Part shown: positions 1-49,605 of the stretch, in pieces | Numbering within the stretch: the stretch's first letter is position 1 | Layout of the letters: every line of letters begins with the position of its first letter | From: Microcystis aeruginosa Ma_SC_T_19800800_S464 | GTDB lineage: Bacteria > Cyanobacteriota > Cyanobacteriia > Cyanobacteriales > Microcystaceae | Direction: 5' to 3' | DNA: 49,605 nt | NCBI GenBank assembly: GCA_007095785.1 | Contig: SFBL01000146.1 | Span: 1 to 49,605 of the forward strand | Position numbers and translations under genes: made by a program | Notes under the pieces: generated by a model | What the model was told of the DNA's origin: nothing | Databases searched by the model: none | Seen by the model: only the letters and a program-made list of their open reading frames with translations

Positions 1-3000
1 TAAAGAGACTGTTATCAGTGGAACCTATACCAGTAACTAAGCTATAGTTGAAGGTATTACCCGTATCGGGGTCAGTCGTGGTGAAGTTACCGATGAGAGT
101 ATTCAGGGGTGAGTTTTCCGCGACGCTGTTGTTAGATAGGGTGACATCTGTGGGAGATTCATTGACATCATTGAAGTCACTCACATCAATAATCTGCAAT
201 CCGCCTGCACCAGAAGAGTTTGAACCGGCGGCATAAGCATAATTACCAACTACTTGCACATCACGGACTATATACGCAGATGACAAAGGAGAGTAAAAGT
301 TTTGATAATTACCTTTGATAGTGGGATTAGTAGGGTTGCTGATGTCGATGATTTGTAGTCCATAACCCCCCCAACCCCCCGACTGGGCAGCTAGATATGC
401 GTAGTTACCGATTACTTGCACATTAGCAGCCTGGCCAGAACTATAATAACTGCCTTTTAATATGGGGTTGGTGGGATTGCTGATGTCAATGATTTGCAGT
501 CCTGAACCCCAATCAGCTACATAAGCATAGTTACCGACTATTTGCACACCAAAAGCATAAGAAGTATCATAACTGCCTTTTAAGATGGGATTAGTGGGAT
601 TGCTGATGTCGATAATTTTCAGTCCCGACTCTCCATCAGCTAGATATGCGTAATTTCCTACTACCTGTAAACCAAAAGCAGGGTCAGAATCATCATCATA
701 ACTGCCTTTTAATGTGGGGTTCGTGGGATTGCTGATGTCGATGATTTCCAGTGATGAAGCCCCATTATTAACCAGATATGCGTAATTTCCAACTACTTGC
801 ACACCAAGAACCGCACCAAAATTATCATAATTGCCGATGAAAGTGGGATTAGTAGGGTTACTGATGTCGATGATTTGTAGTCCTGAACTCCCATCAGCTA
901 TATAAGCGTAATTCCCGACTACTTCGACACCATAAGCAGCGTCAGTATCATAATTGCCTTTGAAAGTAGGGTTAGTGGGGTTGCTGATGTCGATGATTTG
1001 CAGTCCTGAAGTCCAATCAGCCAAATATGCGTAATTCCCCACTACTTTCAAACCCCAAACCCATCCAGGAGTATCATATTTGCTGATGAAAGTGGGGGTA
1101 GGGGGGTTGATATCGTCATTAATTGTTCCCGTCACAGTGGTGGTCGTCCCCACTGTATAACCAGTCCCGGTCGCGAGGGTTAAAGTTACAGTTTCATCCG
1201 GGTCAGCCATATTATCTGCTGTCGGGTCAATTGTTACGGTAGCAGTAGTAGCATTAGCGGCGAAAGTAACTGTCCCTGTTGTACTGGTAAAACTGGCTGC
1301 ACCAGTTTGACTGTAATCTGTATTAAAGGTAGCTGTACCCCCAACTGTATAGTTAACTGTCAAAGCATTGGTTGTTACACCGTCGCGGTAGAAGTAGTAA
1401 ACTAAGTTGCTTGTCCCATCTTCGGTAACAAGACTAGGAACAACCTGAAGAGTAACACTGGTATCATCATTGAGAATCATCCCCGTCACTGGAGTAGTTG
1501 TCCCAACTGTATAGTCAGTCCCAGAAGTGAGGGTTAAGCTGACGGTTTCGTCATCTTCAACTGTGGTATCTGCTGTGGGGTCAATTGTTACAGTTGCAGT
1601 CGCAGAATTAGCAGCGAAAGTCACTGTCCCTGTTTCACTTGGGAAACTTGGGAAACTGGCTGCACCAGTTTGACTGTAATCTGTATTAAAGATGGCTGTT
1701 TTCCACCAGTCTGTATCATCGACTGTTGTAAAATTGACCGTCAAAAGATTGGTTGTGTCTCCTGTGCGGGTGAAAGTGTAAACTAAATTAGTTGTTCCAT
1801 CTTCAGTAACACTGGTGCTGGAAACTGCTAAGGTGACACTTGGTAAAGGTGATGGGTTATTGAAGTTACTGACATCAATAATCTTTAAACCGTCAAAATA
1901 ATCAGCTAGATATGCGTAATTACCGACTACTTCCACACCATAAGCAACGGTAGAAAAATCATCGTAATAGTCGATGAGAGTGGGGTTAGTCGGGTTGCTA
2001 ATGTCAATGATTTTCAGTCCTGCCATATCATCAGCTAGATATGCGTAATTTCCCACTACTTCCACATCATTAGCAACGCCGTTAGTATCATAATTGCCAA
2101 TGAAAATGGGGTTGGTAGGGTTGCTGATGTCAATAATTTGCAGTCCCCCATCCCAACCATCAGCTAGATATGCGTAATTACCTACTACTTCCACATCACT
2201 AGCAATGCCAGGAGTATCATAATTACCTTTCAGAGTCGGGTTTTCTGGGTTACTGATATCGATAATTTGCAGTCCTGACTCATAATCAGCTACATATGCG
2301 TAATTACCGATTACTTGGACTTCCAAAGCCCGACTAGAAGTATCATAATTGCCGATGAGAGTGGGGTTGCTTGGATTGCTGATGTCGATGATTGTCAGTC
2401 CTTGATAATCACTAGCTACATAAGCGTAGTTTCCCACTACCTCCAGCCCATAAGCCCCACCAAGAGGCCAATCAGAATAATTGCCTTTCAGAGTGGGGTT
2501 TTCTGGGTTACTGACATCGATAATTTGCAGTCCTGACTCATAATCAGCTACATAAGCGTAATTACCGATTACTTGCACATCCTGAGCGGAGCCAGAAGTA
2601 TCATAATTACCCACAAGAGTGGGAGTATCTGGGGTGCTGATGTCGATGATTTGCAGCCCTAAACTAAAATCAGCTACATAAGCATAGTTCCCCACTACTT
2701 TCACATCATGAGCCTCGCCAGGAGTATCATAATTACCCACTAAAGAAAGAGCAAATACTCCCTCATAAGTCGCTAAAGTCTCCCCATCAAACGCCAAGGA
2801 AATATTCAAATTTTGCTCACTTTCAGTGCGAGAAACTATTGCCTCTAAATCCCAATCTCCTCCCCATTTACTACTTCCCGTAGGTGTCGCTGAAGCCATC
2901 ACCGTCGCACCTGTCAACTGATGCAACTTCTCAATAAATTCTTCTCCTGCATCTCCCGCCGCGACCTGACAACCGTAAAGTAGAATACGATTAATCTTTG

Positions 3001-3280
3001 CCCAACTCTGTAACTGTTGGCGATAATCGTAAATATTTGTTAAATTGAGTTGACAATTCCCTAAATATAAGCATCCTGGCGCACCATGAGAGACGAGGTG
3101 AATGGTGGTAATCTGGGGATTTTGTTGTAAAAAAGCGGTGATTTGTTCGATTCCGTCTTGATTGGCAGAGAGAATAACGGTGGCGAGTCCAGGGATTACC
3201 CCAGCTTGGAGACTTTGATAATCGGTAACACCAGCATCGAGGAAAACTACGGACTGGTTGAGATTAGTTTGGCGAGACAT
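1..3280 (-). CDS. DUF4347 / LVIVD-repeat / Calx-beta giant surface protein (partial, 3' end outside window)
   Basis: The frame is open from ATG at 3280 to the window edge (about 1093 residues, C-terminus missing). Residues about 8-155 form a DUF4347 domain, with LVSHGAPG and LLYGCQVAAGDAG as possible His and Cys of a caspase-like dyad (inference). Residues about 181-477 hold seven LVIVD repeats of about 42 residues, each with GNYD, VGNYAYVAD and GLQIIDISNP motifs. Residues about 478-727 are two Calx-beta domains (SVTEDGTTNLVYTF, ending in TGMILNDD and TGTINDD). Residues about 729-1034 hold seven more LVIVD repeats. The visible end resembles a cadherin-type repeat (SNNSVAENSP). Such proteins are secreted or surface-attached and bind Ca2+; no classical signal peptide is visible, as is common for DUF4347 proteins exported by type I systems. 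The exact role is unknown. Confidence 0.93.
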   Translation of the reverse strand, partial: MSRQTNLNQSVVFLDAGVTDYQSLQAGVIPGLATVILSANQDGIEQITAFLQQNPQITTIHLVSHGAPGCLYLGNCQLNLTNIYDYRQQLQSWAKINRILLYGCQVAAGDAGEEFIEKLHQLTGATVMASATPTGSSKWGGDWDLEAIVSRTESEQNLNISLAFDGETLATYEGVFALSLVGNYDTPGEAHDVKVVGNYAYVADFSLGLQIIDISTPDTPTLVGNYDTSGSAQDVQVIGNYAYVADYESGLQIIDVSNPENPTLKGNYSDWPLGGAYGLEVVGNYAYVASDYQGLTIIDISNPSNPTLIGNYDTSSRALEVQVIGNYAYVADYESGLQIIDISNPENPTLKGNYDTPGIASDVEVVGNYAYLADGWDGGLQIIDISNPTNPIFIGNYDTNGVANDVEVVGNYAYLADDMAGLKIIDISNPTNPTLIDYYDDFSTVAYGVEVVGNYAYLADYFDGLKIIDVSNFNNPSPLPSVTLAVSSTSVTEDGTTNLVYTFTRTGDTTNLLTVNFTTVDDTDWWKTAIFNTDYSQTGAASFPSFPSETGTVTFAANSATATVTIDPTADTTVEDDETVSLTLTSGTDYTVGTTTPVTGMILNDDTSVTLQVVPSLVTEDGTSNLVYYFYRDGVTTNALTVNYTVGGTATFNTDYSQTGAASFTSTTGTVTFAANATTATVTIDPTADNMADPDETVTLTLATGTGYTVGTTTTVTGTINDDINPPTPTFISKYDTPGWVWGLKVVGNYAYLADWTSGLQIIDISNPTNPTFKGNYDTDAAYGVEVVGNYAYIADGSSGLQIIDISNPTNPTFIGNYDNFGAVLGVQVVGNYAYLVNNGASSLEIIDISNPTNPTLKGSYDDDSDPAFGLQVVGNYAYLADGESGLKIIDISNPTNPILKGSYDTSYAFGVQIVGNYAYVADWGSGLQIIDISNPTNPILKGSYYSSGQAANVQVIGNYAYLAAQSGGWGGYGLQIIDISNPTNPTIKGNYQNFYSPLSSAYIVRDVQVVGNYAYAAGSNSSGAGGLQIIDVSDFNDVNESPTDVTLSNNSVAENSPLNTLIGNFTTTDPDTGNTFNYSLVTGIGSTDNSLF

Positions 3281-3483
3281 AATGCAAGGGTTCTTGGTAA
3301 GTGGTCTAGGGTGGACATTGCCCACAAGCTGCTTTAGTATTATTTATTCAGTGCAATTCAGCCTGTTTTCCACAACCGCAGCCAGTCTAGGTTAAGCTTG
3401 AAGACTGTCAAATCATCGATTAACCGTCTCTACCATTTTGAAAGCGTTTTTTTCTACCGTCAATAGAATATAAAATATGCTTA

Positions 3484-3501
3484 TTTTTTTTTTTTTTTTT
3501 T
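3484..3501. repeat. 18-T homopolymer tract
   Basis: An uninterrupted run of 18 T lies about 200 bp upstream of the DUF4347 gene start. The surrounding 3281-3870 contains no gene I can support: only this tract, short repeats of the GAAACCCGTTTTCT type near 3705-3750, and a fragment of a dispersed repeat. Such runs slip easily in replication and in sequencing, so the length may vary or be an assembly uncertainty. Confidence 0.9.
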
Positions 3502-3697
3502 CATCAGGTTTATTCATGAATCAGAGAAAATCAAATTAAATTCGGTGCAGTTAAACCTTGATTTCTCGCACCAGCCACCTGATTAACTTGACTCAAGCCA
3601 TCAGATTCAGCGAAATTGAACAAAACATCGTCAACAGCAGGAAGAATCGGCAACAGGGGAAAAGTCATGACATTGACTGCAACAGAAAGAAAACGGA

Positions 3698-3752
3698 TTT
3701 CTCGAAGAAACCCGTTTTCTAAATAGTTTCTCAAAGAAACCCGTTTTCTAGA
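3698..3752. repeat. Short tandem/hairpin repeat (GAAACCCGTTTTCTA units)
   Basis: Two copies of a unit reading TTTCTC, then AAGAAACCCGTTTTCTA, occur about 30 bp apart. Each unit contains a small TTTCT/AGAAA self-complementary stem. It is an intergenic repeat with no visible coding role. Confidence 0.6.
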
Positions 3753-3814
3753 TATTGATTTTAGCCAAAGACTGCTTAAATTCTGCGAGAGAATTAGCAG
3801 CCCGCATGGGTTAA

Positions 3815-3858
3815 GCTACCGCTAACCCATCCTACAAATAATTGTGCCTTTCTACTTA
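3815..3858. repeat. Dispersed repeat A, truncated copy
   Basis: The segment from GCTACCGCTAACCCATCC to CTACTTA matches the right half of the repeats at 24366-24478 and 44649-44760. The left half is missing. It ends about 12 bp before the RTX pseudogene remnant, so the repeat marks the truncation boundary of that gene. Confidence 0.75.
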
Positions 3859-3870
3859 GGTATGTGAATT

Positions 3871-4565
3871 ATGAATGGAGAATGGGGAAACAGGGAAGTC
3901 GAAAACCTCAAACTAATTGGGACTAATAATATTAATGGTACAGGTAACGCTGGTGACAATAAAATGACCAGTAATAGCGGTAACAATATCCTCGCTGGCG
4001 CTAATGGTAACGATATTTACTGTTTTAATGCTTCAACCCCATCAGGAAGCGATACTATCCAAGAAACTATAGTGCGCCTAATTGATTTGTGAACGGGTAG
4101 GCTCTAGAAGTCAAGTGTAGCACGACGGCAAACGGAGGGTTTTTACATTTCATTTAGGTGCGCGATACCACCGGCGGTATCGATACCCTCGACTTTACCT
4201 GGACAAATACTGCGGCACGAGTGAACTTAGGCGTTACTACAATCCAAACCGCCGTCACCAATCATCTAAAATTGACTTTTTCCGCAAATAAAACTATTGA
4301 AAATATTATTGACCATACCAGTAATGCTCGACTAACTGGGAATAGCCTTAATAATACTCTAACTGGTGGTGGTGGCAATGATCAATTAACCAGCCAAGAC
4401 GGAAACGATAGTTTAATTGCTGGTTGAGGCGATGATTTACTCACCGGTGATAATGGTAGCGATAATTTTATCTTCAACAGTGGCAATTTGGGAATCGAGG
4501 CGATCAGCGATTTCATTCCGGGCAGTGATAAAATAGTATTAAGTAAAGCCATCTTTACCGCCTGA
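3871..4565 (+). pseudogene. RTX / hemolysin-type calcium-binding repeat protein remnant
   Basis: The translation has RTX-type repeats: NGTGNAGDNKMTSNSGNNI and ANGND before the insertion, then LTGGGGND and QDGNDSLIAG, and after a stop GDDLLTGDNGSDNFIF and the typical C-terminal piece ISDFIPGSDKIVLS. The gene is broken in three ways: the 5' part is missing next to a repeat-A fragment, an 80-bp element with a flanking 6-bp duplication interrupts it at 4078-4157, and an in-frame TGA at 4425-4427 splits the last repeats. Removing the insert and one GTGCGC copy restores the frame exactly (ETIVR joined to DTTGGIDTLDF). It is probably the tail of a secreted Ca2+-binding protein like the neighbour at 1-3280, but on the opposite strand. 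Confidence 0.82.
4078..4157. mobile_element. 80-bp MITE-like insertion with 6-bp direct repeats
   Basis: The insert is flanked by GTGCGC at 4072-4077 and at 4158-4163. Its ends are imperfect inverted repeats: the left 16 bases CTAATTGATTTGTGAA match the complement of the right end at 12 of 16 positions. It has no coding capacity. The host reading frame is restored if the element and one GTGCGC are removed, which supports a real insertion event. I found no second copy in this window. Confidence 0.7.
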
Positions 4566-4649
4566 CAAAAAGATGAAGTATGCTTGGATTTGACATCATC
4601 TCTGGAAGACTAGCTAGGGTCTGCTGTTCCCTGTTCTCCAAAACCAGAG

Positions 4650-4680
4650 ACTTCGTACCTCACCATTAGGATAACTGCTG
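4650..4680. repeat. Dispersed repeat B, partial copy
   Basis: The segment ACTTCGTACCTCACCATTAG followed by GATAACTGCTG matches the end of the repeat family seen at 15143, 19375, 24335, 33857 and 42480. It lies just upstream of the small secreted-protein gene at 4700. Confidence 0.7.
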
Positions 4681-4699
4681 GAACTGAAATAACCGACTA

Positions 4700-5170
4700 A
4701 TGAAAAAGATGATATTGATTTTACTATTAGCTTGGCTTTTAGTTGCTAACATAAATAGCCAGGGGGTTTTAGCAGTGACGATCGATTTTCAATGGTCGGG
4801 AAATCAAGGTTATACAGCTAAAGGTTCTTTTAGTTATGATGAAAAAACGGCCCCGACTATCTTTTCAGAAAAAGGTTCGGGAAAAATGCAAGTTTTAGAA
4901 AATTTTCAGGTATCTTTTTATGATAACAGTGGTCAAGAGATCGCTAAATACGATAATGTCAGCGAGGGAATTTCCTCGGCTAATTATTTTCAGTTTAATT
5001 TTAATACCAAAACTGGTCAAGTTTTTGGCTCGATCGATCTGGGGGGTGAAGGGATGGGGGAAATCTATCTTCAAGGGGTGGTTAACGATAATTTGGCACT
5101 GTTGCGGGTGGAGTCGGTAGATCTGGTCATGGATGAGGATGATTCACCAGAAATTATCACTCAGTTTTAA
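4700..5170 (+). CDS. Small secreted protein of unknown function
   Basis: A 156-residue protein. Residues 1-25 form a clear Sec signal peptide: MKK, a hydrophobic run (ILILLLAWLLVA), then a likely cleavage after VLA. The mature part is acidic and beta-rich, with FQWSGNQGYTAKGSFSYDE near residue 30. That resembles the start of many cyanobacterial PEP-CTERM-type secreted proteins, but no PEP-CTERM anchor is present at the C-terminus, which ends DEDDSPEIITQF. It is monocistronic and converges with uup. Periplasmic or secreted location is inferred; no function can be assigned. Confidence 0.78.
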   Translation: MKKMILILLLAWLLVANINSQGVLAVTIDFQWSGNQGYTAKGSFSYDEKTAPTIFSEKGSGKMQVLENFQVSFYDNSGQEIAKYDNVSEGISSANYFQFNFNTKTGQVFGSIDLGGEGMGEIYLQGVVNDNLALLRVESVDLVMDEDDSPEIITQF

Positions 5171-5199
5171 CTAAATCGATCGGGAAAATAGGGATTATC

Positions 5200-7089
5200 C
5201 TAGCCTAATTTTTCCGCTAATTCTAACCAGCGATCAGTTAAATTATCAATTTTTTGACTTAATTGAGCTAATTCTTCGGTAAGGTCGGTTATTTTAGTAA
5301 AATCTTCTAGGGGTTCTCCATAAAGTACCTTTTCAATTTCAGCTTTTTTTGCTTCTAAAATTGGTATTTGTTTTTCGATATCTTCGTATTCTTTTTTCTC
5401 TTTAAAAGAGATTTTCTTATTGACGGGTGACGGAGAAGCTTTAACAGTTTTTGGGGTGACTTTTTTTTCTTTTGGTTCCTCCTCCTCTTTTTTCTGATCG
5501 AGATAAAGGGAATAATTACCAGGATATTGACGGATATTACCCCCAGTTTCAAAGGCAAAAATAGTATCAACTACTCGATCAAGAAAATAGCGATCATGGG
5601 AAACAACAATCACACAACCGTTAAAGTCCTCTAAATATTCTTCTAAAATTGCTAAAGTCTGGACATCGAGATCATTGGTGGGTTCATCTAAGATTAAAAC
5701 ATTAGGCGCACTCATCAAAACTCGTAGTAAAAATAAGCGTCGTCTTTCTCCTCCAGAAAGTTTATAAATTGGTGCATACTGTTGATCGGGAGGAAAGAGA
5801 AATTTTTCTAACATCTGGGAAGCGGTAATCACGCTGCCGTCTAGGGTTTTGACTAATTCGGCCACACTTTTCAGATATTCGATCACTCTTTGATTTTCAT
5901 TGATATTGAGATCATCGGATTGTTGATCAAAGTAACCAATATGAATAGTGGAACCGATGTCAACCGTGCCTGAATCGGGGAGAATTTTCCCAGTAATAAT
6001 ATCCATGAGAGTAGATTTTCCTACCCCATTACTGCCAATAACACCAATGCGATCTTCGGGGGTAAAAATATAGGTAAAATCTTTAATTAAAGTGCGATCT
6101 CCGTAAGCTTTCGAGATATTTTCTAGTTCAATAACTTTTTTGCCGATGCGTCTTCCTGCGGTGGCAATATCGACTTTTCCCTCCACCTGTTTAAATTCCT
6201 TATTCCCCATGGACTGAATGCGATCAATCCGCGCTTTTTGTTTGGTGCTGCGCGCTTTTGGTCCCCGGGATAACCATTCTAATTCCCGTCGTAAAACTCC
6301 CGCGTGTTTGCGTTGACTACTGGCGATCGATTCTTCCGCTAAAGCTTTTTTTTCTAGATAATAGGCATAATTACCGGCATAAGTAGATAAGTCTCCCCGA
6401 TCGATTTCAATGATGCGATTAGTCACTCGATCGAGAAAATAGCGATCATGAGTAATTAATAATAATCCTCCCCGAAAACGGGACAAATAACTCTGTAACC
6501 ACTCCACGGAAAGTGCGTCTAAATGGTTGGTGGGTTCATCCATCAATAAACAGTCAGGATCGGCTAAAAGTGCGGTAGCGATGGCGATTCTTTTGCGATA
6601 TCCCCCCGATAAATCTCCCACGCGAGCATTAAAATTATCGATGCCCAGTTTACTTAAAATAACTTTAGCATTGGTTTCTAAATCCCAGGCGGCAAGTTTA
6701 TCAATTTGTTGCGAAACCCTTGACAAACGTTCCATAATAGTATCCAGATTTTCTGGCTCATGGACAAGGCGATCGGACAATTCCTCGTATTCCTTAATTA
6801 AAGTCATACTTTCGCCACTATCGGCGAAAACCTGCTCTAAAACCGTTTTATCATCGTCTAGCTCCGGTTGCTGGGGTAAATAGACGATTTTCATCCCGGA
6901 ATTGATTTGAATTTCGCCACCATCGATCGCTTCTAAACCGGCGATCATTTTCAATAGGGTCGATTTTCCCGATCCATTCGTACCGATCAGGCCGACTTTA
7001 TCGCGATCATCGAGGCTAAAACTGGCATCTTTGAGAATTTCCTTGATACCGAAGTCTTTTTTGAGCGATCGAACCGTCAGCAGTGTCAT
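5200..7089 (-). CDS. uup: ABC-F family ATPase, Uup type
   Basis: A soluble protein of 629 residues with two ABC cassettes and no membrane segments. The first cassette has Walker A GTNGSGKS at 36-43 and signature LSGGYRKR near 163. A basic linker (RGPKARSTKQKARIDRI, about 270-286) follows. The second cassette has Walker A GSNGVGKS near 353 and signature LSGGERRR near 444. Both have Walker B LLMDEPTNHLD or LILDEPTNDLD. The Lys/Glu-rich C-terminal extension (about 560-629) is the coiled-coil DNA/ribosome-binding domain typical of Uup. ABC-F proteins act on ribosomes; Uup also affects transposon excision in E. coli. An in-frame upstream extension to 7218 exists, but ATG at 7089 (MTLLTVRSLKKDFG) fits the family N-terminus. 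Confidence 0.93.
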   Translation of the reverse strand: MTLLTVRSLKKDFGIKEILKDASFSLDDRDKVGLIGTNGSGKSTLLKMIAGLEAIDGGEIQINSGMKIVYLPQQPELDDDKTVLEQVFADSGESMTLIKEYEELSDRLVHEPENLDTIMERLSRVSQQIDKLAAWDLETNAKVILSKLGIDNFNARVGDLSGGYRKRIAIATALLADPDCLLMDEPTNHLDALSVEWLQSYLSRFRGGLLLITHDRYFLDRVTNRIIEIDRGDLSTYAGNYAYYLEKKALAEESIASSQRKHAGVLRRELEWLSRGPKARSTKQKARIDRIQSMGNKEFKQVEGKVDIATAGRRIGKKVIELENISKAYGDRTLIKDFTYIFTPEDRIGVIGSNGVGKSTLMDIITGKILPDSGTVDIGSTIHIGYFDQQSDDLNINENQRVIEYLKSVAELVKTLDGSVITASQMLEKFLFPPDQQYAPIYKLSGGERRRLFLLRVLMSAPNVLILDEPTNDLDVQTLAILEEYLEDFNGCVIVVSHDRYFLDRVVDTIFAFETGGNIRQYPGNYSLYLDQKKEEEEPKEKKVTPKTVKASPSPVNKKISFKEKKEYEDIEKQIPILEAKKAEIEKVLYGEPLEDFTKITDLTEELAQLSQKIDNLTDRWLELAEKLG

Positions 7090-7226
7090 GATTTCTGGGA
7101 ATAATCCTTCTTTTCTAGTTTGACATACTCCCACCGTCAAGCTACGCTGTGACGGGGAATTCTTTCTACTGAAAAAGGTTTTCCTGGGGTGGGGAGATGG
7201 GGAGAGGAAGTCGATCATTTGTGAGG

Positions 7227-7272
7227 AAAAAAAACCTGTCCCTAATGCCGATGTTAACCAGAAAAGGGACAG
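7227..7272 (-). terminator. Rho-independent terminator of groEL2
   Basis: Read on the minus strand, CTGTCCCT and AGGGACAG form an 8-bp perfect stem with a loop of about 21 bases, followed at once by a G and then a run of eight T. It lies 50 bp after the groEL2 stop codon and before uup, so the two genes are probably separate transcripts. Confidence 0.75.
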
Positions 7273-7322
7273 ATTGGCTCAATTGCATGAGATTGTTTTC
7301 AAGGGCCAGAGGGCATCAGGAA

Positions 7323-9032
<1,710 letters not shown>

Positions 9033-9059
9033 TTAGCACTCTTAGGGCTTGAGTGCTAA
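9033..9059 (-). promoter_or_regulatory. CIRCE operator (HrcA site) of groEL2
   Basis: A perfect TTAGCACTC - 9 bases - GAGTGCTAA inverted repeat lies 37 bp upstream of the groEL2 ATG. This is the HrcA repressor binding site of heat-shock genes. I could not identify matching -35/-10 boxes with certainty. The rest of 9060-9226 shows no other feature. Confidence 0.97.
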
Positions 9060-9226
9060 TCCCAGTGTGCGGTTATCCGTACGCTTACTGGCGATTCCTT
9101 AACCGATCCCCTGAAAAATGCCCTAGTGCAGCTGAAAGTTTTCTGACGAAAAAGAGCGATCTGGGAAAGTGAGCGCTGTTTACTTGCATAATTTAAGATG
9201 AAGATGCCGACAGCCTAACCAGATCG

Positions 9227-10987
9227 ATGATAACCAAGCTAACCCTGAGAAATTTCAAGGGTATCAAGGAACAAACCTACGAGTTTGCTCTCTTCGATCT
9301 CTTAGTTGGACGGAATAACAGTGGTAAAAGCACCATTTTACAGGCTTTAGCGATCTGGCAGTTCTGTATTGAGGAGTTCCGGCGGGCGGCAAAACGGGGG
9401 GGAAAGACCGGCAAACAAGTTGTCCTTCCCAACTTTACAGCCCTTCCCGTTCCAGAATTTAATCTTTTGTGGCGAGAGAAGACCGAGCGCCACTATCCAA
9501 CAAAAGCAGATGGTTCCAAAAAGCAAGAGTTTATTCTCATTGAAATTGATGTTACTTGGATAGCGGAATCTTCTGGGCCAGAACCACGCTCTTTGGGGGT
9601 TAGACTACGATATAGTTCTCCTCAAACTATCTACGCAATTCCTTCGGAAGGATGGGAACATTTCCGTGAATTAGAAGGAGAGTCAAATCACTCCCCTTCT
9701 CTGTTACCTATTATTGCTTACGTTCCGCCTTTTTCGGGATTAGAACCCAATGAAGAATGGCGTGATGACGGACCGCTGCGAAAACAAGTGGTAAAAGCGC
9801 AGCCCGGAAGTATATTAAGAAATTTACTGCTGCGAGTTTGGCAAGAAAATCGAGATGATTGGAGTGAAATTCAAAAGGTTGTCAAAAACTGGTTTAGCGT
9901 TGATTTAAAAGAACCTCAATACGAACGAGGAGTGGACACCCAGATAATCTGCGAATATAAACAGGGGGGCAAATCCTACGACATTATATCTGCTGGCAGC
10001 GGTTTCCATCAAACCTTAACCTTGTTGGCATTTTTTTATGGTTATAAACCTACTACTATCTTACTGGATGAACCCGATGCTCATCTTCATGTTAACTTGC
10101 AAAGAGAGATTCTAGATTATTTTAAAAATCAAAAAGCGATCGAGAGAAATACTCAATTTCTTATTGCCACCCACGCAGAAGAGTTTATTAGAGGGGTTGA
10201 CGTTCGGCAAATAATCTCATTACTTGATAGAATTCCTAAAAGAGTGGAAGCTACACCAGCGATTTTAACAGCGATGGCCGATGTTTCTAACTTAGAGATA
10301 ACACAGCTTTCGGAATTTAATTATCCCGTTATTTTGTATGTTGAAGGAGAAACAGATGAGCGTCTTTTACGAGGTTTTGCCACTTCTTTAGGAAAGCAGG
10401 ATAACTTAAATAAAGTTTGTTTTCGGGTTATGGGAGGCGGCAATAAGAAGAAAATGAAAGAAGATTCTGATCGTCATTTTGCTGGGATTAAACAAATAAT
10501 TCTATCGGCGAAAAGGTTGGTATTGTTTGATTATGATGATGACGATCAGGCCTGCCACCCAGAAGCAAATGATCCGAAGCAATCATTATATGAATGGCGA
10601 CGAAAAAATATTGAGAATTATTTATTAGTTCCCGATGCTTGGATGAGAGCAGCCCTACAAACCGGCGGTTTTAACGACCTAGATATTTTTTTCGCTCCAG
10701 TTGAAGAATTAATTAGGAATTTTTTTGATAACGAAAATCTTACCCTGCCTCGAAATCAATCTTGGAGAGATGTCAAAGCAAATATTTTTCAAGTTGTGGA
10801 TGGGAAAAAGCTATTGTTTGAAAATAAGGACTCTCTTTTTCAAAGGCTTAAATCTTATCAACTTTCTTTAGCATCTGTTCTATCTTTAGAATTGACCCGT
10901 GAAATCGTCGCCACTAATATGAAATCTGATGAAATTCATGAAGATGTTCATCAATTCTTCGCTAAGTTGGATCAACTTCTGAGTTAA
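9227..10987 (+). CDS. OLD-family protein: AAA ATPase with C-terminal TOPRIM domain
   Basis: A 586-residue protein. The N-terminus MITKLTLRNFKGIKE with Walker A GRNNSGKST (28-36) is the SMC/RecF-like AAA start. Walker B ILLDEPDAHLH lies near 276-286, followed by a FLIATHAEEF motif. The TOPRIM part has YVEGETDERLL near 371 and LVLFDYDDDDQ near 431, supplying the acidic metal-binding residues. This is the layout of OLD (overcoming lysogenization defect) nucleases, several of which act in phage defence. No UvrD-type helicase lies next to it, so it resembles a stand-alone class 1 OLD protein rather than Gabija. It is divergent from groEL2 and ends 9 bp from the convergent channel gene. Nuclease activity is inferred. 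Confidence 0.87.
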   Translation: MITKLTLRNFKGIKEQTYEFALFDLLVGRNNSGKSTILQALAIWQFCIEEFRRAAKRGGKTGKQVVLPNFTALPVPEFNLLWREKTERHYPTKADGSKKQEFILIEIDVTWIAESSGPEPRSLGVRLRYSSPQTIYAIPSEGWEHFRELEGESNHSPSLLPIIAYVPPFSGLEPNEEWRDDGPLRKQVVKAQPGSILRNLLLRVWQENRDDWSEIQKVVKNWFSVDLKEPQYERGVDTQIICEYKQGGKSYDIISAGSGFHQTLTLLAFFYGYKPTTILLDEPDAHLHVNLQREILDYFKNQKAIERNTQFLIATHAEEFIRGVDVRQIISLLDRIPKRVEATPAILTAMADVSNLEITQLSEFNYPVILYVEGETDERLLRGFATSLGKQDNLNKVCFRVMGGGNKKKMKEDSDRHFAGIKQIILSAKRLVLFDYDDDDQACHPEANDPKQSLYEWRRKNIENYLLVPDAWMRAALQTGGFNDLDIFFAPVEELIRNFFDNENLTLPRNQSWRDVKANIFQVVDGKKLLFENKDSLFQRLKSYQLSLASVLSLELTREIVATNMKSDEIHEDVHQFFAKLDQLLS

Positions 10988-10996
10988 GCAAAATTG

Positions 10997-13018
10997 TTAT
11001 TTTTGACTTGTAATCGGAATAGCCAGTGCTTGAACTTGAATTTTTTTCAACTCGGAAACTAATCGAATCGCCTGCTGTTCGTAGAGGGGAGCGCCCAGGG
11101 TTGCCGGCAAATTTTCCATGAGATCGCTGGCGGTTTTCAGGGGACAATTAGAAAAACGACTGATTACGGTGGGTGCTTCTGCGGCAATATTGCGGTTAAA
11201 GGCTTTTTCCACCCGCACGCGCCAAGTTTTGGGAGTGCGACGACCCTGTTCCACCCGTCGCAGTCCGTTGATGGTGGCCAGCACTACAATGCGATCGCCG
11301 ATGCGTAAATTGAGATAATCTTCGGGCATTAATTTCGTGGTTTCCCGTTCTCGTTGGTGTAGGATCGGCACGACTCGATAACCGTAGGCAATATCCCCGA
11401 TCGAGCTACCATTGAGAGTATCTCCGGCTTCGATCTCGTATTCCGTCACCAGAATCGTTTTTTGCGCCCAACGGAACAGATAGATGATATTTTCTCCGAA
11501 AGCCGCTCCCGTAAAGGCTTCTGCCGCTACGGTGTTGGTTCCTAAAATGTGAGATTGGGGCAGAATTTGACTTAATTGTTGACTAAGGTTGTCGTCGGTG
11601 GTGCGGATGACTAAGTAGCTTTGGGGGTTGAGTTTGCGGGTGGTTAGGGCCACTTCTAAATTGAGGATTTCGTCATCGGTAACAATCGCTATACTTTTGG
11701 CCCGATCTAAATTGACATTTTTTAAAGATTCTTCGATATTTCCAGTCATCAGGGGCATTTTTGGCAGGATAGTCCCATCAAAATCCCTATTTAAGCTGAC
11801 CCCGACGATCGCCTGTTGCATTTCTAGTAATAAATTAGCCACTTCTCTGCCGACTCGACCCAAGCCCACAATAACGATATGATTCTGTTGGGGAACTGGG
11901 GGACGGTTAGGGATAAATTGAAATCTTGATGATAATAAGGTTTCTGTCAAAATGGCGTAGAGAACCCCGATAAAAGCGGTTCCAGCCAAAGTTAAAAAGA
12001 GACTAAATAGCTGCATCCACCAGGGGACTGCATTTAAATCTTCGGGGTTAGAAGCACCGAAAACATCACCGTAACCACCTAATAAAAGAATCGCCGTTCC
12101 TGAAAGAGCGGAAATAAAGGAAGCTCTCGGAGCGTAGAGATGGAAAAGAAAAGTCCCGATCATTACTAGCAGGATAATGATAAATACTGACAGGAAAGCC
12201 ACCTGGTGAATTTGCTGCTGAAAACTCAATTGCCAGAATTGTTGGATTTCTTTGAGCAATTTTTGCCAAAAATACCGCAACTTCTGGCGAGAATTTGACG
12301 GTTTCTGGCGGGTAGCATCGATGTTTTGGTAGGTAGTTTCGATGGTGGTAATGGTATCACCGGCCCGGATAGTAGTGGAGGGGGACCATTGATAAAATCC
12401 GGCCCTTAAAGGTTCATCGGGGGCTGTGTGTGCTAACAGACGACGGGTGGGGGTATTTAAATCACCTAAAAAGCGATCGAGTAAACCATCTTCGGGGCTA
12501 ATTTGTCTCTGGATAATCCGCAATTTCTGACCGTCGAGATGCAAAAAACCGAGGGTTTCTGTGCCTAATGTGGCTAAAGCAAAGGCATTGGCGGGTAGTT
12601 GGGTGGGTTCATAGGCGATAAAATTGCCTAAACGTTCCTTAAGTAGCTGATTGAGATTATCTTTAGAAGAACGCACCACTAAGCGGGTAAGGGGATTTAA
12701 TTGCCGAATAATTAGGGCAGTGGTGGCATTAATTCGCTCATCACTGGTGACAATTAAAGCAGCCCGACAGCGATCGATTCCCGCTCTTGCTAAAATGTTT
12801 TTTTGACGACAATCACCGATAATTATTTCCTCTAATAAATCGGGAAAATCATTAATTTCCCAACTGGGAGGCTGTATTAGTTCGATACCGACCACGCTCA
12901 CCCCAAACTCTTTTAAAGACTTGACGCAGTGTTGTCCAAGACTACCCAATCCACACACTAAAAAGCGATCGGCTGACTTGACATTCCCAGGGACAAAGCT
13001 GAGAGATTCTTGGTTCAT
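10997..13018 (-). CDS. Potassium channel protein with two RCK (TrkA-N) domains
   Basis: A 673-residue protein. The order is RCK-N (about 18-150, dinucleotide loop GLGSLG at 23-28), first membrane helix (about 273-295), pore loop with selectivity-filter-like GGYGD (314-318), second membrane helix (about 335-360), second RCK-N (about 380-500, GLGRVG at 385-390), and RCK-C (about 530-590). Two helices around a GYGD loop mark a K+ channel; RCK domains gate such channels by binding nucleotides or ions. A full RCK domain before the pore is unusual, since most prokaryotic channels carry RCK only after it. The stretch to the next gene (13019-13145) has an imperfect hairpin. Confidence 0.87.
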   Translation of the reverse strand: MNQESLSFVPGNVKSADRFLVCGLGSLGQHCVKSLKEFGVSVVGIELIQPPSWEINDFPDLLEEIIIGDCRQKNILARAGIDRCRAALIVTSDERINATTALIIRQLNPLTRLVVRSSKDNLNQLLKERLGNFIAYEPTQLPANAFALATLGTETLGFLHLDGQKLRIIQRQISPEDGLLDRFLGDLNTPTRRLLAHTAPDEPLRAGFYQWSPSTTIRAGDTITTIETTYQNIDATRQKPSNSRQKLRYFWQKLLKEIQQFWQLSFQQQIHQVAFLSVFIIILLVMIGTFLFHLYAPRASFISALSGTAILLLGGYGDVFGASNPEDLNAVPWWMQLFSLFLTLAGTAFIGVLYAILTETLLSSRFQFIPNRPPVPQQNHIVIVGLGRVGREVANLLLEMQQAIVGVSLNRDFDGTILPKMPLMTGNIEESLKNVNLDRAKSIAIVTDDEILNLEVALTTRKLNPQSYLVIRTTDDNLSQQLSQILPQSHILGTNTVAAEAFTGAAFGENIIYLFRWAQKTILVTEYEIEAGDTLNGSSIGDIAYGYRVVPILHQRERETTKLMPEDYLNLRIGDRIVVLATINGLRRVEQGRRTPKTWRVRVEKAFNRNIAAEAPTVISRFSNCPLKTASDLMENLPATLGAPLYEQQAIRLVSELKKIQVQALAIPITSQK

Positions 13019-13065
13019 AGATTCTGCTTGTCTTAAAAAATAGAATGCTTTTTCAAACTTCTGAT

Positions 13066-13117
13066 CCCCCCTTAATCTCCCTTTAATCTACCCTTAATTT
13101 TTTTTAACTAAGGGGGG
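13066..13117. repeat. Inverted repeat with C-rich units between channel gene and SWIM remnant
   Basis: CCCCCCTTA at 13066-13074 and TAAGGGGGG at 13109-13117 are perfect 9-bp arms. The loop holds further CCCTTTAATCTA-like units and a run of eight T. It could fold as a hairpin upstream of the channel gene; a terminator or small repeat element are both possible. Confidence 0.5.
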
Positions 13118-13145
13118 TATTAGACAATTTTTAACACCCACCTGA

Positions 13146-13278
13146 TTATAACACACCAGCGTTTTTATTGCGTACCCGTTGATACATTTCTTCCATAATT
13201 TAATTGGGAAGCAACGAAGTAATAAACTCCAGCAATATGTTTACAGGGATTTTCCCAATCGGTACAAGAACAATTGGT
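13146..13278 (-). pseudogene. Remnant of a second SWIM zinc-finger gene (internal deletion)
   Basis: The minus strand encodes TNCSCTDWENPCKHIAGVYY, the SWIM motif, nearly identical to residues 129-148 of the intact gene at 15221-16060. It then jumps to MEEMYQRVRNKNAGVL, which matches the intact C-terminus, in a shifted frame. About 330 bp between the two parts are missing, as is everything upstream. DNA identity to 15236-15271 and 15601-15677 is very high, so the duplication is recent or was maintained by gene conversion. The remnant lies on the far side of the AAA/nuclease pair. Confidence 0.85.
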
Positions 13279-13302
13279 TCAGCTTTTTTCTGAGGGAAAA
13301 AC

Positions 13303-13728
13303 CTAAATAGTGATTTCAGCTTTCATCGACTTGACTTTTAAACTAACTTCGGGATGAGACTGCTTTAATTTCGCTTGATAAACCTGAACATTGGTTCCAG
13401 CTTTTGGTACTCTAGAAGCGACAATATAGCATTCTTTTTTAGATTCTTTATGTCTTTTTTGTAAGTAAGAATGATTTAGAGTTGACAATAATTGATCATA
13501 AGCTTGTTCAATATTTTTACCCTTGAGTTCAATATAAAGAGCCAAGCTACAGGGATTATCAATTTCTAACAGCCAGTCGCATCTTTTTCCCTCGATGATT
13601 AAACAATTATCTATTTTTATCTTAGTAATTAATTTCTGACTATTATTATTGACGATGAATTCTTTGCCATTTTCACTAACTTTGACTATTTTATTCTTAT
13701 TGCATTCAGAACAGTGACTAATATCCAT
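13303..13728 (-). CDS. Small PD-(D/E)xK-nuclease-like protein coupled to AAA ATPase
   Basis: A 141-residue protein not recognised as a named family. It starts MDISHCSECNKNK, with a Cys pair at 6 and 9 (half a zinc ribbon; further Cys at 42, 50 and 60). The centre reads CDWLLEI, then LYIELKGKN, so D51, E67 and K69 fit the D-x(n)-ExK core of the restriction-endonuclease fold, followed by a helix AYDQLLSTL. That fold call is inference from motif spacing. Its ATG overlaps the TAA stop of the upstream ATPase gene (TAATG), so translation is coupled. The pair resembles two-gene ATPase-nuclease defence modules. It is AT-rich compared with the flanking genes. Confidence 0.7.
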   Translation of the reverse strand: MDISHCSECNKNKIVKVSENGKEFIVNNNSQKLITKIKIDNCLIIEGKRCDWLLEIDNPCSLALYIELKGKNIEQAYDQLLSTLNHSYLQKRHKESKKECYIVASRVPKAGTNVQVYQAKLKQSHPEVSLKVKSMKAEITI

Positions 13729-15002
13729 TATTGTTGAGCCTTTCTTTCTAAGATTTCTTCAAACTCTTGACTAAGTTCATCGGAGACAGCATCGAGGTTA
13801 TTGATACCAATCAAGTTCACCTCTGTATCTAAGATACTTTGAGTTTGTCCGTTACTAATTGTGTAAGCTGACACATCTTGAAATTGAATAGTATTTTTAT
13901 AACCTAAAGATTTTTCCGCTTTGACAGGCTCAACGTTAGCCGCCATGATTTTATTATTCAAAGCTGTGAGAATGTAGGGACTATGGGTAGTGAGAAAAAA
14001 ACGACAATTTTTATTAGCATAAAGTAGGGTAAATAGTTCTACCATATCTCTTTGAGCGGAGGGAAAAAGATGGGTTTCAGGTTCCTCAATAAAGAATTGG
14101 TTAGATTCGGAATCAGGAAAAAACGAGAAAACTAAGAGAATTAATAACATTGGTAAGGCTTCTTGCTGTCCGCTTGAAGCATCAATTAAGTTAATCTTTC
14201 TCCCATCGGCATGATAAAGCCAATCTTGATCTTTCTCGCGCGCATAGCTGCCTGATAGAATCTTTTCGCTAATTAATTTAATTTGATCATAAAGTTTTTT
14301 ATCATCTTTTTTATCTTGGAATAAACTTTCTGATTCATTAATTATTCTGTATAGGCGTTGAGCATTTTCATAATTAGAGCCAAAGTTAATAATCAGAGGA
14401 TCAAGATCAAAATTATTAGCTAAAAAGGCAAAAATATTATTGGTAAAGTATTTAACAAAAAGAGTACGACTATCTGGAATAAATAAAATCTTTGTAGAAA
14501 AAAATTTTTCATTGCCTTGAAAAAAATCAGCAATATTTCTGGACACACAATCATTCATATCTGAATAAATATCTTGAGTGACTATATTGTTATTGCTCTT
14601 GGCAATTTTACTCACTTGTCTAATTGTTGTATTGTAAAACTTTTTAAAATTATCTGAATAGGTAAATCGTAGTTTAAAATAGCCAGATTTGTCCTTATAT
14701 CTTTCAATCAAAAAGTTAATGTGATCCAAACGATAAACTATTTTAAATACTTGCTCTTTCCATGCGTATTTAGGAAATAATTCCTCAAATCGCTTCTGTA
14801 TGTGCCTTTTGAGTTCTTGCTGATCTTGAAGATTAGTGACTAATAATTTAACTTGATAAAACAAAAATGTTTCAAATAAAAAAACTAATTTAGCAATAAT
14901 ACTTTTACCAGTGGACTGTTCACCGATGATAACATTAATTTTTTTAATCTCTATTTCCGCATACTTAATAATCAGAAAATTTTCAATAATTAAGGATTCC
15001 AT
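13728..15002 (-). CDS. AAA family ATPase (AAA_15/AAA_21-like, first gene of a two-gene module)
   Basis: A 424-residue protein beginning MESLIIENFLIIKYAEIEIK, the typical RecF/SMC-like start. Walker A is GEQSTGKS (27-34), an ABC-type signature-like DASSGQQEA lies near 275-283, Walker B is QFFIEEPETHLFP (about 302-314), and a switch His is in LTTHSPYIL (about 336-344). There is no TOPRIM or HNH domain; the nuclease function would come from the coupled downstream gene. Residues 55-250 are helical and divergent with no motif I recognise. Ribosome-binding site GAGAGA precedes the ATG. Codon use and AT-richness differ from the housekeeping neighbours, which suggests transfer. Septu (PtuA) and PARIS (AriA) ATPases are functional analogues; neither can be assigned. 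Confidence 0.8.
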   Translation of the reverse strand: MESLIIENFLIIKYAEIEIKKINVIIGEQSTGKSIIAKLVFLFETFLFYQVKLLVTNLQDQQELKRHIQKRFEELFPKYAWKEQVFKIVYRLDHINFLIERYKDKSGYFKLRFTYSDNFKKFYNTTIRQVSKIAKSNNNIVTQDIYSDMNDCVSRNIADFFQGNEKFFSTKILFIPDSRTLFVKYFTNNIFAFLANNFDLDPLIINFGSNYENAQRLYRIINESESLFQDKKDDKKLYDQIKLISEKILSGSYAREKDQDWLYHADGRKINLIDASSGQQEALPMLLILLVFSFFPDSESNQFFIEEPETHLFPSAQRDMVELFTLLYANKNCRFFLTTHSPYILTALNNKIMAANVEPVKAEKSLGYKNTIQFQDVSAYTISNGQTQSILDTEVNLIGINNLDAVSDELSQEFEEILERKAQQ

Positions 15003-15047
15003 TGTATCTCTCTTATGTCCAGTCTCATAACAATACTAGCAGGTTAG

Positions 15048-15099
15048 GGGTAGATTTTCAATTACTGTCAGTTGTTGACCTGTTTATTCTAATCTACCC
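15048..15099. repeat. 9-bp inverted repeat upstream of the AAA/nuclease pair
   Basis: GGGTAGATT at 15048-15056 and AATCTACCC at 15091-15099 are perfect inverted arms 34 bp apart, 46 bp before the ATPase start. The position suits a regulatory site, a long hairpin or an element end. There is no direct evidence for any of these. Confidence 0.45.
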
Positions 15100-15142
15100 T
15101 CCTATGGATAGATACCTAAGTCAAAAAGTCAGCAATTTAGCT

Positions 15143-15203
15143 ACAGCGTTTCTCATCAAGATAAAGTGTAAGCTAATTTGGCATCGGGACTGACTCCCCA
15201 AAG
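15143..15203. repeat. Dispersed repeat B, left-end copy
   Basis: The segment starting ACAGCGTTTCTCATCAAGAT and ending ACTGACTCCCCAAA matches the left part of the repeat at 19375-19478 and the complement of 42480-42582. It sits between the ATPase gene and the intact SWIM gene. Confidence 0.7.
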
Positions 15204-15220
15204 GGAAAACTTATATTTTT

Positions 15221-16060
15221 TTAAAGTATCCCTGCATTTTTATTGCGTACCCGTTGATACATTTCTTCCATTACTTCGATAAAGGAAGTATCCTTATCCC
15301 AAAATGCAGGATAATCACCAGCTTTTTTAATGACAATTGCGGGAATAGTTGCGGATTTAACTAACTGAGGATTTTCTGGTAAACGGTGATGGGAGTGCCA
15401 AAATTCTTTGAGATCAATTGTTTCTGCTGCTGGTATAGTTTCAGGTTTAGTGTGATAGGAGTTAACGGGGTTAAGAGGAATTTTTTCCTCTTGGATGGAG
15501 GAGGAAAGCAGCTTACCGAGGGGAGTTTTTGCTAACTCTTGCAGTAATTTTTGACGAGAGATACCCCGTAATTCAAATAAGAGGAAAGGATCCTGATCTA
15601 ATTGGGAAGCAACGAGATAATAAACTCCAGCAATATGTTTACAGGGATTTTCCCAATCGGGACAGGAACAATTGGTGATAAAATCCTTTTGACTGTGGGG
15701 TAATAAGTGCAGATTCAGATCGCTAAATGCTTCATCAATATTATCGGGAACTTCTTTGAGCAGCAGTTTAGAGATCATACTCGCTCTTGAACCAAGATTA
15801 TATAAAGCTTGTGACCACTCTGCTTTAGTAATTGGTTTAATCTCAATACTCACGCTATACAAAGGTTCTTTGTAAACTCCAAAGTAGGGATTAATGGAAC
15901 CTCGCACCTGAGCAGTAATTAAATTACCGTCAATTGTGTAATTCTTGACTTTATCATTTTTAGCGTAGGAACGTCCTCGACTCAAGCGCGCTGAGTCGGT
16001 AAATTCTTCTAATGCTTCTATAAAGCGTTGTCCCCACCAAGTTTTACTAAATTTATTCAT
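15221..16060 (-). CDS. SWIM zinc-finger protein (partner of SNF2 helicase)
   Basis: A 279-residue protein. The SWIM motif is CSCPDWENPCKH (131-142), of the form CxCx(n)CxH, which binds zinc and mediates DNA or protein contacts. The N-terminus FSKTWWGQRFIEALEEFTDSA is typical of this bacterial family encoded beside SNF2 helicases. It starts 14 bp after the SNF2 gene stop on the same strand, so the two are almost certainly co-transcribed and act together in chromatin-like remodelling or repair (inference). A decayed duplicate of its SWIM motif and C-terminus occurs at 13146-13278. Confidence 0.9.
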   Translation of the reverse strand: MNKFSKTWWGQRFIEALEEFTDSARLSRGRSYAKNDKVKNYTIDGNLITAQVRGSINPYFGVYKEPLYSVSIEIKPITKAEWSQALYNLGSRASMISKLLLKEVPDNIDEAFSDLNLHLLPHSQKDFITNCSCPDWENPCKHIAGVYYLVASQLDQDPFLLFELRGISRQKLLQELAKTPLGKLLSSSIQEEKIPLNPVNSYHTKPETIPAAETIDLKEFWHSHHRLPENPQLVKSATIPAIVIKKAGDYPAFWDKDTSFIEVMEEMYQRVRNKNAGIL

Positions 16061-16073
16061 GGGTTTACCTCGA

Positions 16074-19000
16074 TTAAATAATTGTCTGTTTATTCAATGC
16101 GATTAACTGACGAAAACTTTCGTTATCTAATTCCGTTAACCAGGATTCATCATTACTAACAATAGCATTTGCTACCTTTTTCTTTTCCTCGATCATTTCA
16201 TCAATTCTTTCCTCTAAGGTTCCCAAAGTGACAAATTTATGCACGAAAACATTTTTTTGTTGACCAATTCTAAAAGCGCGATCGGTTGCTTGATTTTCCA
16301 CCGCAGGATTCCACCAACGATCGAAATGAAAAACATGATTTGCTTTGGTTAAAGTAATCCCCACTCCCCCAGCTTTTAGGGATAAAATAAATATGGAAGG
16401 TTCTGTTTCGGGATGTTGAAATTCTTCGATCATTTGTTCTCGTTTTGGTTGAGAAGTCCCCCCGTGAAGATAATAGGTATTATAGCGAAAAGTATGTTTG
16501 AGGTACTTTTGTAAGGAGTCACCGATTTCAGTAAATTGAGTGAAAATTAGCAGACTATCTCCCTCTAAAATTACTTCTTCTAGCATTTCTCCCAAACGCT
16601 CTAACTTATGCGATCTCTCAGGAGTAAAAGCGCTGTTATCCTGTAGAAATTGACGCGGGTGATTACAAATTTGTTTCAAGCGCATCAGGGTAGATAAAAT
16701 TAATCCTTTGCGTTTTATTCCCTCCGCTTCTTCTAATTGTTTTTCCACTTCTTTGATGACAACTTCGTAGAGCGAAGCTTGTTCTTTAGTTAAATTACAA
16801 TACTGTTTGTTTTCCACTTTATCAGGCAAATCTTTAATAATCTGCTTATCGGTTTTTACCCGACGCAGAATAAAAGGTTCCACTAATTTTTTGAGAACCG
16901 TGGACTGGAGACGATCATTTTGTTTTTGTATTGGCACTTCAAAAGCTTTACGAAATTGAGTTTCTTTACCTAAATAACCAGGGTTAAGGAAGTTAAAAAT
17001 TGACCATAAGTCAAGCAGTCTATTTTCTACTGGAGTTCCCGTTAATGCGAGACGATGTTGTGCAGATAAACTCAAGATTGCTTTAGTTTGTGCCGCTTTA
17101 GGATTTTTGATATTTTGTGCTTCATCAATTACTAAACGTTGCCAAGATTGCGAGTTAAATAATTTCAAATCCTTGCGAACTAAGGTAAAAGAAGTAATGA
17201 CGATATCCTTTTGACTAGCTACTGTCTGAAATTCGTTCTCATCTTGATAGCGCTTACTACCATGGTGAATTAAAACCTGAAGATGGGGGGCAAATTTTTC
17301 AATTTCTTTTGCCCAATTTCCCACCACGGAAGTGGGTGCAACTAGCAGAGTTGGCAAAACATTATTATCTCCCTCTCTTTCCCCAATCAATCTAGCAATT
17401 ACCTGTAGGGTTTTTCCTAATCCCATATCGTCAGCAAGACAACCATTTAACCCCAAGTGTTCTAGGTATTGAATCCAGGCAACTCCGCGCTTTTGGTACT
17501 CCCGCAGCGTTCCTTGTAATTGGGGAGGGTTTTCTATAGGTTTTAGTTGACTAGGATTTTGTAATTTCTCTAGCATGGAACCTAAAAAATCATCGGTTTC
17601 AACAATAATTTCCTCTGGGTATTCGGCAGCTTTTTTCATTAATTCAATCAGATTCATCTCAGGATTTTCCTGCTGATATTTCTGCCAAAAATCCAGCATT
17701 TGCTGCATTTTATTTTGTTCTAATTCTACCCATTGACCTCGAAATTTAACTAGGGGTGTTTTGGTGTTAATTAATTGTTGCCATTCCTCTTGACTAATAG
17801 TTTCTTCACCGATGGCTAGTTCATATTGATATTCAATGATGTTTTCGATGCTAAAAATCCCTTTACTAACCGGGGTAGATTTGCCCGATTTAGAAGTGGT
17901 TTTTAGCCGAACTTTGGCGCGTTGACGGCCTTCGGGAGTCCACCAAGCGGGAATAATCACTTTATATCCCGCATCTTCTAAAATCCAAGCAGTTTCTTTC
18001 AAGAAAGTAAAAGCTTCTGTAAGGTTGAGAGAAAATCCCGTCGGTTTATCCGTTTCTAATCCTTGCCAAATAGGGAGATAAATACGGGCAGCATAACCCA
18101 AACTTAGTAAAATATTTTTGTCTAAATCTTGACCAAAATGCGCTTGTATGCTTGTTCTAGTTTCGGGGACTGCATACCAATATTCATCTAATTCTAATCG
18201 CAGGGAGGGGTCTTGTTTAGAGATGAGAATAAAAGTAATTTGCCACTGTTCAATATTATCTTCTGGCGCTTCCGTTAGTTTAAAACCAAGGCTAAAACTA
18301 GATATATTTTGGTCTCCTAGTAATTGCTGTCTCCAAGTTTGCCACTGTTGATATTTTTCTAAAGCGGCAGCGGTTTGCAGAAATCCGGCAGCCTTAGTCA
18401 CAGAGAAGCAATCACCTATAATTGTCTCGCTAATTTTTTTATCAAAACTGGCAGGAATTGCCGTATTAGTAACAATTTCATTGAGGAGACATTCGGAGAA
18501 GTGCCGGAGTAGGGTTTTGGGATCGTATAATTGTGGTGAAGCATGGGGATTTTCAGCACCAGCAAGACAAATGCGGGGAAGATATTCGAGATAGCGATCG
18601 AGATTGGTTTCGTAGGTTGCTGATATAATTTCCCAAAGAGGGTAGATGGCAAAGTTAGCGGTTTTCTGGTTATTTGTGGCTAATTCTCGATATTTAAAAG
18701 CAGGAATATAGTTATCTTTGAGAATTATTTCTTTAAAAGCTTGACTGTAGTGATACCAAAAAAGTAAATCTGCACCTAACTGAATGTCTGAGGAGTTGTA
18801 AAGACAGATAAAGTGCAGATCATTGAGCAGTTTAAGTACAGGACTAAGGGGATAACAATCAATTTGCCAAGATTGCCATTGGCTATTTTCTGGAGGTTCT
18901 TTTTCTAGATAACGCAGTAATTCTAAGGAGGGTACAGGTTGATTCTCGTGACTAGGTAAAAGAAAGTAGCGGGGGACAAATTGCCGACTAAGAGGATTAT

Positions 19001-19196
19001 AATTCGATTGAACTATTCCTAATTCTCCGGTGAGAAAGCTAGTTAATTCTTCTTTGCTTAACTGAAAAGGATGATAATTATCAGCAGTGGTGGGACTCTT
19101 TTTCGGTGTGCTAGTTTCTCCCCAAAGATAAAAGCTACCCTTCTGAATAAATTCATCCGTTGATTGGGGAATCCAAGTACCGTGAAGAATTTTCAT
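16074..19196 (-). CDS. SNF2/Rad54-family DEAD/H-box helicase
   Basis: A protein of 1040 residues from ATG at 19196; a TTG six codons upstream is possible. The N-terminal half (about 1-540) is the SNF2-associated region of bacterial HepA-like proteins. The helicase core has motif I ADDMGLGKT (about 580), motif II DEAQ in VIDEAQNIKNP (about 690), ALTGTPVENRL (motif III), and the C-terminal motif VI ATDRAFRIGQ (about 965). The FILRRVKTDK block marks the SNF2 family. These are double-strand DNA translocases without strand separation. The gene is followed by the SWIM gene in the same operon. Full length, with no lesion seen. Confidence 0.93.
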   Translation of the reverse strand: MKILHGTWIPQSTDEFIQKGSFYLWGETSTPKKSPTTADNYHPFQLSKEELTSFLTGELGIVQSNYNPLSRQFVPRYFLLPSHENQPVPSLELLRYLEKEPPENSQWQSWQIDCYPLSPVLKLLNDLHFICLYNSSDIQLGADLLFWYHYSQAFKEIILKDNYIPAFKYRELATNNQKTANFAIYPLWEIISATYETNLDRYLEYLPRICLAGAENPHASPQLYDPKTLLRHFSECLLNEIVTNTAIPASFDKKISETIIGDCFSVTKAAGFLQTAAALEKYQQWQTWRQQLLGDQNISSFSLGFKLTEAPEDNIEQWQITFILISKQDPSLRLELDEYWYAVPETRTSIQAHFGQDLDKNILLSLGYAARIYLPIWQGLETDKPTGFSLNLTEAFTFLKETAWILEDAGYKVIIPAWWTPEGRQRAKVRLKTTSKSGKSTPVSKGIFSIENIIEYQYELAIGEETISQEEWQQLINTKTPLVKFRGQWVELEQNKMQQMLDFWQKYQQENPEMNLIELMKKAAEYPEEIIVETDDFLGSMLEKLQNPSQLKPIENPPQLQGTLREYQKRGVAWIQYLEHLGLNGCLADDMGLGKTLQVIARLIGEREGDNNVLPTLLVAPTSVVGNWAKEIEKFAPHLQVLIHHGSKRYQDENEFQTVASQKDIVITSFTLVRKDLKLFNSQSWQRLVIDEAQNIKNPKAAQTKAILSLSAQHRLALTGTPVENRLLDLWSIFNFLNPGYLGKETQFRKAFEVPIQKQNDRLQSTVLKKLVEPFILRRVKTDKQIIKDLPDKVENKQYCNLTKEQASLYEVVIKEVEKQLEEAEGIKRKGLILSTLMRLKQICNHPRQFLQDNSAFTPERSHKLERLGEMLEEVILEGDSLLIFTQFTEIGDSLQKYLKHTFRYNTYYLHGGTSQPKREQMIEEFQHPETEPSIFILSLKAGGVGITLTKANHVFHFDRWWNPAVENQATDRAFRIGQQKNVFVHKFVTLGTLEERIDEMIEEKKKVANAIVSNDESWLTELDNESFRQLIALNKQTII

Positions 19197-19374
19197 GGTT
19201 TTTAATGAGTACAAAAGAACTTAAATGAGGGCAATACTTAGCCTCTAGAAAAATTGTAGCGATTATGGGAGGATTCTCCACACTTTCTTATTCTTATCCC
19301 TTTGGGAACCCAAAAGTTCTCTGGATCAGAGAAAAATATGATCAGCAAACTGAAAACTCACATCTGATAACTGA

Positions 19375-19478
19375 TACAGCCTTTCTCATCATCCCCGATT
19401 AAGTGTAACCTAATTTGCTATCGACGACCGACTCCCCAAAACTCAAACCTTGTACCTCACCATTAAGATAACTGCTAT
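19375..19478. repeat. Dispersed repeat B, longest copy with imperfect inverted ends
   Basis: The copy runs from TACAGCCTTTCTCATCATCC to ATTAAGATAACTGCTAT. The left end resembles the complement of the right end (TACAGCCTTTCTCAT against ATAGCAGTTATCTTA), so it looks MITE-like. The spacer 19197-19579 holds this repeat and no gene I can see. Confidence 0.7.
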
Positions 19479-19579
19479 CAAAACGCGGATATCACTGCCA
19501 ATAGAGTTCGGTTTTACCGTTATGGGATGGGCATTAATGGGGGTAATATTCTAGGTAAGGAATTTGTATCTAGTCAGTG

Positions 19580-21028
19580 ATGAAGACGATGTTAGAGGGG
19601 TCTTTACCGAAATTAAGCGATATTTTCCCGCCGACTGACCATCAGGACCGGGAAACTTTCACCCCCAATGCTTTTTATCCTAATTTATCAGAATGGCTCA
19701 AGCGATCGCAACTGAAAGCGGAAAGTGAATGGTTTGCAGCGATCGCATCTTTAGAAAATATCTTATTACAAAACCCAAATAATGCTGCCAGTCGGGGTTT
19801 AATTCTCTCCGGTCCGACGGCTTTAGTCAGAGAAAGCAAGGCTTTAAGGGGTTTTAAATTCGGTGTTTTTACCGTTAAAGCTTTAAAACATTTACCATGG
19901 CTGGGTTTGCAATTGCCTTCTCAGGAAAAATCCGGCGCCGATATTTCCCCGACGGAGATCCATGAATTGCCGCTCTTGCCAACGGATCCGATTGCTAATG
20001 AAAGATTTTGTCTGGTTTTTAGCGAAAGTTTCGCTCTTTTGCTGGTTTTAGGCGAGGATCAGTGGGGTTTGTCCTCTTTTCAATTTTCCTTTGATCCCGT
20101 CCTCACTCAGCAAGCTTGGCAGCAGTTGCGGCAACGATTAGTTAATCTGCGTTATCCGCAAATCGGGACTTTAGAAGCAATTATCGAAGCTAATGGCAGT
20201 CCCTCGCCGGATTATCGTCTAGTTAGCCAATTTAGTCGCCAATTACTGCAAAATTTACCCGACCAGTCTAATTTAGACCTGAAAAAAACGAAATCGTCTA
20301 TCAATAGCGAAATCACTCCCCCAAAGGAAGATAATTCTAATTTAGAATCGGGTTGTGATTTGGAATTATTGCGCGCTTTAACCCACGAAATTCGCACCCC
20401 TTTAACCACCATTCGCACCATTACCCGATTATTACTAAAACGGGCCAAAGTAACGGAAGATGTAGAAAAATATTTAGAAACAATCGATTTAGAATGTAGT
20501 GAACAAATTCAGCGCATGGAATTAATTTTCCGAGCGGCAGAATTGGGTATTAATCCTCTGGGAGATAAACCAATTCAATTAATTCCAATTGCCCTAGAAA
20601 AAGTATTTCAAGATAGTATTCCTCGGTGGCAAAAACAAGCTAAACGGCGCAATGTCAATTTAGAAGTTAATGTACCGAAAAAATTGCCTTCGGTAATTAG
20701 CGACCCGAATTTATTGGATCAAATGTTAAATGGAGTCGTGGAAAAATGTACTCGCAGTATGGCCAGTGGTGGTCTGTTGCAAGTAGATATATCAATGGCA
20801 GGAAATCAATTAAAAATGCAGTTCCAAACTCGTGTACAATCGCATAATCTTACTCTCAAAGCTTTAGGAAAAGTCTTAATGTTTCAACCAGAAACGGGTA
20901 GCTTAAGTCTTAATATGAAGGTGACTAAAAACCTTTTTCAAGCTTTGGGAGGTAAATTTATTGTGCGTCAAAAACCCGAAGAAGGTGAGATTTTAACCAT
21001 TTTCTTGCCCCTCGGACGCAGTAAATAA
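19580..21028 (+). CDS. Histidine kinase-like protein with degenerate ATPase domain
   Basis: A 482-residue soluble protein. Residues about 60-215 are an N-terminal region found in cyanobacterial kinases without a recognised sensor fold. The dimerisation/phosphoacceptor helix has the H-box THEIRTPLTTIRT near 270-282. The ATPase region is degenerate: the N-box position reads LNGVVEKCTRSM without the usual Asn, no DxGxG is present, and the G2 position reads TGSLSLNM instead of GxGLGL. It ends GEILTIFLPLG as in normal kinases. It may be a phosphoacceptor or pseudokinase rather than an active enzyme. No response regulator is adjacent. ATG at 19580 was chosen over the overlapping GTG at 19577. Confidence 0.82.
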   Translation: MKTMLEGSLPKLSDIFPPTDHQDRETFTPNAFYPNLSEWLKRSQLKAESEWFAAIASLENILLQNPNNAASRGLILSGPTALVRESKALRGFKFGVFTVKALKHLPWLGLQLPSQEKSGADISPTEIHELPLLPTDPIANERFCLVFSESFALLLVLGEDQWGLSSFQFSFDPVLTQQAWQQLRQRLVNLRYPQIGTLEAIIEANGSPSPDYRLVSQFSRQLLQNLPDQSNLDLKKTKSSINSEITPPKEDNSNLESGCDLELLRALTHEIRTPLTTIRTITRLLLKRAKVTEDVEKYLETIDLECSEQIQRMELIFRAAELGINPLGDKPIQLIPIALEKVFQDSIPRWQKQAKRRNVNLEVNVPKKLPSVISDPNLLDQMLNGVVEKCTRSMASGGLLQVDISMAGNQLKMQFQTRVQSHNLTLKALGKVLMFQPETGSLSLNMKVTKNLFQALGGKFIVRQKPEEGEILTIFLPLGRSK

Positions 21029-21083
21029 GTTGAGATTATTCTGAATTTTTCATCTTGAAAAATAGGCAAACTTGCCAACATGA

Positions 21084-21092
21084 TGCTATACT
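21084..21092 (+). promoter_or_regulatory. Possible extended -10 promoter
   Basis: TGCTATACT has the TGN plus TATACT form of an extended -10 element, 26 bp upstream of the ATG at 21118. No good -35 box is at the right distance. It would drive the dehydrogenase-MscS pair. Confidence 0.35.
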
Positions 21093-21117
21093 AGGGCAAA
21101 CATTATTAATAGTTGCC

Positions 21118-22215
21118 ATGGAAAAAACTGTTTTAATTTTAGGTGGCACTGGTCGCATTGGTCAAAGTGTCGCCCTAGATATTATTAATCATACTGCAGC
21201 TAAAATTATTATCACCGGACGCAAGGAAAAAACCATTAAATTACTGCCAAGAATGCAGTTTTTGGCTTTGGATTTAGAAGAAATAGACAAGCTTAGACAG
21301 GCAATTAAAAATAGTGATTTAGTCATTCATTGTGCCGGTCCCTTTCATTATCGCGATGGCAGGGTAGTAAAAATTTGCATCGAAGAAAAAGTCAATTATA
21401 TTGATGTTAGTGATCATCGTTCTTTTTATCAAAAGTTAATCCCCTATCGAGAATTAGCGATAAAAGCGGGAATAACTGCTGTGGTTAATACGGGAATTTT
21501 CCCCGGTATTTCTAATAGTATAGTGCGGGAGGGAGTGGAACAGTTAGATAGGGTAGAAACTATCCGTTTAAATTATGCCGTAGCGGGTTCAGGAGGTGCG
21601 GGATTAACTGTGATGCGGACAACTTTTCTCGGCTTAAAAAAGCCTTTTTTAGCTTGGATTGAGGGACAATGGCAAGAGATTAAACCCTATACTGCCAGAG
21701 AAGTAATTGACTTTCCCGCTCCTTTAGGTAAAACTGGTGTTTATTGGTTTGATATGCCAGAAACCTATACTTTTGCTGAATCTTTTCAAGTGCAAAATGT
21801 GATTACAAAATTTGGTTCTATTCCCGATTTTTATAATCATTTAACTTGGATTACTGCCCATATTTTTCCCGATGCTTGGGTAGAAAGTTCTCGGGGAATC
21901 GAGTTTTTTTCCCAAGTTAGTTATCGCATGACAGAAGTAACCGATAAATTTTCGGGAATTGGGGTAGCAATGTTAGCAAAAGTCGCTGGATGGCAAGGGC
22001 AGCAAAAAGCAGTTTATCAAGCAACTACGGTTCACGAGAACACTGCTCAAGCAGCGGGTTGGGGAACTGGCAGCGTGGCAGAATTAATCTTAGCGGCAAA
22101 ACTCCAAAAAGCCGGGATTTATCCCGTGGAACAGGTGTTATCCACAGAACTATTCCATGCTACGATGAAAAAAAGAGGTATTAAACTCGATCGCTCCTGT
22201 GCAATTGTGGCTTAG
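21118..22215 (+). CDS. Saccharopine dehydrogenase-like NAD(P)-binding protein
   Basis: A 365-residue protein with an N-terminal Rossmann fold: TVLILGGTGRIGQSVAL with GGTGRIG near 9-15, then VIHCAGPF, and the family motif YIDVSDH. The C-terminal half is the saccharopine-dehydrogenase-like substrate domain. The substrate is unknown; many such cyanobacterial proteins are annotated only by family. The start is ATG at 21118, since the Rossmann strand begins right after it. The MscS gene starts 3 bp after the stop, so they form one operon. Confidence 0.88.
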   Translation: MEKTVLILGGTGRIGQSVALDIINHTAAKIIITGRKEKTIKLLPRMQFLALDLEEIDKLRQAIKNSDLVIHCAGPFHYRDGRVVKICIEEKVNYIDVSDHRSFYQKLIPYRELAIKAGITAVVNTGIFPGISNSIVREGVEQLDRVETIRLNYAVAGSGGAGLTVMRTTFLGLKKPFLAWIEGQWQEIKPYTAREVIDFPAPLGKTGVYWFDMPETYTFAESFQVQNVITKFGSIPDFYNHLTWITAHIFPDAWVESSRGIEFFSQVSYRMTEVTDKFSGIGVAMLAKVAGWQGQQKAVYQATTVHENTAQAAGWGTGSVAELILAAKLQKAGIYPVEQVLSTELFHATMKKRGIKLDRSCAIVA

Positions 22216-22218
22216 AAG

Positions 22219-23901
22219 ATGAAAAAAATCTGGCGTTACTTAGGGCTGTTTTGTTTAGTTTTGTTACTGACTTTATCCCCTATCTTGATGATAGCAGCCC
22301 AGAATAATCCTACTAAACAAGGACAGGAAACATCCTTGGAAACTTTAGGAGAAGTTTTTCCCGTAATGCTTGATAATCAAGAACTTTTTAATATTCGGCA
22401 AGGAATAGGTTCTTTTTCAGCGCAAGAAAGAGCGAAATCGATTACAGCCAGAATTGAAAAAATTGCCGATGACGACACCCTTTCTCCTGAGGATTTAACC
22501 ATAAAAATCGATCCTGAAGATAAAAACCCTTCGATTATTTTGGGAGATACGGTTATTGCTACTATTACTGCTAAAGATGCTAAATTACGCGCAGTCAGTC
22601 AAGAAGTATTGGCTGAACGAGCTTTAGCAAGGATCAAAGCAGCCCTTGTCCGTTATCGTCAAGAACGTCAACCAGATAACCTCTTAAAAGATACAGCTTT
22701 GACGGTAAGTGCTACCTTGGCTACGGTCTTAATTTTCTGGACGATGATTTTTATATCTTCGCGGGTTTTTCCCCAGATTCAGAGATTAATCACCTCCCTA
22801 GTTCCTGGGGTGGGATTCCAAAATTTTGAGATTATTAGTTCCAGGACAATAGGAGTTTTTTCCCTAAGAGTTTTGCAATTTATCCGCACTCTGATTATTT
22901 TAACTATTCTCTATTTTTATTTAACTTTTGTCCTTCGTCTTTTTCCCTGGACTAGAAAATTTGGTGATGGTTTTCTGCAATACTTTTTCCGTGCTTTGGA
23001 AGTTTTTTCCCAAGAGATAGCCAAATATTTACCCAATATTTTTATCATACTGCTAATTGTTTTTATAACTCACTATCTGTTGAGAGCGATTAAACCATTT
23101 TTCACCGCCTTGGCAAGAGAAAATTTAGTAATTCATGGTTTCTATCCCGATTGGGCAAACCCAACCTATAATTTACTGTCACTGCTGATAATTGCCTTAG
23201 CTATAGTAATCGCTTTTCCCTATCTACCCGGATTTAATTCTCCTGCTTTTCAGGGAGTGTCGGTATTTTTAGGGGTACTATTTTCCTTGGGTTCCACCTC
23301 TGCTATTGCTAACGTGGTAGGAGGAATTATCCTCATCTATACCCGCTCTTTTCAACTAGGAGATAAAATTTCTATTGGTGATGTTATTGGAGATGTGATT
23401 GAAAAAGGATTATTAGTCACCCGTATTCGCACACCAGCTAATAGAATTATCACGATTCCTAATTCATCGCTGTTAAACACCAATGTGATTAACTTTAGCG
23501 TCTCTCAAAGGGAATTCAAAGAGCCTTTAATTTTACAAACCACAGTCACTCTCGGTTATGATTTACCTTGGCGTAAGGTTCACACAACCCTGAAAGAAGC
23601 AGCCTTAGCCACTAAATTTATTGTCTCAGAACCTGCTCCTTTTGTCTTGCAAACCAGTCTCGATGATTTTTATGTCAGCTATCAGCTAAATGCCTACACC
23701 GACCATCCTAGCAAAATGGTGTATATTTATTCTGAATTACATCAAAATATTCAGGATAAATGTAACGAAGTCGGTATCGAAATTATGTCTCCTCACTACA
23801 AGGCTCTCCGGGATGGCAATCACAGCACTATTCCTGAAAATTATCTGCCGGAAGATTATCAAAGTCCTGCTTTTGGTATTCAGTCAAATCCTCAGAAGTA
23901 A
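22219..23901 (+). CDS. Mechanosensitive ion channel, MscS family (large, secreted N-terminus)
   Basis: A 560-residue protein. It has a signal peptide (residues 1-28), a periplasmic N-terminal segment (about 30-155), then hydrophobic helices near 165-185, 222-240, 270-290 and 320-345. The MscS pore/beta domain follows (about 350-440), with GVSVFLGVLFSLGSTSAIAN, LGDKISIGDVIGDVIEKG and the NSSLLNTNVINFS motif. It releases osmolytes on hypo-osmotic shock. The 3' end overlaps the convergent hoxW gene by 74 bp. Confidence 0.92.
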   Translation: MKKIWRYLGLFCLVLLLTLSPILMIAAQNNPTKQGQETSLETLGEVFPVMLDNQELFNIRQGIGSFSAQERAKSITARIEKIADDDTLSPEDLTIKIDPEDKNPSIILGDTVIATITAKDAKLRAVSQEVLAERALARIKAALVRYRQERQPDNLLKDTALTVSATLATVLIFWTMIFISSRVFPQIQRLITSLVPGVGFQNFEIISSRTIGVFSLRVLQFIRTLIILTILYFYLTFVLRLFPWTRKFGDGFLQYFFRALEVFSQEIAKYLPNIFIILLIVFITHYLLRAIKPFFTALARENLVIHGFYPDWANPTYNLLSLLIIALAIVIAFPYLPGFNSPAFQGVSVFLGVLFSLGSTSAIANVVGGIILIYTRSFQLGDKISIGDVIGDVIEKGLLVTRIRTPANRIITIPNSSLLNTNVINFSVSQREFKEPLILQTTVTLGYDLPWRKVHTTLKEAALATKFIVSEPAPFVLQTSLDDFYVSYQLNAYTDHPSKMVYIYSELHQNIQDKCNEVGIEIMSPHYKALRDGNHSTIPENYLPEDYQSPAFGIQSNPQK

Positions 23902-24331
23902 TAATTTTCCTAATAGCTTTAATCGCTTTTGTCAAGCCCTTTTGAGTTATTGTTGATAATTCTTCACCAAATTCACAATTAATAGCAGGAATAAATATTC
24001 CCCAGGTGCTGGGAGTTTGTTGATAAATTGCTTGAGTTAATGCTAATAAAGAAGCGGGACTTTCTGCATGACCCAAATTATTCCATTCCGTAACTGCCGC
24101 TAATTTTTCTATCCGGATATCGGTTTGATTAGATAATACCGCATCGACAAAAATAACTAGGGAAGCATCAGCTATATCGGCTGCTAACTCAGGAGTCAAT
24201 TGATGGGTAGCGATGACTTGCACATTAGGCCAATTCTCCCGGGCGATAATTTCGGCTATTCTCACTCCCACTCCGTCATCATTTCTTAAAGTATTACCGT
24301 AACCGATGAGCAGTATTTTAAAATTATTCAT
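23828..24331 (-). CDS. hoxW: Hydrogenase maturation protease, HoxW type
   Basis: A 167-residue M52-family endopeptidase that trims the C-terminus of the NiFe hydrogenase large subunit after nickel insertion. It has LLIGYGNTLRNDDGVGVRIA (the conserved GxGNxLxxDDGxG, whose Asp/Glu bind Ni), ATHQLTPELA and VIFVDAVL with the second metal-binding Asp. THQLTPE is typical of HoxW of the bidirectional hydrogenase. No hox structural genes are nearby. The start is ATG at 24331 because the upstream in-frame part is made of dispersed repeats. It overlaps the MscS gene convergently by 74 bp. Confidence 0.88.
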   Translation of the reverse strand: MNNFKILLIGYGNTLRNDDGVGVRIAEIIARENWPNVQVIATHQLTPELAADIADASLVIFVDAVLSNQTDIRIEKLAAVTEWNNLGHAESPASLLALTQAIYQQTPSTWGIFIPAINCEFGEELSTITQKGLTKAIKAIRKIITSEDLTEYQKQDFDNLPADNFQE

Positions 24332-24334
24332 GGT

Positions 24335-24366
24335 TATAGCAGTTATCTTAATGATGAGGTACAAAG
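24335..24366. repeat. Dispersed repeat B, end fragment upstream of hoxW
   Basis: TATAGCAGTTATCTTAATGA and the following GGTACAAAG match other copies of repeat B. It abuts repeat A, so the whole promoter region of hoxW is made of repeats. Confidence 0.65.
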
Positions 24367-24478
24367 TGGAATTAAATATAAGATGAACGTAGGTTGGGTT
24401 GAAGCATGAAACCCAACGCCCGCTCATGTTACGAAGTGCGCTAACCCATCCTACAAATAATTGTGCCTCCCTACTTAT
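24366..24478. repeat. Dispersed repeat A, full copy
   Basis: Nearly identical over its length to 44649-44760. It contains complementary segments GTTGGGTT/AACCCAAC and GTAGGTTGGGTT/AACCCATCCTAC, so it can fold into a branched hairpin typical of small palindromic elements. Its end supplies the last codons and the stop of the Uma2 gene at 24471. Confidence 0.8.
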
Positions 24479-25112
24479 AAAAATCTTCGAGATGTTGTTT
24501 TAGTTGACGAATTGCCATACTACTATTGCGATTGTCGGCAATTTCTCCACAGAAAGAAACTAAATTTTGTAGGTTAAAGTTAGGAAAATATTGACTTTGA
24601 TGGCGCAGGATATACTCTTGATTATCTAGCCAATAAATATAGAGATTTTTCTGACGATACAACCAAATTTCAGGCACTTTATAAGGCAGATAATCATCCA
24701 CATTCGAGTAACTGGTGACATCAATTTCTAATACTAAATCGGGGGGAGGATCATTTACCCAGTCAATTCTGGCTTTCCCTGCTATAGCTGGCCAATGGTC
24801 AATATAAAAACTATAATCTGGTTCAATACCACTTGTTTCTGGTAATTCCATAGTTACGGGAGTAAAAGCCTCGTACTCACGCCCCAGATAATCCAATAAG
24901 GTGGTGATGATATTAGCAATTAAATGGGCATCACGTCCATGCTTGGGAAGTGGAGACATAAGCAAGACTTCTCCATTGTGATATTTGATTTTAGGTCGAG
25001 AATTGTCGCCCCTTTGCCGAGACAAAGTTTGATAATCTAGCCAAGTGGCAGGTAATCTCACTAAGGATCCCGCTGGTAGCTCGATTTTATCTGGTGAAAC
25101 TAAGGCAAACAT
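24471..25112 (-). CDS. Uma2 family endonuclease (DUF820)
   Basis: A 213-residue restriction-endonuclease-fold protein of the family that is hugely expanded in cyanobacteria. The motifs are YHNGEVLLMSPLPKHGR, GIEPDYSFY (acidic residue), DLVLEIDVTS (the D/ExV core) and KVPEIWLYRQKNLYIYWL. The biological role is unknown; family members are linked to mobile DNA and defence. The last residues YK and the stop lie inside repeat A, so the C-terminus was probably altered by the repeat. It is divergent from another Uma2 gene. Confidence 0.92.
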   Translation of the reverse strand: MFALVSPDKIELPAGSLVRLPATWLDYQTLSRQRGDNSRPKIKYHNGEVLLMSPLPKHGRDAHLIANIITTLLDYLGREYEAFTPVTMELPETSGIEPDYSFYIDHWPAIAGKARIDWVNDPPPDLVLEIDVTSYSNVDDYLPYKVPEIWLYRQKNLYIYWLDNQEYILRHQSQYFPNFNLQNLVSFCGEIADNRNSSMAIRQLKQHLEDFYK

Positions 25113-25224
25113 GGCGCAAGGTTCCAGGTAAATGATCAGAAACGCTGTAAAATAAGTATAGGATATCTTCGATGCTCTCGATACAAAGCTTAACCTAATC
25201 GATAAATTAACTGAGTTTGGTAAT

Positions 25225-25908
25225 ATGCTATCTACTTCGATAATTTCCTCCCATATTATTCCTCCTCTCGAAAATGGCGATAGATTAACTCGTCCCGAAT
25301 TCGAGCGCCGTTATCAAGCAATGACACAGCTAAAAAAAGCTGAATTAATCGCAGGAGTTGTTTATATGGCATCCCCCGTCCGCATCAAAAATCATGGCAA
25401 TCCTCACGCTCGTATTATCACTTGGTTAGGATACTATTGGTACGTTACACCAGGGGTAGAATTAGCAGATAATACTACTGTGCGACTGGATGGGGATAAT
25501 GAACCACAACCAGATGCTTTATTAAGAATAGAAACCGGTGGACAATCAAGCATTAGTGAAGATGGTTATCTGGAAGGTGCGCCGGAATTAATCGTGGAAA
25601 TTGCCGCTTCTACCGCTTCCTACGATTTACACGAAAAACTCAAAGTTTATCGTCGCCATGGAGTGCAAGAGTATATTATCTGGCGAGTAGATGACCAAGA
25701 ATTGGATTGGTTTCGCTTAACTGATGGGGAATATTTGCCCCTAGAATCAAATCAAGATAAGATATTTTGCTCCCAAGTCTTTCCTGGATTATGGCTGGAT
25801 AAAAATGCTTTATTATCGGGGAATTTAGCTGCAGTTTTGGCAATATTACAGCAAGGAATAGCTAGTGAAGAACACCAAGATTTTTGTCAAACTTTGGCTA
25901 ATAAATAG
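25225..25908 (+). CDS. Uma2 family endonuclease (DUF820)
   Basis: A 227-residue Uma2 protein of a different subgroup from its divergent neighbour. The motifs are AELIAGVVYMASPVRIKNHG, QPDALLRI, APELIVEIAAS, LHEKLKVYRRHGVQEYIIWR. It continues with a C-terminal FPGLWLDKNALL segment as in full-length members. The TAG stop coincides with the first bases of the MITE-like element that starts at 25907. Confidence 0.93.
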   Translation: MLSTSIISSHIIPPLENGDRLTRPEFERRYQAMTQLKKAELIAGVVYMASPVRIKNHGNPHARIITWLGYYWYVTPGVELADNTTVRLDGDNEPQPDALLRIETGGQSSISEDGYLEGAPELIVEIAASTASYDLHEKLKVYRRHGVQEYIIWRVDDQELDWFRLTDGEYLPLESNQDKIFCSQVFPGLWLDKNALLSGNLAAVLAILQQGIASEEHQDFCQTLANK

Positions 25909-26135
25909 GGCTTGCTGAAAAAGTTTGTTGGTGGGGTTAGGAGACAGGAGACAGGAGCCGGGAGTCGGGAGTTTCAGGCTTTGTTGCCCTCTCTTTTTTG
26001 TACTGATTTGTGTACTATAAAAAGGATAATGCAAGGTTTTTGATGGTCTCAATCCGATTTTTTGGCACTAACATCGGATTTTAACAGGTCAAAAGCCTTA
26101 TTTTAAAAGGGTTTTACCATTATTCAGCAGACCCT
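25907..26135. mobile_element. MITE-like element with terminal inverted repeats
   Basis: AGGGCTTGCTGAA at the left and TTCAGCAGACCCT at the right are 13-bp inverted ends matching at 11 positions. The interior has G-rich short repeats (GGAGACA units near 25940-25970) and no gene. A similar left end (AGGGTTTGCTGAA) is seen near 27760. It fills the gap between the Uma2 and LCP genes. Confidence 0.65.
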
Positions 26136-26164
26136 AAATAACCCAGATAAACTTGATTTTTTTC

Positions 26165-27589
26165 TTAGTTGCCTAGGGATGGCTCAGAAAGATTAGCTGA
26201 TTTTTCTTGCCAATCTTGACCGATTCTAATCGTCACATCAGAAGCGAGATTCCCCGTACTTTCCACCAAAACTTCCCCGACACCAAGGCTATTATGCAGG
26301 GCAGCAGCGAGGGAATTATCACCTTTTTGAGCAATAATTTTGGTAGTTTCTAGAATTGGCGATGAAGACTTAGAGACAAAAACATTTTCATAACCCAATG
26401 AGTGCAGATATCTGACTAGAGTTTGCACCGCTTCTGGATTATCGGTGCCATCTTCCACAGCTATGCGAGTCGGTTGCGTGGTTTCTTCAGTGTCAGCCAT
26501 AAAAAAGCCGTGGTTAAAATGTTGAGCCACTAGCTCTTGAATTTTACTTTGATTGGGCAACCAATAACTGATCCCTTGCCGACCATCACCATTAAAGTCT
26601 CCTGGTAGCAGTAGCATTTGCACATCAGCGCGCTGAGTTTTAGAGGCAAAACCGGCTAGAGCGAGTAACTCCTCTAAACTGAGATTAGTATCGATATGAG
26701 TGCGGATAACCTCGATAATATCGGGAATTTTCAGTAAAGTTGCTGGTTTTAGGGTTTGTTCTACTAAAGACCGCATTAATTGCTGTTGTCGTTGGATACG
26801 ACCGATATCGCCGTTAGCATCGTAACGAAAACGGGCAAACTGGAGGAATTTCTCGCCGTTGAGGTGTTGTTCCCCTTTTTTCAGGTCAATGTAGAGGTGT
26901 TGACTAAAATCTTTGTACTTCATGTCTTTGGGAACATATACCGTCACTCCCCCCAAAGCATCAATTAATTTTTCCACACCCTGCACATTAATGCGAATAT
27001 AGCGATCGATAGCGACTCCCTCTAAAAGATGACTAACCGTTTCCGCTGTTAAAGCAGGTCCACCGAGGGCGTTAGCTTGATTGATTTTTTTCTCCCCGTA
27101 ACCCTCGATATCGGTGCGGGTATCCCGGGGGATGGAAAGCATGGTTAACTTCTGTCTTTGGGGGTCAAAACGCAGTAACAGCATGGTATCGGTTAAACCC
27201 TCCAAGGAATTAACCGGGGCATGATAACCCAGATCTGAGTTTTGTGCCTCCTTGACATCGGATGTCAACACTTTCGCACCCACTACCAGAATATTAACGG
27301 GACGGTTGAGGGCGGGAAGTTGCAGATTTTCATAGGATATCGCCTGCTGATTGTTAAAAGCGGCGGCTTCTTCGGGACTAAGGGCAGCTTGTCGCAAAGG
27401 TGTGGAAGAGAGAGACACGGCCAACATAGCGCCGGCCGTAGCGGAAACTAGGGCGCAGCCGGTTAAGCCTAGGGCCGTCAGGAACCATTTACGGGATGAG
27501 TGCCGCTTTTTAACAGGTTTAGCCGCTAATTTGCCTGATTTTACGCTTTTAAGTCTTGATTTCGTCTTATTAACCACAAATTGCCTCAC
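26165..27589 (-). CDS. LytR-CpsA-Psr (LCP) family protein
   Basis: About 474 residues from GTG at 27589 (GTG at 27577 is also possible). A basic N-terminus (KTKSRLKSVKSGKLAAK) precedes one membrane helix (WFLTALGLTGCALVSATAGA). The LCP domain follows, with TDTMLLLRFDPQRQKLTMLS, the Arg/Asp-bearing IPRDTRTDI, KINQANALGG and FARFRYDANGDIGRIQRQQQ. A C-terminal LytR_C domain ends the protein (PTRIAVEDGTDNPEAVQTLV onward). LCP enzymes transfer lipid-linked glycopolymers to the cell wall. The in-frame extension to 27853 was rejected because it includes G-rich short repeats and a MITE-like end. Confidence 0.87.
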   Translation of the reverse strand: MRQFVVNKTKSRLKSVKSGKLAAKPVKKRHSSRKWFLTALGLTGCALVSATAGAMLAVSLSSTPLRQAALSPEEAAAFNNQQAISYENLQLPALNRPVNILVVGAKVLTSDVKEAQNSDLGYHAPVNSLEGLTDTMLLLRFDPQRQKLTMLSIPRDTRTDIEGYGEKKINQANALGGPALTAETVSHLLEGVAIDRYIRINVQGVEKLIDALGGVTVYVPKDMKYKDFSQHLYIDLKKGEQHLNGEKFLQFARFRYDANGDIGRIQRQQQLMRSLVEQTLKPATLLKIPDIIEVIRTHIDTNLSLEELLALAGFASKTQRADVQMLLLPGDFNGDGRQGISYWLPNQSKIQELVAQHFNHGFFMADTEETTQPTRIAVEDGTDNPEAVQTLVRYLHSLGYENVFVSKSSSPILETTKIIAQKGDNSLAAALHNSLGVGEVLVESTGNLASDVTIRIGQDWQEKSANLSEPSLGN

Positions 27590-27759
27590 ACAATCACTAA
27601 ATATCTCCCTAAAACCATATTTAAAGAGATCAACTATTTGTTTTCTCAGATAACCGGAAAAGATTATTAAACTAATCGGGTTTTTTAGAGAGTTAGCAGA
27701 TAATATAGCAGAATTTTTCCTTATAACTGTTCTGCATCGCAATTTTGCAGAAATATCTA

Positions 27760-27895
27760 GGGTTTGCTGAAAAATTTTTTCGTGGGTGTGGGGAAGTGGG
27801 GAAGTGGGGTGCTGGGGAAGTGGGGAAATTGAACTAAAACCCCAAAACCCCAAAACCCTAAAACCCCAACCCCCAACACCTAAAACCTGTCTCGG
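27760..27895. repeat. Low-complexity repeats between LCP and GNAT genes
   Basis: After AGGGTTTGCTGAA come GTGGGGAA units (27780-27828) and AAAACCCC units (27836-27890). These are short tandem repeats with no coding function seen; the left 13 bases match a MITE-like end. Confidence 0.7.
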
Positions 27896-27917
27896 AGTCT
27901 CTGAGTCTCCTATCTCC

Positions 27918-28538
27918 TCATTGGCCGATTTTTTTGTGCAGAAATAACTTTTGTGGTCGATTAAATAACCAATTGCTCAACCAACCGTCGGTTTTTTGCA
28001 GACGATAACCGCTACTTAAGTACAGTGACTGGGCTGCTAGATTATTATCGAGAACATGGAGGGAAAGTTCCTCAAAACCCCATTCTCTAGCGATCTGTTC
28101 ACACTTGAGCAGCAATCTCCGGGCCAGACCGGCACGCCGGCGATCGGGACTAACGGCTAAATTAGAAATATAAGGAATGGGAACAGCCAAAAAAGAACTG
28201 GATTTTAAGCCGATTTCCGCCGTAGCGACAATAACTTCCTGAGAACCCGTGGCGGTGACGCTGGTTTGACTGACTACCAGACAGTGATAGTAAGGGGTAT
28301 CACCGCGCAATCGTCCCCGTAAGTCCTCGTAAATGCCTAATTTAAAGATAGGACGCAGAAAAGACCAATAATTGGCCGTGGGGAAAAAACTATCGGTGAG
28401 AATCTCCGCCAAGGTTTTGAGATCTTGGCTTTGGGCCAAACGCACCTCGACGGTAATGGCGGCAGTGTCACCAGTCGCTTCCGAGTCGGAGGGATGAGAC
28501 AATAGGTATGAGATAAAACAGTAGTCCACTTTAATCAC
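27918..28538 (-). CDS. GNAT family N-acetyltransferase
   Basis: A 206-residue protein. The acetyl-CoA-binding region reads YISNLAVSPDRRRAGLARRLLLKCE (R/Q-x-x-G-x-G/A in RRAGLA), followed by the helix EQIAREWGFEEL and the typical end NNLAAQSLYLSSGY. The N-terminus has the cyanobacterial/plastid type VRLAQSQDLKTLAEILTDSFF. The substrate is unknown. The start is GTG at 28538, with later starts possible because the first 30 residues are not conserved-looking. The following 28539-28844 has no gene or clear signal that I can see. Confidence 0.85.
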   Translation of the reverse strand: MIKVDYCFISYLLSHPSDSEATGDTAAITVEVRLAQSQDLKTLAEILTDSFFPTANYWSFLRPIFKLGIYEDLRGRLRGDTPYYHCLVVSQTSVTATGSQEVIVATAEIGLKSSSFLAVPIPYISNLAVSPDRRRAGLARRLLLKCEQIAREWGFEELSLHVLDNNLAAQSLYLSSGYRLQKTDGWLSNWLFNRPQKLFLHKKIGQ

Positions 28539-28844
28539 AGGAGTCGGCGGGGAAGGTGGGGATGGCAGTCCTTATCTGGGAAGGTTAAATAGGGGTGGGA
28601 TTTAGTTGGGGGAATCAAGCATCTATCTTAGGGAGAAGACCGCAATTTTTCAAGACTACTGAATCAAAATCTCATCCATTCTACTGCCTATAGCCCCAGT
28701 TGGGGGAAAGACTGCTATTTTTCGGGAATTTTTTTTGATCGCCGGGCAATGGTTATGATGGGACGATGCCGGTCAGAACTAATCTCTTTCTTTTTGGGTC
28801 AATTAACTATATTCTTTAATCTAATCTATCATCCTATCCCCTTT

Positions 28845-30086
28845 ATGATCAAAGAAATTTCCGCTTATTTGCAAGTGTTCCGCAGTCAAAAAATGGCGGC
28901 TTTGTTATTCTTAGGTTTCGCTTCTGGATTACCCTTATTGCTCACCAGTCGCACCCTGCAAGCTTGGATGACCACCGAAGGAGTTGATCTGAAATCGATC
29001 GGTTTATTTAGTTTAGTTGCTCTCCCCTACTCTCTCAAATTTCTTTGGTCTCCCTTACTCGATCGCTATGTTCCTCCTTTTCTTGGTCGTCGTCGCGGTT
29101 GGATTTTAATCGCTCAAATTTGTTTAACTTTAGCGATTGGTTTTATGGCTTTTCAACAACCAAAACAATCTTTGGAATTATTGGCAATTAATGCTTTACT
29201 GATTGCTTTTTTTAGTGCCACTCAAGATATTGCCTACGATGCCTATCGCACAGATATTTTAGAAAAATGGGAGATGGGTGCAGGGGTAGCGATCGGGGTT
29301 TTAGGTTATCGTTTGGCTTTAATTTTAACCGGTTCGATCGCTTTAATTTTAGCCGATCACTTTCCCTGGCCCCTCGTCTATCTTTTCCTAGCTGCACTGA
29401 TGGCTTTAACGATTATTTGGTCTTTTTTCGCCCCAGCTACTCCCCCTAGAGATGATACTCCTCAAACCCTTTTAGAGGCGGTTTGGTTGCCTTTCCAAGA
29501 GTTTTTTCAACGCTATCAAATAAATCAAGGAATCGGCATTCTCGCCTTTATTGTTCTCTATCGTTTAGGGGATGCTTTAGTTAATAATATGGTGACTCCT
29601 TTTCTCTTAAAAACTGGTTTCAGTCAAACCGATATTGGGGCGATCCAAGGCGGTATGGGCATGATAGCAACTATGGTGGGAGTTTTATTAGGTGGTTCCC
29701 TGTTAAGTCGTTGGGGAATTAATCGATCGCTCTGGATTTTTGGCGGCTTGCAAGCTATTAGTAATTTAGCCTATTTTATTTTAGCAAATTTAGGGCAAAA
29801 TTATCCTTTTATGGTCTTAGCTATTAATATTGAAAACTTCTGCAGCGGCTTAGGAACTGCCGCTTTTGTAGCTTTTTTAATGAGTCTTTGCAATGCTCGT
29901 TTTACCGCTACTCAGTACGCCCTTTTATCGAGTTTAATGGCCTTTAGTCGCGATATTTTAGTAGCTCCCGCCGGAGTTTTAGCTGCGGCGATCGGTTGGC
30001 AGTTGTTCTTTTTAATCACGGTAATTGCCGCTTTACCCGGGTTAGCTTTATTGCCTTTATTTGCTCCTTGGCAAGAGCAGAATTAG
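28845..30086 (+). CDS. MFS transporter, AmpG-like
   Basis: A 413-residue membrane protein with about 12 hydrophobic helices. The start MIKEISAYLQVFRSQKMAALLFLGFASGLPLLLTSRTLQAWM is characteristic of AmpG, the permease that takes up anhydro-muropeptides for cell-wall recycling. The loop LDRYVPPFLGRRRGWI carries the MFS motif A-like GRRR and is followed by TQDIAYDAYRTDIL. ATG at 28845 fits the family start better than the upstream in-frame ATG at 28755. It converges with the phosphatase gene, 28 bp away. Confidence 0.9.
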   Translation: MIKEISAYLQVFRSQKMAALLFLGFASGLPLLLTSRTLQAWMTTEGVDLKSIGLFSLVALPYSLKFLWSPLLDRYVPPFLGRRRGWILIAQICLTLAIGFMAFQQPKQSLELLAINALLIAFFSATQDIAYDAYRTDILEKWEMGAGVAIGVLGYRLALILTGSIALILADHFPWPLVYLFLAALMALTIIWSFFAPATPPRDDTPQTLLEAVWLPFQEFFQRYQINQGIGILAFIVLYRLGDALVNNMVTPFLLKTGFSQTDIGAIQGGMGMIATMVGVLLGGSLLSRWGINRSLWIFGGLQAISNLAYFILANLGQNYPFMVLAINIENFCSGLGTAAFVAFLMSLCNARFTATQYALLSSLMAFSRDILVAPAGVLAAAIGWQLFFLITVIAALPGLALLPLFAPWQEQN

Positions 30087-30114
30087 GCTAATTTATGAGC
30101 TATGTAATGATAAT

Positions 30115-31539
30115 TTATTCCTCCGATTTCACTCGCATAACTACTAAAGTCATATCGTCGCTACTGTCATTTCCTAACCCAGTAAAAGCGGCCACTTTTC
30201 CAAATAAATATTCTAGAATCTGTTCGGGATCGTTGTACTGTTGACAGGCTTCTTTAACTGCCAATAGCCAATTTTTCTGATCAAATCTTTCCCCTTTCGA
30301 GTTGACTGCATCGGTAAAGCCATCGGTATAATAAATCAGCGTATCTCCCGCTTCTAATTGCACTTGGGCATCATCATAGATAGAATCGGCCTCTAAACCA
30401 ACTAATGTCCCTTCCGTGTCGAGAGGCTCTAACTCTGCCGTTTTGGCCCGCCACCAGAGGGTGGGATAATGGGCAGCATTACTGTAGCCAAGACGGCGCG
30501 TCAGGGGATCATACTCGGAATAAAATAATGTCACGAAACGATGAGAATTATCGAGATCGGCATACATAACCCGATTAAGATGACGCAAAATCTGGGCTGG
30601 GGAGTGACGATTTAACACTTCTGCTCGCAACATTCCCCGGGTCATGGTCATCAATAATCCTGCCGGGACACCTTTACCCATGACATCACCGATGACTATA
30701 CTCCAAGGAGCGGTACTAGCTTCCCTTTCCGCCTCCGTTGCCGGTTTAAATTGATCGTAGTTGCAGGGGATAAAATCATAATAGTCGCCACCAACGCGAT
30801 TAGCCGTTTTGCAGTGGGCTGCCAATTCTACCCCCTGAATTTTCGGACATTGCCGGGGTAAAAGACGATTTTGGATTTCGGAAGCGATTTCTAACTCTCG
30901 ATCCTGACGTTCCTTGGCCCGTAATTCCAGCGTTAATTCATTATTAGCTATAGCTACCGCCGTTTGATCGGCCACTAGCTGCAGCAGTTTACGACGGGTG
31001 GGTGTCCAACCATAATCGGGATCGCGACTGAAAACGTATAAACGTCCCCGCTCACTATTTTTTACCAAAACAGGTGTACTATAAACCTGCGTACCCTGTC
31101 CGAGAGTTTGCCGGATCTGATGGTCGAGACTATCGAGAAGCGATCGATTATTTTTGTTCTCAAGTGCCGCTTCTTGGTTTAATTGTCGGATAATTCCCTC
31201 TAATTGTCGGCGTAGTTCCCCATTAATTTGATTATCTTGGCAATGGAGTTGATCAAGCGCCACTTGACCGTTATTTTTGCTCAAAATCAACGCCCCTCCC
31301 TCCGCGTCTGCCACTCGTGCGGCCATCAAGGGGGTAAGATCGAGGAATTGGTTTAAATTATTGAAACTCCGCAGGGCAAAACCGAGGGAACTTAAGAGAT
31401 TTTGAACTTTGTTTTGTTCGCGATATAAACTGGCGACCAACTCTTTTAAAGCTAAAATTGGCTTGATATAGGTAGTTTGATCGCCTATATTGACAGTGGG
31501 AGTGGTGAGGGTGTCCCTCGGTTCCGGCTCAGAAAGCAT
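30115..31539 (-). CDS. GAF domain PP2C-type (SpoIIE/RsbU) protein phosphatase
   Basis: A 474-residue protein. Residues about 60-205 are a GAF domain (LTPLMAARVADAEGGALIL, then RKLLQLVADQTAVAIANNEL). A linker helix follows, with EIASEIQNRLLPRQCP. The SpoIIE phosphatase domain (about 240-472) has GGDYYDF, VIGDVMGKGVPAGLLM and the metal-binding end DDMTLVVMRV. Such enzymes dephosphorylate anti-sigma-factor antagonists in partner-switching pathways. No antagonist or anti-sigma gene is adjacent. It was probably cytoplasmic because no membrane helix is seen. Confidence 0.93.
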   Translation of the reverse strand: MLSEPEPRDTLTTPTVNIGDQTTYIKPILALKELVASLYREQNKVQNLLSSLGFALRSFNNLNQFLDLTPLMAARVADAEGGALILSKNNGQVALDQLHCQDNQINGELRRQLEGIIRQLNQEAALENKNNRSLLDSLDHQIRQTLGQGTQVYSTPVLVKNSERGRLYVFSRDPDYGWTPTRRKLLQLVADQTAVAIANNELTLELRAKERQDRELEIASEIQNRLLPRQCPKIQGVELAAHCKTANRVGGDYYDFIPCNYDQFKPATEAEREASTAPWSIVIGDVMGKGVPAGLLMTMTRGMLRAEVLNRHSPAQILRHLNRVMYADLDNSHRFVTLFYSEYDPLTRRLGYSNAAHYPTLWWRAKTAELEPLDTEGTLVGLEADSIYDDAQVQLEAGDTLIYYTDGFTDAVNSKGERFDQKNWLLAVKEACQQYNDPEQILEYLFGKVAAFTGLGNDSSDDMTLVVMRVKSEE

Positions 31540-31745
31540 AAAATGATTTTTGTGGCGGTGACATGATTATAGCTAGATGGTCATTGGGTTATGACCTGTT
31601 TAAGTCTAACAGTATAGTGGATCTTTTCCTGACTACCACAATTTAACCCTGATGTTTTACTATTTCCGTTTTGTCACACCGAAGTCTGGGGCTGATAGCT
31701 TGACCCTATAATAATTAGAAGTATGTAACTCAATCAACTGACTTT

Positions 31746-32396
31746 ATGACCTTGCCTCTCGATGTTCCCACGGCGATCAATCAACGTCGTTCCATTAAAA
31801 CTTTTACCACCGATCCGATCGCCCCGGAACTGCTGAAAACCCTAGTAGAATTAACCGTTGCCGCACCTAGTAGTTTCAACATCCAAGATTGGCGAATTAT
31901 TTTAGTACAAGATGAGGCACAAAAGGCCGCTTTAGCCGAGGCCGCTTGGGGACAAAAGCAAATTATCCAAGCACCGGTTACTTTTGTCTTTGCTGCCGAT
32001 GCTGCCGCAGGAGGAGGAGATCTAACTCCTATCTATGAACAGGCTCTCAGTACGGGTGCTTGGAACGAAGGCACGGTAAAATATTTTCAACAGGCTATCC
32101 CGGGATTTCAAAAGGATTTGGGCGAAAAAACCCGGGAATACGCGATTAAAGATGCTATGATCGCCGCTACTCATCTGGTTTTAGCCGCCGAAAGTCTCGG
32201 TTTATCTAGTTGTTTTCTTAACGGTTGGATTGAGGACAAGGTAAAAGCTGTGATCGGTGCTGCCGATCATCCCCATCTGGCGATCGCTGTTGTCGTTCCC
32301 ATCGGTTACGCGGCGGAACCGCGGCTTAATCCAGGGCGTTTACCCTTAGATTACAATGTTTTTGTGGATCGCTTGGGTAATCCCTATCAAATCTAA
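31746..32396 (+). CDS. Nitroreductase family protein
   Basis: A 216-residue FMN-dependent NAD(P)H oxidoreductase fold. The features are INQRRSIKTFTTDPI (the FMN phosphate-binding Arg-Arg-Ser), APSSFNIQDWRIILVQD, and DAMIAATHLVLAAESLGLSSCFLNGW, followed by VPIGYAAE. It reduces nitro or quinone compounds; the natural substrate is unknown. It lies 9 bp before the channel gene, so they are probably one transcript. Confidence 0.92.
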   Translation: MTLPLDVPTAINQRRSIKTFTTDPIAPELLKTLVELTVAAPSSFNIQDWRIILVQDEAQKAALAEAAWGQKQIIQAPVTFVFAADAAAGGGDLTPIYEQALSTGAWNEGTVKYFQQAIPGFQKDLGEKTREYAIKDAMIAATHLVLAAESLGLSSCFLNGWIEDKVKAVIGAADHPHLAIAVVVPIGYAAEPRLNPGRLPLDYNVFVDRLGNPYQI

Positions 32397-32405
32397 ACTT
32401 TAGCG

Positions 32406-33821
32406 ATGACTTTCTCTCCCTCAGCTTGGTTAACGCCCTTTTTTTACACTCCCCTTTGGCGCGCTGGGGGTGTGTCCATCACTCTTGGTTGGATTATTGG
32501 TACTCTTGTATTGTTTATCCTTGTCACCTGTCTGACGATCGCTTTTAAAAGTTTACTAAAAAATCGTCTGCTGAAAAGTATCGGTTTTGATGAGGGTAAT
32601 CGAGAAGCGATCGCAACTCTGGCTAGTTTTGCTTTTGGGGCTTTTGGTTATATTATCGCCCTACAATTGACTGGATTCAATCTCGCTTCGATCGCTGTTT
32701 TAGCCGGTGGTTTGGGGGTGGGTATCGGTTTCGGTTTGCAGGAGTTAACCAAAAATCTCAGCAGTGGTTTAACTTTGTTGGTGGAACGCAAGTTAAAAGT
32801 GGGCGATTTTATTGAATTTGAGCAAACAAAGGGTTATATCCGGGAAATATCGATTCGTTCCACCACCATTCGCACTGTTGATGGTGCAGAGTTAATTGTT
32901 CCTAACACAATCCTAACTAGCAATCGCGTCCAGAATTGGCATTATACCGACTCGCGCATTCGAGTCATTGTACCGGTGGGAGTTGCCTACGGTACGGATC
33001 CTTTGATAGTGATGGAAATTCTGCTGCAATCAGCCTATATGTCGGGAGAAATTGCCTTTAATCCCCTTCCCAAGGTGATTTTTAACGGTTTTGGTGATAG
33101 TGCTTTAAATTTTGAGTTGTGGGTATGGGTGGAAAAAGTCGAACAGGCCGTTTTTCTGAGAAGTTCCCTACACTTCATTATCGAGCATAATCTGCGTCAT
33201 CGGGGCATAACGATTCCTTTTCCCCAGCGAGAGTTATGGTTGCATAATACCGACAGTTTTGAGGCAGTTAAGGAACAGGATCGGGAGATAGTTAAACCTT
33301 CAAAACCGCTATCGTTAAAAGAAATGTTATTGGAGGTGAGTTACTTTAAACATTTTAACGATCTGCAATTGCGTGTATTAATTGAAATGGGTTGTCGTAA
33401 ACATCTCCAGGACGGGGATATTTTAATTAGACAGGGAGAAAGAACTAATTATTTCTGTATTGTTTTGCAGGGACAAGTGGATGCTTTTTATGAAAACGAT
33501 AAAATCAGTCGTAAAATTTTTACTTTTAATAAAGGTCAATATTTTGGGGAATTACCGTTAATATTAGAGGTTCCCTATCCCACCACTATGCAAGCAGTGG
33601 GGGAAACCTTGTTATTTTTGCTCGATCGTCAGGGTTTTCAGCATCTTATCACTACTTATCCGGCTCTAGCGGAGGAATTCACTCAGGCAATCACCCAACG
33701 TCAAGAGGAATTGCGCGAATGTCAGCAGAAATTGCGAGAAATGGGGCTTTTAGACTCGGAAGACCTGAAAAATCCCGTCTCTTGGCTGCGACAACGGTTA
33801 AAGAGCTTTTTTGCGACTTAA
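32406..33821 (+). CDS. MscS-type channel with C-terminal cyclic-nucleotide-binding domain
   Basis: A 471-residue protein with helices near 20-45 and 72-110, then the pore helix LAGGLGVGIGFGLQELTKNLSSG and the MscS beta domain (KLKVGDFIEFEQTKGYIREISIRST, VPNTILTSNRVQNWHY). A cNMP-binding domain occupies about 315-430, with GDILIRQGERTNYFCIVLQG and GQYFGELPLILEVPYPTTMQA, including the phosphate-binding cassette GELPLI...PTT. The likely role is an osmotic channel gated or tuned by cAMP or cGMP, as described for the bCNG family. It follows the nitroreductase gene directly. Confidence 0.93.
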   Translation: MTFSPSAWLTPFFYTPLWRAGGVSITLGWIIGTLVLFILVTCLTIAFKSLLKNRLLKSIGFDEGNREAIATLASFAFGAFGYIIALQLTGFNLASIAVLAGGLGVGIGFGLQELTKNLSSGLTLLVERKLKVGDFIEFEQTKGYIREISIRSTTIRTVDGAELIVPNTILTSNRVQNWHYTDSRIRVIVPVGVAYGTDPLIVMEILLQSAYMSGEIAFNPLPKVIFNGFGDSALNFELWVWVEKVEQAVFLRSSLHFIIEHNLRHRGITIPFPQRELWLHNTDSFEAVKEQDREIVKPSKPLSLKEMLLEVSYFKHFNDLQLRVLIEMGCRKHLQDGDILIRQGERTNYFCIVLQGQVDAFYENDKISRKIFTFNKGQYFGELPLILEVPYPTTMQAVGETLLFLLDRQGFQHLITTYPALAEEFTQAITQRQEELRECQQKLREMGLLDSEDLKNPVSWLRQRLKSFFAT

Positions 33822-33856
33822 AAGGGAATGACAACAGATTTACAGCCTTTTTTCTC

Positions 33857-33888
33857 TAGCAGTTATCCTAATGATGAGGTACGAAGCT
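33857..33888. repeat. Dispersed repeat B, end fragment
   Basis: TAGCAGTTATCCTAATGATG and GGTACGAAG match other copies. The left-end-like bases TACAGCC lie 15 bp before it, as if the middle of the element was deleted. The rest of the spacer 33822-34051 shows no gene. Confidence 0.65.
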
Positions 33889-34051
33889 GAGAATAGGGAG
33901 TCGCTACCTGCGGACAACTGATCAGATATCCCTGTTGTTTTCAGGGATGAGAAGATGTGGACGTCCAAACCCCCTCGTACTCCCAGTCAAACCAAAATTT
34001 AAGCTAATACTTCATCTATTTTAGCTTTTAATAGCACGCTATGGAAAAATA

Positions 34052-34834
34052 CTAAAATCCGAAAGAATAACCGATTTTTAGCTTTAATTGACTTTGATCA
34101 TGGCCATTAGTGGCAATATCTCCCTCGATACCCCAATCGATCCCACCTTGGCGATTAATTTGCTGACGAATTCCCATACCAGTGCGAATTAAAACCCCAC
34201 CATTACTATTATCGCCGGTAATTACGCCCAATTCTGCTAAAAAAGTGCGATCAAAACGTTTCGGATAACCAATCGGTCGCGAGTAACCGAGAATTGCTGC
34301 CGGTGAAAAAGCTCGATCGCCGTTATCGGGGTCAGTGTTTATGTTTAAATCGAGATTAAGATGCACGCGATCGAATTGACCAACAGTTTTACTGGCAATT
34401 CCCCGCAGACGAAAATCTAATCCCCTAGCATTATTTCCCGTCGGTAATCCTAAATCGGTACGAATGGCAAAAGCGGGAACATTATCGTATTCACGATTGA
34501 AATTATAGAAAAAACCTACAGATAAATTTCCCACATCAAAATCCGTATCATCACTATTAACTCGACCTCCCACCTGCGGATCGATGCCGATAATAATATG
34601 ACCATTGCGAATAATACCGTTGAGGTATTCAATATCAAACTCACCCCCAAGATTACTATTTTCAGGAAAGACTAGATTTCCTCCAAATTCTATTGATTGT
34701 TCCCCAAAACCAATACTTTCAGCATCATCAAAAGAAAGGGGACGACCAGAATCAAGATTATTATGATCGTTGGCAAAAACTGGATTAGTTAAACTGGCAA
34801 CTAAACCCACGGCAATTAATAAAAATATTCTCAT
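34052..34834 (-). CDS. Secreted beta-barrel-like protein of the MerR operon
   Basis: A 260-residue protein. The signal peptide is MRIFLLIAVGLVASLTNPVFA, cleaved before NDH. The mature part is made of alternating amphipathic strands (GEFDIEYLNGIIRNGHIIIG, NLSVGFFYNFNRE, VLIRTGMGIRQQINRQGG) and ends with the aromatic LKLKIGYSFGF, the C-terminal signature of outer-membrane beta-barrels. It looks like the family of putative outer-membrane proteins found beside metal-resistance genes, but no exact family is recognised. Its ATG overlaps the stop of the upstream gene by ATGA. Confidence 0.78.
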   Translation of the reverse strand: MRIFLLIAVGLVASLTNPVFANDHNNLDSGRPLSFDDAESIGFGEQSIEFGGNLVFPENSNLGGEFDIEYLNGIIRNGHIIIGIDPQVGGRVNSDDTDFDVGNLSVGFFYNFNREYDNVPAFAIRTDLGLPTGNNARGLDFRLRGIASKTVGQFDRVHLNLDLNINTDPDNGDRAFSPAAILGYSRPIGYPKRFDRTFLAELGVITGDNSNGGVLIRTGMGIRQQINRQGGIDWGIEGDIATNGHDQSQLKLKIGYSFGF

Positions 34835-36051
34835 TTTTTCAGTTCCTCTTGATCATTGCTGTCGTCAGGTTTTTTCTCCGTATTAGGAGGGTTTTCTGGA
34901 GAGTAATTTTCGTGGTTATGGTGTTGGTGATCTTCCCCCTCATGTCCCTGAGAATTATCAGGTTTTTTCTCAGAATTATCAGGATTTTCGTGATTATGAC
35001 CTTCGTGAGAAATATCTGTTGGCATTAATCCCATCCCTGGAATTCCTGACTCAAAACGATGATCATGTAGTCCTTCACCACCATAATTTTTTCCTGCTGC
35101 CATTCCTTGATGATTAGCAGCCATTACTAACCAAATAGCGCGGGTAATTTGTTCGTCTTTTTGTTGAGGAGTTAGCCAATCTGATGCCAGAATATCATTA
35201 ACCATATCGTGCAACATATGCAGGTTATCAAAGGTGTTAGATATTTCGGGAAAACGTCGGGCAAACCTAGGACTAAGTTCGGCAAACATGGGCATAAAAG
35301 CTCGATCGGTGCGATACAATTCCTGACTATGGTATTGTTTTCCTACCTGTTTATAAGCTTGTTTTTGTTCTTCTAGCGTCTTTTCATAGAGTAAGTCATA
35401 CATTGTTCCTTGTAACCAATGGTAGCCCCAAAATAAGCCATTAACTTTCGGATATTTCTGCCGAAAAGCTTTAGAATAGGGCTGGGAATCCAGATAACCC
35501 ATATTCATCGGTAATCCCGTAATAGCATAGGGAACTTTTGTCAAGTAAAATTGATATAATTTTTCAATTTCTGCTTCTTTTTCATCATTAGTTAATTTGC
35601 TGCTGGCTAAAACATCAACGGTTTGAGCATGGAAAATATGCGCCCACTCGAAGACCTGTTCTAAAACGCCGTATTTTCTGCCAAAAGTTGGGGAAATATT
35701 GCCCTCGTCGGGCATAAATTTAGGCGGATTTTTTAAAACCCAATTAATTTTTTGGTATGTCTTAGTTTCTAAATCTTTCGCTTTTCCTGTTACGATATCT
35801 TCGTAGGCAAAGGCATGACCAACAGCGATCGCATTCAAGTCTAAAGCTAAATCTCTGACATTATAAATTGCATTGTTATAAACCCCCCTTTGGGGATAAA
35901 TATGATTACGTTGCTTGTTATACATCCAAGCTGGTATATTGTCAGGAATTGCTTGTAAAGTCTGAGTTTGATGTGAATCAAGATGTAAATGTTGAGCAAT
36001 GACAGGAGTAGAAATCAGTGCTACAGTTACCAATAAAATTAATTTTTTCAT
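34831..36051 (-). CDS. Secreted His-rich protein of unknown family (MerR operon)
   Basis: A 406-residue protein. The signal peptide is MKKLILLVTVALISTPVIA, cleaved before QHLHLDSH. The folded part (about 35-325) is helical and aromatic, with many His, Met and Trp, for example FEWAHIFHAQTVDVL and FDNLHMLHDMVNDIL. The C-terminal tail (about 340-406) is a low-complexity His/Glu/Asn region (HEGHNHENPDNSEKK, HEGEDHQHHNHENYSPEN), typical of metal-binding extensions. No known family is recognised. It lies 5 bp after merR and is coupled to the barrel gene. The role in binding a metal in the periplasm is inferred from the His tail and regulator. Confidence 0.8.
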   Translation of the reverse strand: MKKLILLVTVALISTPVIAQHLHLDSHQTQTLQAIPDNIPAWMYNKQRNHIYPQRGVYNNAIYNVRDLALDLNAIAVGHAFAYEDIVTGKAKDLETKTYQKINWVLKNPPKFMPDEGNISPTFGRKYGVLEQVFEWAHIFHAQTVDVLASSKLTNDEKEAEIEKLYQFYLTKVPYAITGLPMNMGYLDSQPYSKAFRQKYPKVNGLFWGYHWLQGTMYDLLYEKTLEEQKQAYKQVGKQYHSQELYRTDRAFMPMFAELSPRFARRFPEISNTFDNLHMLHDMVNDILASDWLTPQQKDEQITRAIWLVMAANHQGMAAGKNYGGEGLHDHRFESGIPGMGLMPTDISHEGHNHENPDNSEKKPDNSQGHEGEDHQHHNHENYSPENPPNTEKKPDDSNDQEELKK

Positions 36052-36056
36052 GATAG

Positions 36057-36449
36057 TTAAACCTTGAGATTAGGGCAAATAAATTGATCGTCTTTTGCTG
36101 GTGTATCCGTCCATCCTTGCAGGGTTTCGGTTAATTGTTGACGCAATAAAAGCAATTGTTCCACTTGTTTATCGATCTCAGCAATATGTTTAATTAATTT
36201 TTCCTGAATATCTCCACAGGGTAATTCTCCATGGTCATGAATTACTAAACATTCGCGGATCTCTTGCAGACTCAAACCCAAAGATTGTAATCTCTTGACA
36301 AATAGCAAGCGATGGACAGTATCGGGAGTAAATAGGCGAAATTGTCCCTCTGTCCTCTCAGGGGACTGAATTAGTCCTAATTCCTCGTAATAACGAATTG
36401 TTTTAATTGAAACCCCACTTTCTAGGGAAAGTTGACCGATTTTGAGCAT
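36057..36449 (-). CDS. MerR family metal-type transcriptional regulator
   Basis: A 130-residue protein. The N-terminal winged helix-turn-helix reads KIGQLSLESGVSIKTIRYYEELGLI, followed by the long dimerisation helix. The effector region has Cys78 (RECLVIHDHGELPCGD, Cys at both ends) and a C-terminal FICPNLKV. Cys and His in this position indicate a metal sensor of the ZntR/CueR/PbrR class, but the pattern is not exactly any of them, so the metal is not known. The ribosome-binding site AAGGAG lies 9 bases before the ATG. It is the first gene of the operon and has a MerR-type promoter in front. Confidence 0.92.
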   Translation of the reverse strand: MLKIGQLSLESGVSIKTIRYYEELGLIQSPERTEGQFRLFTPDTVHRLLFVKRLQSLGLSLQEIRECLVIHDHGELPCGDIQEKLIKHIAEIDKQVEQLLLLRQQLTETLQGWTDTPAKDDQFICPNLKV

Positions 36450-36480
36450 TATTTTTGCTCCTTAATCCTATCGTTCCCCC

Positions 36481-36512
36481 ATGATAAAATCTCCCCCTGA
36501 CTGGAGAATCAA
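36481..36512 (-). promoter_or_regulatory. MerR-type promoter/operator of the merR operon
   Basis: On the minus strand, TTGATT (-35, at 36512-36507) and TATCAT (-10, at 36486-36481) are separated by 20 bases. In the spacer lies CTCCAGTCAGGGGGAG (36506-36491), a palindrome with CTCC/GGAG arms. An overlong 19-20 bp spacer with a palindrome is the hallmark of MerR-activated promoters. Transcription would start near 36474. Confidence 0.82.
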
Positions 36513-36533
36513 GGGGGGAAAGAAATATTTTTT

Positions 36534-37088
36534 TTAACTGACTTTACACTCAACCCCAAAACCGACCAAGAGAACTTTTTCTAAGGGTTCCCCCTCCTGG
36601 GGACGTTGATAGTTAATAATTTTGCGAATTCGCAGGTCTGGATTGATTAAAGTAATTGAATCCACGGAAACACTGCGAGTATAATTGGTGGTCATTAATA
36701 ACTCTCTGGTGGTGGAATCAAAGCGAAAAGCGGAGATAATTGGTCTTGCTTCTTCGTAGGCGCGATCACGGAGATAATCCCCTTCTAAATAACCGTTATT
36801 TTCTGCTTTAACCACAAATAAAAGATTAAGATTTTGTCGCACTTCTTCCCCTTTTTCCGAGATGGTATAGAAACCTAAATTAAACCCGGGGATAGTTTCT
36901 AAATCCGCAATATCAGCATAGTGATTATCTCTGAGAACTTTCTGTTTAATCTCCCTAGTGAGGGGTTGAATGAAGAATTCAGTACGGGAACGTTCCACTT
37001 CTTGAGCAGCTAGATAATGATAGGTTCTTTCTGTTTGCCAACTACCGACACAATAGGCAAAGAATTGCTGAAAAACTTCGGTATTCAT
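36534..37088 (-). CDS. CpcS/CpeS-family phycobiliprotein bilin lyase
   Basis: A 184-residue lipocalin-fold protein that attaches phycocyanobilin to phycobiliprotein cysteines. The N-terminus FQQFFAYCVGSWQTERTYHYL matches the family start; NLLFVVKAENNGYLEGDYLRD and the C-terminal INYQRPQEGEPLEKVLLVGFG are typical. The subtype (CpcS, CpcU or CpeU) cannot be settled by eye. It lies 33 bp after a glycosyltransferase gene on the same strand, and shares the space before merR. Confidence 0.88.
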   Translation of the reverse strand: MNTEVFQQFFAYCVGSWQTERTYHYLAAQEVERSRTEFFIQPLTREIKQKVLRDNHYADIADLETIPGFNLGFYTISEKGEEVRQNLNLLFVVKAENNGYLEGDYLRDRAYEEARPIISAFRFDSTTRELLMTTNYTRSVSVDSITLINPDLRIRKIINYQRPQEGEPLEKVLLVGFGVECKVS

Positions 37089-37121
37089 AGATGTAATTAT
37101 CCTCTTGCCAGTATCTTAATT

Positions 37122-38099
37122 TTAAGTTATTTTATCAGTAACTTGTTCCCTATTTTCAAAACCATAACAATCTCGAACCAGATAAAGTGGTCTACCCTTT
37201 ACTTCCTCATAAACCCTGCCAATATATTCGCCAATAATACCAAGAGTCAGTAATTGAATTCCTCCTAAAAATAAGACAGCAACCATCAGAGAAGCGTATC
37301 CGGGTACATCGATTCCTAAAATAATAGTCCTGAGCATTAAAAAACTAGCATAAACAAGACTAATAAATGCAATGATAAATCCTACATAGGTCCAGACCTT
37401 CAGAGGTAAAAAACTAAAAGAGGTAATACCATCGATGGCAAAATTCCATAATTTCCAGTAATTCCATTTAGTTTGTCCTTGATAGCGGGGTTCTCGATCG
37501 AATAAAATTGATGTCTGTTTATATCCCACCCAAGCAAATATTCCTTTCATAAATCTTTGACGTTCGGGCATCTTTTTAATTGATTCTACCACTCGGCGAT
37601 CGATTAAGCGAAAATCTCCCGTATTAGGGGGAATAGGAACCCGACTTAATTTATTAATGACTTGATAGAAACCTTCTGCGGTGAAACGTTTCAACCAACT
37701 TTCGCCAATTCTAACCCGACGGGACGCATAAACCACATCATAACCCTCGTGCCATTTTTCGATCATTTCGGCAATTAATTCGGGGGGATCTTGTAAATCA
37801 GCATCAATAGGAATAACTGCCATTCCTTGACTGTAATCAATTCCTGCTGACATGGCGATATCTTTACCAAAATTACGGGATAAATTAACCACTTTAATTT
37901 GTGGATAAAGTTGATGATATTCCAGGAGATTTTTGAGAGTATTGTCACGACTACCATCATTGACGCAAACGATCTCGTAACTGGTATTTAGTGCCTCTAA
38001 AACCGCTAAAAGTCGCCTAAAGAGAGCAGCGATATTTTCTTCCTCGTTATAGAGAGGAACAACAACAGATATTTTTACTGGTATTTGATTTGATAGCAT
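37122..38099 (-). CDS. Glycosyltransferase family 2, polyprenyl-phosphate sugar synthase type (GtrB-like)
   Basis: A 325-residue protein. The GT-A domain has ISVVVPLYNEEENI, the donor-site DGSRDNT, and the metal-binding DXD in IPIDADLQDPPE. Two C-terminal membrane helices (WTYVGFIIAFISLVYASF and SLMVAVLFLGGIQLLTLG) and the end IGEYIGRVYEEVKGRPLYLV are typical of GtrB/DPM1-like enzymes that load a sugar on a lipid carrier at the membrane. The start is ATG at 38099; the upstream TTG adds four residues. It is the last sugar gene of the minus-strand polysaccharide cluster. Confidence 0.92.
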   Translation of the reverse strand: MLSNQIPVKISVVVPLYNEEENIAALFRRLLAVLEALNTSYEIVCVNDGSRDNTLKNLLEYHQLYPQIKVVNLSRNFGKDIAMSAGIDYSQGMAVIPIDADLQDPPELIAEMIEKWHEGYDVVYASRRVRIGESWLKRFTAEGFYQVINKLSRVPIPPNTGDFRLIDRRVVESIKKMPERQRFMKGIFAWVGYKQTSILFDREPRYQGQTKWNYWKLWNFAIDGITSFSFLPLKVWTYVGFIIAFISLVYASFLMLRTIILGIDVPGYASLMVAVLFLGGIQLLTLGIIGEYIGRVYEEVKGRPLYLVRDCYGFENREQVTDKIT

Positions 38100-38129
38100 A
38101 TTAATTGACAAAAAAAATAGATAAATTAC

Positions 38130-39347
38130 CTAACAAATATCAGCAGTCAAAACTTGTTCGTACTTGGCAGCTACTTGCGGCCAAGTATAATTATCTTCGA
38201 TTAATTTGCGAGCATTTCTAGATAATTCTTCTCGCAACTCTGCCGATTCAAAAAGACGACTAATCGCCGTACAATATTCCTCAATATTATTAGCCCTTAA
38301 AGCCGCTAAAGGAACATTATTTCCCTCCACTGTTAATCCTTCTAAACCTCTATCGCTGGCCACCACAGGCACCCCCGCAGCCATAGATTCTAGGGTTTTA
38401 TTTTTAATACCAAAACCCGAACGCATTGCCACAACACAAATAGTAGCATGATGAAGATACTCGGCCATAGATGGAACTCGACCTGTGACAGTGATTTGAG
38501 AATTTTTTGTCAATTCTATGACCGATGGAGCAGGATTGGAGCCAACGATCATCAGAGTAACCTCAGGATATTTTTGTTGTAAAATAGGGAAAACTTCTAA
38601 ACTGAAAAAGCGTACTGCGTCTATATTAGAACCGTAATCTAGGCCTCCCGTCATAATGATTTGATAACCACTGGGATCGGTTTCTCGATAGGGGAACATT
38701 TCCAAGTCAACGCCGTTGGGAATTGCAACAACAGGGCGATCAATGTTCAACTCTTCCATCTGTTCCTTGTCTTCTGAAGTGGTGACAACTATAGTGTTGA
38801 ATTTCTGACAAAATCTCCGTTCATAACGTTCGAGAAGTGGCAGATACAATGTATCTCGAATAGGATGAGGACTGACTCCTATTTCTAATTGATTCTTGCA
38901 GGTTCTGTAGGCTGAACTATGTATATTTACTATAGTTTTAAGCTTTTTTTGCCAATGGGGTCGGACAAAGATCTCATTAACGCTATGCTCACAAGTAATA
39001 ACATCAAATTTTTGACTATCAATGGCATGATCAAGCCAAAATTGAATATCAGCACTATATATATGTCGAACGTTGGGAGGAGTACCTTCCATTATAAAAT
39101 CATAAAAACGATTTATTTTGCCTAAAATACTAGGGTTGGGAGAATTGGAATAGGGAAATATCTTTACCTCCTTAACAAATCTTTCCAAAGCTTCAATATC
39201 AGTCCTACTAACATCCGAATTTGGTCGAGTCATGATCGTGACTTCATGATTCTTACTCAGGTGTTTTAAAAGATTGAAGGTTCTAACTTGAGTTCCTCCT
39301 CTGGTTGGGGGATAGGGAAAGGCGGAACTAATCATTATGATATTCAT
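38130..39347 (-). CDS. Glycosyltransferase family 4 (GT-B fold)
   Basis: A 405-residue protein. The start MNIIMISSAFPYPPTRGGTQVRTFNLL is the GT4 acceptor-domain signature. The second domain reads GGLDYGSNIDAVRFF and KNKTLESMAAGVPVVASDRGLEGL, where E and the G-rich loop bind the donor nucleotide. Its acceptor and donor are unknown. The ATG at 39347 lies two bases after the gmd stop; the in-frame extension to 39416 lies within gmd, so the shorter start was chosen. Confidence 0.92.
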   Translation of the reverse strand: MNIIMISSAFPYPPTRGGTQVRTFNLLKHLSKNHEVTIMTRPNSDVSRTDIEALERFVKEVKIFPYSNSPNPSILGKINRFYDFIMEGTPPNVRHIYSADIQFWLDHAIDSQKFDVITCEHSVNEIFVRPHWQKKLKTIVNIHSSAYRTCKNQLEIGVSPHPIRDTLYLPLLERYERRFCQKFNTIVVTTSEDKEQMEELNIDRPVVAIPNGVDLEMFPYRETDPSGYQIIMTGGLDYGSNIDAVRFFSLEVFPILQQKYPEVTLMIVGSNPAPSVIELTKNSQITVTGRVPSMAEYLHHATICVVAMRSGFGIKNKTLESMAAGVPVVASDRGLEGLTVEGNNVPLAALRANNIEEYCTAISRLFESAELREELSRNARKLIEDNYTWPQVAAKYEQVLTADIC

Positions 39348-39349
39348 AG

Positions 39350-40309
39350 CTATTTCTCTAAACGATTTTCTACCATCATGCGGACAATATCGGTCATTTT
39401 GTATCGTGCTTGCCAACCTAATTTTTCCTTAGCTTTGCCTGGATTACCGCGACTAATAGCTAAATCTGTTGGTCTTAATAAACTTCGATCTGAGATTACA
39501 TGATCTTGCCAATTTAAGCCAACAGTAGCAAAAGCTGTGGCGACAAAATCCTCTAGTTTTGAACTTTCTCCCGTGGCAATGACGTAATCATCGGGTTGCT
39601 CCTGTTGCAGCATTAAATACATCGCTTCAACGTACTCCGGCGCCCAACCCCAATCCCTTTGAATATCCATATTTCCTAAGTGCAAAGTTTCGGGACTTCC
39701 CTGGTCAATTCTAGCTACGGCAGCGATAATTTTTTGGGTAACAAAGCGCTCGGGACGCAGGGGAGATTCATGATTGAAAAGTATGCCTGAACAGGCAAAA
39801 ATTCCGTAGGCTTCTCGATAATTAGCCACTTCCCAAAAAGCCGCCGATTTGGCCACAGCGTAGGGACTGCGAGGACGAAAAGGGGTATTTTCATCGGCAG
39901 AATTATCGCCAATATCCCCGAAACATTCACTCGATCCAGCATTATATAATTTAATTTTTGCTCCAGTAAATCGAATTGCTTCTAAAAGATTTAAGGTTCC
40001 CGTGGCAATACTTTCTAAGGTTTCCACCGGCTGCTCAAAAGATAAACCCACAGAACTTTGTCCAGCCAAATTATAGATCTCATCGGGCTGAATTTTAATT
40101 AAGACCTGTAGGACACTGCGAAAGTCATTCAGTGCCATCGATTCTAGTTTTACCTGTTCCTTGATTCCCAAACGCTTCAGGTTACTAAAAGAGGACATTT
40201 GGGCATCCCGGGAGGTGCCAGAAACTGTATAGCCGGCTTTTAACAGTAATTCGGCTAGGTAGGCTCCGTCCTGCCCCGATATACCACAAATTAACGCTTT
40301 TTTACCCAT
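39350..40309 (-). CDS. gmd: GDP-mannose 4,6-dehydratase
   Basis: A 319-residue short-chain dehydrogenase/reductase. The N-terminus KALICGISGQDGAYLAELLL is the Gmd-type NADP loop. The active site has SSECFGDIG and the YxxxK catalytic pair in SPYAVAKSAAFW, then IFACSGILFNHESPLRPERFV. It converts GDP-mannose to GDP-4-keto-6-deoxymannose, the precursor of fucose, rhamnose and related sugars. No GDP-fucose synthase or reductase is nearby. It lies in the middle of the polysaccharide cluster, tightly followed by a GT4 gene. Confidence 0.9.
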   Translation of the reverse strand: MGKKALICGISGQDGAYLAELLLKAGYTVSGTSRDAQMSSFSNLKRLGIKEQVKLESMALNDFRSVLQVLIKIQPDEIYNLAGQSSVGLSFEQPVETLESIATGTLNLLEAIRFTGAKIKLYNAGSSECFGDIGDNSADENTPFRPRSPYAVAKSAAFWEVANYREAYGIFACSGILFNHESPLRPERFVTQKIIAAVARIDQGSPETLHLGNMDIQRDWGWAPEYVEAMYLMLQQEQPDDYVIATGESSKLEDFVATAFATVGLNWQDHVISDRSLLRPTDLAISRGNPGKAKEKLGWQARYKMTDIVRMMVENRLEK

Positions 40310-40323
40310 TTATTTACAATAAT

Positions 40324-41244
40324 TTACTTTTGAGGGTTTAACATCGCTTTGGCGGCTTCGCTTAAATAACCGATTTGTCCGTAGGCATAGAGAAGATTAT
40401 CAAAGCTTGTAGCAGGATCATTGATAAATTTGACAGATTTAACCAATCCTCTCACAAAACGCTCACCTCCTCGCCTAAATTGAGCCAATCCCGTTCTTCC
40501 TGCCACTTCTTCCCGGTAGTGTTCGCTGATGCCTTGCCACCAACTGCGACGCATAAACCATTGACGATTGATTCTTTCTGGGGCAACATTGTGTTCCACC
40601 AATGCCTCGGGAAAATAGCCCACTTGCCATCCCTGGGCGAGTGCCAGTTCCGTAGTGTATAATTCCTCGTTAGAGAGGAGTTTTTTGCCAATTCTTCCTA
40701 AATTAGGGTCAAAACCGCCAATTTTCTCCCAGAAATCCCGCCGAATTGAGTAATTAACCCCTCGCGGAGTTAAATCCGCTTGGCTAATGTATAACACATT
40801 GTCGCCCAAATCGAAAGCCCCTAAACCCGCTGCTAACTCATCGGATAACCAATTGGGTTGACTGTAGCCTTGCGGCCAAATTAAGGTGACTTTTCCCCCC
40901 GCTACTGCCAGTTTTTCGTTATTTTCGTAAGCATTTAACATAATTTGCAACCATTGAGGACTTGCGATCGCATCGTCATCCAAATAAGCTAAAATCGGCG
41001 CTCTAGTTTCCTTCGCCCCGCGATTTCTGGCGGTAGATAGCCCTAAAATAGGTTCGTAAACGTATTTTAGCCGCCCATCTCCCAGACGAGACTCGGCCAC
41101 TTGACGGGTTTTATCGGTAGATGCGTTATCAACCACTAAAATCTCACAATCTGGGCAGGTTTGCGCCAAAAGACTATCGATCGCTCCTTCTAGGTAGTGA
41201 TCGCGGTTGTGGGTACAGATAATCCCTGCTATCTTAGGAGCCAT
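40324..41244 (-). CDS. Glycosyltransferase family 2
   Basis: A 306-residue GT-A enzyme. Motifs are AGIICTHNRDHYLEGAIDSLLAQ, EILVVDNASTDKT, and the DXD in ILAYLDDDAIASPQW. It continues with FWEKIGGFDPNLGRIGKKLLSNEE, the acceptor-side ED-like motif. There is no membrane anchor. It starts the minus-strand polysaccharide cluster; ATG at 41244 is preferred over a TTG three codons upstream. The promoter would lie in the repeat-rich spacer 41245-41486. Confidence 0.9.
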   Translation of the reverse strand: MAPKIAGIICTHNRDHYLEGAIDSLLAQTCPDCEILVVDNASTDKTRQVAESRLGDGRLKYVYEPILGLSTARNRGAKETRAPILAYLDDDAIASPQWLQIMLNAYENNEKLAVAGGKVTLIWPQGYSQPNWLSDELAAGLGAFDLGDNVLYISQADLTPRGVNYSIRRDFWEKIGGFDPNLGRIGKKLLSNEELYTTELALAQGWQVGYFPEALVEHNVAPERINRQWFMRRSWWQGISEHYREEVAGRTGLAQFRRGGERFVRGLVKSVKFINDPATSFDNLLYAYGQIGYLSEAAKAMLNPQK

Positions 41245-41316
41245 GGCTATCAAGGTTACTCATTCAATACTCTAAAACTTAACATTCCTTTGCAAAAATG
41301 TAAAAATACTTTTAAA

Positions 41317-41353
41317 GCCGTCAGCCGTCAGCCGTCAGCCGTCAGCCGTCAGC
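41317..41353. repeat. GCCGTCA heptamer tandem repeat (5 copies)
   Basis: Five perfect copies of GCCGTCA lie in the spacer between two divergent glycosyltransferase genes. It is a short tandem repeat of the kind frequent in cyanobacterial intergenic DNA. Confidence 0.9.
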
Positions 41354-41413
41354 TAGATAATAGTGATGATAACTAGAAAAATGGCCAATTAATTGCCTTT
41401 CTCAAGTAACAAG

Positions 41414-41480
41414 CTGATTACTGATAACTGATTACTGATTACTGATAACTGATCACTGATCACTGATTACTGATTACTGA
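41414..41480. repeat. CTGATTA-type heptamer array next to a start codon
   Basis: About nine and a half 7-bp units (CTGATTA, CTGATAA, CTGATCA) end 6 bp before the ATG of the glycosyltransferase at 41487. The array fills the place where a ribosome-binding site and promoter would be expected. Confidence 0.88.
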
Positions 41481-41486
41481 AATATT

Positions 41487-42470
41487 ATGCCGAAAGTAAC
41501 TGTTTGTATTCCCACCTATAACCGCGCCGATTATCTCACCTATTCGATTAATAGTGTCTTGCGGCAGACTTATGAAGATTTTGAGTTAATTGTCTGTGAT
41601 GACGGTTCTTCTGATCGAACCCCAGAAGTGGTGGCAGCATTTGAGGATTCGAGAATAATTTATCTGCGTCATCCCCAAAATATGGGCAGAAGTTTAAATA
41701 TGCGATCAGGTTTTACGGCTGCTCGGGGAGAATATTTTATTAAATTCGATGATGACGATGGACTAACTCCTGAATTTTTAGCGAAAACTGTCCCTATTTT
41801 AGATCAAGAAAAAAACGTTGATTTTGTCTGTACCGATCACTGGATTATTGATAAATTTGGACAAAGAGTTGTATCAGCAACAAAAAAAAATTCAGCAAAA
41901 TGGGGCAAAGATAGATTACAACAAGGGATTATTCCTGATTTAGAAAGACAAACTTTTTTCTATAAAAGTTTACAGGTGGGTTCGACTCTTTTTCGTTATC
42001 AATCTTTGGCCGATGTGGATTATATGCGCCCTCAAGCGGATGGTTGTGAAGATTTTGATTTATTAGTGCGTTTAGCTTTAGCGGGAAAACAAGCTTATTT
42101 TCTGCCGGAATTATTAATGGAATATCGTTTTCATGGGGGTCAAACTAGCTTAAAACAAGCGGTTCACTTTTTGCAAGCAAACTTGTTTTGTACAGAAAGT
42201 TATCACTTTAATGATGTAAAGTTAGAAGAGGAAAGAGTGAAAAGGATGGCTTTTTTAGAGGAATGTTTGGGAATAAAATTAATTGAAAAGGGAGAAACCG
42301 AAGCTGGGCGAGTTTTAATAGAAAAAGCCTCGCAATTGTCAGGAAAATCCCGACGGGCCAGACTAGGTTTACTGCTTTCCTATTTACCTCTGAACTTGAG
42401 ACAATTAGCTTTTCAAGGTTTCCGTCAACTACGCCCCAAAGATTACACCGAACAGGTAAGAGCCGTGTAA
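41487..42470 (+). CDS. Glycosyltransferase family 2
   Basis: A 327-residue GT-A enzyme with KVTVCIPTYNRADYLTYSIN, ELIVCDDGSSDRT and the metal-binding FIKFDDDDGLTPEF. The acceptor motif DGCEDFDLLVRLAL follows, and a helical C-terminal region (about 240-325) resembles other family members of extracellular polysaccharide clusters. No membrane segment is seen. It is divergent from the other polysaccharide genes. No Shine-Dalgarno sequence is visible because a heptamer array ends 6 bp upstream. Confidence 0.9.
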   Translation: MPKVTVCIPTYNRADYLTYSINSVLRQTYEDFELIVCDDGSSDRTPEVVAAFEDSRIIYLRHPQNMGRSLNMRSGFTAARGEYFIKFDDDDGLTPEFLAKTVPILDQEKNVDFVCTDHWIIDKFGQRVVSATKKNSAKWGKDRLQQGIIPDLERQTFFYKSLQVGSTLFRYQSLADVDYMRPQADGCEDFDLLVRLALAGKQAYFLPELLMEYRFHGGQTSLKQAVHFLQANLFCTESYHFNDVKLEEERVKRMAFLEECLGIKLIEKGETEAGRVLIEKASQLSGKSRRARLGLLLSYLPLNLRQLAFQGFRQLRPKDYTEQVRAV

Positions 42471-42479
42471 TCTATAATT

Positions 42480-42582
42480 TATAGCAGTTATCTTATCTGG
42501 TCGGGTAGGAAGTTTTCGTTTTCGGGAGCCGGTTCTCCATACCAAATTAGGTTACACTTTATCTTTAGTGGGAAACGCTGCC
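42480..42582. repeat. Dispersed repeat B, full copy in inverted orientation
   Basis: It starts ATAGCAGTTATCTTATC and ends AAGATAAAGTG-complement bases followed by GGAAACGCTG. It matches the complement of 15143-15203 and resembles 19375-19478. It fills the gap between the glycosyltransferase gene and folB. Confidence 0.7.
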
Positions 42583-42603
42583 AGTTTTTTAACTTAACTA
42601 TCT

Positions 42604-42960
42604 ATGGATACTATTCACGTTACAGGAATTCGTGCCTACGGTTACACAGGATATCTGGCCGAAGAACAGGTTTTAGGTCAATGGTTTGAGGTGGATTTAT
42701 CCCTAGAAGTTGATATCAGCATTGCTGGCAAAAGTGACGCAATTGAAGATACCCTAGATTATCGACAGGCGATCAAAATTGTCAAACACCAGATTGAAAC
42801 CGGCAAATTTGCCCTAGTGGAAAAATTGGCCACGGTTATCGCTGAGGATATCCTACAACTCGAGGGCGTGCGACAGGTAAGAGTACAATTATCGAAACCC
42901 GCCGCCCCAATTCCCAATTTCACCGGTAAAATCACCATTGATATTACTAGATCTCGTTGA
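42604..42960 (+). CDS. folB: Dihydroneopterin aldolase
   Basis: A 118-residue enzyme of folate biosynthesis that cleaves 7,8-dihydroneopterin to 6-hydroxymethyl-dihydropterin and glycolaldehyde. It has GYTGYLAEEQVLGQWFEVDLSL with the substrate-binding Glu, the DTLDYRQA segment with the conserved Tyr, and the catalytic Lys in VQLSKPAAPIP. Length and layout are standard. Its end overlaps the convergent FMN reductase gene by 14 bp. Confidence 0.94.
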   Translation: MDTIHVTGIRAYGYTGYLAEEQVLGQWFEVDLSLEVDISIAGKSDAIEDTLDYRQAIKIVKHQIETGKFALVEKLATVIAEDILQLEGVRQVRVQLSKPAAPIPNFTGKITIDITRSR

Positions 42961-43489
42961 GTTTACGGGTATTATCGACTAAACTTGCAGCAAAAGCGTC
43001 AAAACGTTGGGAAAGCTTCTCGTCAAGGATTTTTCCTTCTTCGTTGAAGACTTTCCACGCTTGTCCTAAGCTAATTTGTTCGGGAATTACCCAAGCATGA
43101 ACCCAACGGAGAATGATTCTTAAATCATTGAGGGCGTTACTATTGGATTGACCGCCTAAAACACTGATTAATCCAGCAACCTTTCCCGATAACTCCTCAA
43201 AACTCATTAAATCTAGGGCATTCTTCATCACACCACTGACACTGCCATGATATTCCGGTGTCGCCAAAATTAATCCCGCTGCCGATTTAACCGTTTGCTG
43301 CATTTTGGCCACATCGGGATAGTCAGAATAGTCATCTCCCCCGTTACAGAAGGGTAAAGAGAGTTTTCTCAGGTCAATTATCTCCGTTTCTACTCCTAAC
43401 GCCGCTACTCGACTGATAGCAACTTCTAACGCCATCGCACTATAGGATCCAGGGCGTAAACTGCCATTAATACCAACGATTTTGATCAT
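42947..43489 (-). CDS. NADPH-dependent FMN reductase
   Basis: A 180-residue flavodoxin-fold protein. FMN-binding loops are GINGSLRPGSYSAMA and LATPEYHGSVSGVMKNALDLMS. The family includes chromate, azo and quinone reductases; the substrate is not known. The gene is monocistronic and convergent with folB. Upstream, 43490-43650 shows only short low-complexity sequence and the ribosome-binding region of the next gene. Confidence 0.92.
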   Translation of the reverse strand: MIKIVGINGSLRPGSYSAMALEVAISRVAALGVETEIIDLRKLSLPFCNGGDDYSDYPDVAKMQQTVKSAAGLILATPEYHGSVSGVMKNALDLMSFEELSGKVAGLISVLGGQSNSNALNDLRIILRWVHAWVIPEQISLGQAWKVFNEEGKILDEKLSQRFDAFAASLVDNTRKLNEI

Positions 43490-43650
43490 AGAACTTATAC
43501 AAACTCATAACGACTACATATAAGCTAACAAAAAAAGAGACAATTGGGGCAAGCTTAGTTAAAAAAATATGTGGATGGGGCGGGGGGAGCGATCGATCTA
43601 AGTTTTAATAGGAGTAGAAAGAAAGATTTATTCCATTTCCCCTCATTGCC

Positions 43651-43977
43651 ATGCCAGAATTTCTCGATTTTCTCAAACATAAATATGCCTATGTGGCTAT
43701 TGGTGAATTTAAACCGGGGTGTTTTTCCGAGGCCCAAAAACTCTACGAAAAGGCCGTTTCCACCTATTCTACGGGATTCCAGGGAGCTTTTCTGTTGCAA
43801 AAACCCGGAACCGACGAAGGAATTGCCGTAATCATCTGGGATAAAATCGATGATATGGAGGCAAATAAAAGCGAAGCCCATGAATTATTGCTGAAATCCA
43901 TGGCTCCCCTGTTTGTGAAACCGCCTGTCACCGATTTTTACGAAGTATGTAGCGAGATAGAAGGTTCCCCCATTTAG
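43651..43977 (+). CDS. Small ABM-fold (antibiotic biosynthesis monooxygenase-like) protein
   Basis: A 108-residue protein of dimeric alpha-beta barrel type: AYVAIGEFKPGCFSEAQKLYEKAVSTY (strand-helix), GAFLLQKPGTDEGIAVIIWD (strand pair), then FYEVCSEIE. The layout is like ABM/DUF family proteins, which bind heme or small molecules. The function is unknown. Its TAG stop overlaps the stop codon of the convergent rhomboid gene. Confidence 0.75.
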   Translation: MPEFLDFLKHKYAYVAIGEFKPGCFSEAQKLYEKAVSTYSTGFQGAFLLQKPGTDEGIAVIIWDKIDDMEANKSEAHELLLKSMAPLFVKPPVTDFYEVCSEIEGSPI

Positions 43978-44582
43978 GAATAATGTTTCTTTTCGGTGGC
44001 GATTAATTTGGCGGCTAAAACCCCGCCTAGGAAACCAAATAAATGTCCTTGCCAAGAAATCCCCGGACGGGAAGGCAAAACGCCCCAAATTGTGCCACCG
44101 TAGAGTAAAAAGACTAGAATTGACAAGAGTATAGAAGGAATATTTCTCTGGAAATAGCCCCGCAGTAATAAAAAACCTAAATAGCCAAAAATCAAGATAC
44201 TTGCTCCGATATGGATGGATCCGGGAGCAGCAAATAACCAGACTCCTAACCCCCCCACCAGCATAGTTAACCCAGTCACAATAAAAAAGTCACTGGTTTC
44301 CTGTAACATCACCAACCAACCGAGAATCAGGAAAGGAACCGTATTAGCAATAAGATGGGGAAAGTCCCCGTGTAGGAAAGGTGCGAAAAGAATACCCCGC
44401 AATCCGATGACTTGATGGGGCATAATCCCGAAATAGTCTAAACTGCCCCGAAAAACAAATTGATCTAAAATCTCTAACAGCCAAAAAATCGCCACAAAGG
44501 TAGCGAGGATTATTGCTTGGGTTTTTATTTCTTGCCGTGATCCTTGACTCATAAGATTGATGGATGAGTTATTTTTTTCCAT
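43974..44582 (-). CDS. Rhomboid family intramembrane serine protease
   Basis: A 202-residue membrane protein with about six helices. The catalytic Ser lies in SIHIGASILIFGYLG and the His in WQGHLFGFLGG; HLIANTVPFLILG is the conserved first His/Asn of the oxyanion hole region. The usual GASG reads GASI here, an uncommon replacement that may still be active. The start at 44582 was chosen because GGAGG lies 7 bases before this ATG, while the upstream ATG has none. Confidence 0.88.
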   Translation of the reverse strand: MEKNNSSINLMSQGSRQEIKTQAIILATFVAIFWLLEILDQFVFRGSLDYFGIMPHQVIGLRGILFAPFLHGDFPHLIANTVPFLILGWLVMLQETSDFFIVTGLTMLVGGLGVWLFAAPGSIHIGASILIFGYLGFLLLRGYFQRNIPSILLSILVFLLYGGTIWGVLPSRPGISWQGHLFGFLGGVLAAKLIATEKKHYS

Positions 44583-44597
44583 TATAGCCCTCCACAT

Positions 44598-44636
44598 CAG
44601 TTATCAGTTATCAGTTATCAGTGATTCAGTTACCAG
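44598..44636. repeat. CAGTTAT heptamer repeat
   Basis: Three to four CAGTTAT units and derivatives lie upstream of the rhomboid gene. They are related to the heptamers at 41414 and 47765. Confidence 0.75.
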
Positions 44637-44648
44637 TTAAGTAGGTGG

Positions 44649-44760
44649 GTGGAATTAAATATAAGACGAACGTAGGTTGGGTTGAAGCATGAAACCCAAC
44701 GCCCGATTATGTTACGCTACCGCTAACCCATCCTACAAATAATTGTGCCTCCCTACTTAT
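44649..44760. repeat. Dispersed repeat A, full copy
   Basis: Nearly identical to 24366-24478; only the middle (about 12 bases after GCCCG) differs. It lies between the rhomboid and nth genes in the same orientation as the other copy. Complementary arms allow a stable hairpin. Confidence 0.85.
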
Positions 44761-44778
44761 CAGGTGTGAGTTATCAGT

Positions 44779-45438
44779 TTACTGTTTACTGTTTGCTGCA
44801 GGACAAAGAGAGGCTAATTGACAGGAAAAACAAGCGGGATTTCTCGCTTTACAAACTGCCCGGCCGTGGTAAATAATACTAATAGAAAAAGTTTCCCAAT
44901 CCGGTTGAGGTAGTAAAGCCATTAAATCCCGTTCAATTTTCACCGGATCGTTATTAGTAGTTAAACCCAAACGATTACTTAAGCGCTTAACGTGGGTATC
45001 TACTGTCACCCCCTCAATAATCCCGTAAGCGTGAGCAAGTACCACATTAGCGGTTTTTCTAGCTACCCCGGGTAAAGTTAATAATTCCGCCATTGTCTTG
45101 GGTACTTCCCCCTGAAAATCCTTGAGGATTTTTTGACAAGCACCCTGAATATTTTTAGCTTTATTGCGATAGAATCCCGTGGAACGAATCAGGGTTTCTA
45201 ACTCCTCTCGCTCGGCAAAAGCTAAGGATTTGGCATCGGGAAAACGAGCAAATAAAGCAGGAGTCACCTTATTTACCCGCTCATCAGTGCATTGTGCCGA
45301 GAGAATAACTGCCACCAATAACTGCACGGGAGTTTGATAATTTAAGCTACAGGTTGCCTCTGGATATAATTGCTTTAAGTTGCTTAAAATATCTAGGGCG
45401 CGCAGTTGAACTTCAGTTTTTTTTCGAGGGACCATCAC
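44779..45438 (-). CDS. nth: Endonuclease III (DNA glycosylase/AP lyase)
   Basis: A 219-residue base-excision repair enzyme for oxidised pyrimidines. The helix-hairpin-helix reads LLTLPGVARKTANVVLAHA with the catalytic Lys, followed by the catalytic Asp in VDTHVKRLSNRLGL. The [4Fe-4S] ligands are C-x6-C-x2-C-x5-C in CKARNPACFSCQLASLC. GTG at 45438 overlaps the rseP stop by four bases; ATG at 45435 is also possible. The last residues NSKQ and the stop are encoded by a GTTTACT heptamer array. Confidence 0.95.
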   Translation of the reverse strand: MMVPRKKTEVQLRALDILSNLKQLYPEATCSLNYQTPVQLLVAVILSAQCTDERVNKVTPALFARFPDAKSLAFAEREELETLIRSTGFYRNKAKNIQGACQKILKDFQGEVPKTMAELLTLPGVARKTANVVLAHAYGIIEGVTVDTHVKRLSNRLGLTTNNDPVKIERDLMALLPQPDWETFSISIIYHGRAVCKARNPACFSCQLASLCPAANSKQ

Positions 45439-46526
45439 TGGAATAAATCCTGAAAAACTGCTAGGTTAGCCGTGTCGCGCACGATTAAGAAAACTCCTAA
45501 TCCTAAGAGTAAAACTAGACCTGTTTGCATGATGTTATCTTGCAGTTTAGTTGGGAGAGGTTTACCTACCAAAGCCTCGATTAATAAAAATACCAACTGA
45601 CCACCATCAAGAGCAGGTAAAGGCAGAATATTAATCACCGCTAAATTAATACTAATTAGGGCGGCAAATTGAAAAAGATTACCCGCATCATTACGAGCGA
45701 TTGCGGCTCCGTATTCGACAATTTTAACCGGTCCTGCTACCTGTTGAACACTGTCTTTAAAGTTACTAACTAACTGCCCAAAACCTTGCACGGTTAATAG
45801 GGTTAATCGTTGAAATTCACCCGCACCTAAGCTAAAAGCTTGACTAAAACTATCGGCTTTCAGGCGAGTTTCTTCACCGTTAGGAGCCAATCTAACACCA
45901 ATTTTACCCTGACCATCACTTCCCAATTCAGGAGTAACAGTTAAATCGAGAGTTTCTGTCGGGCGTTTGATGGTTAATTTTAGGGGTTGATTGGGGGAAG
46001 ATTGAATAATGTCACGGAAGTCAATAAGGGCATTTTGAGAAGCACCAAGGGGCTGATCATTGATAGCGAGAACGATATCCCCCGCTTGTATTCCCGCTTG
46101 TTTAGCGACGGAATTTTCCGAGGTGAAAACCTCTGGAATAATTACCCCTTCTTGATAGTTAATTTGGGGAAAACCCACCGTAGCGACTTGGGTAACAAGC
46201 AAAAAATAGGCAAAAATTAAATTAGCAATTACCCCGGCACTAATGACGATAGCTCGATCGAAAACAGGACGATTGCGTAATAAATCAGGATCGTTATTGG
46301 GAATTTGACTATCGGGATCGTCATCGGGAAAACCAACGTAACCCCCTAAAGGAATGGCGCGGAGGGCGTATTCTGTTTCTTTACCTTGATATTTAGCTAA
46401 AGCTGGACCAAAACCGATGGAAAAGCGATTAACATGGATAGATTGCCAACGAGCAGCGGCAAAATGACCTAATTCGTGAACGACAATTAATAGGGCAAGT
46501 ACACCGATCGCTATTAAAACTGACAT
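45435..46526 (-). CDS. rseP: RIP (site-2) metalloprotease RseP
   Basis: A 363-residue membrane protease. The zinc motif is HELGH in LIVVHELGHFAAARW, followed by NRFSIGFGPAL. One PDZ domain lies at about 115-205 (AKQAGIQAGDIVLAINDQPL). The C-terminal metal-ligand motif is INILPLPALDGGQLVFLL. It cleaves membrane-bound anti-sigma factors or signal-peptide remnants. A membrane anti-sigma factor is present at 48758, but no link is shown. ATG at 46526 was preferred over a TTG at 46535. It overlaps nth, so translation is coupled. Confidence 0.94.
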   Translation of the reverse strand: MSVLIAIGVLALLIVVHELGHFAAARWQSIHVNRFSIGFGPALAKYQGKETEYALRAIPLGGYVGFPDDDPDSQIPNNDPDLLRNRPVFDRAIVISAGVIANLIFAYFLLVTQVATVGFPQINYQEGVIIPEVFTSENSVAKQAGIQAGDIVLAINDQPLGASQNALIDFRDIIQSSPNQPLKLTIKRPTETLDLTVTPELGSDGQGKIGVRLAPNGEETRLKADSFSQAFSLGAGEFQRLTLLTVQGFGQLVSNFKDSVQQVAGPVKIVEYGAAIARNDAGNLFQFAALISINLAVINILPLPALDGGQLVFLLIEALVGKPLPTKLQDNIMQTGLVLLLGLGVFLIVRDTANLAVFQDLFQ

Positions 46527-46675
46527 GATGATCAAAATATAATGACTTAGCTTTTGTTTATTGTAAGCGATCCTCCCAAGCAGATTGCAAAAAATCTTTA
46601 GTTATCGCTAATTTTCCGATCATTTATGCTAAAAGTGATCTTAACTGTCTAATCTGACCCAACGGAGAGCGATCG

Positions 46676-46960
46676 ATGCCTTTGAGTGAGCGCGCCCAGC
46701 AATTAATCCCAAAAGCGAGAATCATCAGTTTCGCTGATTGGCCCTATCAGCAAGCAGCGATCGCTATTTGGCAACAAGCGGATGATCAAACTCCCTATCT
46801 CAGTGATAGGGAGTTTGATACTATACAGTGCCATTAGGGGCGATGATTTCGGGGTTAGAGACCTTAAAATAATACAGCTTAGATCATTTTAGTGACTCAG
46901 AAAAAACCGCAATTGCTCCCTATTTCGATCACTTAATTACGGTTATGAAAAAGTTTTAAA
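46676..46960 (+). pseudogene. Decayed small gene (N- and C-terminal pieces)
   Basis: The 5' piece (ATG at 46676, GGAGAG ribosome-binding site) encodes MPLSERAQQLIPKARIISFA and continues to TAG at 46835 (53 residues). The end is replaced by a strong hairpin (13-bp arms at 46787 and 46805). A second in-frame-looking piece near 46884 encodes DHFSDSEKTAIAPYFDHL and ends MKKF, which looks like the C-terminus of a protein. The middle is missing or shifted. The family is not recognised. Confidence 0.5.
46787..46817. repeat. Perfect 13-bp inverted repeat
   Basis: CAAACTCCCTATC and GATAGGGAGTTTG flank a 5-base loop. It sits in the decayed gene and may be the scar of a deletion/inversion or a hairpin signal; no T-run follows on the plus strand. 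Confidence 0.85.
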
Positions 46961-47138
46961 ACCTAGGCATTTAATCTGTGTTAAAATAATTAAGTCAACA
47001 GTTAAAAATGCCGCTCACTGAGGTGAAAACTCCGTTGAACCCCTAAAATCATCGGCGTGGGTGGGCCTCTTGGGACTACCAAAAACCTCGATCGAGTGCC
47101 TGGCGGGTCGAGGTACTTTATAAAATAAGGGAGATTCT

Positions 47139-47729
47139 ATGGATGCCAAAGCGAAATTACTGGAATTGATCGCTGGTAGAAATCGCGGACTCCTGGCCAC
47201 GGAAAGCGACCGCGTGCGGATTTTAGCGGCGATCGAACAATTGGAGGATCACAATCCCCATCCCCATCCCCTCGAAGTTAAACAACTATTAGGGGGCAAT
47301 TGGCGTTTACTATTCACCAGCAGCCGCGACATTCTGGGACTAGATCGCCTACCTTTTTTTCAATTGGGGCAAATTTATCAATATATCGACCTGAACAAGG
47401 CCAAACTCTATAATATTGCTGAAATTACTAGCGTACCTTGGCTAGAAGGAGCAGTGATCGTCGCCGCTACCTTTGAACCCACCTCCGAGCGTCGGGTCAT
47501 GGTCAAATTTGAGCGCTCGATCCTCGGTCTGCAACGTTTTCTCAATTATCATTCTGCCCAAGAATTTATCGACGCGATCGAAAGTGGCAAAAAATTTCCT
47601 CCCCTCGATTTTTCTTTCAATAATCGCGAACAAAAAGGTTGGCTCGATATTACCTATCTCGATGAAGATCTCCGCATCGGCCGCGGCAGCGAAGGCAGCG
47701 TCTTTATTCTGGCTAAGGAAAAAACCTAA
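47139..47729 (+). CDS. PAP/fibrillin family protein
   Basis: A 196-residue lipocalin-like protein of the plastid lipid-associated/fibrillin family, found in cyanobacteria and chloroplasts and linked to thylakoid plastoglobule-like lipids and light stress. Motifs are AKLLELIAGRNRGLLATESD, LLGGNWRLLFTSSRDILGL, and the C-terminal GWLDITYLDEDLRIGRGSEG with FIL at the end. No signal peptide is seen. It has no co-directional partner near it. Confidence 0.9.
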   Translation: MDAKAKLLELIAGRNRGLLATESDRVRILAAIEQLEDHNPHPHPLEVKQLLGGNWRLLFTSSRDILGLDRLPFFQLGQIYQYIDLNKAKLYNIAEITSVPWLEGAVIVAATFEPTSERRVMVKFERSILGLQRFLNYHSAQEFIDAIESGKKFPPLDFSFNNREQKGWLDITYLDEDLRIGRGSEGSVFILAKEKT

Positions 47730-47739
47730 CTTAAGAGCC

Positions 47740-47830
47740 GTCAGGAGACAGGAGACAGCCTTGAATCAGTTATCAGTTATCAGATGTGAGTTTTCATTGC
47801 ACTGATTGCTGTTCACTGTTCACTGAAAAT
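47740..47830. repeat. Short tandem repeats (GGAGACA and CAGTTAT units)
   Basis: AGGAGACAGGAGACA and then CAGTTATCAGTTATCAG, followed by GTTCACTGTTCACTG. They are heptamer-type repeats of the same families as elsewhere in the window, in the spacer between the fibrillin and sigma factor genes. Confidence 0.8.
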
Positions 47831-47920
47831 ACACCCGACACCCGACACCCCACTTGCTCCCCCAGATGAATGCCCCGATCGGTTAGAATCAAAACATGGG
47901 AAAAAAATTATTTATTTTCG

Positions 47921-47945
47921 GGAACCTTTACTGACTTCTCCCGTC
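47921..47945 (+). promoter_or_regulatory. Possible ECF-type promoter of the sigma factor gene
   Basis: GGAACC at 47921-47926 and CGTC at 47942-47945 are 15 bases apart, matching the GGAAC...GTC pattern of ECF sigma promoters. It lies 43 bp before the ATG at 47988 and would be consistent with autoregulation. Also nearby: a TCCTCA/TGAGGA inverted repeat at 47944-47964. Confidence 0.4.
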
Positions 47946-47987
47946 CTCAAGCTCTGAGTGAGGAGTTTATATCCTTGAGGAAATTCC

Positions 47988-48644
47988 ATGAGTCAATCGA
48001 TTCCAGCATCTTGGTCACTTGAGGCCAAAAAGTCTCAAAACCCCGTGTCCCCTGACAAACTCTCCAACTACGATCTAATTGCACGCTGTCAGGAAGGGTG
48101 TCAGCCAGATCGGGCAGCCTTTGGGGAACTGCTGCGGCGCTATCAGGCTCATGTTGATAAATTACTCTATCATTTGGCTCCCGATTGGCAAGATCGCGCT
48201 GATTTGGCTCAAGAGGTCTGGATTCGCGTCTATCGCAATATTAACCGTCTCCATGAACCCCTCAAGTTTCGCGGTTGGTTAAGTCGCATTGCTACTAATC
48301 TTTTTTACGACGAATTGCGGAAACGTAAGCGGGTTAATCATCCCATTTCCCTTGATGCTCCCCGGCGCGTGGAAGATGGCGAAATCGATTGGGATATCGA
48401 GTCCGATTACCCCAGTCCCGATGAACATCTCACCACCCACGAATTCTACGATCAATTACAGGCGGCGATCGCTGATTTACCAGAAGCTTTTCGGACAACT
48501 ATTATTCTCCGAGAAATTGAAGGTATGGCCTACGAAGAAATTGCCGAGATGACGGGAGTTTCTTTAGGAACTGTTAAATCCCGCATTGCTCGCGCTCGCG
48601 CTAAATTACAATCTGTTTTACAGCCCTATTTTACGGAAGGCTAA
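47988..48644 (+). CDS. sigG: ECF-like RNA polymerase sigma factor, SigG type
   Basis: A 218-residue protein. Region 2 has LLRRYQAHVDKLLYHLAPDWQDRADLAQEVWIRVYRNI with RGWLSRIATNLFYDELRKRKR. A linker with acidic residues follows. Region 4 has LPEAFRTTIILREIEGMAYEEIAEMTGVSLGTVKSRIARARAKLQ, the complete -35-binding helix-turn-helix. Length and sequence match SigG of cyanobacteria, an ECF-like factor. The next gene downstream encodes a membrane protein with an anti-sigma layout, so regulated release at the membrane is likely. Confidence 0.93.
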   Translation: MSQSIPASWSLEAKKSQNPVSPDKLSNYDLIARCQEGCQPDRAAFGELLRRYQAHVDKLLYHLAPDWQDRADLAQEVWIRVYRNINRLHEPLKFRGWLSRIATNLFYDELRKRKRVNHPISLDAPRRVEDGEIDWDIESDYPSPDEHLTTHEFYDQLQAAIADLPEAFRTTIILREIEGMAYEEIAEMTGVSLGTVKSRIARARAKLQSVLQPYFTEG

Positions 48645-48757
48645 AGAATATTGTGGTGATTCGGCACTAACGGCCGAGGTGAGGAGTCGTTAAATTTAAC
48701 TAGCTCCGTGCTGGTGAAAAGTGATTGCATACCGATCGCTTCCGGTCGAGGTCAACC

Positions 48758-49309
48758 ATGAATAATTATCAACCCGAAGACGTTCAATGGATCAAGTCTT
48801 TGTTACGTCACGATGACAGCGATTCCGACTCCGCAACCGAGGATATTTTGTTTTTAGATGAGGATAACGAGGAAGGTCATCGTTTCGATTTAATTAGCGC
48901 CTATATTGATAACGAAGTAACGGTAGAGGAAAGAAAGCTAGTTCAGCATTGGTTAGACCATGATGCTGCCGCTAAAAAACTCTATCGGCAGCTCTTGGGA
49001 TTACAAACTAATTTAAGGCAGATTCGCGTACCGGCTACTATGGCCAGCGACCGATTGGCAGAACAGGTGTTCAGAAAAGTCGATGGTCAGCGTCGTCGCC
49101 AATATTATGTTTATGGTGGCGCAATTTTAACGGCTATGGCGATCGCTGTTGGCTCCTACTTCGTCTCGGGACGCAATGATCCTCTCTCCCAAATGGCGAG
49201 CAGTCCGAGCAGTATTAGCCAAGAGGGAGACCATTTGATGATTGCTCTCAACCATCCGATTATCGAGATTCCCACAACGGAAGAGCCAAAAGAGAATGGC
49301 CAAAGGTAA
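48758..49309 (+). CDS. Anti-sigma factor-like membrane protein (SigG partner)
   Basis: A 183-residue protein. The N-terminal cytoplasmic part has FDLISAYIDNEVTVEERKLVQHWLDHDAAAKKLYRQLLGLQTNL, which is the zf-HC2/anti-sigma helix layout, but the usual HxxxCxxC zinc-binding cysteines are missing (HWLDHDAAAKKLY). One membrane helix (about 127-146, YYVYGGAILTAMAIAVGSYFV) follows, then a 37-residue extracytoplasmic tail. Its position 113 bp after sigG, and family order in cyanobacteria, support the anti-sigma role. The ATG at 48758 is preferred over the upstream 48725. Confidence 0.8.
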   Translation: MNNYQPEDVQWIKSLLRHDDSDSDSATEDILFLDEDNEEGHRFDLISAYIDNEVTVEERKLVQHWLDHDAAAKKLYRQLLGLQTNLRQIRVPATMASDRLAEQVFRKVDGQRRRQYYVYGGAILTAMAIAVGSYFVSGRNDPLSQMASSPSSISQEGDHLMIALNHPIIEIPTTEEPKENGQR

Positions 49310-49388
49310 GTTAGGCAGATTTATCTATCGGTTAGGGCAGTGCTTAAATTTCGTCTATTAGAGTGAGGACTTGAGGAGTGTAACGTTT

Positions 49389-49526
49389 GTGATTAGGTTC
49401 ATCAAAAAAGCTTTTCGAGATATATCGTTGGGGCGCAATCTCGAATATTACATCACGTTACTTTTTATCCTTGTCATCCTTGCTCTAGAGGTAGTTGCTA
49501 GTACCCCAAATTCTCATAAAACATAG
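49389..49526 (+). CDS. Possible very small membrane protein
   Basis: GTG at 49389 opens a 45-residue frame: VIRFIKKAFRDISLGRNLEY, then a membrane helix (ITLLFILVILALEVVA), ending SHKT. A basic amphipathic start plus a single helix is plausible for a real small protein, but there is no clear ribosome-binding site. The rest of 49310-49605 shows no other feature. Confidence 0.35.
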   Translation: MIRFIKKAFRDISLGRNLEYYITLLFILVILALEVVASTPNSHKT

Positions 49527-49605
49527 CCAAATCTATCTTTATCTACTACTATAGAGTTGCTTGACTAGATTTTGTGGCAAAATGAAATATGTTACACCGA
49601 AAGAA

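Follow-up and report, generated by a model that had tools for sequence, protein, structure and literature searches.

The window analysed here is a stretch of 49,605 nucleotides of Microcystis aeruginosa Ma_SC_T_19800800_S464 (contig SFBL01000146.1). It carries two overlapping genes, A and B, which lie together on an inserted segment beside a SWIM zinc-finger gene.

13728..15002, minus strand: gene A, first of the pair, a 424-aa OLD/AAA_15-type ABC ATPase (ORF; Pfam AAA_15 at 9e-25).
13303..13728, minus strand: gene B, a 141-aa (16.1 kDa) PD-(D/E)xK-like protein (ORF; PADLOC PDC-M29B; conservation; model).
13728..13728, minus strand: the single base common to the A stop and the B start, TAATG (sequence).
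13279..15227, no strand: the inserted module, approximate extent (six Microcystis genomes have the flanks without it).
13156..13278, minus strand: remnant duplicate of the SWIM gene's 3′ part, in blocks 13156-13196 and 13198-13278 (repeats; empty-site comparison).
15221..16060, minus strand: the complete SWIM zinc-finger gene, outside the module, which forms the partly duplicated flank (Pfam SWIM at 4.1e-5).

On the minus strand the joint between the two genes reads AATAATGG, in which the stop codon TAA of A and the ATG of B overlap by one base. The GC content of the pair is 30.6%, against 41.5% for the window. The reading frames, the TAATG overlap and the AT-richness described in an earlier note on this DNA were confirmed at these coordinates. 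Among named relatives of B, the nearest come from Microcystis, at 96% and 95% identity.

Gene A contains GEQSTGKS from residue 27, SSGQQE from residue 276, FFIEEPE from residue 303 and TTHSPY from residue 338, which we take to be the Walker A, signature, Walker B and H-loop motifs respectively. The key residues are K33 in Walker A, R179, E306/E307 in Walker B and H340 in the H-loop. R179, E306, E307 and H340 are invariant across 18 aligned ATPases of the A family, and K33 is kept in all 46 rows that reach its position in an alignment of 52 rows. Pfam assigned A to ATPase families only, and the two Walker motifs read as the earlier note had given them. When the A-family profile was compared with PDB sequences, the nearest was PtuA of retron Ec78 (7.3e-17); further matches were an OLD-family protein (3.5e-12) and the PtuA entry 8ee4 (4.1e-8). 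In PADLOC, A matched AriA best (1e-28), and PDC-M29A at 2.1e-20.

A second ABC-type ATPase gene lies near the module at 9227-10987. Its product of 586 aa belongs to AAA_21/AAA_15 and matched NsnB best in PADLOC (1.5e-24), then AriA, AbiLi and PtuA. It is possibly an OLD-like single-gene system.

The PD-(D/E)xK motif, D-x(n)-(D/E)-x-K, is conserved across the relatives of B, and D51, E67 and K69 stand at the positions claimed for them. Among 49 relatives retrieved without using the motif, C50, E67, K69 and Q79 are present in all 49, D40 in 48 and D51 in 47. Since the relatives were collected independently of it, the active-site pattern is more than a chance resemblance. The invariant residues are D, C, E, K and Q, and none is His or Asn. 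The cysteine pair C6/C9 noted earlier held in part: C6 is kept in 43 of 49 relatives, but C9 is Cys in only 4 of 49, and the invariant cysteine is C50. Pfam's A2L_zn_ribbon would place a zinc ribbon at C6/C9, but its 15.8 bits fall short of the cut-off of 22.9, and this reading was rejected because C9 is not conserved; a Cas9_PI match (19.3 bits against a cut-off of 25) was treated as chance. No family in Pfam or NCBIfam reached its cut-off with B. In two PDC-M29-type copies (L015, 1495-2001; L017, 1495-2004) the otherwise conserved D51 is replaced by E or G; these copies may be natural, inactive D51 variants.

The fold of B was modelled with AlphaFold2 at a pLDDT of 93. Nucleases of the PD-(D/E)xK superfamily were frequent among its structural neighbours, and entries for Can2, Card1, NucS/EndoMS, FokI, PaqCI, EcoT38I and Mus81, all of them PD-(D/E)xK enzymes, were included; none of the matches was significant. 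RNA polymerase chains and viral proteins named Rpb5 were also listed, again below significance, and unrelated GTPases scored similarly to the nucleases. A clear match of B to a non-nuclease fold, which the earlier note would have counted as refuting, was not seen, although no match was significant and GTPases stood near the nucleases. Comparison of the B profile with PDB sequences gave nothing up to E 1; another search gave one unrelated match at E 1.9, and a BFVD search with B was without a match at E 0.001 or better.

The earlier note had proposed that the co-occurrence of the two genes be examined in other genomes. B was found in 10 of the 59 genomes searched, the own genome included, and in 4 of the 12 of the genus. 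Of 386 genomes in the phylum, 27 match the PDC-M29B model, which covers a wider group; at least one of them (G104) does so solely by way of a different protein, whose end resembles PDDEXK_9. The B-family profile has matches in 31 of 395 genomes of Bacteroidota, the phylum of Chitinophaga sp. YR627. A scan of genome contigs placed an A-family sequence directly upstream of B in 38 of 38 loci. A is full length in 30 of these, cut by a contig end in four (L046, L057, L064, L067) and split into two ORFs in three (L051, L055, L061); the remaining locus, L044, holds an ATPase fragment. In Bacteroidota, A lies upstream of B in 21 of 21 loci, once in split form; these loci are mostly the best scoring of 36 listed places, and L150 among them is the same place as L054 of the genome-contig set. 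Among loci collected earlier, a small ORF lies no more than 45 nt downstream of the ATPase in 34 of 35 ATPase matches, three of these rows being second reads of a place. The lack of co-occurrence that the earlier note named as refuting was not observed in the two sets of 38 and 21 loci. In a viral collection the pair is present in one of two loci (L149); in the other, the contig end falls at the start of B.

Four places matched by a B model are without A, counted over the loci fetched from the first B scans, with 9 further places listed by PDC-M29B left out. The single place L022/L040 holds a remnant and L030 a shortened form; L035 encodes 101 aa and L037 a PDDEXK_9-like protein. The reverse test was carried out in Microcystis on at least 30 loci found by A, a few of which are shortened by contig ends. 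B accompanies the ATPase in all 7 loci that match the A family better than 1e-100, in none of 22 loci with weaker ATPases, and not in the single locus without a scored ATPase. Distance matrices of A and B for 52 non-identical pairs correlate at 0.96, and 1000 label shuffles gave at most 0.15; as shared ancestry alone contributes to such a correlation, it is weak evidence of interaction. That the ATPase and its PD-(D/E)xK-like partner form a conserved operon is well supported. A member pair at 1848-3411 of L174, a Bacteroides finegoldii plasmid, lies amid glycosyltransferase and O-antigen ligase genes.

The insertion site was compared across 12 Microcystis genomes. The module occupies one and the same site in four (the own genome, G001, G003 and G005). 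In six (G004, G006, G008, G009, G010 and G011) the site is empty and the TrkA-like flank adjoins the SWIM gene; G002 and G007 have no match to the flank and are uninformative for site occupancy. The A/B pair is an accessory element in Microcystis. Where the module is present, the SWIM gene is complete on one side, and its 3′ part recurs on the other in two blocks that lack about 320 bases of intervening sequence; the duplication joint is identical in all four module-bearing genomes. These features fit a gain of the module by recombination or integration beside the SWIM gene, after which one of the two copies would have decayed. The ORF list holds no integrase within the insert. The SNF2 and SWIM neighbours were rejected as parts of the system, as the SWIM gene adjoins the TrkA-like gene without the module in the six empty-site genomes. 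Elsewhere in the window, two divergent Uma2-family (putative restriction endonuclease) genes lie at 24471-25112 and 25225-25908, about 110 bases apart.

At other loci the neighbours of the pair vary. They were surveyed in 98 of 194 collected proteins (21 loci, 131-999 aa), without a control set. Among the best 25 of 136 Pfam families, most are metabolic or regulatory, and PADLOC at 1e-10 gave five mad3-like, four mad2-like and two type II methyltransferase proteins (best 25 of 135 families). An argument from defence islands was dropped: with neighbour counts that lack a control set, neither enrichment nor its lack is claimed.

The partner had been described in the earlier note as matching no named family. 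It does match one: in PADLOC, B matches PDC-M29B at 9.8e-9 over residues 25-124, the only model matched up to E 1, and gene order is the same in the two systems. According to the accessible portion of the source, the PDC set consists of unpublished candidates (PMC11811056). Literature searches on the name PDC-M29, on Microcystis phage defence with PADLOC, and on an ABC ATPase with a restriction endonuclease-like partner, Septu and PARIS found no paper. Profile-profile comparison of the window group with the PDC-M29 group gave E 1.2e-7, and comparison with a group of about 200 aa gave 2.7e-6; both values indicate homology, and G003 carries members of all three groups. Well-fitting PDC-M29 pairs occur in Microcystis (L011) and Bacteroidota (L153), the matches of L011 being 1.5e-74 (B) and 5.3e-193 (A). 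In contrast to these, the window pair is diverged: B has 141 aa against about 168, and A matches AriA better than PDC-M29A.

Membership in three further known systems was considered and rejected. PD-T4-4 resembles the window pair in having an ATPase and a downstream partner with a CD...DxK...Q pattern, and is found on enterobacterial plasmids; its partner, however, has about 210 aa and is missed by the B-family HMM. PD-T4-4_B was not matched by B up to E 1, whereas a plasmid PD-T4-4_B protein matches its own models at 3.1e-108, and a profile comparison of the B family with the PD-T4-4 partner was weak (probability 2.4%). The enterobacterial plasmid loci L171-L173 carry such ATPase pairs, L171 matching PD-T4-4 in PADLOC. 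Identity to the L171 partner is 80% for the L172 partner and 79% for the L173 partner; all three have the CD...DxK...Q pattern in common with B, without HMM similarity to it. For Septu, PtuA and its retron Ec78 counterpart are the nearest solved sequences to the A-family profile, but the Septu partner PtuB is an HNH nuclease, unlike B. B has no invariant His or Asn, and its PADLOC matches up to E 1 are confined to PDC-M29B. The PARIS partner AriB is a TOPRIM protein, and B has no AriB match in PADLOC up to E 1.

The closest studied layout is WonAB of the Vibrio cholerae WASA-1 prophage, which the available text of its report describes as a two-gene operon that pairs an OLD-type ABC ATPase with a PD-(D/E)xK-like partner of 16.1 kDa (PMC12137116). 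The window pair shares this layout, and its B has a mass of 16.12 kDa. The same passages report that protection was lost in WonA K34A, R182A, E300A and H333A and in WonB K71A (PMC12137116). By motif and position these WonA residues correspond to K33, R179, E307 and H340 of A; K69 of B is equivalent to WonB K71 by position only. The E-to-H spacing is 33 in both ATPases if E307 rather than E306 is chosen, the K-to-R spacing is 148 in WonA and 146 in A, and the R-to-E spacing is 118 and 128. The likeness to WonAB rests on layout, size and position; homology to PDC-M29 is shown by profile comparison. The window group, in contrast to WonAB, was found in Cyanobacteria and Bacteroidota. In the text available, the WonAB authors see a close relationship of their system to the 'OLD-ABC ATPase + Novel REase' operon described by Krishnan et al. 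(2020), and a similarity to PD-T4-4 (PMC12137116; both repeated in PMC12409358). The earlier proposal of an ATPase with a nuclease-like partner stands as to the conserved operon and the PD-(D/E)xK pattern; the word 'undescribed' does not, the architecture and the corresponding essential residues having been published, in the portion of the report seen, as WonAB (PMC12137116). The window pair appears to belong, diverged and accessory as it is, to the ATPase-plus-REase-like kind and to be no wholly new kind of system.

We consider it fairly probable that the pair is a mobile WonAB-like module in which an ATPase gates a nuclease and which acts by abortive infection, either inside the 'OLD-ABC ATPase + Novel REase' class or adjacent to it. 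We go no higher than this, since the residue match to WonAB depends in part on which of two glutamates is chosen. In such a scheme A, an ABC ATPase by sequence, would dimerise on ATP and serve as sensor and gate. B would be a small metal-dependent PD-(D/E)xK nuclease whose likely catalytic core, D51, E67 and K69, is followed by Q79 and assisted by C50 and D40. A would restrain or position B, and infection would activate it. Judged from WonAB and Septu, B would most plausibly cut host RNA (tRNA or rRNA), so that translation would halt before phages can assemble; the chief alternative substrate is DNA.

PD-(D/E)xK enzymes are mostly DNases. The same ATPase-nuclease pair could be a restriction-type system or a suicide DNase that cuts phage or host DNA, a reading that we regard as possible but somewhat unlikely. 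Several entries in the B fold list are DNA endonucleases, and the PDC-M29B profile weakly matches (5.3e-4) a protein with a sub-cut-off Pfam PDDEXK_9 domain. Against DNA cutting, passages of the WonAB report describe genomic DNA as intact upon WonB activation, with the results pointing to a stop of translation (PMC12137116), and an E. coli strain Septu, a related ATPase with an HNH partner, is described in the part of its report available as cutting tRNA-Tyr, with both Walker motifs and the HNH motif being needed (PMC13096335). A cut of specific host RNA could also be made under a different control: the group may be a separate branch, widely spread in Cyanobacteria and Bacteroidota, whose invariant cysteine beside the catalytic aspartate (C50-D51), usually joined by C6 and C42, brings metal or redox control, so that its mechanism would be distinct from that of WonAB. 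This we consider rather doubtful.

The overlapping genes, the accessory insertion, the small size of the putative nuclease and the varied neighbours of its relatives would also suit a toxin-antitoxin pair, or one that stabilises the element, with A neutralising B and phage defence secondary or absent. In the WonAB report, as far as its available text goes, an excess of WonB is toxic when WonA is active and harmless without it, from which the authors exclude simple sequestration (PMC12137116). The ATPase gene also comes first, and Pfam, PADLOC and NCBIfam searches found no known antitoxin family, all of which makes such a pair decidedly unlikely. That B is no nuclease and instead a regulatory or nucleic-acid-binding partner, like Rpb5, which keeps a restriction-enzyme-like scaffold, is very improbable: RNA polymerase chains and Rpb5-named proteins do occur among its fold neighbours and no fold match is significant, but the conservation of E67, K69 and Q79 in 49 of 49 relatives and of D51 in 47 is beyond expectation for a non-catalytic scaffold.

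As a WonAB-like ATPase-gated module, the preferred reading, the pair extends the WonAB-type layout into Cyanobacteria and Bacteroidota and adds many divergent natural copies. It offers a short list of testable residues and a defined Microcystis insertion site that is naturally filled in some strains and empty in others. Should the pair prove active, a bloom-forming cyanobacterium would have in it a defence system, and PDC-M29, a homologous group, would be linked to a class whose mechanism has been studied.
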